A stretch of 64,000 bases of DNA, taken from NCBI GenBank assembly GCA_021083345.1, contig JAJGRE010000002.1, forward strand, positions 806,001 to 870,000, given 5' to 3'. The DNA is from Calditrichales bacterium MX18-03. GTDB taxonomy: Bacteria; Bacillota; Clostridia; Lutisporales; Lutisporaceae. The translations under genes were made by a program, and so were the position numbers. The notes beneath the pieces were generated by a model, which worked only from the letters and a program-made list of their open reading frames with translations, ran no database searches and had not been told where the DNA came from. Shown here in pieces: positions 1-64,000 of the stretch; the stretch's first letter is position 1, and each line of letters begins with the position of its first letter.

Positions 1-1341
1 ATACGCATGCTTCACGCTGCTTGCCGACGTTATACCCATTGCGCCGGTCAGCGCCGCGGAAGATGCAATCATATCGATGTTAATAGGTTTATCCGATTTC
101 ACATATAGCATACCGTCTTCATTGGTGACATTGACATGCCCGCCAAGCGCGGGGACAAGCATCAGCTGATTATTGATCTCGCCGATCATATCATCTACCG
201 TTGCATAAGCTCCGTCATTCAAAGCAATTGTATATGGATTACCGTCATAAGTAAAGCTTAAGCTATTGTTTGGAATCGTACCGTCTGCAGTAAATCCGCC
301 GCCCGGGTAGGTATTGCCTGCCTTTATCAGGTTATCGTAGGCACCGCCCCGGACTGTAAAGCTGTCAGTGCCAAGGTCGATGTAGGAAGTACCAAGGCTG
401 TTCAGCGCCTTAACCGCATTGGGAGTCTGTATCCCCATGGCTGCAGTCAATGATGCGGAAGATGCTGTCAAATCTATACTGAAGGTGTCATCTGCAATAA
501 AGCTAATGACCCCATCGTCCACGCTTGTCTTGATATGTCCCTCCAATGCAGGTACCTCCGCAAGCCTGTTTCGTATCTCAGTAATAAGCGCTTCGGAGTT
601 TTCATAATTGCCATTTCTTAATGTGATGCTAAATGCTGTCCCTCCGTAACTGAAGCTTAAGTTATTGTTTGGGATGCTTGCGTTGACTGCAAGGCCGGAA
701 ACCGGATATTTGGACTGGGCCTTCAGCCGGTGCTCATACAAGCCTGACGAAATCTCCTTGTCGAGATCGGTAAGACTGCTGGCAAAACCATATATCCTCT
801 GTCCCACCATGTTGATGCCGATCTTGTCTCCGATTCCGACGTTAATATTCATTGACTCATTGGAGTCAAGCATTGTTCCGCCCAGGTCATAGGTTCCATC
901 GGCCTTCAAAAGCGGCTTGTCTGTTTTGTAGCCGCTAAAGATATAACTGCCGGCATAGGTCGTATTGCCGATATTGACCAGCTGTTCCCTGAGCTGCTGA
1001 ATCTCATCTGCAATTTTCTTCTTGTCCTCTGGACCATAGGTCCCGCTGGAACCCTGTACAGCAAGCTCTCTTGCCCTCTGGAGGACTGAAATGATATTAT
1101 CAGTGGCCAGCTCCGTGGTTTCCATCCAGGACTGGGCATCGTCCGCATTCCGCCTGAACTGCTCCATAACCGAAACATCGGTGTTGAGGCGCAAGCTTCT
1201 CGCTACGCCAATGGGGTCATCGGATGGATTGACAAACCGCTTGCCGGTTGCAAGGTTCTGCTGGATCTTATCCATTCTGACCAGGTTTTTATTCAGGTTC
1301 CGCATCATATTATTAACCATCATTCCGTTGGTTACACGCAT
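1..1341 (-). CDS. flgL: Flagellar hook-associated protein 3 FlgL (partial, 3' end outside window)
   Basis: Hook-filament junction protein. The frame is open from an ATG at 1341, behind a GGGGGTGATT Shine-Dalgarno, to the window edge without a stop, so the C-terminus is missing. The N-terminus (MRVTNGMM..., then the ATGKRFVNPSDDP region) is the flagellin/FlgL coiled-coil signature. The middle part holds two tandem copies of a roughly 100-residue segment (about 424-735 and 31-339). Both carry IPNNxLSFxY, a VPALxGH motif and an SSAxLTxAMGI ending, so the variable surface domain looks duplicated. It follows flgK by 15 bp in the flgM operon, as in Bacillus. FlgL rather than flagellin is favoured by the position directly after flgK. 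Confidence 0.9.
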   Translation of the reverse strand, partial: MRVTNGMMVNNMMRNLNKNLVRMDKIQQNLATGKRFVNPSDDPIGVARSLRLNTDVSVMEQFRRNADDAQSWMETTELATDNIISVLQRARELAVQGSSGTYGPEDKKKIADEIQQLREQLVNIGNTTYAGSYIFSGYKTDKPLLKADGTYDLGGTMLDSNESMNINVGIGDKIGINMVGQRIYGFASSLTDLDKEISSGLYEHRLKAQSKYPVSGLAVNASIPNNNLSFSYGGTAFSITLRNGNYENSEALITEIRNRLAEVPALEGHIKTSVDDGVISFIADDTFSIDLTASSASLTAAMGIQTPNAVKALNSLGTSYIDLGTDSFTVRGGAYDNLIKAGNTYPGGGFTADGTIPNNSLSFTYDGNPYTIALNDGAYATVDDMIGEINNQLMLVPALGGHVNVTNEDGMLYVKSDKPINIDMIASSAALTGAMGITSASSVKHAY

Positions 1342-1356
1342 TTTCAATCACCCCCG

Positions 1357-2844
1357 CTATCTTCCCACTAAACCGAGTCTGTTTATGGTTGTATCCAATA
1401 CACTTTCCAAAGTTGTTATCAGCCTGGCAGATGCTTTATACGCCTGCTCGTATTTAACGAGGTTGGACATTTCTTCATCCAGCGACACCCCGGATTCAGA
1501 AGTTCTTCTTACTAAGGTCTGGTTCACCATGGTTTCGTAATTCTGGGTCATGCGCTTGGCCTGGCTGGAATCCACCGCCAATGACGAAAGCATCGCCTTG
1601 ATAAAGTCATCGGGCGTTCCCTTGGCTGAGGTGAAGACTGCCGAATTGCTCCTGAATTCAATCAGCTTGCGGACATTTTCATTATTGCTCTCACCATTTC
1701 CTGCCGAAGAAGCTGCAATCAAATTCGGGTTTGCGACCAAGTCCTTGCTGACTGAAAAATTAAGGCAGTTTATGGCTGCCGGACTGTCGGGAAGGTTGAA
1801 AAATGCTTTTCCGTAGTTTCCGGACAAATCTGTTCCGGCAGCATGCTGCTCATTAAACTTTGATGCAAAATCCGCTGCGAATTCATTCAGTTTATTCAGG
1901 TAATATGGCAGTCCCCGGTAATTGGTCCCGACACCGTCCCCATCGCGTATATCCAGCAAGCCCTTAAGCTCTCCGCCTTCTATCCTGACCGGCTGGTTGC
2001 CCATGCCTTCCCAAACCACCTGGCTGATTTTACCTCCGCCCATATCGGATATTCCGTTTTTCTGGGCGGTAACCAGTTCTTTTTCCACAGTCGTGATTTT
2101 ATTAAAGCTGGTATGACTGACCAAAGAGATTCCGCTGATTTTTACGTCAAAATAATTATTGCCGTTGGGTCCGGCAACCTCGCTGACGCTCACATTAACC
2201 AGAGATGATAAATCGTCAACCAGTACATTTCTCTGATCCCGGAGGTCATTCGCCTTATGCCCTCCCAGTTCGAAATTAAATATCTGTTGATTCAGGCTGG
2301 CAAGTCTGGCCGACAGTGAATTGATCTCTTCAACCTTTGCTTTGATGTCAAAGTTAACATCGCGGACATTGTTTATCAGCTCATGCCCATTCCGGTTGAT
2401 GGACGCAGTCAGAATATTTGCTTTTTCGATTACGGCTACCCGGCAGGTGTTGTCGCTGGGTTTCTTTGACAGTTCATCCAGCGCGGTGAAAAACTCATCC
2501 ATGACCTTTCTGACGCCCGTATCGGAGGGCTCGTTAAAGATGCCTTCCATCTCCTCCAGATTATCCTGTTTGACTTGCCACTCACTGTATGACCTATTCT
2601 GCCCCCAGTATTTATTATCCAGGTAGCTGCTTCTGATCTGTATGATGTCATAAACCTCAACGCCGGTTCCCATAACACCGGAGGTACTGCTCGCCAAAGG
2701 CATTGTTGCCCTTTGCAAGGCAGTTTGCCTGCTGTATCCCTCCGTATTGGCATTTGTGATATTATGACTGGTTATGTCCAAAGACCTTTGACTGGCAAAC
2801 AAACCTGAAGTTGCGATATTAAAGGATCCAAAGGATGTTCTCAT
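1357..2844 (-). CDS. flgK: Flagellar hook-associated protein 1 FlgK, second paralog
   Basis: Hook-filament junction protein of 495 residues. The N-terminus has the rod/hook family motif SLDITSHNITNANTEGYSRQ. The C-terminus has the matching SLDEEMSNLVKYEQAYKASA helix that closes the coiled coil. It lies 12 bp downstream of another complete FlgK-like gene. Its ATG sits behind a GGTGATGAGAA sequence. It is less than half identical by eye to the upstream copy except at both ends, so it is an old duplication, not an assembly artefact. Which copy is the true FlgK and which a variant cannot be told from sequence alone. Confidence 0.85.
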   Translation of the reverse strand: MRTSFGSFNIATSGLFASQRSLDITSHNITNANTEGYSRQTALQRATMPLASSTSGVMGTGVEVYDIIQIRSSYLDNKYWGQNRSYSEWQVKQDNLEEMEGIFNEPSDTGVRKVMDEFFTALDELSKKPSDNTCRVAVIEKANILTASINRNGHELINNVRDVNFDIKAKVEEINSLSARLASLNQQIFNFELGGHKANDLRDQRNVLVDDLSSLVNVSVSEVAGPNGNNYFDVKISGISLVSHTSFNKITTVEKELVTAQKNGISDMGGGKISQVVWEGMGNQPVRIEGGELKGLLDIRDGDGVGTNYRGLPYYLNKLNEFAADFASKFNEQHAAGTDLSGNYGKAFFNLPDSPAAINCLNFSVSKDLVANPNLIAASSAGNGESNNENVRKLIEFRSNSAVFTSAKGTPDDFIKAMLSSLAVDSSQAKRMTQNYETMVNQTLVRRTSESGVSLDEEMSNLVKYEQAYKASARLITTLESVLDTTINRLGLVGR

Positions 2845-2856
2845 TTCTCATCACCA

Positions 2857-4308
2857 CTACCTTCCGACTAATCCAATCTTGTTGACGACGATATCCAGCA
2901 TTTCATCCATCACGTTCACAATTCTTGCGGCTGCATTATAAGAATACTCATAACGGATCAGATTGCTCATTTCTTCATCAATTGATACTGAGCTGACTGC
3001 CTGCCGCCTATATTCGATCTGCTCCACCAGCACTTGCTGAGATCCTGCAGCTGTAACTGCTTCCTGCCCTTTGTTGCCCAACTCCGCAAGAATGTTTCGG
3101 TAAAATTCATCGTAATTGAATTTCCTTGAAGCTTCATTTGTTTCATAGCCTTGAGAGGAAAAAACATCTTTAAGCCGCAGCTCGGCAATTTTTACCGCTA
3201 TTGAATTGTCCTCAATATTGAACGGCTCCTTGGCAGACGCAATATTATCAAATTCATTCAACTCCGGATTAAAGGCCAGATTGCTGATATTGATGCCGTT
3301 CCCGCTTTCGTCATTCGCGTTGATAAAAAAATACCTCTGGACATTGTCCTTTATGCCGTACCCAGTGATATGGACAGCATTGATTTCCGTCACAACACCC
3401 TTTACAAGCTCATCCAGCTTCTCCCTGAAGCCGTGGACTAATTCATCACGGGTTTCAAACAATGACCGGAGACTCCCGTTGCCAAAATTCACAGGGTCAT
3501 CGGAATTTTTCCAACTCAGCTTGACAAACCCGCTGTTGCCCGCGTCCGCCTTTAAAGCTATTTCGTCATATTGGTTGTCTTCAACCAGTAACCTTCCCTC
3601 CAAGGCAATATTAAGACTTCTGGAGGTTTCAAAGACCTGTATCTTTACCGTTCCTGACAACTCGTTGATCAGGTTTTCCCGCTGGTCCCTCAGGTCATTG
3701 GCGGTAACGCCATGGTTCTCAACTTTTTTTATCTCCATGTTAAGGCCTGCAATCTGCTTCGCGATGTCATTGATGCGTTTTACGCTGTCACTTATTTCCC
3801 GGTCTTTGTTTATCCTGAAGTTGGTTAACAGCATGTCCATATTCTTGACAGTCTCAACAAAGGCAATGGCATTCTCCTTAACAAGCGCTCTGGTCGTCAG
3901 GCCGCCGGCCGGCTTGGTCAGCTGCTCCCACGAATTCCAGAAGCTGTCCATTACCGTCTGCAGACCGTCCTCGGAGCTGTCGTTAAAAACGCCTTCCAGT
4001 TCCTCAATGCCGGACTGCCGGGTTTTCCAATAGCCCAGTGAGCAATTCTCCTTTTTTAACTTGGCGTCAAGGTATGCATCCCGGTATTGCCGTATCTCCT
4101 GAACATCGACTCCGGTACCGCTCTGCATCAACACCCCGTTTCCGGAACGTCCAATTGTCTGTGAAGTCCTGGATGTGTGGGATATCATCTGTCTTGTGTA
4201 TCCGGGCGTGTTGACATTACTGATGTTGTGTCCGGTCACATCCAGAGCCCGCTGCTGTGCAAATGCGGCCGATATACCGATGCCCAGTCCCTTAAATGTT
4301 GACGACAT
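2857..4308 (-). CDS. flgK: Flagellar hook-associated protein 1 FlgK, first paralog
   Basis: FlgK-like protein of 483 residues with the N-terminal motif ALDVTGHNISNVNTPGYTRQ and the C-terminal VSIDEEMSNLIRYEYSYNAAA motif. ATG at 4308 is chosen because AGGGG lies 8 nt upstream; a GTG three codons earlier is possible. It follows flgN, which encodes the usual FlgK/FlgL export chaperone. The length is normal for FlgK. With the next gene it forms a tandem pair of hook-associated proteins, both intact, so the hook-filament junction may contain two FlgK types or use them alternately (inference). Confidence 0.85.
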   Translation of the reverse strand: MSSTFKGLGIGISAAFAQQRALDVTGHNISNVNTPGYTRQMISHTSRTSQTIGRSGNGVLMQSGTGVDVQEIRQYRDAYLDAKLKKENCSLGYWKTRQSGIEELEGVFNDSSEDGLQTVMDSFWNSWEQLTKPAGGLTTRALVKENAIAFVETVKNMDMLLTNFRINKDREISDSVKRINDIAKQIAGLNMEIKKVENHGVTANDLRDQRENLINELSGTVKIQVFETSRSLNIALEGRLLVEDNQYDEIALKADAGNSGFVKLSWKNSDDPVNFGNGSLRSLFETRDELVHGFREKLDELVKGVVTEINAVHITGYGIKDNVQRYFFINANDESGNGINISNLAFNPELNEFDNIASAKEPFNIEDNSIAVKIAELRLKDVFSSQGYETNEASRKFNYDEFYRNILAELGNKGQEAVTAAGSQQVLVEQIEYRRQAVSSVSIDEEMSNLIRYEYSYNAAARIVNVMDEMLDIVVNKIGLVGR

Positions 4309-4325
4309 TAAAATCACCCCTAGTA

Positions 4326-4835
4326 CTATACCTTTGTATCAAAAAAACGCTTCTTTTCTGCCGTTGTCTTTTCCTTGCCGTTCATCTCTTCATATAGTGA
4401 GCTGGTCGACATTCCTGCACTGGTTATCATATTGATGGAAAAATCAATATATTCAAGGGATTGCTTGATCAGCTCCCCATTCAGATCATTCGCCGCTTTC
4501 AGCTCAGCCAATACATGCTTCAATCTTTGCTGCAGCACATCCATAACTCTCCGTTCTTCCTTGCTCAGCCTTTGTGTCAACTGGGACAAAGTGACTGCCT
4601 GACCGTTTACCCCGAAACGGATACATAACCGGCTCACTTCATCTTCTCTCTTTTTCTCCAGCTGACCAATATCAAAAATCATGTTTTGTTCCAGTTTGAC
4701 GATCTTGTCCAACTCGGCCACTTTCCCTGCAACAATGACTTCCCGCTTGGTTTTGGCCAGTGCTGTCAAATCCGAATAATAGCCCAGCTCCTTGTTCAAT
4801 ATCTCAATAATTGCTGCTACTTCCTTTTCAAACAT
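4326..4835 (-). CDS. flgN: FlgN-type flagellar export chaperone
   Basis: Small, mostly helical and highly charged protein of 169 residues from ATG 4835, with GAGGG 10 nt upstream; an earlier ATG at 4856 has no Shine-Dalgarno. The family keeps FlgK and FlgL unfolded until secretion. The call rests on the long N-terminal helical pattern (IEILNKELGYYSDLTALAKTKR), the length and the position between flgM and flgK, exactly as in Bacillus flgM-yvyG(flgN)-flgK-flgL. The motif is weak, so synteny carries much of the weight. Confidence 0.8.
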   Translation of the reverse strand: MFEKEVAAIIEILNKELGYYSDLTALAKTKREVIVAGKVAELDKIVKLEQNMIFDIGQLEKKREDEVSRLCIRFGVNGQAVTLSQLTQRLSKEERRVMDVLQQRLKHVLAELKAANDLNGELIKQSLEYIDFSINMITSAGMSTSSLYEEMNGKEKTTAEKKRFFDTKV

Positions 4836-4904
4836 CCTCAAAGCACCCTCTTCCATGGTATAAAACAGCCACAGCCCGGTTATGGCCTAAAGCTGTGGCA
4901 ATTT

Positions 4905-5207
4905 CTACAACCTGATATTCAACTTGCGGGATAAAAGCTTTTCGGCAATACTGCTGCTGTCCACCTCATACTGGTCCTTGTCCAGCTTCTCCTTGATCGG
5001 TGCGATGACCTCTTCCCGAACATCCGGAAGTCCTTGTGCCGCTTTTACGGCTTTTAAAACAGTCTGAAAGTCCATGGCTTCCTTGGAGATCTGAACCTCA
5101 TCCTTTTTCCCCACGTTTGCTGCGCCTTGCACCCCTTTTTTGGGTTCCACCTTCTGATTGCTGTACACGCTATTGACGCCGCCGACTTTATTAATGTTGA
5201 TGCCCAT
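4905..5207 (-). CDS. flgM: Anti-sigma-D factor FlgM
   Basis: Negative regulator of the flagellar sigma factor SigD/FliA. The 100-residue protein from ATG 5207 (GGGAG 8 nt upstream) has the FlgM layout: a short N-terminus with MGININKVGG and a low-complexity middle. A C-terminal sigma-binding part follows (KDEVQISKEAMDFQTVLKAVKAA, then VREEVIAPIKEKLD). It is the first gene of the late flagellar operon and has its own sigma-D type promoter about 40 nt upstream, which would give the familiar feedback of FlgM on its own sigma factor. Confidence 0.92.
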   Translation of the reverse strand: MGININKVGGVNSVYSNQKVEPKKGVQGAANVGKKDEVQISKEAMDFQTVLKAVKAAQGLPDVREEVIAPIKEKLDKDQYEVDSSSIAEKLLSRKLNIRL

Positions 5208-5246
5208 AAAAATCACTCCCGTTTGCCTCTTTACTTTTCAATTATT

Positions 5247-5274
5247 TTATCGGTAATCTACGTCTTCATGTTTA
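5247..5274 (-). promoter_or_regulatory. Sigma-D (sigma-28) promoter of flgM operon
   Basis: On the minus strand TAAA is followed by 16 nt and ACCGATAA, against the Bacillus sigma-D pattern TAAA-N14-16-GCCGATAT. It lies between the yvyF terminator and flgM, in the only place a promoter for this operon can be. Confidence 0.75.
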
Positions 5275-5296
5275 GTTCTTTTTATAAAAATTTCAC

Positions 5297-5323
5297 GAAA
5301 AAAGAGCAGTATTGAACTGCTCC
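5297..5323 (-). terminator. Intrinsic terminator after yvyF
   Basis: Hairpin GAGCAGT-TCAAT-ACTGCTC followed by TTTTTT on the minus strand, 5 bp past the yvyF stop. It separates the recD2-comFC-yvyF unit from flgM. Confidence 0.85.
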
Positions 5324-5327
5324 CTGT

Positions 5328-5750
5328 TTATTCAGTCTTTCTTCTTGTTGCCGTAAACATTTTTTCCTGCTGCTTTGTATCCTTTGGCTGCTCAACCGGT
5401 TTTCGGTCCAAGCCGAATTCCCGCTTAAAGCCCTGGCTGATTTCTTCTTTGCATTTAACGCAGAATCTACCGGATGGTATGGACATACCGCATCTTTCAC
5501 AGCCTAACCCCAGACTTTCACCATTTCCCTTCAATTCCAGCCGCTCTTCTCTGAGAAAACGCATGATCCTATCAACAGATACACCAGTAGCAGCCGATAC
5601 CTCCGGTATATTTGCGCCGGGGTTATCATAAACATATTCTTTCACCAATTTGAACTCCTGTTCCTCGTCCTCAATGCATCTGCTGCAGATAAGCCTGTTT
5701 ACATAAGTGAAAATACGTCCGCATCTGGGACAATTTCTGATCTCCGGCAT
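5328..5750 (-). CDS. yvyF: YvyF-type zinc-ribbon flagellar-operon protein
   Basis: Protein of 140 residues with two zinc-ribbon-like cysteine clusters: CPRCGR...CSRC at the N-terminus and CERCGM...CVKC near residue 100. A winged-helix-like segment lies between them (IPEVSAATGVSVDRIMRFLREERL). This matches the Firmicute family called YvyF or flagellar operon protein TIGR03826, found between comFC and flgM. Its molecular role is not settled; the helix-turn-helix-like middle suggests nucleic-acid or regulator contact (inference). The gene ends in a strong terminator. Confidence 0.85.
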   Translation of the reverse strand: MPEIRNCPRCGRIFTYVNRLICSRCIEDEEQEFKLVKEYVYDNPGANIPEVSAATGVSVDRIMRFLREERLELKGNGESLGLGCERCGMSIPSGRFCVKCKEEISQGFKREFGLDRKPVEQPKDTKQQEKMFTATRRKTE

Positions 5751-5805
5751 ATTTCTACCTCCTATTAAGGTATTTCCTTTTTTGATCGGAGTAAAGGGAC
5801 ATAAA

Positions 5806-6519
5806 CTATGTATTGCTGCCTGAAGCGGCTGCTATGACATACACCTTTTTTGCTCCGGCTTTCAGCAGTGCTCTGCTGCATTCGTTGGCAGTGCTTCCGG
5901 TGGTGTAGATGTCATCCACCAGCAAAACACATTGATATTTATCAACATTATACCCGAATTTTATGGAAAATGCACCATCAATATTCAAAATCCGCTGCAA
6001 CTTGTCGAGACCGAACTGTTCTTTTGTCTCCCTGTTCCGAAGGAGGCAGTCCGCAACCGGGACCCGCATCAGGCGGCCTAAGGTTTCTGCGATCAGCTGG
6101 GACTGGTTATAGCCTCTTGCAGCCAGTTTGCTCTCATGCATCGGAACCGGAACAACGGCCTGAACCTGCAGCTGCTCCTGCTTTATCCTTTCATGCATCC
6201 ATTTTGCCAGAACAGGTGCTATTCCTTTTTCTCCTTCGTACTTCAGCCGGTGCAGCAGCTGCTTTCCCGTTTCGGCGTAGTCGAAGCATGCAAAAGCCCC
6301 TGCAAAGGCATATTGTGAGGCTGCACAGTCCGGGCAATATGATCCTTCATAATGCTCGCTTAAGCCTTTTCCGCACCGCAGACAGGTTCTGCCTTCAATA
6401 AAAGCAACCGCACCGGTACAAGAGGGACAGAGAACTCCCTGTCCCTTTTTACCACAGACGTAACAGGTTGCAGGCTTGGGATAAAGAAGGTCTATGAAGC
6501 TTTTGATGATTTCTTTCAT
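5806..6519 (-). CDS. comFC: ComF family phosphoribosyltransferase-like protein
   Basis: About 237 residues. Four N-terminal CxxC-type pairs (CYVCGKK, CPSC, CLRCGK, CPDC) form a zinc finger. A type I phosphoribosyltransferase fold follows, with the PRPP-loop motif VLLVDDIYTTGSTANE near residue 200. The ComFC family is needed for natural transformation in Bacillus and links to DNA processing. The second ATG (6519) is preferred because AAGGA lies 7 nt upstream. The gene starts 11 bp after the recD2 stop, so the two are probably cotranscribed. Confidence 0.9.
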   Translation of the reverse strand: MKEIIKSFIDLLYPKPATCYVCGKKGQGVLCPSCTGAVAFIEGRTCLRCGKGLSEHYEGSYCPDCAASQYAFAGAFACFDYAETGKQLLHRLKYEGEKGIAPVLAKWMHERIKQEQLQVQAVVPVPMHESKLAARGYNQSQLIAETLGRLMRVPVADCLLRNRETKEQFGLDKLQRILNIDGAFSIKFGYNVDKYQCVLLVDDIYTTGSTANECSRALLKAGAKKVYVIAAASGSNT

Positions 6520-6529
6520 ATACATATCC

Positions 6530-8746
6530 TTACGACAGATTGCCTGAAAATTTGATCAGGCGGTCCTTGAGCCCGGAGTAACGCTTGGTAATCCGGTTGT
6601 TTTCCACCATCTGGTTCAGGTAGCGCTCTTTGCCCACCAACACCACCATTTCCCTGGCCCTGGTCAAAGCCGTATACAGCAGGTTCCTTGTCAAGAGCAT
6701 GGGAGGTCCGTACGTTATGGGCATGACCAGTATGGGGAATTCAGACCCCTGGCTTTTATGCACCGTGAGTGCATAGGCGTGCTCCAACTCGTCCAGCATC
6801 GCGTAATCATACCGTACCAGACGCTCTCCGTCAAACACCACCTCCATGCACTGTTCCTCATTGTCAATATTCAGGATGGTTCCCAGATCCCCGTTGAAAA
6901 CGCCTTCCCCCTCCTTCTGGAAATCGGACAGTGCATACCATTTAAGCTGATAGTTGTTTTTTATCTGCATCACTTTGTCGCCGATCCGGTATGTTATGTC
7001 ACGGTATTGCTTTTCGATTTTTCTTGGGTGTGGAGGATTCAGGATCTTCTGCAGCTCTACATTCAAGTTTAGTACGCCGCAAACGCCTTTCTTCATAGGA
7101 GACAGGACCTGTATTCCTTCAAAGGAGCTATAGCCTGCATACTTCGGAAGCCTTTCACTGCACAGCTCCAATATGGTGCTCAGAATCTCCTCCTGCTGGT
7201 CCTGGCGGATCAGGAAAAAGTCCTTGTCCTTTGCGTTGAAGGTCGGTGCTTCACCTTTATTGATCCGGTGGGCATTGACGACGATCATGCTTTCCTGGGC
7301 CTGCCTGAAAATTTCATTGAGCCTGACAACAGGTATCGCCTCGCTGTCAATGATATCTCTGAGTACATTGCCGGGTCCCACTGACGGAAGCTGATCCACG
7401 TCACCCACCAGAATGACCCGCGTCCCTTCGGCGATTGCCTTCAACAAGTTGTTCATCAGCAGGATATCGATCATCGACACTTCATCAATGATAATGGCAT
7501 CGCATTCCAAAGGAGACTCCTCGTTTTTCTGAAAGAATGTATCCTCCTCATTGTCTCCGAAGCCATACTCCAGCAGCCGGTGTATCGTCTTTGCTTCCCT
7601 GCCTGTGGCTTCCTGCATTCTTTTGGCTGCACGGCCTGTAGGCGCTGCCAGCAGTACTTCCAGTTGATTATTCTCAAATAGCCGGATAATGGTTTTGATC
7701 GTGGTGGTCTTTCCGGTTCCCGGACCTCCGGTGATAATCAGGATGCCTTCATTGATGGCTGCACGGACAGCTTCCCGCTGATTCTCAGCCAGCTCGACAC
7801 CCTCTTCCTTCTCTATTGTATTGATTTCCTTCTCAATATCCAAGTCCAGGCAGGGCGCGCTGTAGCGCAGGAGCTGCAAAAGCTGCCTGGTCACACCGGC
7901 TTCTGCTTTATGGAATGGTGCCGAATAAACCGCCTTTACATCATTCAGCACTTCTATCACGATCTTTTTGTCCAGAAACAGCCGGAACAACACCTCGTCA
8001 AGCAGGCCCGGTTCTACCTCCAGCAAGGTGGCTGCGGCAGAAATCAGTTCGTCCTGGGGGATATAGGAATGCCCCATGCCATGGAACTGGTTCAATACAT
8101 ACCGGGTGCCCGAGGCCAGCCGGTACTCTGAGGCCTTGGAGATACCCATGGCGGCAGCGACCTTGTCCGCCATTTTGAATCCGATGCCGAATACATCATC
8201 CGCCAGCTTAAATGGGTTTTCCTTGATTTCTGCGATGGTATGGGCGCCGTAAGTTTTGTAGATCCGCACGGCATAAGTGGGTCCGATGCCATATTGCTCC
8301 AGGAAGACCATGATGTCCCTCAGCTCTTTTTGCTCCTGGAAAGCTTCAAATATCTTGGCGGCCTTTTTTTCTCCGATTCCTTCCACTTCGGTCAGACGGA
8401 CAGGACTATACTGAATGATGTCCAAGGTATCCATGCCGAACTTTTCTACCAGCTTTTTGGCTGTATGGGGACCGATTCCTGAAATCAGTCCGGAGGCCAG
8501 ATACCGCTCGATACCGTTCAGTGTGGCAGGTGTTACGATAGTATAGGACTCGGCTTTGAATTGCCTGCCGTAGTCGGGATGTTGCACCCACTTGCCGCAT
8601 ACCTTGATCATTTCTCCAATATTGATAAAAGAAAAATATCCCACGACGGTATATTGCTCTTTATCGCATTCCAGCTCCAAAACCGTGTAACCGTTCTGTT
8701 CGTTCCGGTAAACGACTTCACTTATGACACCTTGAATTTCATCCAT
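6530..8746 (-). CDS. recD2: ATP-dependent DNA helicase RecD2
   Basis: Superfamily 1B 5'-3' DNA helicase of 738 residues, normal for RecD2. It has an N-terminal OB-like domain and helix-hairpin-helix motifs near residue 95 (SGIGPHTAKKLVEKFG) and 120. Walker A is GGPGTGKTTTIKT near residue 335, Walker B is IIDEVSMID, followed by GDVDQLPSVGPGN. The C-terminal motif VI region is ALTVHKSQGSEFP. RecD2 works without RecBC in DNA repair. It sits immediately upstream of comFC, where Bacillus has the helicase comFA. Confidence 0.95.
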   Translation of the reverse strand: MDEIQGVISEVVYRNEQNGYTVLELECDKEQYTVVGYFSFINIGEMIKVCGKWVQHPDYGRQFKAESYTIVTPATLNGIERYLASGLISGIGPHTAKKLVEKFGMDTLDIIQYSPVRLTEVEGIGEKKAAKIFEAFQEQKELRDIMVFLEQYGIGPTYAVRIYKTYGAHTIAEIKENPFKLADDVFGIGFKMADKVAAAMGISKASEYRLASGTRYVLNQFHGMGHSYIPQDELISAAATLLEVEPGLLDEVLFRLFLDKKIVIEVLNDVKAVYSAPFHKAEAGVTRQLLQLLRYSAPCLDLDIEKEINTIEKEEGVELAENQREAVRAAINEGILIITGGPGTGKTTTIKTIIRLFENNQLEVLLAAPTGRAAKRMQEATGREAKTIHRLLEYGFGDNEEDTFFQKNEESPLECDAIIIDEVSMIDILLMNNLLKAIAEGTRVILVGDVDQLPSVGPGNVLRDIIDSEAIPVVRLNEIFRQAQESMIVVNAHRINKGEAPTFNAKDKDFFLIRQDQQEEILSTILELCSERLPKYAGYSSFEGIQVLSPMKKGVCGVLNLNVELQKILNPPHPRKIEKQYRDITYRIGDKVMQIKNNYQLKWYALSDFQKEGEGVFNGDLGTILNIDNEEQCMEVVFDGERLVRYDYAMLDELEHAYALTVHKSQGSEFPILVMPITYGPPMLLTRNLLYTALTRAREMVVLVGKERYLNQMVENNRITKRYSGLKDRLIKFSGNLS

Positions 8747-8820
8747 GGTATGTACCTCGTATCTGATTCGTGTTGCGATTAATATGCGTTATGTCGCATT
8801 CTGCTAATCTTATCTACTCT

Positions 8821-8848
8821 ATTATAATGTATTGTTGCGTTGTTTCAA
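8821..8848 (-). promoter_or_regulatory. Sigma-A promoter of recD2 operon
   Basis: TTGAAA, 16 nt, TATAAT on the minus strand, about 75 nt upstream of the recD2 start and downstream of the metK terminator. Confidence 0.65.
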
Positions 8849-8861
8849 ACAGTTTGTGCAA

Positions 8862-8893
8862 TTAAAAGGAAGGTATGAATCAGCATACCTTCC
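8862..8893 (-). terminator. Intrinsic terminator after metK
   Basis: Ten-base-pair stem GGAAGGTATG/CATACCTTCC with a 6-nt loop followed by TTTTAATT, about 40 bp past the metK stop. Confidence 0.8.
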
Positions 8894-8931
8894 TCACATG
8901 AATACCTATTTCCTATTGCCCATAGCCTAAA

Positions 8932-10122
8932 TTAGATTCCCGCCAGTTTCTTAATCTGCTCCACCCGGTCGGTCTTTTCCCATGGAATGTCCAGATCCGT
9001 TCTGCCCATGTGGCCGTATGCGGCAACCTGCCTGTAAATCGGTCTGCGCAGATTCAGATCCCGGATGATGGCTGCCGGTCTCAGGTCAAACACCTGCATG
9101 ACGATTTTTGCAATCTCGTCATCTGCCAGCTTGCCTGTTCCGAAGGTCTCAACCAGCACGGATACCGGCTTTGCTACACCGATGGCATATGCCACCTGGA
9201 CTTCACATTTGGAAGCGAGGCCGGCTGCAACGATATTCTTGGCAACGTATCTTGCAGCGTAAGATGCTGACCGGTCAACTTTTGTCGGATCTTTTCCGGA
9301 GAAAGCGCCGCCGCCGTGTCTTGCATAACCGCCGTAAGTATCGACGATGATCTTTCTGCCGGTCAATCCGGAATCCCCATGGGGTCCGCCGATAACGAAC
9401 CGGCCTGTGGGGTTGATGTAGTATTTGGTTTCGCTGTCCAGCATCTCTTCCGGTATGATGGGCTTTATAACATGCTCGATGATATCCCGCTCGATGGTGT
9501 CATGGTCTACTTCGGGGCTGTGCTGCGAAGAAACGACAACCGTATCGATTCTGGCGGGCTTGCCGTCATCGTATTCTACCGTTACCTGAGTTTTTCCATC
9601 CGGTCTCAGATAGTCCAGAACACCTTCTTTTCTGACCTGTGACAATCTTAACGCCAGCTTGTGTGCCAGAGAAATAGGCATAGGCATCAGCTCGGGTGTT
9701 TCATCACAGGCATAGCCAAACATCATACCCTGGTCTCCTGCGCCTATGGCAGCAATCTCCGCTTCGCTCATCTGGCCCTTCTTTGCCTCCAGAGCCTTGT
9801 CAACGCCCATGGCAATATCGGTCGATTGCTCATCTATTGCGGTAATGACACCGCAGGTATCGCTGTCAAAGCCGTATTTCGCCCTGGTGTAGCCGATTTC
9901 TTCAATGGTCCTGCGCACCAGCTTGGGTATATCTACATAGCAGTTGGTTGATATTTCACCCATAACCAATACGAGACCTGTGGTAACCGATACCTCACAG
10001 GCGACCCTGCCCATGGGATCGTTCTCCAGAATGGCATCCAGCACTGCGTCCGAAATCTGGTCGCAAATCTTATCGGGATGTCCTTCTGTAACGGATTCTG
10101 ATGTAAATAGTTTTCTAATCAT
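8932..10122 (-). CDS. metK: S-adenosylmethionine synthetase
   Basis: Makes SAM from methionine and ATP in the cytoplasm. The 396-residue protein carries the N-terminal [16 protein letters not shown], the [12 protein letters not shown] hexapeptide region near residue 115 and the glycine-rich loop [16 protein letters not shown] near residue 265, all diagnostic. ATG 10122 has AGGAGG 7 nt upstream. The gene is single, with a SAM-I riboswitch and attenuator in its leader, so expression should fall when SAM is high. Confidence 0.98.
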
Positions 10123-10156
10123 TTCATTACCTCCTGTTTATGCAATGGTTGGAAAA

Positions 10157-10183
10157 ATAAAAAACCCCTTCGGACGAAGGAGC
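10157..10183 (-). terminator. Attenuator terminator of metK leader
   Basis: Hairpin CCTTCG-TC-CGAAGG followed by GGTTTTTTATTTTT on the minus strand, between the SAM aptamer and metK. It is the expression platform that ends transcription when SAM is bound. Confidence 0.85.
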
Positions 10184-10202
10184 CTATTTTAGGTATCACT
10201 CC

Positions 10203-10334
10203 CTCATCTTTCAAGTGCGCTGCCGTCGGTAAGCGAAGCTACCAGACAATAGCACCACACTCGTAGGAATTGGCACCGTACATATGCCGGTTGCCGGGTT
10301 TCATCGGGCCCTTCCCTCCACCTCTCTTGATAAG
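10203..10334 (-). ncRNA. SAM-I (S-box) riboswitch
   Basis: The leader on the minus strand opens with CTTATCAAGAGAGGTGGAGG and continues with GGCCCGATGAAACCCGGCAACC, both nearly exact S-box consensus. The 3' half has the GGTGC...GAAAGATGAG part that pairs back to CTTATC to close helix P1. An attenuator hairpin follows about 20 nt later. It controls metK. Confidence 0.96.
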
Positions 10335-10360
10335 GCATGGCTTCTATATTTTTCAGGAAT

Positions 10361-10389
10361 ATACTATCACAGCGCCAACAAAATGTCAA
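10361..10389 (-). promoter_or_regulatory. Sigma-A promoter of metK riboswitch leader
   Basis: Consensus TTGACA, 17 nt, TAGTAT on the minus strand; the start point would fall about 20 nt before the aptamer. Confidence 0.85.
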
Positions 10390-10443
10390 TATATGCCGAA
10401 ATGGATTATTGCAGCCATGAATTTCTATCGATGCTTTTTCGAC

Positions 10444-10476
10444 TTTTGATCATACTATATTATAGTATAATCAAAA
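10444..10476. repeat. 33-bp AT-rich dyad between tRNA terminator and metK promoter
   Basis: A near-perfect palindrome: arms TTTTGAT and ATACTATA pair with TATAGTAT and ATCAAAA around a central T, with a single mismatched pair. It lies about 55 bp upstream of the metK -35 box and just past the tRNA operon terminator. It may be an operator or only part of the termination region. Confidence 0.55.
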
Positions 10477-10509
10477 AATAAAAAAACGATAACTTTTTAT
10501 CATTATCGT
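10472..10509 (-). terminator. Intrinsic terminator of tRNA operon
   Basis: Stem ACGATAA/TTATCGT with a 10-nt loop followed by TTTTTTATTTTTT on the minus strand, 15 bp past tRNA-Thr. Confidence 0.8.
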
Positions 10510-10523
10510 CTCATTGCAATATA

Positions 10524-10599
10524 TGGAGCTGGTGATGGGACTCGAACCCGCGACCTGCTGATTACAAGTCAGCTGCTCTACCAATTGAGCTACACCAGC
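10524..10599 (-). tRNA. tRNA-Thr (TGT)
   Basis: Cloverleaf with acceptor GCTGGTG/CACCAGC, D-loop AGCTCAATTGGTAGAGC, anticodon loop CTTGTAA (anticodon TGT), T-arm GGTTCGAGTCC and encoded CCA. Last gene of a four-tRNA operon. Confidence 0.97.
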
Positions 10600-10612
10600 G
10601 TGTTTAACATAA

Positions 10613-10697
10613 TGGTGGGGAAGGGTGGATTCGAACCACCGAAATCGTAGATAACAGATTTACAGTCTGCCCCCTTTGGCCGCTCGGGAACTTCCCC
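10613..10697 (-). tRNA. tRNA-Tyr (GTA)
   Basis: Class II tRNA of 85 nt with a long variable arm, acceptor GGGGAAG/CTTCCCC, anticodon loop CTGTAAA (anticodon GTA), T-arm GGTTCGAATCC and encoded CCA. Confidence 0.97.
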
Positions 10698-10711
10698 AGA
10701 TATGAAATTAA

Positions 10712-10787
10712 TGGTGGGGACAATAGGGCTCGAACCTATGACCCTCTGCTTGTAAGGCAGATGCTCTCCCAGCTGAGCTATGCCCCC
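10712..10787 (-). tRNA. tRNA-Val (TAC)
   Basis: Acceptor GGGGGCA/TGTCCCC, D-arm AGCTCAGCTGGGAGAGC, anticodon loop CTTACAA (anticodon TAC), T-arm GGTTCGAGCCC and encoded CCA. Confidence 0.97.
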
Positions 10788-10792
10788 ATAAA

Positions 10793-10867
10793 TGGTGACC
10801 CATAGGGGACTCGAACCCCTGTTACCGCCGTGAAAGGGCGGTGTCTTAACCGCTTGACCAATGGGCC
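10793..10867 (-). tRNA. tRNA-Glu (TTC)
   Basis: Acceptor GGCCCAT/ATGGGTC, anticodon stem CCGCC/GGCGG with loop CTTTCAC (anticodon TTC), T-arm GGTTCGAGTCC and encoded CCA. First gene of the operon, 5 bp before tRNA-Val. Confidence 0.97.
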
Positions 10868-10898
10868 ATGTATATTCGTTTTCCGTGACACAAATAAC

Positions 10899-10927
10899 AT
10901 TATATCTGGTTCATTAACGATTCACAA
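10899..10927 (-). promoter_or_regulatory. Sigma-A promoter of tRNA operon
   Basis: TTGTGA, 17 nt, TATAAT on the minus strand, with the start point about 25 nt before tRNA-Glu. The rest of 10928-11050 shows no gene. Confidence 0.8.
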
Positions 10928-11050
10928 CTGCCGTATACGACAATATGGACGCATATTTTCAAGTCCTATCATCCATCCTATAATTTTCGCTGTTTTTCTC
11001 GAATTCTTTTACTATGATGCCATACACTATTAAAGTATTTGGGCACACTA

Positions 11051-11078
11051 AAAGGGAGTGAATCATTTCACTCCCTTT
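11051..11078 (-). terminator. Terminator of tRNA-Pro
   Basis: Stem AAAGGGAGTGAA/TTCACTCCCTTT with a short loop, then a T-rich tract on the minus strand, 12 bp past tRNA-Pro. Confidence 0.8.
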
Positions 11079-11090
11079 GTTTTCACTTAA

Positions 11091-11167
<77 letters not shown>

Positions 11168-11181
11168 ACGACCACTTAAAC

Positions 11182-11210
11182 AGTATAGCATCTTATGTTT
11201 TAATCGTCAA
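11182..11210 (-). promoter_or_regulatory. Sigma-A promoter of tRNA-Pro
   Basis: TTGACG, 17 nt, TATACT on the minus strand, 15 bp before the tRNA. Confidence 0.8.
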
Positions 11211-11306
11211 TACGCAAGAAGAATATTGCAATTATTTCATGTTCAATTCGGTATTCTCGTCCTTATTGTGAATTCGTCATTATAATGCTGTATTCATTGT
11301 TATTTT

Positions 11307-11334
11307 TTTACCCTTTTTTCAATATATGTATAAT
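11307..11334 (+). promoter_or_regulatory. Possible promoter of yyaC
   Basis: TTTACC, 16 nt, TATAAT, about 70 nt upstream of the TTG start. The -35 box is poor, and a forespore sigma factor would be expected for this gene, so this is tentative. Confidence 0.35.
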
Positions 11335-11402
11335 ACGGAGAAGTGCTGAAAAGTACAAGGAAGCGTTATCTCCATAATATTGAAAAAGCAGGAGGATTAT
11401 CT

Positions 11403-11960
11403 TTGCATGAAGATTTTCGTACCATAACGCAGGATGCCATCTACATCCATTACGCCGAAGAAAGCGCACCTGCCCTGCTATCCGGCTATTTGAAGAAAAA
11501 ACTGGAACTGCCTTGCCTGTTTCTTTGCATCGGTACCGACAAATTTATCGGCGATTGCCTGGGTCCCATAACCGGAACCTTTCTCCAGAAGCTGAACCTG
11601 TCCCATCCTATATACGGGACCTTGGAAAATCCGGTTCACGCCGTCAACCTGACAAGGACCGTCATTGAAGTCAAAGCCCGCTACCCCAAGTACAAGATCG
11701 TCGCTATCGACGCATGCCTGGGTGCCGAAGAAGGCATCGGCTGCATTCAGGCCAGAGAAGGCTGTATTCAGCCGGGAAGGGGTGTCGGAAAAAAGCTGCT
11801 TCCTGTGGGAGATCTGTCCATCATCGGCATTGTGGATTCCTTCTCTGAATCAGGCGATTCCAACTACAACAACTATTTCCTCTCCCATAATGTAAGGCTG
11901 AGCCTTGTCATGAAAATGGCAGAGGTCATAACAAAAAGTATTTATACTGCTGTCAGATAA
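11403..11960 (+). CDS. yyaC: YyaC-type spore protease-like protein (DUF1256)
   Basis: 185 residues from a TTG at 11403 that has AGGAGG 7 nt upstream; an upstream in-frame ATG at 11343 has none. The core LFLCIGTDKFIGDCLGPITG and IVAIDACLGAEEGIGCI match the DUF1256/YyaC family, which is related in fold to the spore germination protease Gpr and conserved in endospore formers. It is one of only three plus-strand genes here and is convergent with fabZ, 3 bp away, with no terminator visible between them. Confidence 0.85.
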   Translation: MHEDFRTITQDAIYIHYAEESAPALLSGYLKKKLELPCLFLCIGTDKFIGDCLGPITGTFLQKLNLSHPIYGTLENPVHAVNLTRTVIEVKARYPKYKIVAIDACLGAEEGIGCIQAREGCIQPGRGVGKKLLPVGDLSIIGIVDSFSESGDSNYNNYFLSHNVRLSLVMKMAEVITKSIYTAVR

Positions 11961-11963
11961 CCA

Positions 11964-12392
11964 TTAGGCCTTGATAATGGCAAACATCAGTTCTCCGGAT
12001 GCGGCCAAGTCGCCACCTACATAGGCTTCAGCCTTTGCTTTTCCGATGCCTCTTTTGAAGGCCAGCATCTCAATTTCCATTTTCAGCGTATCTCCCGGTA
12101 CAACCTGCCTTCGGAAACGCAAGCCGTCAATGCCGGTAAAGACCGCAAGCTTGCCCTTGTTTTCCTCCATGCCCAATATTGCTACTGCGCCAACCTGTGC
12201 TAGCGCCTCAACAATGAGGACGCCCGGCATGATGGGATTTCCGGGAAAATGCCCTTGAAAAAAGGGTTCGTTGGCTGTCACGTTTTTGATTCCTACAGCT
12301 TTCTTTCCGTATTCGATCTCCAGTATCCTGTCAACCAATAAAAAAGGATACCGGTGGGGAATGATATTCTGTATTTCCACATTACTCAGCAT
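11964..12392 (-). CDS. fabZ: 3-hydroxyacyl-[acyl-carrier-protein] dehydratase FabZ
   Basis: Dehydrates 3-hydroxyacyl-ACP in fatty-acid elongation. The 142-residue hot-dog protein has the catalytic motif [20 protein letters not shown] with His48 and Glu62. Its start overlaps the stop of the rod-binding gene by 11 nt, with GAGGGCGAGG as the Shine-Dalgarno, so it is translationally coupled to the flagellar genes. The same fusion of fabZ to flhO-flhP is seen in Bacillus (ywpB). Confidence 0.97.
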
Positions 12393-12756
12393 TCTGATCC
12401 TCGCCCTCCGCTTTAAGCTTTTTTGCCAATTGCTTGTACATCATATCTGCCAATCCGATGCTGCCTGTCTTCACAGCCTCCTCAGAATATTTCTCGTACA
12501 GCATATCTTTGAACATCTCGCCGGCTGAACCCTCAGGCAGCACCTCGGACTTGGGAATGCTGTTCTTCATTTGCTGGAGCAGCATGTTGACAAATACGGC
12601 TTCAAAATCACCACAAGCCTTGCGAAGGGTCTTTTCGTCCTTTTCCTTCATTGCCTTTTCAATGGCCTGCTCGAAGGATTCCTGACTGCCTTCCTGGCTC
12701 TTGACCTGTGCCTGCTTATACATTGCCGCATTATTACTGCTGATTGGATTGATCAT
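12382..12756 (-). CDS. flgJ: Rod-binding protein, FlgJ N-terminal type
   Basis: 124 residues matching the FlgJ rod-binding domain ([27 protein letters not shown], then [30 protein letters not shown]). It has no muramidase domain, as is usual outside Proteobacteria. It should help assemble the flagellar rod. It lies 8 bp after flhP and overlaps fabZ. Confidence 0.88.
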
Positions 12757-12764
12757 GATATCAC

Positions 12765-13559
12765 CTATCTCCTGAGATTATTTGCCATTCCAAGCATTTC
12801 ATCCGCTGTCTGAATGGATTTTGAGCTTATTTCATAGGCTCTCTGGGCCTGTATCAATTTTACCATTTCTTCTACGACCTGTACATTTGAACTTTCCAGG
12901 AAGCCCTGCAAAACCTTCCCGCCGCTGCCGTCATTCTCCGTATCGACTGCTTCACCGCTGATCTCTGTCGCCTTGTAAAGGTTCCCGCCTACACTTTCCA
13001 GCCCGGAGGGGTTCAGGAAGGTTATGACGGACAGTCTTCCGATTTCCGCAAGGGTGCCGTCTTCATTTCTCACATTGATGACCCCTGCATCATTAATAAC
13101 GATATCTTTGGCATCCTCTTCAAGCAGAATATCTCCGTCTGCGCCCTGCACCAGATAGCCATCGGCTGTCACCAGCTTGGAGCCGTCTTCCCCGATGGAA
13201 AGCTTGAAAGCGCCGTCCCTGGTATAATAGGTTTGGTTGTCGGGTCCCACCACCTTGAACAAACCCGGACCGTCTATCATCATATCCATCGGATTGAAGG
13301 TCTGCTCTGCATTGCCCACTGTAAAGACCCTGTTTGTGGCAGCCAGTCTGACGCCATGACCAACCTGAATATTGACGGGCTTACCGTCTATGTCCTTCAT
13401 GGACCCCTTCTGCAGCGTTTCATAGAGCAAGTCCTTGAACTCCGCCCTTGACTTCTTGTAGCCCAGCGTATTCACGTTGGCTATATTGTTGGATATGATA
13501 TCAACATTTGTCTGCTGAGCAATCATTCCGGAACTTGCCGTCCATAGAGCCCTCATCAT
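12765..13559 (-). CDS. flhP: Flagellar basal-body rod protein FlgG-type (FlhP)
   Basis: 264-residue rod protein with the N-terminal MMRALWTASSGMIAQQTNVD and SNNIANVNTLGYKKSRAEF, and the C-terminal LESSNVQVVEEMVKLIQAQRAYEISSKSI. This is the full FlgG/FlgF family pattern and length. Position after flhO and mbl equals Bacillus flhP. It could equally be called flgG. Confidence 0.93.
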   Translation of the reverse strand: MMRALWTASSGMIAQQTNVDIISNNIANVNTLGYKKSRAEFKDLLYETLQKGSMKDIDGKPVNIQVGHGVRLAATNRVFTVGNAEQTFNPMDMMIDGPGLFKVVGPDNQTYYTRDGAFKLSIGEDGSKLVTADGYLVQGADGDILLEEDAKDIVINDAGVINVRNEDGTLAEIGRLSVITFLNPSGLESVGGNLYKATEISGEAVDTENDGSGGKVLQGFLESSNVQVVEEMVKLIQAQRAYEISSKSIQTADEMLGMANNLRR

Positions 13560-13600
13560 AAAAAACTACCTCCCATACTCTTTCCCTATATTATTAAAGC

Positions 13601-14662
13601 TTATACTCTTCCAATATCATTAACCGCCTTGGCCAAAAGGTCGTCATATGCCTTAATGATCTTCTGGCTTGATTCATAATTCCTGTTGATATCCAGAAGC
13701 GACACCATCTCTTTTACCGAGTTGACGTTGGAGCCTTCCAAATACCCCTGTTTGACCGTTCCTTCAAATGCTTTCACGTGCGCGTCATAGGGTGCATCGT
13801 CAAACAGCCTGAAGGTGCTTCCGGTCACTTTGGTCAGGAACTTATAGTCCTTGAAATCCACCAGCTTCAGCTTATCCAGCACCTGGTCGCCATTTATCAT
13901 TACATTCCCATTGGAATCCATGATGAACCCATTGTCATCCACTTTGATGTAGCCGTTTTCTCCCAGAACTTTGTAACCTTCCTCCGTTACCAAAAAACCC
14001 TCCGTATCCCTGTAGAAGTTGCCATTTCTGGTAAATTGAACCCCGTCCGGTGTCTCAAGCGAAAAGAAACCGTTACCTTGAATTGCTGTATCAAATTTGT
14101 CTCCGGTTGCATGGACGTCACCTTGATCATATTTGATAAAAACGTTGTTGACGTTGATACCGTTGCTGATGATTCCGATTACATTTTGGGGATTGTAGCG
14201 TTTGATCCTGTCTACGGCCTCATCTCCAACCATCACCGTTCCGTCTCCGCTGATGGTGATCGGCTGTCCGCCGGTATTGATCAGACCATTTTCGCCCACT
14301 ACAGGGTAGCCGTGAGCGGTCGAAAGGATACCTTCTTCATTCGCCTTGAACTCGATGTTTCTGCTTTTGTATTCACCTTTCGGCGTTAAAACGGAAAAAA
14401 ATCCGTTATTGGTGCTGACCGTATATTTGCCTTTGTCCTCCTGGACCTCTACGCCGGTATTATTGGGTACCGGTGACGGCGTCCTGCTGCCGGGACCTAT
14501 GGCCGACAGCAAAATCTGCGGAAATTCGGGTATATTGACATTGGCGACCAAATCCCGCTTATAACCTGTTGTATTCAGGTTCGCTATATTGTTTACGACA
14601 ACATCTATACGCCTTGCTGCCAAGTCTGTCGAATTGGCTGAAATATATAAACCACGAAACAT
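13601..14662 (-). CDS. flhO: Flagellar hook-basal body protein, FlgF/FlgG-type (FlhO)
   Basis: 353 residues, longer than typical FlgF/FlgG (about 260), because the middle region is expanded. It has the family N-terminus (MFRGLYISANSTDLAARRIDVVVNNIANLNTTGYKRD) and C-terminus (LEGSNVNSVKEMVSLLDINRNYESSQKII). A distal or proximal rod component by homology. It has its own sigma-A type promoter and follows the mbl terminator, so flhO-flhP-flgJ-fabZ form a unit. Confidence 0.9.
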   Translation of the reverse strand: MFRGLYISANSTDLAARRIDVVVNNIANLNTTGYKRDLVANVNIPEFPQILLSAIGPGSRTPSPVPNNTGVEVQEDKGKYTVSTNNGFFSVLTPKGEYKSRNIEFKANEEGILSTAHGYPVVGENGLINTGGQPITISGDGTVMVGDEAVDRIKRYNPQNVIGIISNGINVNNVFIKYDQGDVHATGDKFDTAIQGNGFFSLETPDGVQFTRNGNFYRDTEGFLVTEEGYKVLGENGYIKVDDNGFIMDSNGNVMINGDQVLDKLKLVDFKDYKFLTKVTGSTFRLFDDAPYDAHVKAFEGTVKQGYLEGSNVNSVKEMVSLLDINRNYESSQKIIKAYDDLLAKAVNDIGRV

Positions 14663-14686
14663 TTCATCACCCTCATTTCCATGATA

Positions 14687-14734
14687 TATAAATCACGCTA
14701 ATGATCTTACATTGAAAAGGATGCGTGATTTATA
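14687..14734 (-). repeat. 12-bp perfect inverted repeat overlapping flhO -10 box
   Basis: TATAAATCACGC at 14687-14698 pairs exactly with GCGTGATTTATA at 14723-14734 across 24 nt. The distal arm contains the flhO -10 hexamer and the proximal arm lies in the early leader, a typical operator geometry. Confidence 0.7.
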
Positions 14735-14757
14735 ACTTAGCCAACACCTTTGGTCAA
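14729..14757 (-). promoter_or_regulatory. Sigma-A promoter of flhO-flhP operon
   Basis: TTGACC, 17 nt, TATAAA on the minus strand, 67 bp before the flhO start. Confidence 0.75.
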
Positions 14758-14852
14758 GAGCCTTTAATAGTGCTACATCATGCATGTAAACTATTAAACG
14801 CGTTGTCTATATAATATTTTTCGGCAAATCCTCAATGAAACTTTACATGCAG

Positions 14853-14896
14853 ATAGAAAAAGGAACCGTCTCAAGTTTATGGTGAGACGGTTCCTT
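14853..14896 (-). terminator. Intrinsic terminator after mbl
   Basis: Fourteen-base-pair stem (AAGGAACCGTCTCA and its complement) with a 9-nt loop and TTTTTC on the minus strand, 13 bp past the mbl stop. Confidence 0.9.
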
Positions 14897-14909
14897 ATAA
14901 TCAGATGGT

Positions 14910-15944
14910 TTAATAGTTCAGGTTGATTATCTTTCTATTGGCATTGATGTCGGCATCTTCCAGAAGATCTATGTGCTCAAGGGCCTTTCCGGTTCCAAGT
15001 GCTACGCAGGAAATGGCCTCCTGTGCCACGTATACCGGAATGCCTGTCCTCTTGCAGATCAGCTTGTCCAGTCCGTTCAGCAGTGAGCCGCCGCCTGTCA
15101 TGACAATGCCTCTGTCACTGATATCGGCCGAAAGCTCCGGCGGTGTCCGCTCCAATACGGAGTGAACAGCATCCGCAATGGCGGAAACAGGCTCCGACAA
15201 TGCTTCCAGCATTTCATCCGAATTGACCTCGATGGTCTTGGGCAAACCGGAAATCAGGTTGCGCCCCCGGACCTCTATCTTCAGCTGATCCTCTCTGGGA
15301 TATGCTGTTCCAACGCTTATCTTAAGCTCTTCCGCAGTTCTTTCACCGATCATGATATTGTGCTTCTTCCGCATGTACCGCACGATCGCCTCGTCAAACT
15401 TGTCCCCCGCCACTTTGATGGAAGTAGACACAACGATGCCGCCCAACGAGATAACAGCAATGTCCGTCGTTCCGCCACCGATGTCGATGACCATATTGCC
15501 CGTAGCTTTGGCAATATCCAATCCGGCACCGATTGCGGCAGCAATAGGCTCCTCAATCAGTCTGGTGGATCTTGCGCCCGCATTGTTGGCTGCATCGATA
15601 ACAGCCCTCTTTTCTACTTCGGTTACACCGCTGGGCACGCAGACTACCATTCTGGGTTTGAATAATCTTCTTCTTCCTACTGCTTTATCTATAAAATACC
15701 GCAGCATTTTCTCTGTCACGTCGTAATCCGATATGACCCCTTCTCTCAAGGGTCTGATTGCAACGATATTGCCCGGTGTCCTCCCGAGCATCAGCCTGGC
15801 TTCTTCTCCTACCGCCAGTATTTTATTGGTATTCCGGTCAATGGCAACAACCGAGGGTTCGCGCAGCACGATGCCTTTCCCTTTTATGTAAACCAAAACA
15901 CTGGCTGTTCCAAGGTCTATTCCAATATCCTGTACTCCGAACAT
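14910..15944 (-). CDS. mbl: MreB-family actin-like protein Mbl
   Basis: Bacterial actin that guides side-wall synthesis under the membrane. 344 residues with the actin-fold phosphate loops DIGIDLGTASVLVYIKGKG (residues 5-23) and GNMVIDIGGGTTDIAVISLGG (near 155-175). Also present is the adenine motif GIVMTGGGSLLNGLDKLI near 285. Placement directly after spoIIID and before flhO is that of Bacillus mbl, so Mbl is preferred over MreB. Confidence 0.95.
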   Translation of the reverse strand: MFGVQDIGIDLGTASVLVYIKGKGIVLREPSVVAIDRNTNKILAVGEEARLMLGRTPGNIVAIRPLREGVISDYDVTEKMLRYFIDKAVGRRRLFKPRMVVCVPSGVTEVEKRAVIDAANNAGARSTRLIEEPIAAAIGAGLDIAKATGNMVIDIGGGTTDIAVISLGGIVVSTSIKVAGDKFDEAIVRYMRKKHNIMIGERTAEELKISVGTAYPREDQLKIEVRGRNLISGLPKTIEVNSDEMLEALSEPVSAIADAVHSVLERTPPELSADISDRGIVMTGGGSLLNGLDKLICKRTGIPVYVAQEAISCVALGTGKALEHIDLLEDADINANRKIINLNY

Positions 15945-16054
15945 CTCTTTACCTCCATCTATGATATCTGCTCATTGCATAAAAAATTACATAAACAATT
16001 AGTACTTCTATATGGAAGACAAAAATCCTTCAAATTTTCGTAAAAAGTACAAAA

Positions 16055-16097
16055 AAATATAGAAAACGCACACCATCCACATCTTAATCGTGTGCGC
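16055..16097 (-). terminator. Terminator after spoIIID
   Basis: Stem CGCACAC/GTGTGCG with a 15-nt loop followed by TTTTCTATATTTTTTT on the minus strand, between spoIIID and mbl. It makes spoIIID and mbl separable transcripts. Confidence 0.75.
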
Positions 16098-16143
16098 TTC
16101 CTATTTCATGCAGAATTACCATTTCAGAATCGAACAAAGCAAA

Positions 16144-16398
16144 TTACAAGCTAACGGACTGGTACTTCATTTTCGTTGCTCTTCCGCCCCTGATATGTCT
16201 TTCTGCCTTGTTCTGATCCATTATTTCTTTAACCTGCAGTGCCACACTCGGATTTATTCTCGGAAGTCTTTCGGTCACATCCTTATGTACGGTGCTCTTG
16301 CTTACGCCAAATATTTTTGCTGCGTCTCTAACAGTCGTCTTGCTGCTAATTATATATTTTGCAATCTCCAATGCTCTTTCTTCAATGTAATCCTTCAA
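16144..16398 (-). CDS. spoIIID: Sporulation transcriptional regulator SpoIIID
   Basis: Mother-cell DNA-binding regulator of 84 residues, the usual size. The helix-turn-helix is TVRDAAKIFGVSKSTVHKDVTERL near residues 20-42, followed by the basic C-terminal tail. The start is a TTG with GGGGGT 8 nt upstream. A terminator follows. The order spoIIQ-spoIIID-mbl is the Firmicute order. Confidence 0.97.
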   Translation of the reverse strand: MKDYIEERALEIAKYIISSKTTVRDAAKIFGVSKSTVHKDVTERLPRINPSVALQVKEIMDQNKAERHIRGGRATKMKYQSVSL

Positions 16399-16508
16399 TT
16401 ACTACTACCCCCTTATTGGTGTCTTTTTACATTAATATGCTCACTTTTTTTTAATTAGAACCATTGAGAATCGGGTTTCATGACGAAAAAGAGGCGCCAA
16501 AACCCTGG

Positions 16509-17327
16509 CTATTTCTTCAACGACTGCTTAGGCAGGTATTTTTTAGGATCTTCATTCTTGCCATTCTTGACAACTTCAAAATGCAGATGCGGCTCATCTG
16601 CAACCTCATATAGTGCAGTCTTCCCTATTCCGCTGATGACATCGCCTTTTTTCACCTTTTGTCCAAGGTTCACCAGATCCAGAGTCGATAAATTGCTATA
16701 CTTTGTAAAAACACCGTTGCTGTGGTTCAGAATAATGGTCAGCCCCAAAGCCGGATCATTTTTTAATTCCTCTACAATACCATCCATGGCTGCTCTGACA
16801 GGGCTGCCCTCCTCGGCCTTAATGTCGATGCCGGTATGTGTCGTCCATTGATCCAGGGTTTTTGAATAGACAAGAGATTGGTCGGCAAACTCGGTATAGG
16901 CTGTGCCAAATACCGGAATGACCATGGTTTCGAGCCGGGGCTCTTCCATTTTGATGGCTGAAATCGCCTTTTCGCTCTGCGGTGCTTTGTTCTCGGTACT
17001 CGTCTGCTTACTCCCGCTAGGTTTTGCAGCTGCTGTGGTTTTGGGCTCCGGCTTTACTTTTTTTGCTTCCTCCGTATTGGCTACTTCATGGGCTGTATTT
17101 TCCTCTACATAGCCGTCGGATTTGTCCTCGATGATCTGCACGGCAGCGTCATTATTTCCGTCCTCCTCATACAGCTCCTCAAGGTTTTTCTGAAGCTCAT
17201 CCTGTACATTTCTAGCTACGATATAATTACGGTACTGCCATAGCCCACCTGCCAAAAGCAAGGTAACAAGAACCAAAACCGTAAAGTATATGCTGCGCCG
17301 ATTCTTAAAAAGGCTATTGAATTTCAT
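16509..17327 (-). CDS. spoIIQ: Stage II sporulation protein SpoIIQ (M23 peptidase family)
   Basis: Forespore membrane protein that pairs with SpoIIIAH across the engulfment membranes. 272 residues: one membrane segment (about 13-31), an acidic and Ala/Lys-rich linker (about 45-120), and a C-terminal LytM/M23 domain. The M23 zinc motifs HTGID and HLHFE are both present, so the peptidase site looks intact, unlike Bacillus SpoIIQ where the first His is lost but like clostridial homologues. A sigma-F type promoter lies just upstream. Confidence 0.92.
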   Translation of the reverse strand: MKFNSLFKNRRSIYFTVLVLVTLLLAGGLWQYRNYIVARNVQDELQKNLEELYEEDGNNDAAVQIIEDKSDGYVEENTAHEVANTEEAKKVKPEPKTTAAAKPSGSKQTSTENKAPQSEKAISAIKMEEPRLETMVIPVFGTAYTEFADQSLVYSKTLDQWTTHTGIDIKAEEGSPVRAAMDGIVEELKNDPALGLTIILNHSNGVFTKYSNLSTLDLVNLGQKVKKGDVISGIGKTALYEVADEPHLHFEVVKNGKNEDPKKYLPKQSLKK

Positions 17328-17345
17328 AATTTACACCTCCGCTTG

Positions 17346-17375
17346 TATTATTTCCATCAGATATAAAAATAATAC
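17346..17375 (-). promoter_or_regulatory. Sigma-F promoter of spoIIQ
   Basis: GTATT, 15 nt, GGAAATAATA on the minus strand. The -10 element agrees at every fixed position with the sigma-F pattern GGnrAnAnTw, and the -35 fits four of five. It lies 19 bp before the start, and spoIIQ is a classic sigma-F gene. Confidence 0.7.
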
Positions 17376-17396
17376 AGAAGGAAGTGAAAATATAAA

Positions 17397-18383
17397 TTAT
17401 TTTCCTTCGTTCAGAACGGCTGCCGCATTCAGCAAATCATGGACTTCGGCTATCTCTACCCCCTGATAATAGTGTCTGACGATGGCATCGTAAGCATACC
17501 CGTTTTTAGCCATCCCGTCAGCCCCGTACTGACTCATACCTATTCCGTGCCCATAACCGATGACGGTAAAAAGAATGGTGTTCTTATTGACCTGACAGTT
17601 GAAATTAGCTGAATTCAAACCCAGCTTGTTTCGGATATCCGTTCCTTTCAGCACTTTATTGCCTATTTTGATTTGTGTGATTCTTCCGCCTTCACTTCTC
17701 TCCAGCACCTTGATCTCGTTCTTAAGGTTTTTCCTGTTGATCTGTATTCCCGGCGTCAGCTCTTTCATGCTGCTGATAAAAGCCGTGATTTCCACTTCTT
17801 TTTTTGTGATGTACTTGGGCGAGTGTTCTTCAAACTGACTCATGACACTTCGCAGGTAAGGCACCTGGCTGCTCCATACCTCTTCGGAATTCTCGGTTTT
17901 GCCGCCGCTGGTGGAATGAAAAACGGCATCAATAGGCTTTCCGTCATATACAATGATCTGACCGGCTGTCTCCTGCACGGCCTGTTTCAGCTTATCCAGG
18001 TTTTTCCTCACTGTCTTTAGGTCCCGGTAAGCCTGGCAGTGGGTGGAATCCGTGCAGATGTCCGCACCGGGATGGACGCTGCAGCCCCTTCCTCCCATTT
18101 GGCGCATTCTGAGCAAGGTATAGGTCCGTGCTGCCAGCACCTGGGCTTTGAGGGCTTCTATATGGAAGTCCGCAGGCATTTCTCCGGCAACGACGCCCAA
18201 TATGTAGTCTTCCAGCGCCATATCCCTTGTTTCTCCTGCTTCGCAGTCATAAACCTGTATCCTAAGGTCATCATCCGTGTGTATATCCTTTGGGTACTCG
18301 TCCTTGCCGTGCCTGATGAAAACCAGCGGCAGAACGAACAAAAGCACGATAATGAACAGCAGTAAAGCCCCAACTCTTCTCAT
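17397..18383 (-). CDS. spoIID: Stage II sporulation protein SpoIID (peptidoglycan lytic transglycosylase)
   Basis: Cuts glycan strands during engulfment. The ATG at 18383 follows AAGGAGG; 328 residues. A membrane anchor (about 5-23) is followed by the SpoIID/LytB domain. The catalytic Glu68 lies in VVAGEMPADF, and the Cys/His set CSVHPGADICTD...HCQAY binds metal. The GYGHGIGMSQYGA signature is near residue 280. It sits between murA and spoIIQ as in Bacillus. Confidence 0.97.
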   Translation of the reverse strand: MRRVGALLLFIIVLLFVLPLVFIRHGKDEYPKDIHTDDDLRIQVYDCEAGETRDMALEDYILGVVAGEMPADFHIEALKAQVLAARTYTLLRMRQMGGRGCSVHPGADICTDSTHCQAYRDLKTVRKNLDKLKQAVQETAGQIIVYDGKPIDAVFHSTSGGKTENSEEVWSSQVPYLRSVMSQFEEHSPKYITKKEVEITAFISSMKELTPGIQINRKNLKNEIKVLERSEGGRITQIKIGNKVLKGTDIRNKLGLNSANFNCQVNKNTILFTVIGYGHGIGMSQYGADGMAKNGYAYDAIVRHYYQGVEIAEVHDLLNAAAVLNEGK

Positions 18384-18417
18384 GTAAGCCTCCTTCAATG
18401 ATGATGCGTTCATAATA

Positions 18418-18446
18418 TAAGTATTTTGAAGGGGCTATGAATATGT
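18418..18446 (-). promoter_or_regulatory. Possible sigma-E promoter of spoIID
   Basis: ACATATT, 14 nt, AATACTTA on the minus strand, against sigma-E KMATATT-N14-15-CATACAnT. The -35 fits well, the -10 only five of eight. Confidence 0.35.
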
Positions 18447-18486
18447 CTGTGAGTTTTTTCGATAAATTATTTCCCGGGAAAAGTCG

Positions 18487-18546
18487 AAAAAAGAGGATAA
18501 AGAAGAAAGTGCTGCTTTGTACACTTTCTTCTTTATCCTCTTTTTT
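18487..18546 (-). terminator. Perfect 25-bp hairpin terminator after murA
   Basis: Two exact complementary arms (18487-18511 and 18522-18546) around a 10-nt loop. Each arm ends in a six-base A or T run, so it would stop transcription in either direction. It lies 8 bp past the murA stop. Confidence 0.93.
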
Positions 18547-18553
18547 TCTGCTG

Positions 18554-19810
18554 CTATTCCTCTATTCTTTTTATGGGTGCACCCAGCTTTTGCAGCTTTT
18601 TTTCGATCGTGATATAACCGCGGTCTATGTGGTAGACATCAGATATTTCCGTTGCCCCCTCCGCGCACAAGCCGGCAATGGCAAGCGCGGCACCAGCCCT
18701 GAGGTCGGTTGCTTTGACCCTTGCGCCGCTCAGCTTTTCACAGCCTTCTATGATGGCGCTCCTGCCGTCCACTTTGATTTTTGCGCCCATCAGCTTCAAC
18801 TCGTTGATATGCATGAACCGGTTTTCAAACACGGTCTCCGTTGCAATGCTGGTACCCTTCGCCACACACATGGCCGTCATCATTTGGGACTGCATATCTG
18901 TCGGGAAACCGGGGTACGGCATTGTTTTGATGTCAATCGGATTCAGGCGCTCGTTTGCCCTTACCCGAATCGATTTTTCGCTTTCGGTTATCTCCGCTCC
19001 CATCTCCTTCAGCTTGGCCGTTACCGGCTTCAAGTGCTCCGGAACAACGCTTTGCAGCGTGACATCCCCACCGGTGGCAGCGGCTGCAATCATAAACGTG
19101 CCGGCCTCTATACGGTCAGGTATGGCCGTATGGGTGGTTCCCTTCAGCGCTTTTACTCCTTCGATCCGGATGGTGTCGGTACCTGCACCTTTCACATTTC
19201 CTCCCATTTTATTGAGGAAGCTTGCCAAATCTACAATTTCGGGTTCTTCAGCAGCATTCTCTATAACGGTCAGTCCCTCTGCCAGGCAAGCAGCCATCAT
19301 GATGTTCTCTGTGGCACCCACGCTGGGGAAGTCCAGATAAACACTGTCACCCTTCAGTCTTTCGGCATACGCCTCTATATAGCCGTGGCCCAGGGTTATA
19401 TTGGCCCCCATGGTGGAAAAGCCTTTCAAATGCAGGTCAATAGGCCTTGTACCGATGGCACAGCCGCCGGGCAGGGATATTCTGACTTTTCCTACACGTG
19501 CCAGCATGGGTCCCATGATCAGGAAAGAGGCACGCATTTTTCTGATCAGTTCATAGGTCGCTTCATAATCCGTTATGCTTTCTGCTTGAATGATCAGCTG
19601 GTTTTGCCCTTCCCGCACTGCGTGAGCTCCAGTGGACCGAACCACTGCCTCCATGACCTCCACATCATCCAGAGCAGGGACATCCTTCAGTGTGCACTTT
19701 TCTTCCGTCAATAAAGCAGCTGCAATGATTGGTAAAATGGCATTCTTGGCGCAGCTGATTTCAACCGTTCCGTTCAAAATACACCGGTCTTCAATCATTA
19801 ATTTTGTCAA
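18554..19810 (-). CDS. murA: UDP-N-acetylglucosamine 1-carboxyvinyltransferase MurA
   Basis: First committed step of peptidoglycan precursor synthesis, in the cytoplasm. 418 residues. Lys22 in SCAKNAILP and the catalytic Cys117 in LPGGCAIGTRP are present, so it should be fosfomycin sensitive. The location ywmB-murA-spoIID corresponds to the essential Bacillus murAA copy. Confidence 0.96.
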   Translation of the reverse strand: MTKLMIEDRCILNGTVEISCAKNAILPIIAAALLTEEKCTLKDVPALDDVEVMEAVVRSTGAHAVREGQNQLIIQAESITDYEATYELIRKMRASFLIMGPMLARVGKVRISLPGGCAIGTRPIDLHLKGFSTMGANITLGHGYIEAYAERLKGDSVYLDFPSVGATENIMMAACLAEGLTVIENAAEEPEIVDLASFLNKMGGNVKGAGTDTIRIEGVKALKGTTHTAIPDRIEAGTFMIAAAATGGDVTLQSVVPEHLKPVTAKLKEMGAEITESEKSIRVRANERLNPIDIKTMPYPGFPTDMQSQMMTAMCVAKGTSIATETVFENRFMHINELKLMGAKIKVDGRSAIIEGCEKLSGARVKATDLRAGAALAIAGLCAEGATEISDVYHIDRGYITIEKKLQKLGAPIKRIEE

Positions 19811-19919
19811 TTCTCATCCTCCTAAGCACACATACACTGATTAAGGCAATGTGATGGAGTATGGCTTCGAAGCAACACCCAACCTTTAGCCTATAGCCCA
19901 TAATCCCTGTCCCCATATA

Positions 19920-20669
19920 TCAATATTCGATGGGAATAAGCGGTGTGCCTATCCAAATGTAAGTTTTGTCATCATAGGCGCTATATCTTAGTGCAACCTG
20001 CAGGTTGACCTTTTTCTCGTTGGCCAGTATGTAATCATCCAGTTGACTGCTGAAAGCAGATATGCTGCTCATCTCCTCATTTTCGATCCCTTCCACCCTT
20101 TTGGCCTTTACGGCATTCAAAGCTGTCCTCGTCTTTCTGCCCATTTCCTTATCTTCAAGCTTTCCATCGTAAGTACCGATGATGCAGCGGCTATACCTGA
20201 GCGTCCCCAGCGTTTCCCTGAATATCCCGTCCAGCTTCTTCTTTTCCGCCTCCAGCTCATGATAGCTCCTATCTATGGTAACGTCTATAATGATGTAGCT
20301 TTCTGCTGCCAGTCCTTTATTGACGGATTCAATTGCAATGCAATACGTTTTGTTTCCCTCTGACACATAGGCGGTTTCTTTATTAAATTGTTCATCCGTC
20401 TCAGCGGTTCTTTGCAGTACTGCCCGCTGGTATCCCAGCTTTTCAATATAGGCATCCATTTGCAGTTGGATCTCCCTCATGTCCATAAAACGGTTGTTCA
20501 TTTTGCCCCAACAGTTGATGGTGCTTTCAATGACCTCTGCCCTGCAGTTCTCGAAGGATTCAACCAACACATTCTCTTCCGGCATTTTGACCGGATAGTC
20601 GGCGGCAGCGCCCACACTGCCTGTGGCAATCATAATAACGAATAACAATAATAATAGCTTTTTCAGCAT
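19920..20669 (-). CDS. ywmB: YwmB family secreted protein (DUF1779, TATA-box-binding-like fold)
   Basis: 249 residues with an N-terminal signal peptide (MLKKLLLLLFVIMIATGSVGAAA). Recognised mainly by position upstream of murA-spoIID and by the overall pattern of the YwmB family (a conserved central CxxGxYDGKL-like stretch and a C-terminal YxxxDKTYIWIGTPLI). The family's function is unknown; the product should be exported or membrane-anchored. Spacing to murA is 109 bp, in which no clear signal is visible. Confidence 0.75.
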   Translation of the reverse strand: MLKKLLLLLFVIMIATGSVGAAADYPVKMPEENVLVESFENCRAEVIESTINCWGKMNNRFMDMREIQLQMDAYIEKLGYQRAVLQRTAETDEQFNKETAYVSEGNKTYCIAIESVNKGLAAESYIIIDVTIDRSYHELEAEKKKLDGIFRETLGTLRYSRCIIGTYDGKLEDKEMGRKTRTALNAVKAKRVEGIENEEMSSISAFSSQLDDYILANEKKVNLQVALRYSAYDDKTYIWIGTPLIPIEY

Positions 20670-20742
20670 TACGGCACCTCCTGATTTCTATCACTGTTTT
20701 CTTTCGTTAAAATTATTGCCTCAGCCAGAGAATAATATTCAA

Positions 20743-20779
20743 AAAAAAATCGGACAGGCTAATCCTGTCCGATTTTTTT
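20743..20779 (-). terminator. Terminator after ctfB
   Basis: Sixteen-base-pair perfect stem built around TCGGACAGG/CCTGTCCGA with an A run on one side and a T run on the other, 16 bp past the ctfB stop; works in both directions. Confidence 0.92.
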
Positions 20780-20795
20780 ACTCTATGATAAATGA

Positions 20796-21470
20796 TTATA
20801 CGTTCATGACCTTCAGGTTTTCAGAAACAATCAGCTCCGCTTCGGTAGCCGCTATAACCTCTTCAACGGTTGTCTCCGGTGCCAGTTCTGTCAGCACCAG
20901 GCCTTTCGGCGTCACTTCGATGACTGCCATATCCGTCACGATCAGATCCACTTCGCCCTCTGCCGTCAGAGGCAATGTGCATTTTTTCAATATTTTGTGC
21001 TCGCCCTTTGCCGTATGCTCCATGGCGATGACGACCTTTTTGGCACCGGCTACCAGATCCATGGCACCGCCCATTCCAGGCACCAGCTTTCCTGGGATCA
21101 TCCAGTTGGCCAGATTGCCATGCTGATCCACCTGCAGGGCACCCAAAACAGTCATGTCCAGATGTCCACCCCTGATGATGGTAAAGGACATGGCACTGTC
21201 AAAATAAGCTGAACCCAGTACATGACTTGCCGGCTGCCCGCCTGCATTAACGCAATCCTTGTCTTCTTCTCCGGGCTTTGGCGTCGGTCCCAGTCCGATA
21301 AAGCCGTTTTCAGACTGCAGCATTATGTCAATCCCTTCCGGAATATAGTTGGCTACCAGCGTCGGCATGCCGATGCCCAGGTTGACCAGATCGCCGTCCT
21401 TCAGTTCCTGTGCAACCCGCTTCACGATGATTTCTCTTTTTTTATCTTTATCTTGTATCACCGCATTCAC
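20796..21470 (-). CDS. ctfB: Acetoacetate/butyrate-type CoA transferase, subunit B
   Basis: 224 residues of the family I CoA-transferase beta type, with GDLVNLGIGMPTLVANY near residue 30 and the catalytic-Glu motif SENGFIGLG near residue 55. Partner of the next upstream gene. In lysine fermenters this heterodimer moves CoA between acetoacetyl-CoA and butyrate or acetate; the kce and kal genes of that pathway lie 16 kb away. Substrate preference (acetoacetate versus other acids) is inferred. A strong terminator follows. Confidence 0.88.
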   Translation of the reverse strand: MNAVIQDKDKKREIIVKRVAQELKDGDLVNLGIGMPTLVANYIPEGIDIMLQSENGFIGLGPTPKPGEEDKDCVNAGGQPASHVLGSAYFDSAMSFTIIRGGHLDMTVLGALQVDQHGNLANWMIPGKLVPGMGGAMDLVAGAKKVVIAMEHTAKGEHKILKKCTLPLTAEGEVDLIVTDMAVIEVTPKGLVLTELAPETTVEEVIAATEAELIVSENLKVMNV

Positions 21471-21523
21471 TCCTTACTCTCTATCTTTTCCCCATATTCA
21501 CCACGGTGGCTTTGTGGTGTTCT

Positions 21524-22171
21524 CTATTGTGCTATGATGTCTACAAAAATGGATGGTGTCATCACATCTGTAGCATCCAGCTCTCCGACTTCTACAAGCT
21601 TCTCGGCTTCCACGATGACCAGGTCTGCTGCGGTTGCCATGATGGGATTGAAGTTCCGGGTTGCCTTCTTATAATACACATTCCCTTTCTTGTCGACAAT
21701 GCTGCCGAAAAGAAGAGCTACATCCGCTTTCAGCGGCAGCTCCAGCAGGTACTCCTTGCCATCAACCGTTATCTTCTGTTTTCCTTCCTCCACAACGGTA
21801 CCGATGCCCGTATGGGTCAGAATGCCGCCCAATCCGGCTCCGGCCGCCCTGACTCTTTCTGCAAGGGTTCCCTGCGGTACGAGATCCGCCTCCAGTTCAC
21901 CGGCATTGATCTGCTTACCGGTTTCGGGGTTGGTTCCCACATGGGATACGATGGCCTTTTTGATGACCCGATTGGTGATCCATTTCCCAACGCCTTTGCC
22001 GGGAGAAGCCGTATCATTGCAGATCAGGGTCAGGTCCTTGATCCCCTTTGCAACAACGGCATCGATCAGCCTTTCCGGAGAGCCGGTGCCCATAAAACCG
22101 CCGACAGCAACAACCATGCCGTCTTTTATGTATTCCACCGCTTCCTCAATGGTCTTGATCTTGTTTTTCAC
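21524..22171 (-). CDS. ctfA: Acetoacetate/butyrate-type CoA transferase, subunit A
   Basis: 215 residues from a GTG at 22171, chosen because TTGGAGG lies 7 nt upstream. Family I CoA-transferase alpha type: DGMVVAVGGFMGTGSPERLIDAV near residue 20, NPETGKQINAGELEADLVPQGTLAER near 95. It is 53 bp upstream of ctfB, and together they make one enzyme. The pair is inserted between wecB and ywmB, a spot without fermentation genes in Bacillus. Confidence 0.9.
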   Translation of the reverse strand: MKNKIKTIEEAVEYIKDGMVVAVGGFMGTGSPERLIDAVVAKGIKDLTLICNDTASPGKGVGKWITNRVIKKAIVSHVGTNPETGKQINAGELEADLVPQGTLAERVRAAGAGLGGILTHTGIGTVVEEGKQKITVDGKEYLLELPLKADVALLFGSIVDKKGNVYYKKATRNFNPIMATAADLVIVEAEKLVEVGELDATDVMTPSIFVDIIAQ

Positions 22172-22256
22172 AACTCCACCTCCAAAAAAAATAATGGTTG
22201 AATTACTGCAGTGACCTCTACGGCAAAGGCCACAAATTGCATAATGTACCATTATC

Positions 22257-22286
22257 ATTATAATACACCGCTCCTGCTCTCGGCAA
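22257..22286 (-). promoter_or_regulatory. Possible promoter of ctfAB
   Basis: TTGCCG, 18 nt, TATAAT on the minus strand in the short gap after wecB. Confidence 0.4.
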
Positions 22287-22294
22287 TGCGCAGT

Positions 22295-23446
22295 TTACTT
22301 GTTCTCCGGCTTAAAATCCTGCGGCCTTTCCTGAATCCTGCCAAAATGATAAAGCAAGCTCTGAATGATCCGCTCCGATGCCCTCCCATCTCCATAGGGG
22401 TTCACGGCATTGGCCATCTTCTGATACTCGCTCCGGTCCCGCAGCAGCAGCTCCGTCAGCTGCGTAATATCCTTTTCATCCGTTCCGGCCAGCTTCAAGG
22501 TTCCGAATTCAATGGCTTCCGGCCTTTCGGTCTCGCGCCGCAGCACCAGCACCGGTTTTCCCAGAGAAGGCGCCTCCTCCTGCATGCCGCCGGAGTCCGT
22601 CAGCACCAGGTAGCTTCGTGCCATCAAATTGTGCATTTCATCCGCATCCAGCGGGTCCAAAAGATGAACCCTGGCTTGGCCACCCAGGATTTCATGGGCT
22701 GTCTCCCGGACAGCGGGATTCCTGTGAACGGCATAAACGATTTCTACATCTTCAAACCCTTGTGCAACGGTCTTCAGTGCATTGCAGATGTTTCGCAGCG
22801 GTTCACCCAGGTTCTCCCTGCGGTGAGCCGTCACCATGATGATGCGCTTGCTGTAGTCCAGGCGCTTCAATGCCTCACTGTAAAAGGCAAAATCCGGCCT
22901 TACTGTGGTTTTCAAGGCATCAATGGCTGTATTTCCTGTTACATAGATCGCTTCTTCCCCAACGCCTTCCTTGAGCAAGTTGTCCTTTGAATTGGAAGTC
23001 GGGGCAAAATGCAGATCGGCTATGGCGCCTGTCAGCTTCCTGTTCATTTCCTCCGGGAAAGGGAAATACTTGTTGAAGGTCCGGAGCCCTGCTTCCACAT
23101 GCCCAACCTGAACCTTATTGTAAAACGCTGCCAGTGATCCCACAAAAGTTGTTGTGGTGTCCCCATGCACCAGGATGATATCCGGCGCCGCTTCCCGGAT
23201 GACCCGTTCAAGTCCTGACAAAGCATTGGTCGTAATGTCCGTCAGCGTCTGACGCTCCTGCATGATGTTCAGGTCATAATCCGGCTTGATGGAAAAAATT
23301 CGCAGCACCTGATCCAGCATTTCACGGTGCTGTGCTGTAACGCACACCCTGGCGTCAAAGCGGGGATCCGCTGACAATGTGTTGACTAGCGGCGCCATCT
23401 TTATTGCTTCCGGTCTTGTTCCGAAGATTGAAAGAACCTTGATCAT
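22295..23446 (-). CDS. wecB: UDP-N-acetylglucosamine 2-epimerase (non-hydrolysing)
   Basis: Interconverts UDP-GlcNAc and UDP-ManNAc for teichoic-acid or other surface glycan synthesis. ATG 23446 has AAAGGAG 8 nt upstream; 383 residues. Diagnostic motifs are IFGTRPEAIKMAPLV at the start, VHGDTTT near 95, HVEAGLRT near 115, and LTDSGGMQEEAPSLGKPVLVLR near 285. It follows tagO in the same direction. Bacillus calls it mnaA. Confidence 0.96.
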   Translation of the reverse strand: MIKVLSIFGTRPEAIKMAPLVNTLSADPRFDARVCVTAQHREMLDQVLRIFSIKPDYDLNIMQERQTLTDITTNALSGLERVIREAAPDIILVHGDTTTTFVGSLAAFYNKVQVGHVEAGLRTFNKYFPFPEEMNRKLTGAIADLHFAPTSNSKDNLLKEGVGEEAIYVTGNTAIDALKTTVRPDFAFYSEALKRLDYSKRIIMVTAHRRENLGEPLRNICNALKTVAQGFEDVEIVYAVHRNPAVRETAHEILGGQARVHLLDPLDADEMHNLMARSYLVLTDSGGMQEEAPSLGKPVLVLRRETERPEAIEFGTLKLAGTDEKDITQLTELLLRDRSEYQKMANAVNPYGDGRASERIIQSLLYHFGRIQERPQDFKPENK

Positions 23447-23530
23447 GTGTTTCTCTCCTTTTACTAATGATAACAAAGGAAAGGTGAGTCATATGATTTC
23501 GGCATATGCTCACCATTTAATCTCATCTTC

Positions 23531-24595
23531 TCATGCGTCGATCTTGTTGCTACTCTCCCCTGTTTCTACCAAACCCAAGTATTTTGCCCCCATAGAGACC
23601 AAGAGAAAAACCGCGAATACCAGAATGAATGCCACCTTCACCGTCACTTCCACCAAGGCCACGGCGCTGAACCCCAATACGGCGCTGATGCTGTACAAGG
23701 TAAGTACTGCCTGCCGATGGCTCAAACCTGCATCCAGGAGCCTGTGATGCAAATGGCCCTTATCCGGTGCCATCATGGACTTGCCGCTCAGGAACCGCCG
23801 GATCATGGCGCAAAGCGTATCGAATATCGGCAGACCGATTGCAAATATCGGCACCAGAATGGATAGTGCCGCAGCACTCTTCAAAACACCCATGACGGAA
23901 ATGGTGGAAAGCATGTAGCCCAGAAACAGAGATCCCGTATCACCCATAAATATTTTCGCCGGATTGAAGTTGTATGGCAAGAAACCGATGGTGGCTCCAG
24001 CCAGCATCATGGCCAGCATCGCGATAAATGCCGCCTCCGGATGCGCCATATTGAACGCCACGACGAAAAGCGTGATGGAAGAAATCGTTGAGACGCCTGC
24101 TGCCAGTCCGTCCAAACCGTCAATCAGATTGATGGCGTTGGTCACGCCCACAATCCAGACCAGTGTCAGTGGATATGCCCATATCCCCAGGTTGAAGTAA
24201 GGAACATTCTGAAACATGAAATTCAGCGGGTTTGACAGGAAGTCGATACGAACACCGCCATTTATTGCCACAACTGCTGCCGCCATCTGCACGGCAAATT
24301 TGAATTTTGCCGAAAGCGGCTTGATGTCGTCGAAAAAGCCTAATATGATAATCATCGTCGCACCGATCAATACACCTGTCATTCTGGGCGTCAAATTCCC
24401 CAAATAAAGAATCCCCGCCATGAATCCCAGGTAGATCGCAAGTCCGCCCAATCGTGGCGTCGGTACCTTGTGAACCCTTCTTTCGTCCTTCGGTACATCC
24501 ATAGCACCCACATATACTGCCAGTCTCCTCACCAGGGGTGTAACAAGGTAAGATACTGTAACGGCAATCAGGAATGCTATAAGGTATTTCATCAT
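23531..24595 (-). CDS. tagO: Undecaprenyl-phosphate N-acetylglucosaminyl 1-phosphate transferase (TagO/WecA type)
   Basis: Polytopic membrane enzyme of 354 residues that starts lipid-linked glycan assembly. About ten hydrophobic segments are visible. Family motifs are GFFDDIKPL near 90, NAINLIDGLDGLAAG near 155, IFMGDTGSLFLGY near 215 and the HLHHRLLDAG loop near 285. It has its own good promoter. The partner wecB follows 85 bp later. It could feed wall teichoic acid or another surface polymer. Confidence 0.95.
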   Translation of the reverse strand: MMKYLIAFLIAVTVSYLVTPLVRRLAVYVGAMDVPKDERRVHKVPTPRLGGLAIYLGFMAGILYLGNLTPRMTGVLIGATMIIILGFFDDIKPLSAKFKFAVQMAAAVVAINGGVRIDFLSNPLNFMFQNVPYFNLGIWAYPLTLVWIVGVTNAINLIDGLDGLAAGVSTISSITLFVVAFNMAHPEAAFIAMLAMMLAGATIGFLPYNFNPAKIFMGDTGSLFLGYMLSTISVMGVLKSAAALSILVPIFAIGLPIFDTLCAMIRRFLSGKSMMAPDKGHLHHRLLDAGLSHRQAVLTLYSISAVLGFSAVALVEVTVKVAFILVFAVFLLVSMGAKYLGLVETGESSNKIDA

Positions 24596-24660
24596 TATTC
24601 TATCACTCCTATAGCTAAAAGCCTCTTATCCCTATGAAATTTTTGTTATTCCAAATTATA

Positions 24661-24689
24661 ATTTTACAGCATCACGAGGACAATGTCAA
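24661..24689 (-). promoter_or_regulatory. Sigma-A promoter of tagO-wecB
   Basis: TTGACA, 17 nt, TAAAAT on the minus strand, 66 bp before tagO. The remainder of 24690-24835 shows nothing recognisable. Confidence 0.8.
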
Positions 24690-24835
24690 ACCTGGTTTGT
24701 TGGTTCCGATGCTAAAAGCTTTGGCAGTTTTATTTTCTCCACAATTCACAAGTTGATTCATATGATCCGGGCTTCAATTCCATAAATAATCTCAAAAGTA
24801 AAAATCTACTAAATTCCAAACGGTGAACTACCGCT

Positions 24836-25276
24836 TCATTCCATTTTTTCAACCTCAATACCGGATTCGGCAAGCATCTCAAGAGACAATGCATCATTGT
24901 AGTCTTCCCTCAAAACGATCCGCCTGATGCCGGCATTGATGATCATCTTGGTGCAAAGGATGCACGGCGACAAAGTGGTATAAAGGGTGCCGCCTTCTAC
25001 GGCAACCCCGAAGACAGCTGCCTGGATCACGGCATTCTGCTCGGCATGCAGTCCCCTGCAAAGCTCATGCCGCTGGCCGGAGGGTACGTTCAGGCGTTCC
25101 CGCAGGCATCCGGCTGCACCGCAGTGCTGTATCCCCTTTGGCGCACCGTTATAGCCGGTGGACAGGATCCTGTTATCCTTTATGATAACCGCTCCGACCT
25201 TCCTTCTCAAGCAGGTCGAACGGCTCTTGACCACTTCAGCGATCTCCATAAAATAATCATCCCAACTTGGACGCAT
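24836..25276 (-). CDS. comEB: dCMP deaminase / ComEB family
   Basis: Zinc-dependent cytidylate deaminase of 146 residues that makes dUMP for thymidylate synthesis. The zinc site is HAEQNAV near residue 70 with [10 protein letters not shown] near residue 102. An inserted Cys/His loop ([10 protein letters not shown]) is typical of the dCMP deaminase branch. It follows upp by 48 bp; the gap holds a GC-rich hairpin and the Shine-Dalgarno GGGGAGGTGA. Confidence 0.93.
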
Positions 25277-25324
25277 GCTTCCGTCACCTCCCCTGGCCCC
25301 TGGCCTCTAGCCAGGGTTCCGTGC

Positions 25325-25966
<642 letters not shown>

Positions 25967-25978
25967 TCATCCTCCAGA

Positions 25979-26431
25979 TCATTTATAATATTTTTCTTCG
26001 ATTTTCTTTATTTTCTCTACTCTTCTGCCATGTCTCCCACCCAGGAATTCGCTGGCCAGCCAGATATCCACTATCATTTTTGCAAGCTCAACGCCGATTA
26101 CCCGCTCTCCCAATGCCAGTACGTTGGCATCATTATGCTCCCTGGAGGCTTTTGCCGAAAAGCAGTCTCCGCACACCGCGGCTCGAATGCCGGGCACTTT
26201 GTTGGCGGATATGGATATACCAATCCCGGTCCCGCAGAATAAAATGCCTCTATCATATTGTCCGGCTGCTACAGCTTCTCCCACCGCTTGTCCCATATCC
26301 GGGTAGTCACAGGCTTCGTCGATCTGACAGCCCAGGTCGGCAATCTCCAGACCTTCCTTCTGCTCCAGGTATTTCTTGATCTCACACTTCAGCAAAACCC
26401 CGCCATGGTCGTTTCCCAAAACAATCCGCAT
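25979..26431 (-). CDS. rpiB: Ribose 5-phosphate isomerase B
   Basis: Pentose-phosphate isomerase of about 150 residues. MRIVLGNDHGGVLLKCEIKKYL at the start, catalytic-region GILFCGTGIGISISANKVPGIRAA near 65-88, and SREHNDANVLALGERVIG near 97. Two adjacent ATGs exist; the second (26431) is 7 nt from AGGAG and the first overlaps the ywlE stop as ATGA, so translation is coupled either way. Confidence 0.95.
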   Translation of the reverse strand: MRIVLGNDHGGVLLKCEIKKYLEQKEGLEIADLGCQIDEACDYPDMGQAVGEAVAAGQYDRGILFCGTGIGISISANKVPGIRAAVCGDCFSAKASREHNDANVLALGERVIGVELAKMIVDIWLASEFLGGRHGRRVEKIKKIEEKYYK

Positions 26432-26904
26432 CATTGTTCTCCTTTCATCAGCTTCAGCTTGGCGATAAGGCGTTCCAGACACCGCAAAATGGCATCCCTG
26501 CACGCTGCATAGGTCTCCAGGTCTCCGCCGAAAGGATCCTCGATATCGCTGCCGGGTCCGTTATCGCTGTATTCTTTCAAAGTATAGATCTTATCCCATA
26601 CATCCGGCTTCATCCGAATGAGATACTGCTTGTGGGAAGCCGTCATTGTCAGGATCAGATCCGCTTCCTCCAGCATTTCTGCCGTTACCATTCTGGAGGC
26701 ATGGCAGGTCAGATCGACACCGATTTCCTCCAAAGCCTTAATGGCATTGTGGGAAGCGGGCGCTTCGGCGGGGGCGGAGGTTCCGGCGGACTGCACCTGG
26801 TACAGTTCCGTCCATCCTTCCTTTTCAAGCAAATGCTTGAAAAGCGCTTCCGCCATACTGCTTCTGCACGTATTTCCTGTACAAACGAATAGTATTGTTT
26901 TCAT
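26431..26904 (-). CDS. ywlE: Low-molecular-weight protein arginine/tyrosine phosphatase YwlE
   Basis: 157-residue LMW phosphatase with the P-loop FVCTGNTCRSSMAEAL (nucleophile Cys8, Arg14) and the acid EDPFGG near residue 120. Thr12 in the loop corresponds to the threonine that gives Bacillus YwlE its phosphoarginine preference, so arginine phosphatase activity is likely; this is inference from one residue. Overlaps sua5 and rpiB by a few bases on each side. Confidence 0.92.
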   Translation of the reverse strand: MKTILFVCTGNTCRSSMAEALFKHLLEKEGWTELYQVQSAGTSAPAEAPASHNAIKALEEIGVDLTCHASRMVTAEMLEEADLILTMTASHKQYLIRMKPDVWDKIYTLKEYSDNGPGSDIEDPFGGDLETYAACRDAILRCLERLIAKLKLMKGEQ

Positions 26905-27953
26905 GGCTGCACCTCAATCATATTGAATCCGGCCGCTTTCTTCATCCTGTTCATGACAGCCAGCCCCATTCCCTGCTCATCATATGCCTCTGCATAGATG
27001 ACATCGACTCCGATTATATCAAACTCCCTTAGTTTTTCAAAAACATTTGACGCAATCACTGCGTAATTCTTTCTGCTGCCAAGGGATAATACATTGACGT
27101 TCTTATAATACCCTGCTGTTTCATCGGATGCAAGCACGCCTACACTCAGTCCTTCAGAAGCCTTTGAAGCTGCCAGGGCTTGAATCTTCTCCTGCACGCT
27201 GTTGATTGAACCTTTGACGATAACCATATCAGCATCCGGTGCATAGTGCGTGTACTTCATACCCGGGGACTTCGGCGTACAATGCGCATCCAGCAAGCCC
27301 TTGTCAATCCGCACCTCACCCAATACCTCAGCAAGCTCCTCGTAGGTCACGCCTCCCGGGCGAAGGATGACAGGTATGCTGCCTGAGAGATCCAGTACTG
27401 TGGACTCCAATCCAATCCGGCTTTTGGTGCTGCAGAGTATCATATCAACTCTGCCCTGCAGATCGCTGACCACATGCTCGGGCAGCGTCGGACTGGGTTT
27501 TCCGGATATGTTGGCACTGGGTGCCGCTATGGGCAGCCCGCTGGCTCTGATCAGCTCCAGAGCAGCCGGATTGTCCGGCATCCTGACGGCAACCGTATCC
27601 AGACCTGCTGTGACACTTGACGGAACCTTGCCGGACTTCTTGAAAATCAAGGTCAGCGGACCGGGCCAGAAACGCTGGATCAACAGCCTTGCCTTATCCG
27701 AAAGGGGTTCTCCTATCAGATAAACCAGCATATCCAAATGGGATATATGTACGATGAGAGGATTGTCACTGGGTCTGCCCTTTGCTGCAAAAATTGCTTC
27801 CACGGCCTTTTCCGACAGCGCATTGGCCCCCAGTCCGTAAACCGTCTCAGTTGGAAAGACAACTGTTCCATCTGCCCTGATGATTTCGGCCGCTCTTCTG
27901 ATCATATGGTCATCCAGCGCCTGCTCATCCAGGTAGACCACTTCCGTATTCAA
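26901..27953 (-). CDS. ywlC: L-threonylcarbamoyladenylate synthase Sua5/YwlC
   Basis: Makes threonylcarbamoyl-AMP for t6A37 in tRNA. About 350 residues: the YrdC domain (ADGTVVFPTETVYGLGANALS near residue 30, then KGRPSDNPLIVHI near 60) plus the C-terminal Sua5 domain seen in the long form. A TTG at 27953 is favoured because GGAGG is 7 nt upstream; an ATG two codons earlier is almost touching the Shine-Dalgarno. First gene of the ywlC-ywlE-rpiB-upp run. Confidence 0.94.
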   Translation of the reverse strand: MNTEVVYLDEQALDDHMIRRAAEIIRADGTVVFPTETVYGLGANALSEKAVEAIFAAKGRPSDNPLIVHISHLDMLVYLIGEPLSDKARLLIQRFWPGPLTLIFKKSGKVPSSVTAGLDTVAVRMPDNPAALELIRASGLPIAAPSANISGKPSPTLPEHVVSDLQGRVDMILCSTKSRIGLESTVLDLSGSIPVILRPGGVTYEELAEVLGEVRIDKGLLDAHCTPKSPGMKYTHYAPDADMVIVKGSINSVQEKIQALAASKASEGLSVGVLASDETAGYYKNVNVLSLGSRKNYAVIASNVFEKLREFDIIGVDVIYAEAYDEQGMGLAVMNRMKKAAGFNMIEVQP

Positions 27954-28058
27954 AACCATTCCTCCATTAAGTAAGCTGCATTCATTTTATAGTATGTACT
28001 TTATTCAAATCCATCATAACACAGAGACCGGCATTGCACAACTGTTTACAGCTTTGCT

Positions 28059-28796
28059 TTACAGCACGCTGGAGATATAAATGCCGAACATAATGCCGGC
28101 AATCATCCCTATGGTAGAGAAGCGCCCTTTGTATATATTCTGCGTCTTGGGTATCAATTCACCGCAGGTTATGTAAAGCATGGCACCTCCTGCAAAGCTC
28201 AGGCACAGGCAGATAAAAGCCAGTGATATTTCGCCCAGCAGCTCACCGATAAAAGCACCTACACCCATGGGTATTCCCGCGAGAACGGTATAGAGGACGA
28301 TCCTGAGCTTGTTGATCCCGCCCATCCTGAGCGGTGCGGCCATCGCAATGCCTTCGGGCATATCATGGATGGCAATGACGATGGCCAGGCCCAGACCCAA
28401 ATAATCATTGGCTGCAAATCCCGAGCCTACTGCCAGTCCTTCCGGGAAGTTGTGGATGGCGATTCCTATGCCAAGCAGAATGCCGCTTTTGACGAAATTG
28501 AAGTCTTCGCTGTATTTTTCGCTGACCCGCTCCGGTATAAAGTGCTCAACTGCCAGAATCATGGCTACCCCGCCGGCAATGCCCAATAAGCTCATCAATA
28601 CCCCCCCCAGCCGGAATGCCTCCGGGAGAAGATCAAAGCATACCACTGCAATCATGATCCCGCTGGTGAATCCCAGAAGAATGGCCATGAAGCGCCGCGT
28701 GGGATGCCTGACAAAAAGGGTGATCAAGCCACCCAGCCCGGTTCCGATCATGCCGCACAAAAAACCGATGATTGTCACTGCCATCAATCTATTCAC
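28059..28796 (-). CDS. ZIP family divalent metal transporter
   Basis: Inner-membrane importer, probably of zinc or another divalent metal. 245 residues with about eight hydrophobic segments. The ZIP signature is split over two helices, GIAIHNFPEGLAVG near residue 110 and IAIHDMPEGIAMAAPLR near residue 145, holding the His/Asn/Glu metal ligands. A GTG start follows GGAGG. A palindrome overlapping the promoter region may bind a metal-responsive repressor. No conserved operon partner is visible. Confidence 0.93.
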   Translation of the reverse strand: MNRLMAVTIIGFLCGMIGTGLGGLITLFVRHPTRRFMAILLGFTSGIMIAVVCFDLLPEAFRLGGVLMSLLGIAGGVAMILAVEHFIPERVSEKYSEDFNFVKSGILLGIGIAIHNFPEGLAVGSGFAANDYLGLGLAIVIAIHDMPEGIAMAAPLRMGGINKLRIVLYTVLAGIPMGVGAFIGELLGEISLAFICLCLSFAGGAMLYITCGELIPKTQNIYKGRFSTIGMIAGIMFGIYISSVL

Positions 28797-28824
28797 GTTA
28801 TTGCCTCCAATACAATTTTATCTC

Positions 28825-28840
28825 AATGATCCTTATCATT
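28825..28840 (-). promoter_or_regulatory. Candidate metalloregulator operator upstream of ZIP gene
   Basis: AATGAT-AAGG-ATCATT dyad on the minus strand, immediately after a TATAAT-like -10 with which it overlaps. Resembles but does not match Fur-family boxes because the spacer is four bases. Confidence 0.4.
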
Positions 28841-28868
28841 ATATTCAGCATGAAGGCAAACTACGAAC

Positions 28869-28899
28869 AAAAAAATCCAATGGCGGTTAAACCATTGGA
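28869..28899 (-). terminator. Terminator after PII-like gene
   Basis: Eight-base-pair stem TCCAATGG/CCATTGGA followed by TTTTTTT on the minus strand, 7 bp past the stop. Confidence 0.88.
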
Positions 28900-28905
28900 C
28901 TCCAT

Positions 28906-29286
28906 TCATTCACCGTGATATTTTGAGTCGGTATTTTTTCTGCTGACACTGCCGCCCCGTACCATGTCAATGGGTACGGTGAACATGATTCCGGTATTGG
29001 GCTTGGACATATCCCCGCCGCAGACCTTTTCTATCTCTCCCATGATCTTCTCCGCTTCCTGCTTGCTGTGTACCACTGTAAACATGGTCTTGCTGTCGCC
29101 CATGTCGGCATCGATATTCCGCATCAGGCTGCCGATAAAGGGAATCTCCTTGCCGAGATTCCGCGTGATCTGTCCTGTGCCCACGCTGTCAATGATCGTA
29201 GCACTATAGATGCCAACATCCTTAAGCCGCTTCAGTACCTGATGCAAATGATCCTGCTGGTTCAACACCACGAACAAAACATACAT
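28906..29286 (-). CDS. Small PII-like protein next to antiporter
   Basis: 126 residues from ATG 29286 (CAGGAG 8 nt upstream). The N-terminal beta-alpha pattern MYVLFVVLNQQDHLHQVLKRLKDVGIYSATIIDSVG, a loop region and a second half ending in MFTVPIDMV suggest a PII/CutA-like ferredoxin fold, as in other small proteins encoded beside transporters. No exact family is recognised. It follows the antiporter gene by about 80 bp and ends in a terminator, so it may regulate that antiporter (inference). Confidence 0.55.
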   Translation of the reverse strand: MYVLFVVLNQQDHLHQVLKRLKDVGIYSATIIDSVGTGQITRNLGKEIPFIGSLMRNIDADMGDSKTMFTVVHSKQEAEKIMGEIEKVCGGDMSKPNTGIMFTVPIDMVRGGSVSRKNTDSKYHGE

Positions 29287-29366
29287 AATGCCCACTCCTG
29301 TTCAAAAATTCATTATCCCTATTAATATGCTGGTTCAATCCATATCATCCCTGCGCTTTTTCTGCG

Positions 29367-30494
29367 TCAGCTGAAGGAGTTCTTCAATATCGGGGGTGTA
29401 ACAACGGTTGTAGCCAATATCATGAAAATGATGGCTGCAAATACACCGGAGGGAACCACATTCAACCGCAACCCGATATCCGTCACAATCAGCGCGACCT
29501 CCCCTCTGGGGATCATCCCGATACCGATTTGCATGGATTCTTTCTTGTCAAAACCCGATAACCTTGCCGTGACACCGCAGCCAAGCAGCTTGCCGATGAC
29601 CGCTACCACCAGAAGAACGACACCGAAAAGCCAATCATCCAGGAGGTGCGTTACATCAACCTTCATTCCGGTCACAACAAAGAAAATAGGTGTCAGAAGC
29701 AGGTAAGAAAGCTCCTGGGTCCTTTGGGATACCTTGTTTCTGAAGGGTGTTGCCGACAGGATGATGCCTGCAACATAGGCTCCTGTAATCGCAGCTACGC
29801 CCAGCTCTTCTGAAACAAAGCTCATGAGAAGGCAGAATACAAGTCCCACAATCGCAACCCTTGCGCTGATGATCTTGCTGCCGAAGAGCTTCTTGGACAG
29901 GCGGATAATCACGATTCCGGCCACGATGGCCAGAATGAAGAAAGCGACAATTTTGACACAGACGATCAGAAACCCTTGCGTAGCGCTGGGTTTTATGAAC
30001 CCGGTCACCAGGGACAGCAGCACAATACCGATGACATCGTCTATGACTGCAGCCCCCAAAATGGTTATTCCCTGCTTTGTCTTGAGTTTGTCTATCTCCC
30101 TCAAGGTCTCAACTGTGATGCTTACACTGGTTGCAGACAGAATGACACCGATGAAGAAACCTTCAATGGGTGTCCTTCCAAAAAGCAGCGAAGCGCCGAC
30201 ACCCAGCAGTATCGGTATGGCTACACCGCCCAAGGCAATCAGTGTCGATGATTTGCCGGATTCGATCATTTCATTCAGATCCGTCTCCAGACCGGCAATG
30301 AACATAAGCAGGATAACGCCCAGTTCCGAAAGATGGGCAAAAGTCTCAGTCGGCTCTACCAGACCCAGCAGCGAGGGTCCGATCAGAATACCCATGATGA
30401 GCTGCCCCAGAACGGTAGGCTGCTTTAACTTCCGGCAAACATATCCTCCGAATTCAGCTGCTATAAGGATAATCGATAGCTTTAATAAAAACAT
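29367..30494 (-). CDS. Cation:proton antiporter, CPA2 family
   Basis: Membrane antiporter of 375 residues with about eleven hydrophobic segments. The pattern QPTVLGQLIMGILIGPSLLG near residue 28, ELGVILLMFIAGLETDL near residue 58 and the paired aspartates in GAAVIDDVIGIVLLS near residue 150 are those of KefB/NapA-like exchangers. It lacks a C-terminal TrkA-N domain. Na+ versus K+ selectivity cannot be read from sequence. It begins 29 bp after prfA, so it probably shares that transcript. Confidence 0.9.
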   Translation of the reverse strand: MFLLKLSIILIAAEFGGYVCRKLKQPTVLGQLIMGILIGPSLLGLVEPTETFAHLSELGVILLMFIAGLETDLNEMIESGKSSTLIALGGVAIPILLGVGASLLFGRTPIEGFFIGVILSATSVSITVETLREIDKLKTKQGITILGAAVIDDVIGIVLLSLVTGFIKPSATQGFLIVCVKIVAFFILAIVAGIVIIRLSKKLFGSKIISARVAIVGLVFCLLMSFVSEELGVAAITGAYVAGIILSATPFRNKVSQRTQELSYLLLTPIFFVVTGMKVDVTHLLDDWLFGVVLLVVAVIGKLLGCGVTARLSGFDKKESMQIGIGMIPRGEVALIVTDIGLRLNVVPSGVFAAIIFMILATTVVTPPILKNSFS

Positions 30495-30523
30495 GCTAAA
30501 CCTCCTGCAATGCTTATTTCCGG

Positions 30524-31591
30524 TTACATTGCATTCTTCAATTTCTCTGCCTGTGCATCCGTTATCAGCGCATCAATCATCTGATCCAGATCTCCGTCCA
30601 GGAAGGAATCCAACTGGTATAAAGTCATGCCGATACGGTGGTCAGTGACGCGTCCCTGCGGGAAGTTATAGGTCCGTATACGCTCGCTCCGGTCTCCTGT
30701 GCCCACCTGGCTCTTCCGATCGCTGGCAATTTCGGCGTTGTGCCGCTCGATTTCCATTTCCAGAAGCCTGGATTTCAATATCTTGATGGCCTTTTCCTTA
30801 TTCTTCAGCTGGGACTTTTCATCCTGGCATGAGACAACCAGGTTGGTCGGCAAATGTGTCACACGTACGGCACTGTCCGTCGTATTGACGCTCTGTCCGC
30901 CATGTCCGCCGGAACGGAAAACGTCGATCCTCAGATCGTTCATATTGATCTCCACATCCACATCCTCAGCTTCCGGCAGCACCGCCACCGTTGACGTGGA
31001 GGTATGGATCCGTCCGCTGGCTTCGGTATCGGGAACCCGCTGGACCCTGTGAGCTCCGCTTTCATATTTCAGTCTGCTGTATGCACCTTTGCCGTCAATT
31101 TCAAAAATGACTTCCTTATAACCGCCGATATCCGTTGGGTTGGAGCTGAGCATTTCCACCTTCCAGCCCATACGCTCGGCATAACGTATATACATGCGGC
31201 ACAAATCCCCCGCAAAAAGAGCCGCTTCCTCACCACCGGCCGCCCCCCTGATTTCCACGATGACGTTCTTATCATCGTTGGGATCCTTGGGCAGCAGCAG
31301 CACCTTCAACTCTTGCTCCAGGCTTTCTTTTTTCTCCTGAAGCTCTACCAGCTCCTGTTTTACCATGTCCTCCATTTCCCTGTCCAGGCTTTCCTCCAGC
31401 ATGGATCTGGAATCCTCGATGTTCTTCAGCACCGATTTGTATGCTCTGAACTCGGTGACAATGATCTCCAGGCCGGCATGTTCCTTCACCAGCTTCTGCC
31501 ACTGGCTCTGATCTGCAATAATCTCGGGATCGCTGATCTTATGGCTCAGATCCTCATATTTTTCTTCAATGAACTCCAATTTATCAAGCAT
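30524..31591 (-). CDS. prfA: Peptide chain release factor 1
   Basis: Reads UAA and UAG and releases the peptide. 355 residues from ATG 31591 (GGAG 9 nt upstream). The catalytic GGQ lies in [25 protein letters not shown] near 230, the switch region is [17 protein letters not shown] near 300, and the PxT-type codon-recognition region identifies RF1 rather than RF2. Followed by its methyltransferase neighbour prmC on the upstream side, 46 bp away. Confidence 0.97.
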
Positions 31592-31637
31592 TCTATCACA
31601 CTCCAAATTTCGATAATTTTATCTATTTCATCAAACA

Positions 31638-32516
31638 TCAGCGCCTAATCGCACTGACACACCTATCAAGCCCTGCGAGGTCCTTTTCCAAATACACGTT
31701 GGTGTATAAACCGCCGGCTTCTGCCATATTCATGACATTCTGCCCTTGGTCATGACCGATCTCCATTACAAGGCAGCCGCCCTGTTTCAACCAGACCGCT
31801 CCATCAAGGATGAGTCTGCTGTAAAAATCCAGTCCGTCGGCACCGCCATCCAGAGCAAGCAGCGGCTCGAAGTTTTTCACGTTATCCTCCAGGCAGCCGA
31901 TGTCTTCGGTAGGGATATACGGCGGATTAGATATCAGGATATCGATGTTGTTCTCCAGATTTAAACCTTTTAAGGAAGCAAACAGGTCACCCTCAATCAA
32001 TCGCACCCGGTCCTGCAAACCGTACTTCTCTACATTGACCCGGGCACAAGCCAATGCAGCCGGTGAAATGTCAACCGCATAGATCACCGCATCCGGAAAT
32101 CTCACCGCTAAAGCAACGGCAATGGCACCTGAGCCGGTGCACATATCGATGATCTTCAATCCCTCGCTGCCGTTTTTCAAAGAAACCGCCCTGTCAACAG
32201 CTACTTCGGTATCTCCCCGGGGAATCAGCACCCCTTCGGAAATAGACAGCTCCAATCCCATAAAGTCCTGCTTTCCGGTAATATACTGAACGGGTTTTCC
32301 CATAGACCGCTCATTGATCAAGGCCATAAAAGCCTTCTCTACGTTTGTTTCCACCTCTTGATGACTCTCTGTTATCAGCTTGATCCTGTTCATCCGGATC
32401 TGGTAGGCTTCAAACGCATGAATCAGCAACAGTTCCGAATCCAGAACCGGCGTGGGGCTTTTCCCCTTTGCCAGGCAATCCGATGCCTTTTTCAACATAT
32501 TCCTGATCGTAGCCAT
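31638..32516 (-). CDS. prmC: Release factor glutamine methyltransferase PrmC
   Basis: Methylates the GGQ glutamine of release factors, here encoded next door. 292 residues: N-terminal helical domain, SAM-binding IIDMCTGSGAIAVALAVRFP near residue 115, and the catalytic NPPY in ILISNPPYIPTEDI near 190. Its ATG overlaps the stop of yqhQ (TAATG), so the two are translationally coupled. Confidence 0.96.
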   Translation of the reverse strand: MATIRNMLKKASDCLAKGKSPTPVLDSELLLIHAFEAYQIRMNRIKLITESHQEVETNVEKAFMALINERSMGKPVQYITGKQDFMGLELSISEGVLIPRGDTEVAVDRAVSLKNGSEGLKIIDMCTGSGAIAVALAVRFPDAVIYAVDISPAALACARVNVEKYGLQDRVRLIEGDLFASLKGLNLENNIDILISNPPYIPTEDIGCLEDNVKNFEPLLALDGGADGLDFYSRLILDGAVWLKQGGCLVMEIGHDQGQNVMNMAEAGGLYTNVYLEKDLAGLDRCVSAIRR

Positions 32517-33445
32517 TACCAGTTATCTGCCTCCGGATTTTCCACCAGCACATGATTCAGAGCAGCTATAGCCACTTCAATCTGGCTTTCATCCGGCTCC
32601 CTGGTCGTTATCCGCTGCAGCCACATACCGGGCGCAGATACAATGCAGGAAAGCTTGCTGTCACTCTTCCCGGCCCACTTAATGATTTCATAAGAGATTC
32701 CAGCTACAAAGGGTATCAAAGCCAGCCTGATCACAAGGCGTGTCAGGACATTGGACCAACTGAACATGGAAAAGAGCAGAATGCTGATGATCATCACGAT
32801 GAACAGAAAGCTGGTCCCGCATCGCGGGTGCAGCCTGCCGTACCGCTTGACATTTTCCACTGTCAGTGCCTCGCCGTATTCATAGCAAAAGATTGTCTTA
32901 TGCTCTGCCCCGTGGTATTGGAATACCCTTTGGATGTCTTTCATGCCGGAAATGGCCAGAATGTACCCTATAAAAATCAAGATGCGCACGATGCCTTCAA
33001 TGCCATTCAAAGCAAGGTTGTTCACTGTCAGAGGCTTGAAAAGGTCAACCACTACCGTTGGAAGCAGTATGAAAAGAAAGATGGAAAAAGCCAGGGAGAG
33101 CACGACGGATATCCAAATGATATTGTCAGCCAGAAAAGTATCCAGCTTGGAGGGCTTCTTTTCCGGTTTGTCATCCTCCTCTTCGAAAAACTCCGCTGAA
33201 AACATCAATGATTTGACACCCAGCACCATGGCATCAATAAATGCATACATGCCTCTAAGAACCGGTATCTTGGAGATATGCTGCCTATTCTCTTTCAGTT
33301 TTTCCTTCTTGACAACGATCTCACCGTCAGGCTTCCTGACAGCAACAGCCGTGGAATCGGCCCCCTTCATCATAACACCTTCAATGACAGCCTGGCCGCC
33401 TACCGCTTTGGGTTTTATCCTTTTTTCAGGATTCTTTATATTCAT
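32516..33445 (-). CDS. yqhQ: DUF1385 membrane protein YqhQ
   Basis: 309 residues, with GGQAVIEGVMMKG near residue 18, HGAEHKTIFCYEYGEALTVENVKRYGRLHPRCGTSFLF near 175-215 and about five membrane segments, the full signature of DUF1385. The conserved His/Glu/Cys motif suggests an enzyme or metal site, but the function is unknown. In Clostridia it commonly precedes prmC-prfA, as here. It has its own consensus promoter. Confidence 0.93.
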   Translation of the reverse strand: MNIKNPEKRIKPKAVGGQAVIEGVMMKGADSTAVAVRKPDGEIVVKKEKLKENRQHISKIPVLRGMYAFIDAMVLGVKSLMFSAEFFEEEDDKPEKKPSKLDTFLADNIIWISVVLSLAFSIFLFILLPTVVVDLFKPLTVNNLALNGIEGIVRILIFIGYILAISGMKDIQRVFQYHGAEHKTIFCYEYGEALTVENVKRYGRLHPRCGTSFLFIVMIISILLFSMFSWSNVLTRLVIRLALIPFVAGISYEIIKWAGKSDSKLSCIVSAPGMWLQRITTREPDESQIEVAIAALNHVLVENPEADNW

Positions 33446-33480
33446 TAGAAATTCTACCTTTCATATTACACTTCTGTATT

Positions 33481-33509
33481 AGTATATCCCTACTTTCATC
33501 TTTTTTCAA
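33481..33509 (-). promoter_or_regulatory. Sigma-A promoter of yqhQ-prmC-prfA operon
   Basis: TTGAAA, 17 nt, TATACT on the minus strand, 36 bp before yqhQ. Confidence 0.8.
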
Positions 33510-33656
33510 GCTGTGCCCTTGGTTTTGCATTTCGACATAGCTGCCTATTTTTTTCTGAATTACTACATTATTCATTTTAATTGGATAATTTTTATGTTAA
33601 AATTATTACATGTAATAAATTGTACGACATCACAGTATATAAAGGGGGGACAATCG

Positions 33657-34130
33657 GTGGCACGTATTTTGGTTGTTGATGATTCGTCCATTATGCGAAG
33701 GAACCTGTCCAGCATCCTGATAAGAGCCGGGCATACCATCGCAGCGGAAGCAATAAATGGTGAGCATGCATTCAAAGAATACGAGAAAACAAAGCCGGAT
33801 CTTGTTACGATGGATATAACCATGCCCATTCTGGACGGCATGGGCGCTGTCAAAAAAATCATCCAGTACGACCCTGATGCCAGAATCATCATGATCAGTG
33901 CTTTGGATCAGAAATTCATGGTACTGACTGCCATACAAAAAGGTGCCAAGCATTATATCATCAAGCCTTTTAGTCCCGACAAGGTCCTCAGCGTCGTTAA
34001 CGAAGTCCTGAGGCTTTTCCCCATTAAGGCGTCAGACAGCCCGGAAAAACCACCGAAGGATCTTAATGGTGTCGTGCAAGGCCTGCAGGCATCAATAGCA
34101 GAAATAGACGACACACTGAAACAACTCTAG
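33657..34130 (+). CDS. CheY-like response regulator
   Basis: 157 residues from a GTG at 33657 with GGGGGGA 6 nt upstream. Single receiver domain: Asp8/Asp9, phospho-acceptor Asp53 in LVTMDITMPILDGM, the switch Ser in IIMISALD and Lys in YIIKPFSP. A 30-residue Pro/Asp-rich tail follows the receiver and no output domain is present. It is on the plus strand between tdk and yqhQ, breaking an otherwise one-directional block. A CheY-type or single-domain relay role is likely; its kinase is not adjacent. Confidence 0.88.
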   Translation: MARILVVDDSSIMRRNLSSILIRAGHTIAAEAINGEHAFKEYEKTKPDLVTMDITMPILDGMGAVKKIIQYDPDARIIMISALDQKFMVLTAIQKGAKHYIIKPFSPDKVLSVVNEVLRLFPIKASDSPEKPPKDLNGVVQGLQASIAEIDDTLKQL

Positions 34131-34149
34131 AAGAAAGCATCTGAAATAA

Positions 34150-34176
34150 AAAGCTGATTCACACGGAATCAGCTTT
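34150..34176. terminator. Bidirectional terminator between response regulator and tdk
   Basis: Eleven-base-pair stem AAAGCTGATTC/GAATCAGCTTT with a 5-nt loop, flanked by A and T tracts; serves the two convergent genes. Confidence 0.85.
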
Positions 34177-34181
34177 AATTA

Positions 34182-34760
34182 TTATTTTCCAGGAACTTCA
34201 TGGCACTTTCTGCATCTGGCCTCATAGCTTTCGGTGGCACCCACAAGGATGATGGGATCGTGATACGAGGCCGGGCTGCCATTGATCAGCCGCTGAGTCC
34301 TTGTTGCCGGATTGCCGCATTTGATGCAAATGGCCTGTATCTTATCTACAAACTCGGCTGCCGACATCAGCGCCGGTGTCGGGCCAAAGGGCTCTCCCTT
34401 GAAATCCTGGTCGAGTCCGGCAGCAATGACCCGTCTCCCTTCATCAGCCAGGCGGATGCACAAATCAACAATCCCGGCATCAAAAAACTGCACCTCGTCA
34501 ATTGCTACTACAAAAGTATCCGGCTCGATGTTTTTATATATTTCCTCCGCAGTCAATACCTTGGTCGCTTCTGTCCGCTTTCCGTTATGGGAAACCACAT
34601 GATCCACCGCATAGCGGTCATCGATGCCGTGCTTGAACACCTGTACCTTCTGCCTGGCGATCCTGGCCCTCGTAATCCGCCTGATCAGTTCCTCACTTTT
34701 GCCGCTGAACATAGGTCCCACAACGGCTTCAATCCATCCGTGATCCTTCGGTCCGTACAT
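34182..34760 (-). CDS. tdk: Thymidine kinase
   Basis: Phosphorylates thymidine (salvage). About 192 residues, type II kinase: Walker [15 protein letters not shown] near residue 15, IDEVQFFD near 90, lid zinc Cys pairs ICIKCG and CRKCHE in the C-terminal half. ATG 34760 is preferred over an upstream GTG by distance to AAGGTGG. Placed after rpmE as in Bacillus. Confidence 0.96.
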
Positions 34761-34820
34761 CTTCTTCACCCACCTTCACTATGCTGCACTGCTTGTCCAT
34801 ACACCATGCTGGTTAATCTG

Positions 34821-34857
34821 AAAAAATAAATAGAGGTTAAAGCTGGCTTTAACCTCT
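34821..34857 (-). terminator. Terminator after rpmE
   Basis: Eleven-base-pair stem AGAGGTTAAAG/CTTTAACCTCT followed by ATTTATTTTTTC on the minus strand, 6 bp past the rpmE stop. Confidence 0.88.
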
Positions 34858-34862
34858 GAATC

Positions 34863-35072
34863 CTATTCTTCACTCTTAATATTGAAACGCTTCTTGAATC
34901 TGTCAACACGTCCGCCGGTGTCTATCAGCTTCTGCTTGCCTGTAAAGAAAGGATGACATTTGGAGCAAATTTCCACTTTGATTTCCTTCTTAACGGAACC
35001 TGTCTCAAAGGTTTCTCCGCATGCACATTTTACTACTGATTCGCCATATTTCGGATGGATTCCTTCTTTCAT
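34863..35072 (-). CDS. rpmE: 50S ribosomal protein L31, zinc-binding (C+) type
   Basis: 69 residues starting [22 protein letters not shown]. The cysteine pattern CxC (16, 18) and CSKC (36-39 region) is the zinc-binding C+ form, as opposed to the zinc-free form induced on zinc starvation. It has its own consensus promoter and an 85-nt leader right after rho. Confidence 0.97.
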
Positions 35073-35165
35073 TCTTGTTCACCTCTTTCTTTATAGGATG
35101 TATGGTAATCCATTTTCATCTAAAGTATGCGTCTGCGGGCTTTTAAAATCCCGTCGACAAGTATA

Positions 35166-35194
35166 TATTTTAGCATATAACTTCCATTATGGCA
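35166..35194 (-). promoter_or_regulatory. Sigma-A promoter of rpmE
   Basis: TTGCCA, 17 nt, TAAAAT on the minus strand, just past the rho stop. The leader to the L31 start is about 85 nt and includes a short CGGG/CCCG hairpin. Confidence 0.8.
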
Positions 35195-35207
35195 ATTATT
35201 TTTTGAG

Positions 35208-36650
35208 TCAATCCTTAAAATTGCTCAACCGGATTGCGTCAGCAAACTCGACGTTGGACCGGGTCTGTGTCAGCTTGTTGATCAGATACTCCGTCACTTC
35301 TCCGATGGAACCGCTGCTGAATGCCTTCCGGATGGCCATCATGGCCTCGTATTCCCTTTGTGTCAGCAGCATTTCCTCCCGACGGGTACCGGAACGGTTC
35401 ATATCGATAGCAGGGAAAATCCGTTTCTCCGACAGTCTTCTGTCCAGATGGACTTCCATATTGCCTGTACCCTTGAACTCTTCATAGATGACGTCATCCA
35501 TTCTGCTACCGGTATCCACCAGCGCAGTGGCCAGAATGGTCAGACTCCCGCCTTCTTCGATGTTTCTTGCAGCGCCGAAAAACTTCTTGGGCCTATAAAG
35601 CGCTCCCGGATCCAAGCCTCCCGACAATGTCCTGCCGGTGGGTGCGATGGTCAGATTGTAAGCCCTGGCAAGCCTCGTGATGCTGTCCAATAAAATGACC
35701 ACGTCCTTTTTTTGCTCCACCAGGCGCTTTGCCCGCTCTAATACCATCTCCGCAACCTTGCAGTGGTTTTCAGGCATTTCATCAAAGGTGGAATAAATGA
35801 CATCTCCCTTGATGGACCTTTTCATATCGGTCACTTCTTCAGGCCTTTCATCAATTAAAAGTACGATCAGTTCAATCTGGGGATAATTTTTAGTAATGCT
35901 GTTGGCTATTTTTTTGAGAAGAATGGTCTTGCCCGCTTTAGGAGGTGAAACAATCATTCCTCTTTGCCCTTTTCCGGTAGGAGCAAGAAGATCAATCAGT
36001 CTTGTAGACAGGTCTTTGGGATTGCTCTCAAGAACGATTTTCTCATTTGGATAGATTGGTGTGAGATCCTCAAAATTCGGCCTTCTTATGACACTTTCAG
36101 GATTGTCGCCGTTTACACCTTGCACATACAATAGCGCCTGAAATTTTTCCCCTTCTTTTGGCGCCCGCGTAATACCTGTGATCCTGTCGCCCGTTCTCAG
36201 GTTGAATCTTCTGATCTGCGACGGTGATATGTAGATATCCCGGTCACCGGATTGATAATTGTCCGAACGCAGGAAGCCGAACCCGTCCGGCAGGATTTCC
36301 AGTATGCCGTCCGCTCTCCCGCCCCTTTCCACGTCCTTGCTTTCCAGGAACCGCTTTTCTTCTTCACTGAGGGGTTTTTCCTCCGGCTCCGGGTGCACGG
36401 CCGTTTCAACGGCTTCCTCCTGCATTTCTGCCTTGACCGGCTCTTCTGCAGCGGGTTCTTCCTCCGGCGCTTTCTCCTCCGGTGCTTTCTCCTCCGGTTT
36501 GATAATGCCTTGTGCAATTTTTGCTTCCTGGATCTTACTCAGTATTTCTTTGACCAGCTCTTCCTTCTTAAGCTTGTAATAGGCTTTTATGTCCAGCGAT
36601 TTTGCCAGCTCACGAAGCTCAGTCAGGCTTTTTTCCATCAATTCGTTCAA
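35208..36650 (-). CDS. rho: Transcription termination factor Rho
   Basis: Hexameric RNA-dependent ATPase, 480 residues. Rho_N domain at 1-45, a Glu/Pro-rich insert of roughly 50 residues (about 48-100), the cold-shock RNA-binding domain ([16 protein letters not shown] near 115), Walker [14 protein letters not shown] near 240 and Walker [17 protein letters not shown] near 325. The first codon is TTG with GAGGTGAT 6 nt upstream; an ATG four codons later lacks good spacing. The acidic insert is a lineage-specific extension seen in many Clostridia. Confidence 0.96.
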
Positions 36651-36734
36651 GCCTCTATCACCTCATCTTCTTATAATTATTTCCACTTTTTCTTGTGCCA
36701 TACATGGCGATATGCCGATATGTCTAAATAATTA

Positions 36735-36763
36735 GACACGAGCACATTCCTTGAACTCGTGTC
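36735..36763 (-). terminator. Stem-loop after Cys-rich protein gene
   Basis: Eight-base-pair stem GACACGAG/CTCGTGTC with a 13-nt loop, then TAATTATTT; a weak terminator between 36769 and rho. Confidence 0.5.
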
Positions 36764-36768
36764 CTGTA

Positions 36769-37143
36769 TTACAGCTCCAGTACATTGATCAGCTCTTGCA
36801 GATCCTTCTGCTGCTTCACGGCTACTTCCCGGACCAGCGTCCGGTTGCCGATGAAGGCTATATCCAGCCTGCTTGTGGGGCAGCCCAAAATCTTGACCTT
36901 TTCACTTAAAACCTGTCTGGATTTGAACACGAAGAGATGTTCCTTGTCACAAGCAATGCAATTGATAAAAATTCGGAAGGTCTTGCAGTCGCTGCTCTTT
37001 ATTCTCATGACAGTCTTCCCGCATTCACAGCGTTCCTCATGCATCCGGTTCCCTGTCAGATCAAACAAGGATATGTCCCGGACCACAAGTCTGCCGCAGT
37101 GCTTGCATTTAACAGCGGCACCAATATTCGTATCGAAAAGCAT
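36769..37143 (-). CDS. Cys-rich putative zinc protein of unknown function
   Basis: 124 residues from ATG 37143, with GGGGGTGAT upstream. Four cysteine pairs are visible: CKHC (13-16), ERCECGK (near 38-42), and CIAC near residue 63. They suggest one or two zinc ribbons. The C-terminal half (KILGCPTSRLDIAFIGNR...QKDLQELINVLEL) has no recognised motif. I do not recognise the family. It stands between kce and rho as an independent transcript. Confidence 0.6.
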   Translation of the reverse strand: MLFDTNIGAAVKCKHCGRLVVRDISLFDLTGNRMHEERCECGKTVMRIKSSDCKTFRIFINCIACDKEHLFVFKSRQVLSEKVKILGCPTSRLDIAFIGNRTLVREVAVKQQKDLQELINVLEL

Positions 37144-37233
37144 GCTATCACCCCCATCCAAGGAATCTCATAGTTATATATTTCTACATCGAATACAAAA
37201 ATCCTCTTTATTGGAATATGCGATTTTTTAGAG

Positions 37234-37274
37234 AAAAAAGGTACAGGCCATACAAGTGCTGCATAATCTGTACC
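37234..37274 (-). terminator. Terminator after kce
   Basis: Stem GGTACAG/CTGTACC with a 21-nt loop followed by TTTTTTC on the minus strand. Confidence 0.7.
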
Positions 37275-37291
37275 CTTGGAAATTCTGGTTC

Positions 37292-38107
37292 CTATTGACC
37301 CATGCTGAGTATCTTCCGTGCTTCGGCGGGTGTCGCCACTTCTCTGCCGCACTCCTTTGAAATCCTTGCTATTCTTGCAACCAGCTGTGCATTGGATTCT
37401 GCCAGCACACCCTTTGAATAGAACACATTATCCTCGAAGCCGACTCTGACATGCCCGCCCATGACAATGGCCATCACTGCCAGCGGCAGCTCCGCTCTTC
37501 CGATACCGGCAACCGTCCAGGTGCAGCCGGCCGGAATGCTGTTGGCCAGATATACCAGATCCCGCGCTTCTCCGGGTATTGCTCCCGGTACGCCCATAAC
37601 AAAATCAAAATGGATGGGCATTGCAAGCAGTCCTTTTTTTACCAGCTTCAGCGCGTTGTCGATCATGCCGCGCTCAAAAATCTCAATCTCCGGCTTAACA
37701 CCGTTTTCCTTCATGATACCGGCAAAGGTCTCTATGTACTCTTCTGTATTCATGAAAACATCCGGTCCGAAATTGCAGGTCCCGGTACTGAGCGATGCCA
37801 TTTCAGGCTTCAGATAGACCGGCTGGATCCGCTCTTCTTTGGAATGCCAAACGGCACCACCCGTTGAGGGCTGAAAAATGACGTCACATTTCCGGGCGAT
37901 TTTCTCCTTGATTTCCCTGTAGACCTCCATATCCTGGGTCGGTGTTCCGTCGGCTTTTCTGGCGTGAACATGAACGATGGACGCACCGGCCTTCCAGGCC
38001 TCATAAGCCGCTTCCGCTATTTCGTCCGGTGTAATCGGCAGATTGGGCTGAATCTCCCTTGTTACCTCCGCGCCGGTCAGGCATGCGGTGATAATTAGCT
38101 TTTCCAT
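37292..38107 (-). CDS. kce: 3-keto-5-aminohexanoate cleavage enzyme (BKACE family)
   Basis: In lysine fermentation Kce condenses 3-keto-5-aminohexanoate with acetyl-CoA to give acetoacetate and 3-aminobutyryl-CoA. 271 residues, a TIM-barrel zinc enzyme with His46 and His48 in SIVHVHARKADG, the FDFVMGVPGAIPG region near 165 and a Glu ligand in VRVGFEDNVFYSKG near 230. BKACE enzymes act on several beta-keto acids, but kal directly upstream makes the lysine role the best reading. A terminator follows. Confidence 0.88.
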   Translation of the reverse strand: MEKLIITACLTGAEVTREIQPNLPITPDEIAEAAYEAWKAGASIVHVHARKADGTPTQDMEVYREIKEKIARKCDVIFQPSTGGAVWHSKEERIQPVYLKPEMASLSTGTCNFGPDVFMNTEEYIETFAGIMKENGVKPEIEIFERGMIDNALKLVKKGLLAMPIHFDFVMGVPGAIPGEARDLVYLANSIPAGCTWTVAGIGRAELPLAVMAIVMGGHVRVGFEDNVFYSKGVLAESNAQLVARIARISKECGREVATPAEARKILSMGQ

Positions 38108-38164
38108 TTATAGAACCTCCATTTACATTATCCGTGATCTGAAGCAAGTAAATCTTACAGAATG

Positions 38165-38548
38165 TTAATTTCTCTGCTTATCCTTGGGTGTCACACAGGT
38201 TCCGCTGGCTCTGCAGACAACGATGGGTGTTTCCAGCACTTCCGCCGCCGAGTCGTTGATGTCCGGTCTTGCCTGAATCACCTTTCTGGCTTCGAACTGC
38301 ATCTTTCTGGATGTGTTTCCTACTTTTACGATTTCGCCTGCTGCCTCGATATAGTCGCCGGCGAACACCGGTGCAAGGAACTCAACGCTGTCATAGGCGC
38401 AGAAAAGCCCTTCATCCCCGTCAAGCCGGATCAATAACTCCGTTGCTACATCTCCGAACAGCCCAAGCATTCTGGCACCATCCACCAGGTTACCGCCGTA
38501 ATGGGCGTCATGCGCGCTCATTCTCAATCTGATTGTTACTTTTTCCAT
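38165..38548 (-). CDS. kal: 3-aminobutyryl-CoA ammonia-lyase
   Basis: Removes ammonia from 3-aminobutyryl-CoA to give crotonyl-CoA, the step after Kce in lysine fermentation. 127-residue hot-dog protein; ATG 38548 has GGAGG 7 nt upstream. The sequence [29 protein letters not shown] near the start is characteristic of Kal. It lies 57 bp upstream of kce and 30 bp downstream of the spo0F-like stop, with no terminator in either gap. Confidence 0.88.
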
Positions 38549-38578
38549 GAAAAATCCTCCCATATTCGCAATTAAAAC

Positions 38579-38947
38579 TCAAAAAAAACTATTTACCACA
38601 CCGACGATTTTTTCGATGTCAAAGGGCTTTTCCAGACAGTACACAGCACCACTTCTTATTGCTTTGTTGATTTTCTCGGGTTCGCTGTGTGCCGTCACGA
38701 CAATCGGAATCAGATCCGGCTTGAACTGTATAAGCGCTTTGACAATATCGCCCCCGTCGTAGTCGGTATTGTTGCCCAGACGCATATCCACCAGGGCAAC
38801 ATCCGGCATAAATTCTTCCGCGATTTGCATCGCTTCGTCATAGTCTCTTGCTTCAGCCACTATAAAACCCTCATCCTTGAAAATCTCGCTGATGAGGAAT
38901 CTTACCCCTTGCTGGTCGTCCACGACCATCAGTCTTCTGATGTCCAT
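38579..38947 (-). CDS. spo0F: Spo0F-like sporulation response regulator
   Basis: Single receiver domain of 122 residues with no output domain. Asp10/Asp11, phospho-acceptor Asp54, Thr85 and Lys107 are present. The pattern VVDDQQGVRFLISEIFKDEGF and EKPFDIEKI closely follows Bacillus Spo0F (VDDQSGIR...EVFNKEGY, KPFDIDEI). ATG 38947 is preceded by GGGAGG at 9 nt. Bacillus spo0F is also near rho. A perfect sigma-H promoter lies about 110 bp upstream, which is how spo0F is induced in Bacillus. Many Clostridia lack a phosphorelay, so function needs testing. Confidence 0.8.
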   Translation of the reverse strand: MDIRRLMVVDDQQGVRFLISEIFKDEGFIVAEARDYDEAMQIAEEFMPDVALVDMRLGNNTDYDGGDIVKALIQFKPDLIPIVVTAHSEPEKINKAIRSGAVYCLEKPFDIEKIVGVVNSFF

Positions 38948-39053
38948 CCGTCTGTGCCTCCCATTCAAAAATTTGGCTGATGCCGCTTTTTTTGCTGTGG
39001 GAATTGATGTGATGCTTCTTCTCTGATCATTGGTGCAAATACAGTACTAATAT

Positions 39054-39082
39054 ATATTCCATGCCGATAACGGATTTCCTTC
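39054..39082 (-). promoter_or_regulatory. Sigma-H promoter of spo0F-like gene
   Basis: GAAGGAAAT, 11 nt, ATGGAATAT on the minus strand. Every defined position agrees with the sigma-H consensus RnAGGAwww-N11-12-RnnGAATww. Confidence 0.88.
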
Positions 39083-39102
39083 CATCTATTGAAAATACTT
39101 CA

Positions 39103-40794
39103 TCAGGCAATCATGCTTTCTACAGCAGCCTTCAGACCTTTCATTCTCTCCTCAGCATTCTCCATACTGTTGCTGGTTACGGAATAGTAAACCTTCAACT
39201 TGGGCTCGGTGCCTGAAGGTCTGATGCAGAACCAGGCCCCGTCTTCCAGAATGAAAAACAACACGTTTTCCTTGGGAAGTGCGATTTCACCCTGATAGTC
39301 CATATAGTCCCTGACCTCTGCAACCTTCAACCCGTTCACGGTTTCCGGCGCATCAAATCTGAACCGGTTGATGAGTTCCTTCATTTTTTCCATGCCTTCC
39401 TTGCCCTTGAAGGCGATGGAAGTCTGACTCTCCTTGAACCAGCCATGCTTTTCAAATAGGCCCAGCAAGCCGTCGTAAAGGCTCATGCCGCTTTTTTTGT
39501 AATAGGCAGCCATCTCACAGATCAGCATGGAGGCAATGACAGCATCCTTATCCCTGACGAAGGTACCGGCCAAGTAGCCGTAGCTTTCTTCGTAGCCGAA
39601 AGCGAATTCCCTACCGTCCGTTTCAAATTCTTTTATCTTCTCGGCAATGTACTTGAAGCCTGTCAGAACCGAAATTGTTTTCACGCCATAACTGGACGCG
39701 ATCTTCGCTCCCATCTTGCTGGTAACGATGGTATCAATGACCGTGGTTTTTTCACTCAGCTTTCCAAGCCGTTTCAAAGAGCCTAGAATATAATCTATCA
39801 GCAGGGCCCCCGTCTGGTTCCCGGTCAGCACGACATACTCACCCTTGTTATTTCTAACGACGACGCCCACCCTGTCGCAATCCGGGTCAGTGCCTATGAT
39901 CAGGTCTGCATTCTGCTGCTTAGCCAATTCGATAGCCAGCGTAAATGCCTCCTGCTCCTCGGGATTGGGGGACTTGACCGTAGAGAAATTGGGATCCGGC
40001 AGCTCCTGCTCCGGCACCACAGATACATGCTTGAAGCCGGCTTCCCTCAGTACCCTTCTCACCAGCTTGTTGCCGGTTCCGTGAAGCGGCGTATAAACAA
40101 TCTTAAGTGTATCGGATACGGCTTCGATGATATCCGGATTAAGGGAAAGGGTCTTTACTTTTTCTACGTAAAGATCGTCCAAATCCTTGCCGACCATCTG
40201 CAGCAAGCCTTTTTCCTGTATACTGCATTCTGAAATGCACTTGATCTCCGAAAAATCCTCAATGGCATTGGCTTCCCTGATCATGTCCTCAGCCGTTGGC
40301 GACACCGCCTGCCCCCCATCGCGCCAATACACCTTATAACCGTTGTATTGCGGCGGGTTGTGGCTTGCCGTTACAACGATACCGGCAGTGGCTTTCAATG
40401 CGCGCACTGCAAAAGACAGCTCCGGTGTAGGCCTCAACGCGTCGAAGAGATATACCTTTATGCCGTTGGCATTCAGGACCCTGGCAGCCTCTCTGGAAAA
40501 CTCAGGAGAAAAATGCCGGGAGTCATAGGCAATCACAACGCTGGGATCCGGAATATTCTGCTTCAATATGTAGTTGGCCAGTCCCTGGGTCGCTCTGCCC
40601 ACCGTATAACGGTTCATCCTGTTGGTGCCTGCTCCGATGACGCCTCTCAGTCCTCCGGTGCCGAACTCCAGGTCCTTGTAGAACCGGTCTTCTATATCCT
40701 TTTCATTATCCTTGATGCCAAGCAGCTCTGATTTTGTCTCTTCATCGAAGCTGCTCTCGGTTATCCATTTGTTATACCGCTCCATATGGTTCAT
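39103..40794 (-). CDS. pgcA: Phosphoglucomutase/phosphomannomutase PgcA
   Basis: Interconverts glucose-1-P and glucose-6-P, feeding GalU. 563 residues from the second ATG (40794), 7 nt from AAGGAGG. Catalytic serine loop GIVVTASHNPPQYNGYK near residue 145, metal loop DLIIGTDPDCDRVGV near 300, sugar loop FGYEESYGYL near 405, phosphate loop IRPSGTEPKLKVYY near 530. Long alpha-PGM family typical of Firmicutes. Same direction as galU with one gene between. Confidence 0.95.
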   Translation of the reverse strand: MNHMERYNKWITESSFDEETKSELLGIKDNEKDIEDRFYKDLEFGTGGLRGVIGAGTNRMNRYTVGRATQGLANYILKQNIPDPSVVIAYDSRHFSPEFSREAARVLNANGIKVYLFDALRPTPELSFAVRALKATAGIVVTASHNPPQYNGYKVYWRDGGQAVSPTAEDMIREANAIEDFSEIKCISECSIQEKGLLQMVGKDLDDLYVEKVKTLSLNPDIIEAVSDTLKIVYTPLHGTGNKLVRRVLREAGFKHVSVVPEQELPDPNFSTVKSPNPEEQEAFTLAIELAKQQNADLIIGTDPDCDRVGVVVRNNKGEYVVLTGNQTGALLIDYILGSLKRLGKLSEKTTVIDTIVTSKMGAKIASSYGVKTISVLTGFKYIAEKIKEFETDGREFAFGYEESYGYLAGTFVRDKDAVIASMLICEMAAYYKKSGMSLYDGLLGLFEKHGWFKESQTSIAFKGKEGMEKMKELINRFRFDAPETVNGLKVAEVRDYMDYQGEIALPKENVLFFILEDGAWFCIRPSGTEPKLKVYYSVTSNSMENAEERMKGLKAAVESMIA

Positions 40795-40816
40795 AAACAT
40801 GCCTCCTTGAAAATAT

Positions 40817-41296
40817 TTAAAACCAATTAAAAAGGCTGAAGGTGGAATAGCTCAGAATATAAATAATCGTGCCTGCGATGATGTTGCCCAGAAAAATGGA
40901 CGGTAAAGCGATTTTGAGCCGCATATCCAATAAAACTGCAATAAGGCTCCCCGTCCAGGCACCGGTTCCAGGCAGCGGTATTCCTACAAAAATCATCAAA
41001 CCCCAGAAGCCGTACTTCACGACGCTGTCGCTTTTCTGCATGGCGCGCCCGGTGGTCTTGTCAATAATTTTCTTAAATCCCGGGAAGCGGCAAAGGTAGT
41101 CAAAAACAGGTCTGAGTCCCAGTAGGATAATGGGTACAGGAACCGTACTTCCGATGACGCTCAGGACCATCGACCAAAAAGGCGTCAGTCCCAGCGCGAT
41201 ACCGACCGGTATGGCGCCTCTCAACTCGATAATGGGTACCATCGACATCAGCATGACGATGATATCCGCTGAAATCCATTTTAAAATATGCTCCAT
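40817..41296 (-). CDS. COG2426 small multidrug-export-like membrane protein
   Basis: 159 residues with about four to five hydrophobic segments. The motif VPIIELRGAIPVGIALGL near residue 20 and IPLPGTGAWTGSLIA near residue 105 are the COG2426 signature, a family distantly related to SNARE-associated Golgi (DedA-like) proteins. Substrate unknown. Situated 10 bp after galU and 22 bp before pgcA. Confidence 0.88.
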   Translation of the reverse strand: MEHILKWISADIIVMLMSMVPIIELRGAIPVGIALGLTPFWSMVLSVIGSTVPVPIILLGLRPVFDYLCRFPGFKKIIDKTTGRAMQKSDSVVKYGFWGLMIFVGIPLPGTGAWTGSLIAVLLDMRLKIALPSIFLGNIIAGTIIYILSYSTFSLFNWF

Positions 41297-41306
41297 CAGT
41301 ACACTC

Positions 41307-42176
41307 CTATATCGACTTTATCAACTCGATCAAGTATTCCTTGAACGCCTGGTTCAGGTCATCCCGCTTCAGGGCGAATTCCACCGTTGCCTGCAGAAAG
41401 CCCAGCTTGCTGCCGATATCATACCGTCTGCCTTCAAATTCATAGGCATACATGTCTTCTTCAGTGCCCAGCACCCTCAAAGCGTCAGTCAGCTGAATCT
41501 CGCCCCCGGCACCCGGCTTAGTATCCTCCAGAATGTCAAATATCTTGGGCGTAATAATATACCGCCCCAGTATCGCCACATTGGAGGGAGCCTCTTCCCG
41601 CTTTGGCTTTTCAACCAGGTTCTGCACATGATACAGCCTTTCATCGACCATCTTGTAATCAACAATCCCGTACTTGCTGACGTCATTGATGTTTACCTTC
41701 TGCACGCCCAGTACGGAGGCTTTATATGCATCAAAAACATCGATCAGCTGCTTCAGGCAGGGTTTGTCAGAATCCACTACGTCATCGCCCAGCATGACGG
41801 CAAAAGGCTCATTCCCTACGAAGGTTCTGGCGCAGTACACGGCTTGGCCCAAGCCCCTGGCTTCCTTTTGCCTGATATAGTGAATGTCCACCAGGTTGGA
41901 TATATCCTGAACCTGCTTCAAGAGCACATCATTCCCTTTTTGCTGAAGCTCCAGCTCCAGCTCCACCGAGCGGTCAAAATGGTCCTCAATGGCACGCTTG
42001 TTGCGGCCTGTAATGATCAATATCTCTTCTATCCCCGAATTGATCGCCTCTTCTACAATATACTGGATCGTCGGCTTATCCACCACCGGAAGCATTTCCT
42101 TGGGCTGCGCCTTTGTAGCCGGCAAGAACCGGGTGCCTAGGCCTGCTGCCGGTATCACTGCTTTACGTACTTTCAT
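41307..42176 (-). CDS. galU: UTP--glucose-1-phosphate uridylyltransferase
   Basis: Makes UDP-glucose. 289 residues: nucleotide loop VIPAAGLGTRFLPATKAQPKEMLPVVDKPTIQ (in two parts from residue 7), GDDVVDS near 130, and the GVQKVNINDVSKYGIVD region near 165. The product is epimerised by the galE encoded at the right end of this window. Forty bp after the kinase gene. Confidence 0.96.
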   Translation of the reverse strand: MKVRKAVIPAAGLGTRFLPATKAQPKEMLPVVDKPTIQYIVEEAINSGIEEILIITGRNKRAIEDHFDRSVELELELQQKGNDVLLKQVQDISNLVDIHYIRQKEARGLGQAVYCARTFVGNEPFAVMLGDDVVDSDKPCLKQLIDVFDAYKASVLGVQKVNINDVSKYGIVDYKMVDERLYHVQNLVEKPKREEAPSNVAILGRYIITPKIFDILEDTKPGAGGEIQLTDALRVLGTEEDMYAYEFEGRRYDIGSKLGFLQATVEFALKRDDLNQAFKEYLIELIKSI

Positions 42177-42216
42177 CCCATATCCTCCTTCTGCATGGCT
42201 TGTGATTTATGTATAC

Positions 42217-44097
42217 TTATCCCGAATGGGGGCTATGCGGTATGCTGAACCGGAAACAGGTTCCTTCTCCAGCCTTACTGTCAACAGAAATCTCTCCGTT
42301 AAGCTTCTTGACAGCTTCATATACGGCTGCCAGTCCAACCCCTCTCCCGGAGAGTTCATTTGTTTCTTCCCTGGTTGAAAGCCCGTCGTGAAAAACCAAA
42401 AGCGTATCGTCCATACCTTCCGGTGCTATATCAATGGACGCTGCCGCTTCTTTGACAGCCTCCCTATCTATACCACGGCCATCATCACAAATGTCAATGA
42501 CCACCTGCCCGTCCAGCCGCGAAATCAGACAGCGGATGCTCCCATATTCATCCTTCCCAATTGCCGCTCTTTCATCCGGAAACTCTATCCCATGATCTAC
42601 AGCATTTCTGAAGACATGAACCAGAGATTTGGTCAATGGGCTGTACAAATCCGGGTCCACCATGATATCGCTGCCTTCGATGACAAGCGGATAGACATAT
42701 TTCTCCAAGCGCTCAGCCAGCTTGGCAGTATACTCCTGGAAGGGGTGCAGCATCGCTTTCAGCGGCTTCAGCTTCATCTCCATCAGTTCTGCAAGAATCA
42801 GATTCCTTTCCTCGGTGTCCTCTAGTGCAAGGATCTTATCTTTGATTGAAAGAAAACTATTTTTGCTGACTGCCAGCATGCTTTCTGCACTCAGAAAATG
42901 GCTGCCCAGTGTTTCCTCCAATATTGCCATATCCTCATTCAGCCAGCTTTCCAGCGGTTGATCAAGCATCCAGGCCTTAAAATCCGATTGGGCTTCCTGA
43001 ACCTGTATTCTTTCCGACAGTTCAGACTCCAATTCATGAAGGTGCGCAGAAGTGTCCGCCATATCCAACATGGCGAAACTGCCCTTAAAAGTATGAATGG
43101 CTCTGAATATCCTATGAACCATAGCAATAACCGGTTCTGATCCATTCAAAATTTCTTCCAGTTCGTCCATACAAAAAGACCGGTATTCATTGACCAAATC
43201 AACAAAGTCATTGCGATGGGTCACTACCTTAACAACCATCTTCAGCGCCTTTCTTTCCGCTTCCATTTGATTTTTCAGCAGCTGCTTCTCGCTGATATCC
43301 GTCAGCATCACCATCATTTCGTCCTGGAAGAACCGGTTTGTCCTTTCCATCAGCTTATAGTCCAAATGGACGTGTAAGCCGGAGCAAGCCAACTCATCCG
43401 GAAGCAAGGGAAGATAATGCATGCATGTCTCCGGGTTATCCAGAATATCTCGGATTGAAGCTTCAAACAATGCTTTATGCTCCGGTTCGTTTGCCAGGAT
43501 CAGATCACTGAAACGTTCTCCACCGATCTCCCTGCCAAAAATTCTTCTGCATTCACTGCTATACTCCTTGTGAATGATCATGTCCTTTCCGAAGGAGAGA
43601 AAGCCCTGGTTTGCGCTATCCATAAGTCTGGTGACGGATGCCGTCCTTTCGGCCACCTTTTCCTCGAGGGTCTCATTCAGCTGTTCCAACTCTATTATTT
43701 TGCATTTGAGACTCTCCGTCAATTCAGCCTTTTCCAAGCCGTTGCGGATAATTTTCAATAAACCTGTATTATCCCAGGGTTTTTCCAGGTAATAGTATAT
43801 CCCTACTTCATTAATGCTGCGGATGGCATTTTCCTTATCGGCATAACCTGTAAGAAGAATGGAAACTGCCTTGGGACAGATATCCTTTACCTTTAGCAGA
43901 AACTCGAAGCCGTTCATTTCCGGCATCATGAAATCAGAAATAACCAGATCAATATTCTGCTCTGCCAGCTCCGGCAAACGGAGCGCTTCCGCAGGATTAT
44001 TGGAGGTGACGACACGATGCTTGAGCATCGTCGTTATCAGCATATGCAACGTTGTTGTAATCAACCGATCATCATCTACAACCAGAATGGTTTTCAA
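42217..44097 (-). CDS. Hybrid signalling protein: receiver, Hpt and CheA-like kinase domains
   Basis: 626 residues from a TTG at 44097, chosen because GGAGGTGAT lies just upstream; the Shine-Dalgarno sits at the end of the protease gene. Receiver domain 1-115 (Asp8-Asp10, Asp55 in LVISDFMMPEMNGF, Lys106 in EKPWDN), coiled coil about 120-155, a sensor-like middle (about 160-290), an Hpt-like motif RAIHTFKGSFAMLD near 340, and a C-terminal CheA-type ATPase. The ATPase has HVFRNAVDHGIE (N box), ICDDGRGID (G1) and SGRGVGLAAV (G2). No membrane segment, so cytoplasmic. Could relay a signal tied to the adjacent secreted protease (inference). Confidence 0.85.
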   Translation of the reverse strand: MKTILVVDDDRLITTTLHMLITTMLKHRVVTSNNPAEALRLPELAEQNIDLVISDFMMPEMNGFEFLLKVKDICPKAVSILLTGYADKENAIRSINEVGIYYYLEKPWDNTGLLKIIRNGLEKAELTESLKCKIIELEQLNETLEEKVAERTASVTRLMDSANQGFLSFGKDMIIHKEYSSECRRIFGREIGGERFSDLILANEPEHKALFEASIRDILDNPETCMHYLPLLPDELACSGLHVHLDYKLMERTNRFFQDEMMVMLTDISEKQLLKNQMEAERKALKMVVKVVTHRNDFVDLVNEYRSFCMDELEEILNGSEPVIAMVHRIFRAIHTFKGSFAMLDMADTSAHLHELESELSERIQVQEAQSDFKAWMLDQPLESWLNEDMAILEETLGSHFLSAESMLAVSKNSFLSIKDKILALEDTEERNLILAELMEMKLKPLKAMLHPFQEYTAKLAERLEKYVYPLVIEGSDIMVDPDLYSPLTKSLVHVFRNAVDHGIEFPDERAAIGKDEYGSIRCLISRLDGQVVIDICDDGRGIDREAVKEAAASIDIAPEGMDDTLLVFHDGLSTREETNELSGRGVGLAAVYEAVKKLNGEISVDSKAGEGTCFRFSIPHSPHSG

Positions 44098-44101
44098 ATA
44101 A

Positions 44102-45736
44102 TCACCTCCGGTAATACTGTTTGAGAATCTCAAGGTCATCGGTATCAACAGCCTTATCCCCATTGAGGTCCGCTCTCACATCCCAGCTTGCACTTTCAGG
44201 CCTGCTGCCAAATGCCCGGGCTATGATCACGAGATCATCCATATTGTAGACACCATCATTGTTGCTGTCGGTGCCAAATACCTCTACTTCACATTCAGCA
44301 TACCTGCTGCTGTCTGATGCACCGGCTGCCCTTATCAAAGCCGTACCAGGACTGACTGCCGTGACAACACCTTCAGCCGTAACATTTACGACTCCGGTGT
44401 TTGTTGAGCTCCATATCAAATTCTTGTTAACCGCATAGTCCGGAAAAACCACTGTAGTAAGCGTTTCAGTATCACCTATATGCATGTCCAACCTGTTTTT
44501 ACCCAGGCTCACGCTCTCAACCGGTGCATCCAAAACTTGCACAGCGGCATCATAAGCATTGACAATGCCGTAACCATAATTATTGTCTTTCCCCAAAGCG
44601 CCCTTATCTTTAGCCGTTGCCTTTATTACTGCATCTATCTCATCGGGAATCAAACCAGGGTCAATTGCTTTGAGAATTGCTGCAGCTCCGGAGACCATCG
44701 GTGCTGAGAAAGAGGTTCCGCTCACTTCTGCATATTTATTATCCGGTATGCAGGTCGCAATACCTTCCCCCGGTGCGACGATGTCGACTTCATTGTTGTA
44801 ATTTGAAAAATCCGATTTGCTTTCATCCTCTGCTATGGAACCCACCGAGATGACATTCGCATAGGACGCAGGATAGTTATATAAAGTACTATAGTCGTTG
44901 CCGGCAGATGCGATAACCGTAACCCCTTGTTCTATTGCATGCTGTATTGCATCATTTTCAGCGTTACTGTACTCATCGCTGCCCATACTGATATTGATAA
45001 TGTCGGCGTTTTTTTGTACCGCACCATAAATGGCTTCAATGAAGTCCGACAAATAGCTTCCTCCGCTTGCATCAGCTACCTTCAACGGCAGAATCTTGAC
45101 GTTCAGGCCTCCGGCAACCCCGACAATACCGGCACCGTTGCCGGCTTCTGCAGCGATAATGCCCGCAACAGCCGTGCCGTGCCAATGATCATCCCGCACA
45201 TCGGTGTTGTTATTGACATAATTGTAACCGCCCGGAGCAATCCTGTTCCTCAAATCCGGATGGATCAAATCGATGCCGGTGTCAATGACGGCAACGACCA
45301 CGGCGTTTCCCCCTGCAGGGACGATGCCAAGCGCCTGTTCTGCCTTAATCCTTGTCATACCCCACTGCTGCGAATAGAAGGGATCAGAGAAGGCTCCATG
45401 CAGCTTGAGCCTCTTGTTCTTTTCCGCATATAAAACCGAGCTGTCTTTTTTCAGCTCGTTTATGACACCCTCTACCGCACCTGCATCCGCGACATCCAAC
45501 ACCTGCAAATCGGCTGCTATTCTGCTGATTTTTTTTACCTTGGAAGCAACGGCAGCACTCAGTGTTTTTTTCTTTTCGCTCCCGGCTTTGTACTTGACCA
45601 GCACCTTATTGGCTTTGTCTTCGGCCAGGCTTGTGCCGGGTGCCGCTTGTGGGCTTGTCCCTTCTGCAATGGCAGGCAGGACAAGGTTGACGGCAAAAAA
45701 CAGTACGATCAGCAATATGGCAAAAAACTTTTTCAT
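44102..45736 (-). CDS. Secreted subtilisin-like serine protease with Big2 and dockerin domains
   Basis: 544 residues from ATG 45736 (GAGGG upstream). Signal peptide 1-25, an I9-type propeptide region (about 40-108), S8 peptidase about 125-400 with Asp152 (VIDTGID), His186 (HGTAVAG), Asn280 (ASAGND) and Ser342 (GTSFSAP), so all catalytic residues are present. A Big2 Ig-like domain follows at about 405-487. A type I dockerin at 488-544 has two calcium loops, DSNNDGVYNMDD and DLNGDKAVDTDD. Expected to act outside the cell, docked on a cohesin. Stop lies 4 bp before the kinase gene start. Confidence 0.93.
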   Translation of the reverse strand: MKKFFAILLIVLFFAVNLVLPAIAEGTSPQAAPGTSLAEDKANKVLVKYKAGSEKKKTLSAAVASKVKKISRIAADLQVLDVADAGAVEGVINELKKDSSVLYAEKNKRLKLHGAFSDPFYSQQWGMTRIKAEQALGIVPAGGNAVVVAVIDTGIDLIHPDLRNRIAPGGYNYVNNNTDVRDDHWHGTAVAGIIAAEAGNGAGIVGVAGGLNVKILPLKVADASGGSYLSDFIEAIYGAVQKNADIINISMGSDEYSNAENDAIQHAIEQGVTVIASAGNDYSTLYNYPASYANVISVGSIAEDESKSDFSNYNNEVDIVAPGEGIATCIPDNKYAEVSGTSFSAPMVSGAAAILKAIDPGLIPDEIDAVIKATAKDKGALGKDNNYGYGIVNAYDAAVQVLDAPVESVSLGKNRLDMHIGDTETLTTVVFPDYAVNKNLIWSSTNTGVVNVTAEGVVTAVSPGTALIRAAGASDSSRYAECEVEVFGTDSNNDGVYNMDDLVIIARAFGSRPESASWDVRADLNGDKAVDTDDLEILKQYYRR

Positions 45737-45790
45737 ATCATCCCTCAAATCCGGAAAATATAATCTGCTAACAAATATGGTTTATATTCC

Positions 45791-45819
45791 ATTTTATCAT
45801 GATTGCATCCAGTTATCAA
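45791..45819 (-). promoter_or_regulatory. Sigma-A promoter of subtilase-kinase operon
   Basis: TTGATA, 17 nt, TAAAAT on the minus strand, 55 bp before the protease start. Confidence 0.75.
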
Positions 45820-45832
45820 ATACTGTAAAAAA

Positions 45833-48757
45833 CTAGTACGAATGTACATAAGCCTGCTTCAAAATATAAAGGTCATCCATATCCACCTTGTCATCCTTAT
45901 TCAGATCTGCATCTGCATTATATCGTATTTCCCCTTTTCGACTGCCATAAGCTGCCGCCACAATGGTCAAATCATCCATACCGACTTTGTTATCATGGTT
46001 GCAATCACCGGCAAGTTGGTCTGAGGCAGTATTGAAGCCCCGAAGCCTGGACCTTTCATCTCCTAATACGGCATATTGCTCCCCATCAAAGGCTATAGCG
46101 TACAAGTTGTTGATCGTCGTTGACTTCAATTGTATCCAGTCAAAGCCGTCCCTTGACGCAAGAATCGTCCCTGTATAACCCACAGCAACAAACTTATCAC
46201 CATCCCAAATCACTGACTTCAACGCATCTCTTTTCCGGTTATCTATAAGCTGTGATGTCCTTTCAGTCCAATTAAATCCGTCAGGAGATACATATATGCT
46301 TTCAAAGGGACCCGAACTATAGTTATATGACTTGCCGCCAACAGCAACAAACTGTTCCCCGTTCCAAACAATACTATACATGATTCCAATTGGAGATTTT
46401 ACGGGTATCCACTCTGATCCGTTCGTTGAAACCATTATGATCCCACATATGCCGCCCATGCTGCTGTTCATGCCGGCAGCCACATATCTGCTGCCATTAT
46501 ATTCAGTTTCAAATACCTCGAACTGCGATGAGATTGATGCGATGGTTGTCCATTCCGACCCATCCTGCGATACCACCACTCCGGAACCCCCTATTGCCAT
46601 GAAGTGGCTGCCGTCCCACATAACCGCAGAGTATCTTCCTGTCTTTACCGCCTCCCATGTGATGCCATCTTCAGATGTTATGATGCTTGTTTCTCCTACC
46701 GCTACAAAACGGCTTCCATCCGAGGCAATAGCATATAGTTGCTGCAGCCCGTCATAATTGCCGGGTGTCCAGGTCCGACCATCCTGTGAAGTCATTATTT
46801 CCCCCGAGGTGCCAACCGCTGCAAAAATAGCGTCATTTTCAGCAATACCGTTATACCAGCCATTCAGTTCCGATCCTGATACCTGAGTCGTCCAGACTAT
46901 ACCATCGGGAGAAGTAAGGATGATGTCATTATACCCGATAGCTGCAAAAATGCCATGGCTATAGGTCAAACCATAAATACCTTGTGTAAGTCCGTCCGGC
47001 GATTCAACCGGCGTCCATTCAACCCCGTCTGTTGAGGTAAAGATGCTGCCCGTTGGTCCCAATGAGGTTCCTGCTGCAACAAATAAATCCTCACTGCAGG
47101 CAACATCATTCAGAAAAACATATTCATGATTCCATTGACTGGATGTCCAATTAAGGCCGTCAGGAGATGACAGAATAGCTCCATTATCACCCACAGCAAC
47201 AAATTTGCTGCCATTCCAGGCTATCCCACGAATAGAACCGTTTCTGCCCGATACTTGGGGTGTCCATACCGATGCGTCTGTGGAATATAGAATAGTCCCG
47301 TTGGCCCCTACAGCAGCAAAAGCAATGCCATTGTATGCTATGTCCAGCAATTCATTGGTGGTCCCGGACTCTACACGGGTCCAGATATTGCCGTCGTCTG
47401 ATACGATGATTTCCCCTGCATTGCCTACGGCAACATAAGCGCTGCTACTTGATGCTATCGCATTTATTTGGCCAGCTGTGTCCAAAATCCTTGCTTCCCA
47501 TATAATCCCGTCCACTGACTCTGCAATAACGCCTTTTTTCCCGAAAATCTCATACCCCACTGCAATCAATTTATCCAAGCCATACGTAATATCCTGAAAG
47601 ATTGCGGGTATTTCAATCTTCCTGTTTTTCCATACACTGCCGTCATTAGATGTTTTGACCAGACCATCCCTTCCAACGGCAACAAACTTGCCGGCGCCAT
47701 AAGCAATGCCAAACAAGTTATCTTTAGCTGAGCCCATATCCTTGTACCATGATATGCAGCCTTCCGAAAGGGGCTCAGCCGGAATACGGATGGAATCAAT
47801 CGCTATATCATTGTTGGCACTTAATGATCCGGCCTGCCCAGGTATCGGAAATGTCAATCCCGCTTCCAAGCCTTCACTGCTTCTGATTTTGGCACCAAAC
47901 AGCACAACCGGGTTCTCACTGTAATAATCCAAACGCTCTGAGAAATCCCCATCCTGCACCTGGTAGCTGAAGGTCAGTACATTCGATCCTGAGCCTTCGG
48001 AATAAACAGCATAGCGTTTGTTTGTACCTGTTTCCAGCTGCAACGCGGGCAAGCCTGTTACAAAAACATTACTCGAGAAAAATACCTTGATCGGAATGAC
48101 TTCACCGAATTTGAAGGTGCCACTGTCAACCTCGGCAGTCACATTCGTCACGACAGGCCTGTCCGCATTGGTGATAACGATGTTCCTGGAAGCACCGAGG
48201 GAGCCTGCGGCCCCTGGAACAGGTAAGGCCAGGTTTGCACTGTATGAATTACACGTTATTGTCCCACCGTTCAATTCCAGAGAATCTGCACTTACGTAGT
48301 CCAGCCTGGCAGTGCAATCGCCCGGTTGAACTTCATACCGAAACAACATCGAAATCGGATAATCGTCGTACCTAAACCCTGCAAAATATGCGTATCTGTC
48401 TGTTTCTCCGGTCCTAAGCAGGATTCTGGGCGAACCGGTAACATTCACGGCGGCATTGAAAAAGACCAATATCTCAATGATATCACCTGCACCATAGGTT
48501 CCATTCAAATTAGATGAAGACACGCTCATCACCCTGCACGGAAATGGCGGTGGTATTGCTGGTGTGGGTGTTGGAGGTGGTGGAGTGGGCGACGGAGTCG
48601 GTGATGGTGTTATAAATGGTGGTGGCGTTGGATATGACGTTGGTATTGGAGATGACGTTGGTACCGGCTGACTTTCTGCAAATACATATGAAATGCTAAT
48701 GATGCTCAGTACTGCACAGCACATGAGTAATAGCCCCAGTCTCTTAATAAGATGCAT
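45833..48757 (-). CDS. Secreted tandem beta-propeller protein with dockerin
   Basis: 974 residues. Signal peptide 1-27, a Pro/Thr/Ser-rich linker (about 28-72), and two copies of a roughly 110-residue Ig-like module with the xxYGxGDIIxIxVFF pattern (about 76-310). Then a long array of about 45-residue repeats of the form FVAVGxxGxIxxSxDGxxW, thirteen clear and one degenerate. The C-terminus is a dockerin (DCNHDNKVGMDD and DLNKDDKVDMDD). Fourteen repeats would fold as two seven-bladed propellers. No catalytic motif seen; binding or scaffolding is likely. Divergent from the gene at 48958. Confidence 0.85.
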   Translation of the reverse strand: MHLIKRLGLLLMCCAVLSIISISYVFAESQPVPTSSPIPTSYPTPPPFITPSPTPSPTPPPPTPTPAIPPPFPCRVMSVSSSNLNGTYGAGDIIEILVFFNAAVNVTGSPRILLRTGETDRYAYFAGFRYDDYPISMLFRYEVQPGDCTARLDYVSADSLELNGGTITCNSYSANLALPVPGAAGSLGASRNIVITNADRPVVTNVTAEVDSGTFKFGEVIPIKVFFSSNVFVTGLPALQLETGTNKRYAVYSEGSGSNVLTFSYQVQDGDFSERLDYYSENPVVLFGAKIRSSEGLEAGLTFPIPGQAGSLSANNDIAIDSIRIPAEPLSEGCISWYKDMGSAKDNLFGIAYGAGKFVAVGRDGLVKTSNDGSVWKNRKIEIPAIFQDITYGLDKLIAVGYEIFGKKGVIAESVDGIIWEARILDTAGQINAIASSSSAYVAVGNAGEIIVSDDGNIWTRVESGTTNELLDIAYNGIAFAAVGANGTILYSTDASVWTPQVSGRNGSIRGIAWNGSKFVAVGDNGAILSSPDGLNWTSSQWNHEYVFLNDVACSEDLFVAAGTSLGPTGSIFTSTDGVEWTPVESPDGLTQGIYGLTYSHGIFAAIGYNDIILTSPDGIVWTTQVSGSELNGWYNGIAENDAIFAAVGTSGEIMTSQDGRTWTPGNYDGLQQLYAIASDGSRFVAVGETSIITSEDGITWEAVKTGRYSAVMWDGSHFMAIGGSGVVVSQDGSEWTTIASISSQFEVFETEYNGSRYVAAGMNSSMGGICGIIMVSTNGSEWIPVKSPIGIMYSIVWNGEQFVAVGGKSYNYSSGPFESIYVSPDGFNWTERTSQLIDNRKRDALKSVIWDGDKFVAVGYTGTILASRDGFDWIQLKSTTINNLYAIAFDGEQYAVLGDERSRLRGFNTASDQLAGDCNHDNKVGMDDLTIVAAAYGSRKGEIRYNADADLNKDDKVDMDDLYILKQAYVHSY

Positions 48758-48833
48758 GCTGCATTCTCCTTCCTGCTTGCCCGCTTATCAACTCATTTCA
48801 GAGGTTCGCTATAGTACCCGATTATCCTTTTGT

Positions 48834-48863
48834 TTGCTGCACCAAATCGTTCGACAGTATAAT
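48834..48863 (+). promoter_or_regulatory. Possible promoter of 48958 gene
   Basis: TTGCTG, 18 nt, TATAAT on the plus strand, about 95 nt before the start. A TTCGACA heptamer (Spo0A-box-like) lies just before the -10. Confidence 0.45.
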
Positions 48864-48957
48864 ACAAATATCGCAAATAGCGTTCTTTCTTCTACTATGA
48901 TAGAATGAAAGTAATGATGTCCATCTATAACTGACGAGAAGAGCAAAGGAGAAACGA

Positions 48958-50142
48958 ATGAAAAGGTTGATGTGCTTCTTATTGGTATTTATGATTACTT
49001 TTACTGCGTTGCCAGGCAGCGTGCAAAACGTTTATGCAGGAGCCGTAAGGGTATCGGGTACTATCAGTATTAACGGCCTTACAAACGCCGATATAGCAGG
49101 TAGGGGCTATAATATCCGGTTTGACTGGTACCGTGATTATAATATGACCCAGCTGGCTTTCAGCAAAACACATACTGATATTGCAGGAGTACCTTATACC
49201 TTCAGTCATTATGTCTCTCAGGAAGGGCTTTTTGACATCAGAGTCTATCTTGATATGGATAAAGACAATGTTTTTGATACCAATGAGCCTTATCAGGTCA
49301 TAAGCCAGTATGTGGATTTCTCTAGCGAAGTCAGCGGGCTGAACATCGTCCTTACTGCACCGCCTGCACCTTTACCAACGTCGATCCTGACAGGCAGCAT
49401 CAATGCTGCAGGGTATACCCGTGAAGAGTGCATCAGCAACGGTTACATCATCAGAAGGAGTTTATACCATGACCCTGGCCTGACCCAGAAAATCGCTGAA
49501 GGTGATGAAAGCCTAAATGACTTGCCTCTTAGCTATTGGTGGACGTTTTATGTGGATCAGGGACAGTATTACCTGTTCGTATACATGGATAAGGATGGAG
49601 ATGGCATCCTGGATGAGGATGAGCCGAGGCAGAAGCTTCCGGTCCCCCTGGACCCTGACAACAGGATAGATGATTTCACTATCAACCTCATGCCTGCCGC
49701 AACCTTGCAAGGAAGCATACGCAGCAATATTCCGGAGTCCATCAACGGCATAAGTGTCCAGCTCTTTCACAACGGCGATACAGATGAAGCCCCTATAGCA
49801 ACTGCGTTGGCCGATGAAACAGGAAATTTTGAATTTCGAGGCGTTACAGCAGGAGATTATACTGTGGTAGCCGAAAATCCATCAGGCTTTGTGCCTGTCC
49901 AAATTGTCAATGTCTCTGTAGTGGAAGGGGAAATAAAATCAGTCGGCGAGCTTATGCTGGTCAAGGTTGATCTGGACGGGAACAACCGAACAGACATTGA
50001 TGACCTGATGACCGTTGCCCTATCATATGGCTCTGTCAAGGACGGACCGGGATGGGATACCAGAGCCGATCTGAACTGTGACGGCAGGATTGATGAAATT
50101 GATTTGAAAATACTGAATCAATACTATGGCCATGCCTGGTAA
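48958..50142 (+). CDS. Secreted prealbumin-like repeat protein with dockerin
   Basis: 394 residues with AAAGGAG 6 nt before the ATG. Signal peptide 1-28. Two similar beta-rich repeats follow (about 33-140 and 142-248), each ending in an EF-hand-like loop: DMDKDNVFDTNEP and DKDGDGILDEDEP. A CarboxypepD_reg/prealbumin-like module comes next (about 250-335, with DETGNFEFRGVTAGDYTV). The C-terminus is a dockerin (DLDGNNRTDIDD, DLNCDGRIDEID). Up to four calcium loops in one small protein. No enzyme motif. Only dockerin gene on the plus strand. Confidence 0.83.
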   Translation: MKRLMCFLLVFMITFTALPGSVQNVYAGAVRVSGTISINGLTNADIAGRGYNIRFDWYRDYNMTQLAFSKTHTDIAGVPYTFSHYVSQEGLFDIRVYLDMDKDNVFDTNEPYQVISQYVDFSSEVSGLNIVLTAPPAPLPTSILTGSINAAGYTREECISNGYIIRRSLYHDPGLTQKIAEGDESLNDLPLSYWWTFYVDQGQYYLFVYMDKDGDGILDEDEPRQKLPVPLDPDNRIDDFTINLMPAATLQGSIRSNIPESINGISVQLFHNGDTDEAPIATALADETGNFEFRGVTAGDYTVVAENPSGFVPVQIVNVSVVEGEIKSVGELMLVKVDLDGNNRTDIDDLMTVALSYGSVKDGPGWDTRADLNCDGRIDEIDLKILNQYYGHAW

Positions 50143-50159
50143 AACTAAACTGCAAACAG

Positions 50160-50194
50160 AAACCGCAGGCATATCTTCTGATAACCTGCGGTTT
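50160..50194. terminator. Bidirectional terminator between convergent dockerin genes
   Basis: Ten-base-pair stem AAACCGCAGG/CCTGCGGTTT with a 15-nt loop and flanking T tract. Confidence 0.82.
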
Positions 50195-50233
50195 TCTAAT
50201 CCACTTAACAAGCGGTTGTTCATCTTTGCTCTT

Positions 50234-53200
50234 TTATCTCGCTTCCCCTTCATCAACCAGTCCAAGGCTTACTGCCATACTCCAATCAATGATACCGTCT
50301 TCTACGTAAGCTTCTGCCAGCGTCTTATCTACTCCTTTGATATTCGCTCTCAATGTCTCGACTATAGTCACAGCCAGGTCATTGACCGTTATCGTCACAG
50401 CATCGGCTGAGCTGCTTAATCCCTTAGAGGCTGCAAATTCAATCACATTCCCATCTGTAAAGTCACCGACAACATCAACGGTATTTTTCGAGTACCCCAG
50501 GAAAGCAAGCATCACCCGATAGAAATCGTCAATCTCGACAGCATCATTGGGGCGAAAGTAATCTTCGTCAGCCCAACCCAGCTCCGGGTGCGCTTTCAAG
50601 TAAGCAAGCATCTTTCTTCCATCTGCCCAAGCAATGTTGCCATCTTGGAAATTGTCCGTTCCTGTGAAGGTTAATGCCTCGTTCGACAGTCCCTTTAGCC
50701 TTAAAGTAAATATGGCGGCCTGTAGCCTGGTAGGATGAGTCTCAGCGTATTCAACGGTAACACCGCTGCCGCTGCCCACAAAAATACCCAGTTCCGCTCC
50801 AATCATCAGGTCCTCACTTATCTGAACTGAAATCAAACCGTACCCCTCAGCCTTGGTGCGATCAAGTATACCCGCTTCAACCAAAATATCTGCTAGTGTT
50901 CTATTGGTATCCTTAACCTGAGCCTTCAATGCTTCTCCTGCTGCTATTGCAAGGTCGTTGTTTTTGAAGCTCGTGACAGCCGCTACCCGCGTCAGTCCTT
51001 TCGATGCCGCAAATTCAAACACATTATCCCATGTATAATCACCAATAACGGTAGGAGTGTTCATCTTATATCCCAAGGCCTCCAGCATCACTTTATAGCA
51101 TGCCTTGGCATTTATGGTATTGTTGGGCATGAAGTTTGTGCCGTCTCCAAGCCATCCCAATTCCGGATTCGCTTTCAGATAAGCCAGAATGTTTCGTCCC
51201 TCGGTCCAAGCAACCTGATCCGCATCTGCGAAATTAATGGTTCCGGTAAAGGCAGCTGCTTCATCATAAAGACCTTTGAGCCTCAAGAATAGTATTGCTG
51301 CCTTCAGTCTGGTCGTTGCACCTGCTGCATATTCGGCTGTTATGATACCATTATCTCCCATTAGACCTAGTGAATTGCACATAAGCAGCTGCGAGCTAAT
51401 TTGCGGGGTAGTACTTTGATAATTGGCCCTCAACAACTGAAAGTCCGGTTTGCTGATTGCTCCATCGCCATTCAGATCGTACATCGCGTAGGTTGTATCC
51501 CATGCAGGATCCGTTGAATTCCTATTAAAAGCCATCGATAACCGTACCAAATCGTCAATATCCACCAAGCCATCTTCATCAAAGTCTCCGGGAATCGATT
51601 CAATTGGATCACCAACAATGTTGATCACCGTACTTGCAGGCGCAATCGGTATAGGTCCGCCGTCCACCCGGAAAGTCGCATTGAAAGTACCAGATGTATT
51701 GGGGAGGACCACTTCAGGGTTCATAATGTCAGGAATTATGATGGTGTACTGTTCACTGGTGTTAGCTGCATTTACCAGTTCCAGCTCGCCTGGTATAAAT
51801 GACCCATCCGGATTATATGCTCTTATGCGAGACCCATAATTGTCAAATACACCGAAGTCCTTATAAATGTTCTTAAACCCAGGATAATATGTAAGCTGTT
51901 CCGGGGTAATGACTTCAAAATCTGCACCCAGTTGATATGTGAAGTCTCCGGTAACCTGTTGGTTTGCTTTTTCGTAACGGTACCTGAAGCCATCCGTTGT
52001 ATCAAACCTAAGAATCAAGCGCTGTAAGGTTTTATTGAGATATATGCTGCTATTAACGATATTTCTGACACCAGGGGTATCACTGATGCTTTCGTAGTGT
52101 GGAGCTGAAAAACAGTTATAAAGCTGCAGTGGGGTGCCGCTGTCATTATTCATATTGATGGTCATTTTTGCCATCTCATTTTCCTCAAATGTAATCGTAT
52201 CATTTATTGAATCCAACACAATGTTTTCTTTGTATAGCACATAAGAGCTGGTAGCATCATGGGCCCTGACCTGTATTCCATACTCTCCTGCCGGTATAAG
52301 GCTTGAAGGCTTAAGACCCCCACCTATATTAAGCCATTCGCCTTCAGGCATATACTTGTACAATGCTATGCCGTCTATCACAAGTCCTTCTGTCGCAGGC
52401 ATTAGGACTTGCACCGGAAAGTAAGTGCTGTCAATGTCCAGGGTCATTGTACTGCCCTGATCATCAGGCGTCGCTTCAACCATGTAGTGACGGTTGCCGC
52501 TTATGCAAACATAGTATTTATCTACCTCGGTCCAATCAAGCCCGGATATCACGATCTCAAAATCATCGCCTGCAACTCCGATTGTAACAGTGTAAGATTC
52601 TTCATCTACATTCTCGAAGTCACCGTCTTCTAAATAGTAAATATTAAAATCAGCAACATTACGCTGCCCTCTGGCAATCAGTGTTATCGTGTCTCCGTTG
52701 CTGCCTCCACCTCCATTGTTGTCTCCCTCTCCAACAATGTTGATCACCGTACTTGCAGGCGCAATCGGTATAGGTCCGCCGTCCACCCGGAAAGTCGCAT
52801 TGAAAGTACCAGATGTATTGGGGAAGGTTACTCTCGGTTTCATGATGTCGGGGATTGTAATGCTGTATTGTTCACTGATATTGGCTGCATTAACCAACTG
52901 TAACGTACCGGGAACCAACGAGCCATCCGGGTTGCTTACTCTTATCCGGTACCCGAAATTATCATACACGCCTAAGACTTGGCTCAAGTCTTCTGAATAT
53001 CCTGCATCAAACGACAGCTGCCCGGCGGCTGCTATTGCAGTGAAGTCCGTTCCCAGTGAATATAACGCATCTTCTGCTACATTGACAAAGCTCTTTGTAT
53101 ATCTGTATCTGTAGCCGTCAGGTGTGATAAAAGTGAACCGCTGCAGCTGACTGCCTTTAGTAACATATAGGCTTCCGTTTATGTTGCTCCCTGTTCCTGA

Positions 53201-53908
53201 TTGATCGATGACATTATTGTAGTTGTGTAAAAAATATGAAGACGTATAGAACTGCATTCCAATGCCACTGGTATTGTTGAGGTTGATATCAACCGCGGCT
53301 ATCTCATCGGCAGAAAATGCTATCGTACTATTAGACGCATCAAGCGTGACCAAATTCTTGTAAAGATTATATTTGCCTGTGTTATCGTGGGCCATAACTT
53401 GGACAGCGTACTCTCCCGACGGAACAAGATCCGAAGGCTTAAGCTCACAGCCGACCCACATCCATTCTCCCTCGGGCATGCATTTGAATAGTGAGATATC
53501 CTCAATCACCAGTCCACCCTCAGAAGGTATATCCACCTGCAGCGGTACGTAGGTGCTGTCTATATCCAAGGTAATCGTTTCACCCACATCGGCAGATGTG
53601 ACACCAGCCGTATAAAGGCGTTCTCCGCTTATGCAGACATAGTATTTGCCGGCAAGGTTCCAATCAAGGCCTGATACCATAATGTGGGCATCCGTACTGT
53701 TGATGCTCTTTGAAATACTGAGCTGGTCCGATTCATACAATTCAAAATAGCCGTCATCCATAAAGTACACCGATATGTCTGAGGTATTTGTCATGCCCTT
53801 GGCAATGATTGTAATGCTATCCCACGATGCATGTACGTCAGAAACAAATAAGCTACTAATTAGCAATACCAAGGTTAAAACCAACGCAGACGTCCTTTTG
53901 CTTATCAT
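50234..53908 (-). CDS. Large secreted protein: duplicated ectodomain, internal dockerin, SLH-like C-terminus
   Basis: 1224 residues from ATG 53908 (GGAGGAGCCGAG just upstream). Signal peptide 1-29. Two long homologous units of about 370 residues (about 30-395 and 400-770) each end in GTFNATFRVDGGPIPIAPA. A dockerin-like pair of calcium loops (DFDEDGLVDIDD, DLNGDGAISKPD) follows in the interior at about 785-845. Two C-terminal units of about 175 residues (about 860-1224) have features of S-layer homology motifs, for example GDGTNFMPNNTINAKACYKVML. May anchor to the wall through the SLH-like part while the dockerin binds a cohesin (inference). No enzyme motif. Confidence 0.8.
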   Translation of the reverse strand: MISKRTSALVLTLVLLISSLFVSDVHASWDSITIIAKGMTNTSDISVYFMDDGYFELYESDQLSISKSINSTDAHIMVSGLDWNLAGKYYVCISGERLYTAGVTSADVGETITLDIDSTYVPLQVDIPSEGGLVIEDISLFKCMPEGEWMWVGCELKPSDLVPSGEYAVQVMAHDNTGKYNLYKNLVTLDASNSTIAFSADEIAAVDINLNNTSGIGMQFYTSSYFLHNYNNVIDQSGTGSNINGSLYVTKGSQLQRFTFITPDGYRYRYTKSFVNVAEDALYSLGTDFTAIAAAGQLSFDAGYSEDLSQVLGVYDNFGYRIRVSNPDGSLVPGTLQLVNAANISEQYSITIPDIMKPRVTFPNTSGTFNATFRVDGGPIPIAPASTVINIVGEGDNNGGGGSNGDTITLIARGQRNVADFNIYYLEDGDFENVDEESYTVTIGVAGDDFEIVISGLDWTEVDKYYVCISGNRHYMVEATPDDQGSTMTLDIDSTYFPVQVLMPATEGLVIDGIALYKYMPEGEWLNIGGGLKPSSLIPAGEYGIQVRAHDATSSYVLYKENIVLDSINDTITFEENEMAKMTINMNNDSGTPLQLYNCFSAPHYESISDTPGVRNIVNSSIYLNKTLQRLILRFDTTDGFRYRYEKANQQVTGDFTYQLGADFEVITPEQLTYYPGFKNIYKDFGVFDNYGSRIRAYNPDGSFIPGELELVNAANTSEQYTIIIPDIMNPEVVLPNTSGTFNATFRVDGGPIPIAPASTVINIVGDPIESIPGDFDEDGLVDIDDLVRLSMAFNRNSTDPAWDTTYAMYDLNGDGAISKPDFQLLRANYQSTTPQISSQLLMCNSLGLMGDNGIITAEYAAGATTRLKAAILFLRLKGLYDEAAAFTGTINFADADQVAWTEGRNILAYLKANPELGWLGDGTNFMPNNTINAKACYKVMLEALGYKMNTPTVIGDYTWDNVFEFAASKGLTRVAAVTSFKNNDLAIAAGEALKAQVKDTNRTLADILVEAGILDRTKAEGYGLISVQISEDLMIGAELGIFVGSGSGVTVEYAETHPTRLQAAIFTLRLKGLSNEALTFTGTDNFQDGNIAWADGRKMLAYLKAHPELGWADEDYFRPNDAVEIDDFYRVMLAFLGYSKNTVDVVGDFTDGNVIEFAASKGLSSSADAVTITVNDLAVTIVETLRANIKGVDKTLAEAYVEDGIIDWSMAVSLGLVDEGEAR
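51612..51705 (-). repeat. 94-bp exact direct repeat, copy A
   Basis: Identical to 52732-52825. Both copies encode the end of the long ectodomain unit (GTFNATFRVDGGP region) of the SLH-like protein. The rest of the units differ, so the identity points to recent conversion or strong constraint. Confidence 0.95.
52732..52825 (-). repeat. 94-bp exact direct repeat, copy B
   Basis: Second copy, in the same gene and frame, 1120 bp from copy A. Confidence 0.95.
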
Positions 53909-54053
53909 TCTCGGCTCCTCCTTCAATTCACGCATGCATGTATTCCTTGAAAATTTGGGTTCGTTCCTGCGTTTCAGGACTTCCTTCTCAATTATACTCC
54001 TTTTTTCCACATTTTTCTATCAATACAATAATAATATGCAAATACTCGACAGG

Positions 54054-54102
54054 GCAAATTTAAACAGCCAACCGGGGCTATAATTTTTGCCCAGGTTGGC
54101 TG
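54054..54102 (-). terminator. Terminator after WD40/PQQ protein gene
   Basis: Long stem with CAGCCAACC and GGTTGGCTG arms plus a GGGC/GCCC inner helix, then TTTAAATTT on the minus strand. Confidence 0.85.
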
Positions 54103-54117
54103 CATCTTCCTGTAACC

Positions 54118-57100
54118 TTACTCAAGATTTATTTTCATTGCCAGTATCACCAAATCGTCTATATCGACAACGCCGTCATCGTTCATGTCAAAGTCAGGAT
54201 TCAGTGTGCCATAGGCCTGTGACATCATTTTCAAATCTGCCAAGTCTATTTTCCCGTCACCGTTGAAATCCCCTTTTCCGGGAGAATCTGTATTCTGAAC
54301 CCGCCTCATTGCATATATCCTGCCCTGATCATTGGCAAAATAAAATGCGCTGTCATGGCCTATTGTGGGACGTGTCGCAGGATTGGTTACCAGTTCCCCT
54401 TGCCAGCTTACAGAACCATCCTGCTTAATGGCTGAAAGACCCAATAAGAAGGTATTATTCTTGTCTATGGCAAATAGCGCATTCAGGTTCCTCTCTCCGG
54501 CAATTGAACCGTCCTTGCGGATTTCATAAGTCTTATTGTAAGTATTAAAATTGTTGTTAAACGAATTCGCATATACTGTCCCATCCTTGCTTATTGCCAC
54601 AGGTTCTATCCTTGTAGAATAAGCTTTGTCTAGTGCAGCCCACCGCATACTGCCGCTGGCATTGAGTGAATACAGCTTGCCTTCAATATCTCCGATATAA
54701 ATGTTCTCTTCGTTGTCTATTGCCATTTTCCCGGATAAATGAGCGGCATGACTATATTCCCATTTTAGGCTGCCGTTCGGATTGATGGCATATACGTTTT
54801 TATTTTCAGTGCTTACATAAATAGTCCCGCTTTTTCCGATAATGGGTGTGTTTTTGATGACCCCGCCAGGCCCAGTCAAATATGTCCACTTTATCGTTCC
54901 GTCAGGATTGATCGCGTATAAACTTGCGTTTGTACTGCCTGCATAGATTGTGCCATCTGCTCCGATTGCAGGAGCACTTATAATCCTCGAGTATCCATCT
55001 CCAATATTTAGTTTCCATTTTCTCGTACCGTCCGGATTGATGGCATATAGATTCCTGTCTATCGACCCTACATAGATCGTCCTGTCTTTGCCTATGACCG
55101 GTTCACTGCCTTCCGGAACCGGATAGGCCCACAAGCTGTTTCCATTGTTGTCTAAGGCGTACAAATAGTCTCCCGTTGTATAATACATGATGTTTTCTGA
55201 ATCAATGACTATTGACGACCTTACTTCTTCACCGGCTTCAAAGGTCCATTTAACTTCATAATCAGTACCCACCTCATACCTCGATTGCCTCGTCCAGTTC
55301 TGCAAAGTTGGCTGAATCCCCAGTCTATCATAAGCGCCTGGCTCATACCCCCCAAAGGCATCATTCTGATCAAATGGGGCAACCGATGTGAATGGGTATA
55401 CATACTCTTCTGATAACGGATTACCGGACATGTCTGTGACGGCACCGGCAGGTATAACCACCGTATATTGCTCTCCATTAATTAAATTTGAAGCTGCGTC
55501 AAGTACTAGGCTTTCGCTTACCACTGATTTTTCTATATTGATGATATTCTCATCTGAGTCCTTTAAAAAGATATTGTTATAATCGGTTCCTTCATCAATA
55601 GCTTTGCTGAAGACAACATTGATCTGCTTATTCATACTTTCATCCACTGTCAGATACGTTTTCCGGATGACCGGTCCGCTTACAACATTGATTTCACAGA
55701 GGGCCGTCATGGTACCATCCTCTGTTGAAATGCCCACCACGGCATTGCCTGGCTGCAAAGGTGTTACGACAGCGCTTGTCCCGTTTTCCTCTATAGATAC
55801 AACGGCTTCATCACTTGTAGACCATGTGAGGTTTATTCTCTCCCTATCAAAAGTCAGATTCCGGGGAACAATCTGCGCATCCAAAACAACCGGATCTCCG
55901 CTTTCACTGAGTTTCAAATGGGATTTATTCAAAAGGAGATTATCCATTCCGTGATCTTTTACAAGAAACATGGCCATGTCTGAAGATAGGATATCGTCAC
56001 CATTCATCAGCTTGACCCGCACAGTTCCTCCGTTGGGCGACACCGGTGATATTACAGCACTTTGTCCATCATGGGTAAGTGCAGCTATGGTGTCGTCAAT
56101 TTCCCATTGAATATCCGTCCAATTATTGTCTCCGGCCAAGTATATACTCGCTTCAAGCGCCTCCGCCATCCCGCCTTTTTCTACAGTGAAGTATTTCTTA
56201 TTCAAAGCGATGCCTTCCATCACGATATTGATGGATTCACTGGTATATACCTCCCCTGCTTCATCTTCAACTTCACACCTCAAGCTATAATTACCCGGAT
56301 CCATATTAAAGTTGTCCCAGTAACCGCTTATCGAGAAATCACTCTCATCGCACGGAAGAACGACATTGAGCTTATCATTGACATATAACCTTGCTTCTCT
56401 TGGATTGTTAATATTTTTAATATCTACAGCAATAGGTATCAGGTCATTACTTACATTTATATCCTTCTTTTTATAGTATGTACCGTCAACCGGATACTTC
56501 ATAGATACAATGGGTGCCGTAACTTCATTACTCTCCACTTGCACGTTCCAGGAGGATATACCTTTACCGGACTTGGATATGATCGTTTGATTATCAGGAA
56601 GGATTTTTACATAATCCGCCGTACTTTGAACCTTTATAGCTCTTATCAGTTGTCCATCCAGTATATTCCATACCTTTATGGTTTTATCATAAGAGGCTGA
56701 TGCCATTATCTGATTGTCAGAGCTGATTGCCACACTTGTAACTCTGTCTGAATGTCCGGTTAGCGTCCGGATAAGCGTGCCTGATGCTGCATCCCATATT
56801 TTTACAGCTCTGTCCAGCGAGCCGCTGACTATCGTATTGCCGTCTGCACTGATGGCTACACTGCTTATTTCGTTCGTATGGCCTGATAATGTATGTACCA
56901 GCGTGCCGTTTTCTCCATTCCACACCTTCACCGTTCGGTCCCTGGAACCGCTTACGATGGTTTTGCCGTCCGCGCTGACAGCGATACTGCTTATTCCGTC
57001 CGTATGACCTGATAAAGTATATAAAATGCTGCCGTTATCTGCGTTCCAGAGCTTTACTTTTCTATCATCCGAACCGCTAGCCATGATTTCGCCATCAGCA

Positions 57101-58017
57101 CTGATCGCGATGCACTTAACGGTGTTGCTATGGCCTTGGCTATTATAATTGGAGTTCCTTATTCTATAAATCTCTGACCCGTCTCCAATATTTTTCAAAA
57201 TGATGTCACTAAAATATCCATAGGCTATATAGCTTCCATCCGGACTATAGGCAATGCCTCTGGGATTTGTGCCGTTGTATGAGCCATTTACCAAAGTCCT
57301 TTCAACTTGTCCGTTTTCTAAATCTAATATATCAATTTTATTCCTGGAATATTCATATGCCGCTTTTGTTCCGTCAGGGCTAAGAGCCATGCTGGAAATA
57401 CGGTATTCCGGAAAAAAAGTTGTTAACGAAGCATCTGTCTTATTCACTGCCAGCGTATGAATATCCGGCCATGAAGCCTTCTCCAGCCTGTTTATTAAGG
57501 TTTTCCCTTTTACGGCTCCAGTTTTTACACGGGGATAAACCTCATCATCATTATAGATGAGGATATGTGCAGGCAAGTCCGTTTCATTGAACACATTAAG
57601 CTTCACCCCACTCCGGTCAGCATGGGAGATCCTTTCAGTGCTATAGACTTTGATAACAAACTCCCCGATGACCTCCGGCTCAATTTCCGTCCATCCGTTT
57701 TCCAGCGGATATCGAATGCTTTCCGTACTGTAGCTGCAGAAATACTCGCCACTCTCACTCTGCACAAGCCAAATGCTTGTATTTTCAAAACCCGAATTTT
57801 CTCCGTAGATTTTGGTACCTGTGGCCCCATGCAACCCTATCATGACTGAAGGATAATCGCTTGTAACCGGATGCAACTGGATATCTATAGAGGACACCCC
57901 TGTGCTATCATAGAGCTCATCCAAGCTTGTACCGGCAGCTGCAGGCAACAAAGAACAGATCTGAATTACCACTGTAAGGATCAAAAAAAATGCTATGCTT
58001 TTTCTTTTGGTCTCCAT
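54118..58017 (-). CDS. Secreted double-propeller protein (WD40 and PQQ types) with dockerin
   Basis: 1299 residues. Signal peptide 1-28, an N-terminal domain of unknown type (about 30-190), a WD40 propeller (about 200-490) with repeats such as LSGHTDGISSIAVSADGKTI and VKVWN, Ig-like and Big2-like domains (about 500-790), and a Big_5/SwmB domain (about 800-900). A PQQ-like propeller follows (about 930-1235) with repeats like LYAINPDGTIKWTY. The C-terminal dockerin (DFNGDGKIDLAD, DMNDDGVVDIDD) covers 1243-1299. WD40 repeats in a secreted dockerin protein are unusual. Start touches the vanZ stop (TAAATG). Confidence 0.88.
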   Translation of the reverse strand: METKRKSIAFFLILTVVIQICSLLPAAAGTSLDELYDSTGVSSIDIQLHPVTSDYPSVMIGLHGATGTKIYGENSGFENTSIWLVQSESGEYFCSYSTESIRYPLENGWTEIEPEVIGEFVIKVYSTERISHADRSGVKLNVFNETDLPAHILIYNDDEVYPRVKTGAVKGKTLINRLEKASWPDIHTLAVNKTDASLTTFFPEYRISSMALSPDGTKAAYEYSRNKIDILDLENGQVERTLVNGSYNGTNPRGIAYSPDGSYIAYGYFSDIILKNIGDGSEIYRIRNSNYNSQGHSNTVKCIAISADGEIMASGSDDRKVKLWNADNGSILYTLSGHTDGISSIAVSADGKTIVSGSRDRTVKVWNGENGTLVHTLSGHTNEISSVAISADGNTIVSGSLDRAVKIWDAASGTLIRTLTGHSDRVTSVAISSDNQIMASASYDKTIKVWNILDGQLIRAIKVQSTADYVKILPDNQTIISKSGKGISSWNVQVESNEVTAPIVSMKYPVDGTYYKKKDINVSNDLIPIAVDIKNINNPREARLYVNDKLNVVLPCDESDFSISGYWDNFNMDPGNYSLRCEVEDEAGEVYTSESINIVMEGIALNKKYFTVEKGGMAEALEASIYLAGDNNWTDIQWEIDDTIAALTHDGQSAVISPVSPNGGTVRVKLMNGDDILSSDMAMFLVKDHGMDNLLLNKSHLKLSESGDPVVLDAQIVPRNLTFDRERINLTWSTSDEAVVSIEENGTSAVVTPLQPGNAVVGISTEDGTMTALCEINVVSGPVIRKTYLTVDESMNKQINVVFSKAIDEGTDYNNIFLKDSDENIINIEKSVVSESLVLDAASNLINGEQYTVVIPAGAVTDMSGNPLSEEYVYPFTSVAPFDQNDAFGGYEPGAYDRLGIQPTLQNWTRQSRYEVGTDYEVKWTFEAGEEVRSSIVIDSENIMYYTTGDYLYALDNNGNSLWAYPVPEGSEPVIGKDRTIYVGSIDRNLYAINPDGTRKWKLNIGDGYSRIISAPAIGADGTIYAGSTNASLYAINPDGTIKWTYLTGPGGVIKNTPIIGKSGTIYVSTENKNVYAINPNGSLKWEYSHAAHLSGKMAIDNEENIYIGDIEGKLYSLNASGSMRWAALDKAYSTRIEPVAISKDGTVYANSFNNNFNTYNKTYEIRKDGSIAGERNLNALFAIDKNNTFLLGLSAIKQDGSVSWQGELVTNPATRPTIGHDSAFYFANDQGRIYAMRRVQNTDSPGKGDFNGDGKIDLADLKMMSQAYGTLNPDFDMNDDGVVDIDDLVILAMKINLE

Positions 58018-58518
58018 TTAACTCTCCTTTCGCGGGTGTATTAGAGTTTCGTAGCCCCGAATTGCCCCAGCAGCTGCAAGTATCCCGATACTATCAATTG
58101 CGACATCCGTAATTTTCCCTTCACGCCCAACGGTGAATAGCTGATGGAACTCGTCGAGGCAAGCATAGAGTAAGGAAAGGGCAATACAAAGCAGCATTGA
58201 CTTTCTGCACTTGACTCCAGTAGCTCTGAGTGCGGCGTATATCAGAATGGTCAATACTGCAAATTCAGCAACATGAAAGAATTTTCTTACGAGAAATTCC
58301 TGCAGCTTAAAACTCAGTTTTCCGGCTTCCTGCTTGACAGCCTCCGGCACAGCTTGCCTTACAGCCTTCGTGATGCTTTTGCTCCTTGAGCCGGACACAG
58401 ATGCTATCTCCGATGAAAAATGAAAAATGACAAACATCCAGGCTATGACCGCAAGCCATGCCAGGGTTCTTTTATTCCACACCGCAAAAAGAAGTCTTTT
58501 TTGACAATTGCTGTGCAT
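58018..58518 (-). CDS. VanZ-like family membrane protein
   Basis: About 166 residues with four hydrophobic segments. Family pattern: VIFHFSSEI near the N-terminus, RKFFHVAEFAVLTILIY in the middle and LLYACLDEFHQLFTVGREGKITDVAIDSIG near the end. ATG 58518 with AAGGAG 10 nt upstream is preferred; an ATG eight codons earlier overlaps that Shine-Dalgarno. Role unknown; VanZ in enterococci gives low-level teicoplanin resistance. Translationally coupled to the following secreted propeller gene. Confidence 0.88.
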   Translation of the reverse strand: MHSNCQKRLLFAVWNKRTLAWLAVIAWMFVIFHFSSEIASVSGSRSKSITKAVRQAVPEAVKQEAGKLSFKLQEFLVRKFFHVAEFAVLTILIYAALRATGVKCRKSMLLCIALSLLYACLDEFHQLFTVGREGKITDVAIDSIGILAAAGAIRGYETLIHPRKES

Positions 58519-58624
58519 TTGACCATTTCTCCTTATTTCCATTCATCTTGTTTCTATTCTCTATGATAGCATTTCAGTTTAACGGCAACAATATAGAACA
58601 AACGTCCATTAGCATTTTGTGATA

Positions 58625-58663
58625 GTAAAAAAGCAAAAACCTGTGTTACCGCAAGTTTTTGCT
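58625..58663 (-). terminator. Terminator after WG-repeat gene
   Basis: Twelve-base-pair stem with AGCAAAAAC/GTTTTTGCT core followed by TTTTTTA on the minus strand. Confidence 0.88.
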
Positions 58664-58668
58664 CTTAT

Positions 58669-61131
58669 CTACTTTGATATCGGGTTCCCGTCTTTTCCGA
58701 TAAACAAAGCTGCTCCATCCTTCATGACCTTGGCATAGCCGCTTAAAAAATCCCCTGCTTCATCATATTGAGGTTCTACGATATATTTCCCGTCTTTTCC
58801 TATGTAGCCCCATGCAGTACCGACCTTGACCCTGGCCGCACCCTCAGTAAAATCTCCCGCGTCGTCATACTGTGGCTCTGCCATCCACTTGCCGGTTTTG
58901 TCCACAAAGCCCCACTTCCGGTTGACTTTGACCTTTGCGAGGTCTTCAAAGAAATTTCCTGCGATATCAAATTGCGGCTGGATGATGTAGCTGCACCCTG
59001 TATCTATATAGCCATACTTGCCTTTTTCCTTGACTATAGCAATACCTTCACCAAAGCTTTCCGCCATATCGTATTTCATCTCGGAGACAAGATTACCGCT
59101 CTTATCCACATAACCGTATTTGAAGCCGATGTTCACTACAGCCAAACCCTCAGAAAAGTCCTCAGCCCAATCATACTGAGGCTGTACCAGGTATTTGCCC
59201 TTTTCATCAATATAACCCCATCTGCCGCCTTCAATAAATCTTGTATTGTCTGTATTACTCTCCAAATTAACATTAAGATTGACCCTACCGCCTACATTGA
59301 CCCTGGCCAAACCGTCAGCATGGTTCTCAGCCCAGTCGAATTCCGGCTTTATCATGAATTCGCCGGTTTTGTCAATAAAGCCCCACTTGTTTGTATTCCT
59401 TACTGCGACCAACGATTCCGATATATGTCCTCCCAGATCATATTTGGGCTGAACAATGTAATTCCCGCTTCTATTGATGTAACCGTATTTCATGCTTCCG
59501 TTCAGATCCTTCACACCTACAAGTCCCATTCCATCATAGAAATCCTCTGCGTAGTTAAACTGCGGATTAATAACGTATGAACCTGTGGGATTGATATATC
59601 CCCATTTGTAGTCCACCCTGATCCTTGCCATATCCCCGTTAAAGTTCTTTGCTTCCTCGTACTGGGGCGTAATTACCATTTTCCCGGATTTATTGATATA
59701 GCCCCATTTGCCGTCCAACTTCACGCATGCAAGGTCCTTAGAAAAGCTCAGCGCATCTTCAAACTGGAGCTTTATGACCTGCTTCCCTGATTTATCTATA
59801 TATCCGTATTTGTAATGGCTGCCGGATCTTAGAACGGCTACCGCCAATCCCCCTGAATAGCTTCGTACTTCATCATATTGCGGTTTTACAACGTATTGGC
59901 CTTTTTTGTCCACAAAGCCCCATTTTCCATCTTTCTGTACCGCTGCCAAACCCTCAGAAAAGCCCTCAGCGTTTTCGAATTCAGGATTAATGATATATTT
60001 TCCTGACTTGTCCATAAAGCCCCATTGATAATCCAGCTTCACAGCCGTACAACCCTCGGAAAAATCTCGTGCATAGTCAAACTGAGGGTTCAGTACCACT
60101 TTGCCTGAAGTATCTATAAAACCATACTTCCCTTTTATACTGTATCTCGCCATATCCTCAGAAAAATCTTCGGCCATATCAAACTGCGGATCAGACAAGT
60201 AATTGCCCTTTGTATCAATATAGCCCCATAAGCCTCCTGTGATAGACAAGTACTGGTATGCATTCTTCTTATGCTCTACTAGCTCATCCTTTGACATGCG
60301 CTCCGGGGATTTGTCTATAATCTCAACATACTTATCGAGCCTTCCGCCAACATTGACCCGTGCAATACCATTTGAAAAATGACTGCACCAAGCATATTGC
60401 GGCTTAACGACCGTTTCGCCTTTGTTGTTGATGTATCCCCATTTCCCATTGATATTGACTCTGGCTAATCCATCAGAGAAATATCCGGCGCTGTCGAAGC
60501 TTCCGGACATGACTTCATTCCCATCCTTATCCAGGTAACTCCATATGTACGGCAGCATCACTCTCGCCTTGCCCTCGGCAAAGTCACCGGAGTATAAATA
60601 TCGCTCGTCACTCAGGTACTTGCCGGTGACATCAATATACCCCCACTTGCCGAATTCTTTTACCCTGGTGAAGTCCTCAGCAAAATTCCTAATATCCTCG
60701 TATTGCAAACTTATAGAATAATTCCCTTTTTTATCGATCAAGCCCCACTTGCCAGCGATTGATACTCTTGCGTAGTTGCCTTCGAAATCATCTGCCACCT
60801 CGAATTTGGGCTCAATCACCAAGCTGCCGGAATGATCTATGTAACCCCATTTGCCGGAAAGCTTTACTCTGGCCATATCTCCGGCAAATACACCGGCTTC
60901 TTCATACTGCGGCTTGATTACAAAATTGCCTTTGGCATCCCGGAAGCCCCATTTATCCTGTTTTTTATCAGGATATAGCTCTGATGCAGCCTGATTAACG
61001 GCAGCTGTTCCGCTTGTTTGCGTTTTAACTTTGTTTTTTGCGGTGCATGCCGATGTTGTCACTATAAGAATGCAGATCGCCAAGAGCATCATCACCATGT
61101 CAAAGAATCTTATTCTTTTGAATACTTCCAA
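58669..61131 (-). CDS. WG-repeat protein with N-terminal membrane anchor or lipoprotein signal
   Basis: 820 residues from a TTG at 61131 with GGGGGG 8 nt upstream; an upstream ATG at 61227 overlaps the promoter and is rejected. N-terminal hydrophobic segment ending in TTSAC, a lipobox-like site with an atypical Thr at -3. Then 20 full WG repeats plus one truncated copy, period about 34 residues (KWGYIDxxGxxxIxPQFDxAxxFxEGLAxVxxxG). Three repeats have insertions of 20-25 residues. WG proteins are extracellular or surface proteins of unknown binding partner. Ends in a strong terminator. Confidence 0.9.
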   Translation of the reverse strand: MEVFKRIRFFDMVMMLLAICILIVTTSACTAKNKVKTQTSGTAAVNQAASELYPDKKQDKWGFRDAKGNFVIKPQYEEAGVFAGDMARVKLSGKWGYIDHSGSLVIEPKFEVADDFEGNYARVSIAGKWGLIDKKGNYSISLQYEDIRNFAEDFTRVKEFGKWGYIDVTGKYLSDERYLYSGDFAEGKARVMLPYIWSYLDKDGNEVMSGSFDSAGYFSDGLARVNINGKWGYINNKGETVVKPQYAWCSHFSNGIARVNVGGRLDKYVEIIDKSPERMSKDELVEHKKNAYQYLSITGGLWGYIDTKGNYLSDPQFDMAEDFSEDMARYSIKGKYGFIDTSGKVVLNPQFDYARDFSEGCTAVKLDYQWGFMDKSGKYIINPEFENAEGFSEGLAAVQKDGKWGFVDKKGQYVVKPQYDEVRSYSGGLAVAVLRSGSHYKYGYIDKSGKQVIKLQFEDALSFSKDLACVKLDGKWGYINKSGKMVITPQYEEAKNFNGDMARIRVDYKWGYINPTGSYVINPQFNYAEDFYDGMGLVGVKDLNGSMKYGYINRSGNYIVQPKYDLGGHISESLVAVRNTNKWGFIDKTGEFMIKPEFDWAENHADGLARVNVGGRVNLNVNLESNTDNTRFIEGGRWGYIDEKGKYLVQPQYDWAEDFSEGLAVVNIGFKYGYVDKSGNLVSEMKYDMAESFGEGIAIVKEKGKYGYIDTGCSYIIQPQFDIAGNFFEDLAKVKVNRKWGFVDKTGKWMAEPQYDDAGDFTEGAARVKVGTAWGYIGKDGKYIVEPQYDEAGDFLSGYAKVMKDGAALFIGKDGNPISK

Positions 61132-61198
61132 GATTATAGCCCCCCAATTTTTCAAATAATAAGTAATTGAGACAAAATTCCCCTCACTTAACATAATT

Positions 61199-61227
61199 AT
61201 TATAGCAAAAATCGTAAAGGCTGGCAA
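61199..61227 (-). promoter_or_regulatory. Sigma-A promoter of WG-repeat gene
   Basis: TTGCCA, 17 nt, TATAAT on the minus strand, 68 bp before the TTG start. Confidence 0.8.
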
Positions 61228-61235
61228 TTTACTGT

Positions 61236-61271
61236 AAAAAAATAACCGCAGGCCGATTATATAGCCTGCAG
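61236..61271 (-). terminator. Terminator after galE
   Basis: Stem CTGCAGGC/GCCTGCGG with a 10-nt loop followed by TTATTTTTTT on the minus strand, 29 bp past the galE stop. Confidence 0.85.
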
Positions 61272-61299
61272 TATATCAATCTCATCTATTCAAAGCTTG

Positions 61300-62313
61300 T
61301 TAATCCTCATACCCATTCGGGTTTTCCGACTGCCATCGCCAAGCATCAGCACACATCTCCTCAATCCCTTTTTCGGCAAACCAGCCGAGCGCATTTTTAG
61401 CTTTTGCAGGATCAGCGTAGCATACTGCTATATCACCAGGTCTGCGCTCATCAATTTGAAATGGGATCTTTCTGCCGGATACGCTTTCAAAAGCCTTAAC
61501 CATCTCCAATACGCTGTACCCTTTACCTGTCCCCAGGTTATAAGCTTCTATGCCTTGATTCTGCATTATCTTTTCAAGCGCCTTCAAGTGTCCTTTTGCA
61601 AGATCCACTACATGAATATAATCTCGCACGCCTGAACCGTCCACAGTAGGGTAGTCGTTCCCAAAAACCCTGAGTTCCTTGAGCTTTCCTACTGCAACCT
61701 GTGTTATGTAAGGCATTAGGTTGTTTGGAATACCATTGGGATCTTCACCGATCCGCCCGCTGGAATGTGCACCGATGGGGTTGAAATACCGCAGCAGGGC
61801 TATGCTCCAGCTACTATCAGAGATATATAGGTCACGCAGGATTTCCTCTATCATCAGCTTCGTACGGCCATAGGGGTTAGTGGCACTTAATGGGAAATCC
61901 TCTGAAATCGGTACCCTTTCAGGCATACCGTACACTGTGGCTGATGAGCTGAATACCAGGTTCTTTATGCCATATTTCTGCATTGTCTCGCATAATATAA
62001 GCGTTCCCGTGATATTGTTATGGTAGTACCGAAGAGGAATCGCCACCGACTCGCCAACAGCCTTCAGCCCGGCGAAATGGATGACTGCATCGATGTTGTT
62101 ATCTATGAACACCTTGTCCAGCTCTTGAGCATCAAGCAAGTCGACATTATAGGACTTGATGCTTTCACCGGTTATCTCGCTAATGCGCTTCAGGGACTCG
62201 GGTTTACTATTTGAAAAGTTGTCGACTACGACGATGTCATAGCCTGCGTCTAATAGCTCAACGCAGGTATGGCTGCCGATGTAGCCTGCTCCGCCGGTTA
62301 TTAGGATTGGCAT
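61300..62313 (-). CDS. galE: UDP-glucose 4-epimerase
   Basis: Interconverts UDP-glucose and UDP-galactose. 337 residues, SDR extended family: NAD loop [17 protein letters not shown] at 4-20, catalytic Ser/Tyr in SSSATVYG near 125 and [12 protein letters not shown] near 148, and [16 protein letters not shown] near 177. Pairs with galU at 41.3 kb. Base composition is like the rest of the chromosome, unlike the gene upstream. Confidence 0.96.
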
Positions 62314-62519
62314 TAATTATCACCTCTTAAATATCTCTGCAAAATTATAAGTAAAAACTCTATCAATATTGATTATCAAATCAGAAACAGATAATTCGTA
62401 TGGAATTATCAATATTTAATTATTATAATGCATATATTACAGGGTTAATTAGAATTTTTGCGGTATTTTACAGTACCTTGTGACTCTTAGGTTTAGAACT
62501 AATCAAGATAATCGAATTT

Positions 62520-63962
62520 TCACATTTTGTGATCCATCACAGACTTCTTAGATTTAATGTATGCATACCCCTTAATCAGATCCTTTTTGTAAATAAAAAT
62601 CATGATAAATATGACACCTAGCCCTGACAATAAGTTCAGATATAAGTTTGATGTGATTACTGAATACAACGCGTATAAAGAAATTAAAGCTAACATAAAA
62701 TATGTTTTCTTCAAACCATAATTAACTTTAAAATAGAGCAATGATATTTGTGTTCTCAATGAGAAAAATACAATATATGCAAATGCCGTTGAAATTGCAG
62801 CCCCTACAGCTCCATATTTAGGAACCAACACCCAATTTCCTAATATGTTAACTATGCAAGAAACACTAGCAATTAATATATGCCATTTAGGCTTCTTATA
62901 AAAATTAATACCTATAACTGTAGTCTCAGAAATTGTATACAAAATTGGCATAAATGCTAGGAAAGGCATTATATCGGAAGCCTCTCTATAATTCCTACCT
63001 AGTAATAAACCTATAATGTCTTTACCTGCGATACATAGAATTGCAATAAAAAACATTGAGAATGATACTATTTTTGACATGTTCCCATAAAAGTCTCTAT
63101 TATTGGGGTCTTTTTCAAATTGCTCGTAGCACACAGGAGCCCAAAATGTTGAAAATGAAGTTTGTCCTACATTTACTAATGCAATGATTTTAAAAGCTGC
63201 TGCATATAACCCAAGTTCTCCAAGTGTACTCCAATGCTTAAGAGCAATTTTATCAAAAGACTGAAACAACCATGTTATTGACATAGTTAATACTAATGGA
63301 TATCCATACCTAATAATATCTTTATTACTGTGTGCCAATTCTGTCAAATAAAGATTTTTGGGATTCCAGTATTTCTTTCCATAAACAATAGCAAACATTG
63401 CCAAAGCCATTAAACTTATTACGGATGAATAAATAATAATCTCATAACTTGCTCCCATAAGGAAATATAGACCGATTAATACTAGTAAGCTCAAAGACTT
63501 ATTTATAATCTCTATTATTGAATATACGTGCCCATTCTGCTGCATTCGTATGACTAGTCTTCCATATCTATAAAGAGTTTGTGCTAACATTCCAAAGATT
63601 AACATTACTAATGCAATCAAATTCGTTTCTTCAAATAGAAAAAAAGAAATTGTCTCCCTAAATATGACAATAAAAACAGAAACTAGAACAGCCATAACTA
63701 ATGTAATTTTTAAGCAACTGTATAATAGTCCTCCCCTTTTTTCCTCGTTTTCTTCATAAAAAAACCTTACAAAAGACTGGTCTGTTCCAAGTAAAACAAA
63801 GATCATAGATATGTTTAGTACTAAAGTAAACATAGAAGCTTTACCAAAATCTTCCGGAATTAAAATTCTGGTAGTTATCATTGTTCCTAAAAAACCGATT
63901 ACTAAAGCTATCAAACTACCATAAGAGAATGACATAAACTTTCTTAGCAAATTGTACCCCAT
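62520..63962 (-). CDS. Polysaccharide biosynthesis flippase (Wzx/RfbX-like, MATE/MOP superfamily)
   Basis: 480 residues with about twelve to fourteen hydrophobic segments. N-terminal LIALVIGFLGTMITTRILIPEDFGKASMF is the Polysacc_synt pattern of the MOP superfamily, which flips lipid-linked oligosaccharide units across the membrane. The coding region and its flanks are far more AT-rich than the other genes here, a common sign of a horizontally acquired glycan locus. Only the first 38 bp upstream of it are in the window. Confidence 0.9.
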   Translation of the reverse strand: MGYNLLRKFMSFSYGSLIALVIGFLGTMITTRILIPEDFGKASMFTLVLNISMIFVLLGTDQSFVRFFYEENEEKRGGLLYSCLKITLVMAVLVSVFIVIFRETISFFLFEETNLIALVMLIFGMLAQTLYRYGRLVIRMQQNGHVYSIIEIINKSLSLLVLIGLYFLMGASYEIIIYSSVISLMALAMFAIVYGKKYWNPKNLYLTELAHSNKDIIRYGYPLVLTMSITWLFQSFDKIALKHWSTLGELGLYAAAFKIIALVNVGQTSFSTFWAPVCYEQFEKDPNNRDFYGNMSKIVSFSMFFIAILCIAGKDIIGLLLGRNYREASDIMPFLAFMPILYTISETTVIGINFYKKPKWHILIASVSCIVNILGNWVLVPKYGAVGAAISTAFAYIVFFSLRTQISLLYFKVNYGLKKTYFMLALISLYALYSVITSNLYLNLLSGLGVIFIMIFIYKKDLIKGYAYIKSKKSVMDHKM

Positions 63963-64000
63963 AATTCTTTAACCTCATATAAAAGCGCCATTTTTATTTA

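Follow-up and report, generated by a model that had tools for sequence, protein, structure and literature searches.

The five adjacent genes P1 to P5, at positions 44102-58017 of the window analyzed here (64,000 nucleotides, bases 806001-870000 of contig 8, C8, of a 4.69-Mb clostridial genome), probably encode the client half of a noncellulosomal cohesin-dockerin surface assembly located in a cell-envelope gene region. A first-pass annotation of the DNA had described a five-gene dockerin cluster within 14 kb, and all five open reading frames were found in place, each with one match to the Pfam family Dockerin_1. Signal peptides recognized by eye mark the five products as secreted. The features are as follows:

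44102-45748, minus strand: P1, secreted S8 subtilase with prodomain, Big_2 domain, and C-terminal dockerin (Pfam Peptidase_S8 5.7e-59, Fervidolysin_NPro-like, Big_2, Dockerin_1)
44105-44284, minus strand: P1 dockerin (Dockerin_1 and our own profile)
45833-48757, minus strand: P2, secreted BNR-type propeller(s) with N-terminal beta-rich region and C-terminal dockerin
45836-46018, minus strand: P2 dockerin (Dockerin_1 and our own profile)
48958-50142, plus strand: P3, secreted prealbumin-like protein (SdrD_B / CarboxypepD_reg, Pfam) with C-terminal dockerin
49954-50139, plus strand: P3 dockerin (Dockerin_1 and our own profile)
50234-54010, minus strand: P4, two repeats of ≈360 residues, internal dockerin, and two predicted C-terminal SLH units
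50237-50815, minus strand: predicted P4 SLH unit 2 (≈48-49% identity to unit 1)
50816-51403, minus strand: predicted P4 SLH unit 1 (AlphaFold2 pLDDT 95.4; Z 10.7-12.1 to SLH domains in the PDB; hhalign 93%)
51407-51601, minus strand: P4 internal dockerin (Dockerin_1 and our own profile)
51611-53830, minus strand: P4 tandem repeats, 52% identical to each other, probably all-beta in a low-confidence model
54118-58017, minus strand: P5, secreted, with WD40 repeats, Ig-like region, PQQ/BamB-type repeats, and C-terminal dockerin
54124-54282, minus strand: P5 dockerin (Dockerin_1 and our own profile)
58018-58542, minus strand: VanZ-family membrane protein (PF04892, 5.6e-19), directly upstream of P5 with no gap

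P1 retains its catalytic motifs for Asp (DTGID), His (HGTAVAG), and Ser (SGTSFSAP). P2 contains ≈12 S-x-DG-x-x-W motifs by motif count and gives partial matches to the propeller families DUF6242, F510_1955, and BamI, and P5 matches the Pfam families WD40 (3.2e-49) and PQQ_2 (1.6e-23). The N-terminal repeats of P4 were modeled poorly (pLDDT 54). The N-terminal domain of P5 (window 57454-57894) matches, at 34% identity across 123 residues, the C-terminal portion of a PilO/T2SSM-like protein encoded in the type IV pilus operon of the same genome (C7:114715-115974), and it also resembles PilO/T2SSM-like proteins of relatives; through this common domain, P5 may be connected with the pilus.

Because P3 lies on the plus strand, divergent from P2, and the other four genes lie on the minus strand, the cluster does not form a single operon. 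Promoter and terminator scans scored no better than shuffled sequences, so operon claims are limited to gene spacing, which suggests that the VanZ-family gene and P5 are possibly cotranscribed. An 852-aa protein with ≈19 WG repeats (PF14903, 2.6e-216; window 58669-61227), probably exported, adjoins the cluster.

The modules shared by the five proteins, C-terminal in four and internal in P4, are each a single type I dockerin with two EF-hand loops, for which calcium binding is predicted. Against the curated Dockerin_1 (PF00404) cut-off of 22.9 bits, genome-wide scores were 33.6, 30.6, 27.5, 25.0, and 22.1 bits, the last passing only when taken with its in-frame neighbors (23.3 bits); in a per-protein scan, two of the five fell just under the cut-off (22.2 and 18.8 bits). 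A dockerin profile drawn from this genome and one relative scores P1 to P5 at 65-92 bits, with all five in its training set. When searched against the PDB, this profile ranks the cellulosomal dockerin 2y3n_B first (2.3e-19), far ahead of calmodulin (≈1e-7), which rules out generic EF-hands and identifies the modules as dockerins. Dockerin models and solved dockerins are thus the better match, as the first-pass annotation had supposed. Its description of the module holds in part. Two calcium loops are present in all five, but in place of the proposed ≈24-residue spacing the loop starts lie 33 residues apart in three proteins, 36 in P4, and 27 in P5, with a gap of ≈21 residues in most; the proposed W-xxx-ADLN bridge is clean in two (WDVRADLN and WDTRADLN) but absent from P5.

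Dockerins and cohesins were counted by profile searches of the genome's contigs. The Pfam search yielded 11 intact dockerin proteins, nine of which, along with all of the cohesins, lie inside ≈120 kb, or 2.6% of the genome. Chance clustering is excluded: the probability that a dockerin has at least four of the other ten no more than 14 kb away in either direction is ≈3e-7, and that of finding eight of the other ten inside the 120-kb stretch is ≈8e-12. This stretch is a cell-envelope region, with S-layer and exopolysaccharide genes. Between the window cluster and the cohesin genes we recognized by eye genes for sugar-nucleotide, glycosyltransferase, flippase-like, and chain-length proteins, and a second pyruvyl transferase is also encoded there; two ordinary SLH proteins are encoded beside the cohesin block, and beyond the cohesins are proteins with the SLH-type unit of P4. 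A twelfth dockerin, client-type and truncated (G000:C10:138231-138377), sits directly behind an IS3-like transposase fragment and represents a broken dockerin gene.

The expectation that the cohesin partner is encoded elsewhere was borne out on the same contig. Pfam cohesins (PF00963) occur on three adjacent genes at C8:898574-911268, 29-41 kb past the right edge of the window, with the domains themselves at C8:901760-911184 (32-41 kb past that edge). A 1273-aa protein bears its cohesin N-terminally, on a stalk of repeats, a 675-aa protein has a cohesin followed by a dockerin, and a 2247-aa protein has two cohesins, the first at the N terminus and the second immediately ahead of its dockerin; two of the three cohesin proteins therefore bear a dockerin of their own. 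As single matches, the Pfam scores are weak (22-32 bits). When run against the PDB, a cohesin profile of nine sequences (four from this genome, one doubtful, and four from relatives) picks up the Acetivibrio cellulolyticus ScaB cohesins (4.8e-10), and it recovers no additional cohesin from the genome. On leave-one-out, three cohesins scored 30-34 bits, against at most 12 for shuffles, and the fourth 15.9 against 11.9, so that three are clearly and one is moderately supported. A further candidate, a 463-aa dockerin protein (G000:C8:890299-891690) whose N-terminal part looks cohesin-like by eye, was rejected at 4.5 bits against 5.6 for shuffles. The genome thus holds four supported cohesins and one doubtful one.

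Nine of the dockerin proteins count as clients, including 2053-aa beta-repeat, 2254-aa repeat with Big_2, and 1648-aa transglutaminase-LRR-RCC1 proteins in addition to the window cluster. The dockerins of P1, P2, P3, the 2053-aa protein, and the contig-10 and contig-7 proteins share 39-55% mutual identity, and those of P4, P5, and the 463-aa protein are more loosely related to this group. The two scaffoldin dockerins, on the 675- and 2247-aa proteins, stand apart from the clients at 21-37% identity, and client and scaffoldin dockerins may therefore differ in specificity.

This separation of the six client dockerins from the two scaffoldin dockerins is what would be expected if the clients bypass the native cohesins, serving as calcium-stabilized C-terminal caps or binding the cohesins of other species, while the native cohesins serve the dockerins of the cohesin proteins. 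Relatives lend this reading some weight. Among 21 genomes of the same family, three (G004, G005, and G009) gave a cohesin or dockerin match, and the nearest dockerin-bearing one, G004, encodes three kelch/RCC1 propeller proteins (L038, L039, and L040) in each of which a dockerin or a dockerin-like stretch comes immediately after a cohesin; no dockerins were found in G004 beyond these three proteins, which are possibly self-polymerizing. Similarly, dockerins of Paenibacillus guangzhouensis occur nearly all within cohesin proteins (PMC11557425). We nevertheless consider a bypass unlikely, since four cohesins and nine client dockerins, most within 120 kb, fit an internal partnership better. The G004 proteins, which like the clients here are not CAZymes, speak for the client-half reading and also indicate that the association of propellers with cohesin-dockerin modules is a recurring one in this family.

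We give still less credence to the idea that P1 to P5 are mere neighbors in a surface-protein hotspot, where a dockerin module spread among unrelated proteins that form no joint complex. Their architectures are unrelated, their strands are mixed, the truncated contig-10 dockerin lies behind a transposase fragment, and P4 and P5 have no full-length relative in the genomes searched. Conserved synteny in related Clostridia, raised in the first-pass annotation, did not emerge: P4 (41 genomes) and P5 (61 genomes) gave part-length matches only. A first scan of P4 against named genomes gave no match, matches to the 2247-aa protein in relatives are mostly to its dockerin, and megablast of the cluster against plasmids gave none. 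Against recent spread, however, the five dockerins are too divergent (28-50% identical to each other), and the retention of both calcium loops points to selection for function.

No glycoside hydrolase, polysaccharide lyase, or carbohydrate esterase match was obtained on any of the 11 dockerin proteins, which extends to the genome's dockerin proteins the first-pass observation that none of the five is a plant-polysaccharide enzyme. Two glycoside hydrolase families were searched genome-wide: GH9 is absent, in a search whose positive control was detected, and GH48 gave no match, in a search without a working positive control. Cohesins number at most two per protein, and the cohesin proteins gave no CBM match. 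Cellulosome identity was rejected on the lack of CAZyme clients, the absence of GH9, and the lack of a multi-cohesin scaffoldin with a CBM. That the set is left over from, or an accessory to, a real cellulosome is very improbable and already mostly refuted by these same results, even though in cellulosome makers dockerins are commonly found on peptidases and structural proteins as well as on CAZymes (PMC5590126 and PMC3413522).

In P4, the candidate wall anchor, residues 866-1258 comprise two copies of a ≈190-residue unit, and comparison of its AlphaFold2 model with the PDB (Foldseek, VIA-align) places the SLH domains of SpaA from Paenibacillus alvei and Sap from Bacillus anthracis first, with rmsd values of 3.1-3.8 over 139-157 residues. 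All of the top 13 PDB entries are SLH domains; the best Foldseek E-value is only 4e-3, and one entry for an X-prolyl dipeptidyl aminopeptidase comes next, at Z 10.4. The SLH assignment is therefore based on Z, on coverage, and on a separate hhalign comparison with a canonical SLH alignment. By this modeling, the units adopt a true but divergent three-repeat SLH fold, in agreement with the proposal of an SLH-like wall-anchoring candidate in the cluster. The fold is common to SpaA and Sap, but sequence identity to them is 15-19%, and the Pfam SLH family (PF00395) does not match the P4 unit and matches one of 11 relatives at E 1.2. The T-R motif is kept in the first SLH repeat only, which tempers the case for wall binding.

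CsaB makes the SLH ligand, a pyruvylated wall polymer, and the genome encodes CsaB (TIGR03609) at C8:150006-150854, with 276.8 bits against a cut-off of 213.1. P4 likely binds the cell wall. Units of this type occur at 66 related loci (L057-L122) in Clostridia MAGs, including Gracilibacteraceae bacterium AS22ysBPME_45 and Clostridiales bacterium GWB2_37_7, and in Paenibacillus; in these the unit is near the N terminus, directly behind the signal peptide in nearly all, and no dockerin-like loop was seen in the frames of the 66 loci.

In the client-half reading, P1 to P5 would be exported and their dockerins loaded with calcium, most likely plugging into the cohesins of the 1273-, 675-, and 2247-aa proteins. 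Because two of these bear dockerins of other sequence types, the 675- and 2247-aa proteins may connect with one another in the manner of adaptor scaffoldins, and with one or two cohesins per protein, each scaffold would hold few clients. Anchoring would occur via P4 or the S-layer, with P4 as the likely wall anchor, its SLH units on the pyruvylated wall polymer and its dockerin on a cohesin protein. The usual anchor of a cellulosome is the scaffoldin, and in G028 and G037, of the same class, cohesin proteins with SLH domains adjoin dockerin proteins, the ordinary polarity. Here, we tentatively suggest an inverted assembly in which P4, with SLH units and no cohesin, is wall-bound and the cohesin scaffolds hang from wall-bound dockerins, carrying the protease and propellers. 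The S-layer would then display a protease together with several binding propellers and adhesin-like, beta-rich proteins. The propellers may bind proteins or glycans, the subtilase might process surface proteins or provide nutrients by proteolysis, and the whole might process surface or environmental protein or mediate adhesion. For the noncellulolytic extracellular assembly first proposed, the cohesins, the dockerins, the SLH fold, CsaB, the gene clustering, and the lack of polysaccharide-degrading clients stand as found; the dockerin-cohesin pairings, coexpression, joint action, and assembly role are what we infer from sequence.

Noncellulosomal cohesin-dockerin systems are known from Peer et al. 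2009 and from ANME archaea and Archaeoglobus, as cited in PMC9012536, which places noncellulolytic proteins with dockerins on record since at least 2009. These systems likewise have cohesins and dockerins on secreted noncellulolytic proteins, and their scaffoldin-like proteins combine a dockerin with one or several cohesins; ours differs in belonging to an uncultured clostridial family and in that SLH is found on the dockerin protein. Lachnoclostridium sp. MSJ-17, Limihaloglobus sulfuriphilus, and P. guangzhouensis, termed "scaffoldin-containing" and presumed noncellulolytic (PMC11557425), are similar in that no scaffoldin has more than two cohesins, many dockerin proteins are not CAZymes, and cohesin-dockerin pairs occur in one protein, but their genomes encode one or more lignocellulose enzymes with a dockerin or many glycoside hydrolases, whereas none was found on the dockerin proteins here. 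Clostridium thermocellum dDoc_0689 (Chen et al. 2024, as cited in PMC12484212) is also a dockerin-carried subtilisin-like protease thought to be surface-held; by comparison, P1 has a single dockerin and no surrounding cellulosome. ScaK of A. cellulolyticus, with SLH, two dockerins, and two cohesins (PMC3413522), likewise combines SLH and dockerin in one polypeptide, but no cohesin was found in P4, and its SLH units are C-terminal and of a divergent clade. The first-pass annotation presents the set as unlike classical cellulosomes, but noncellulosomal systems are already known, as are S8 proteases with dockerins and proteins that join SLH to a dockerin (PMC9012536, PMC12484212, PMC11557425, PMC3413522, and PMC5590126), and what is unusual here is the architecture of P4.

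A single genome supplies a short list of components, nine client proteins and four cohesins together with the wall anchor and the enzyme for its ligand, few enough for every pairing to be testable. The SLH clade represented by P4, which Pfam does not score, is widespread on surface proteins of Clostridia MAGs and Paenibacillus. If the inverted assembly suggested above is correct, this organism would possess a surface assembly unlinked to polysaccharide breakdown, with an anchoring polarity opposite to that of cellulosomes.
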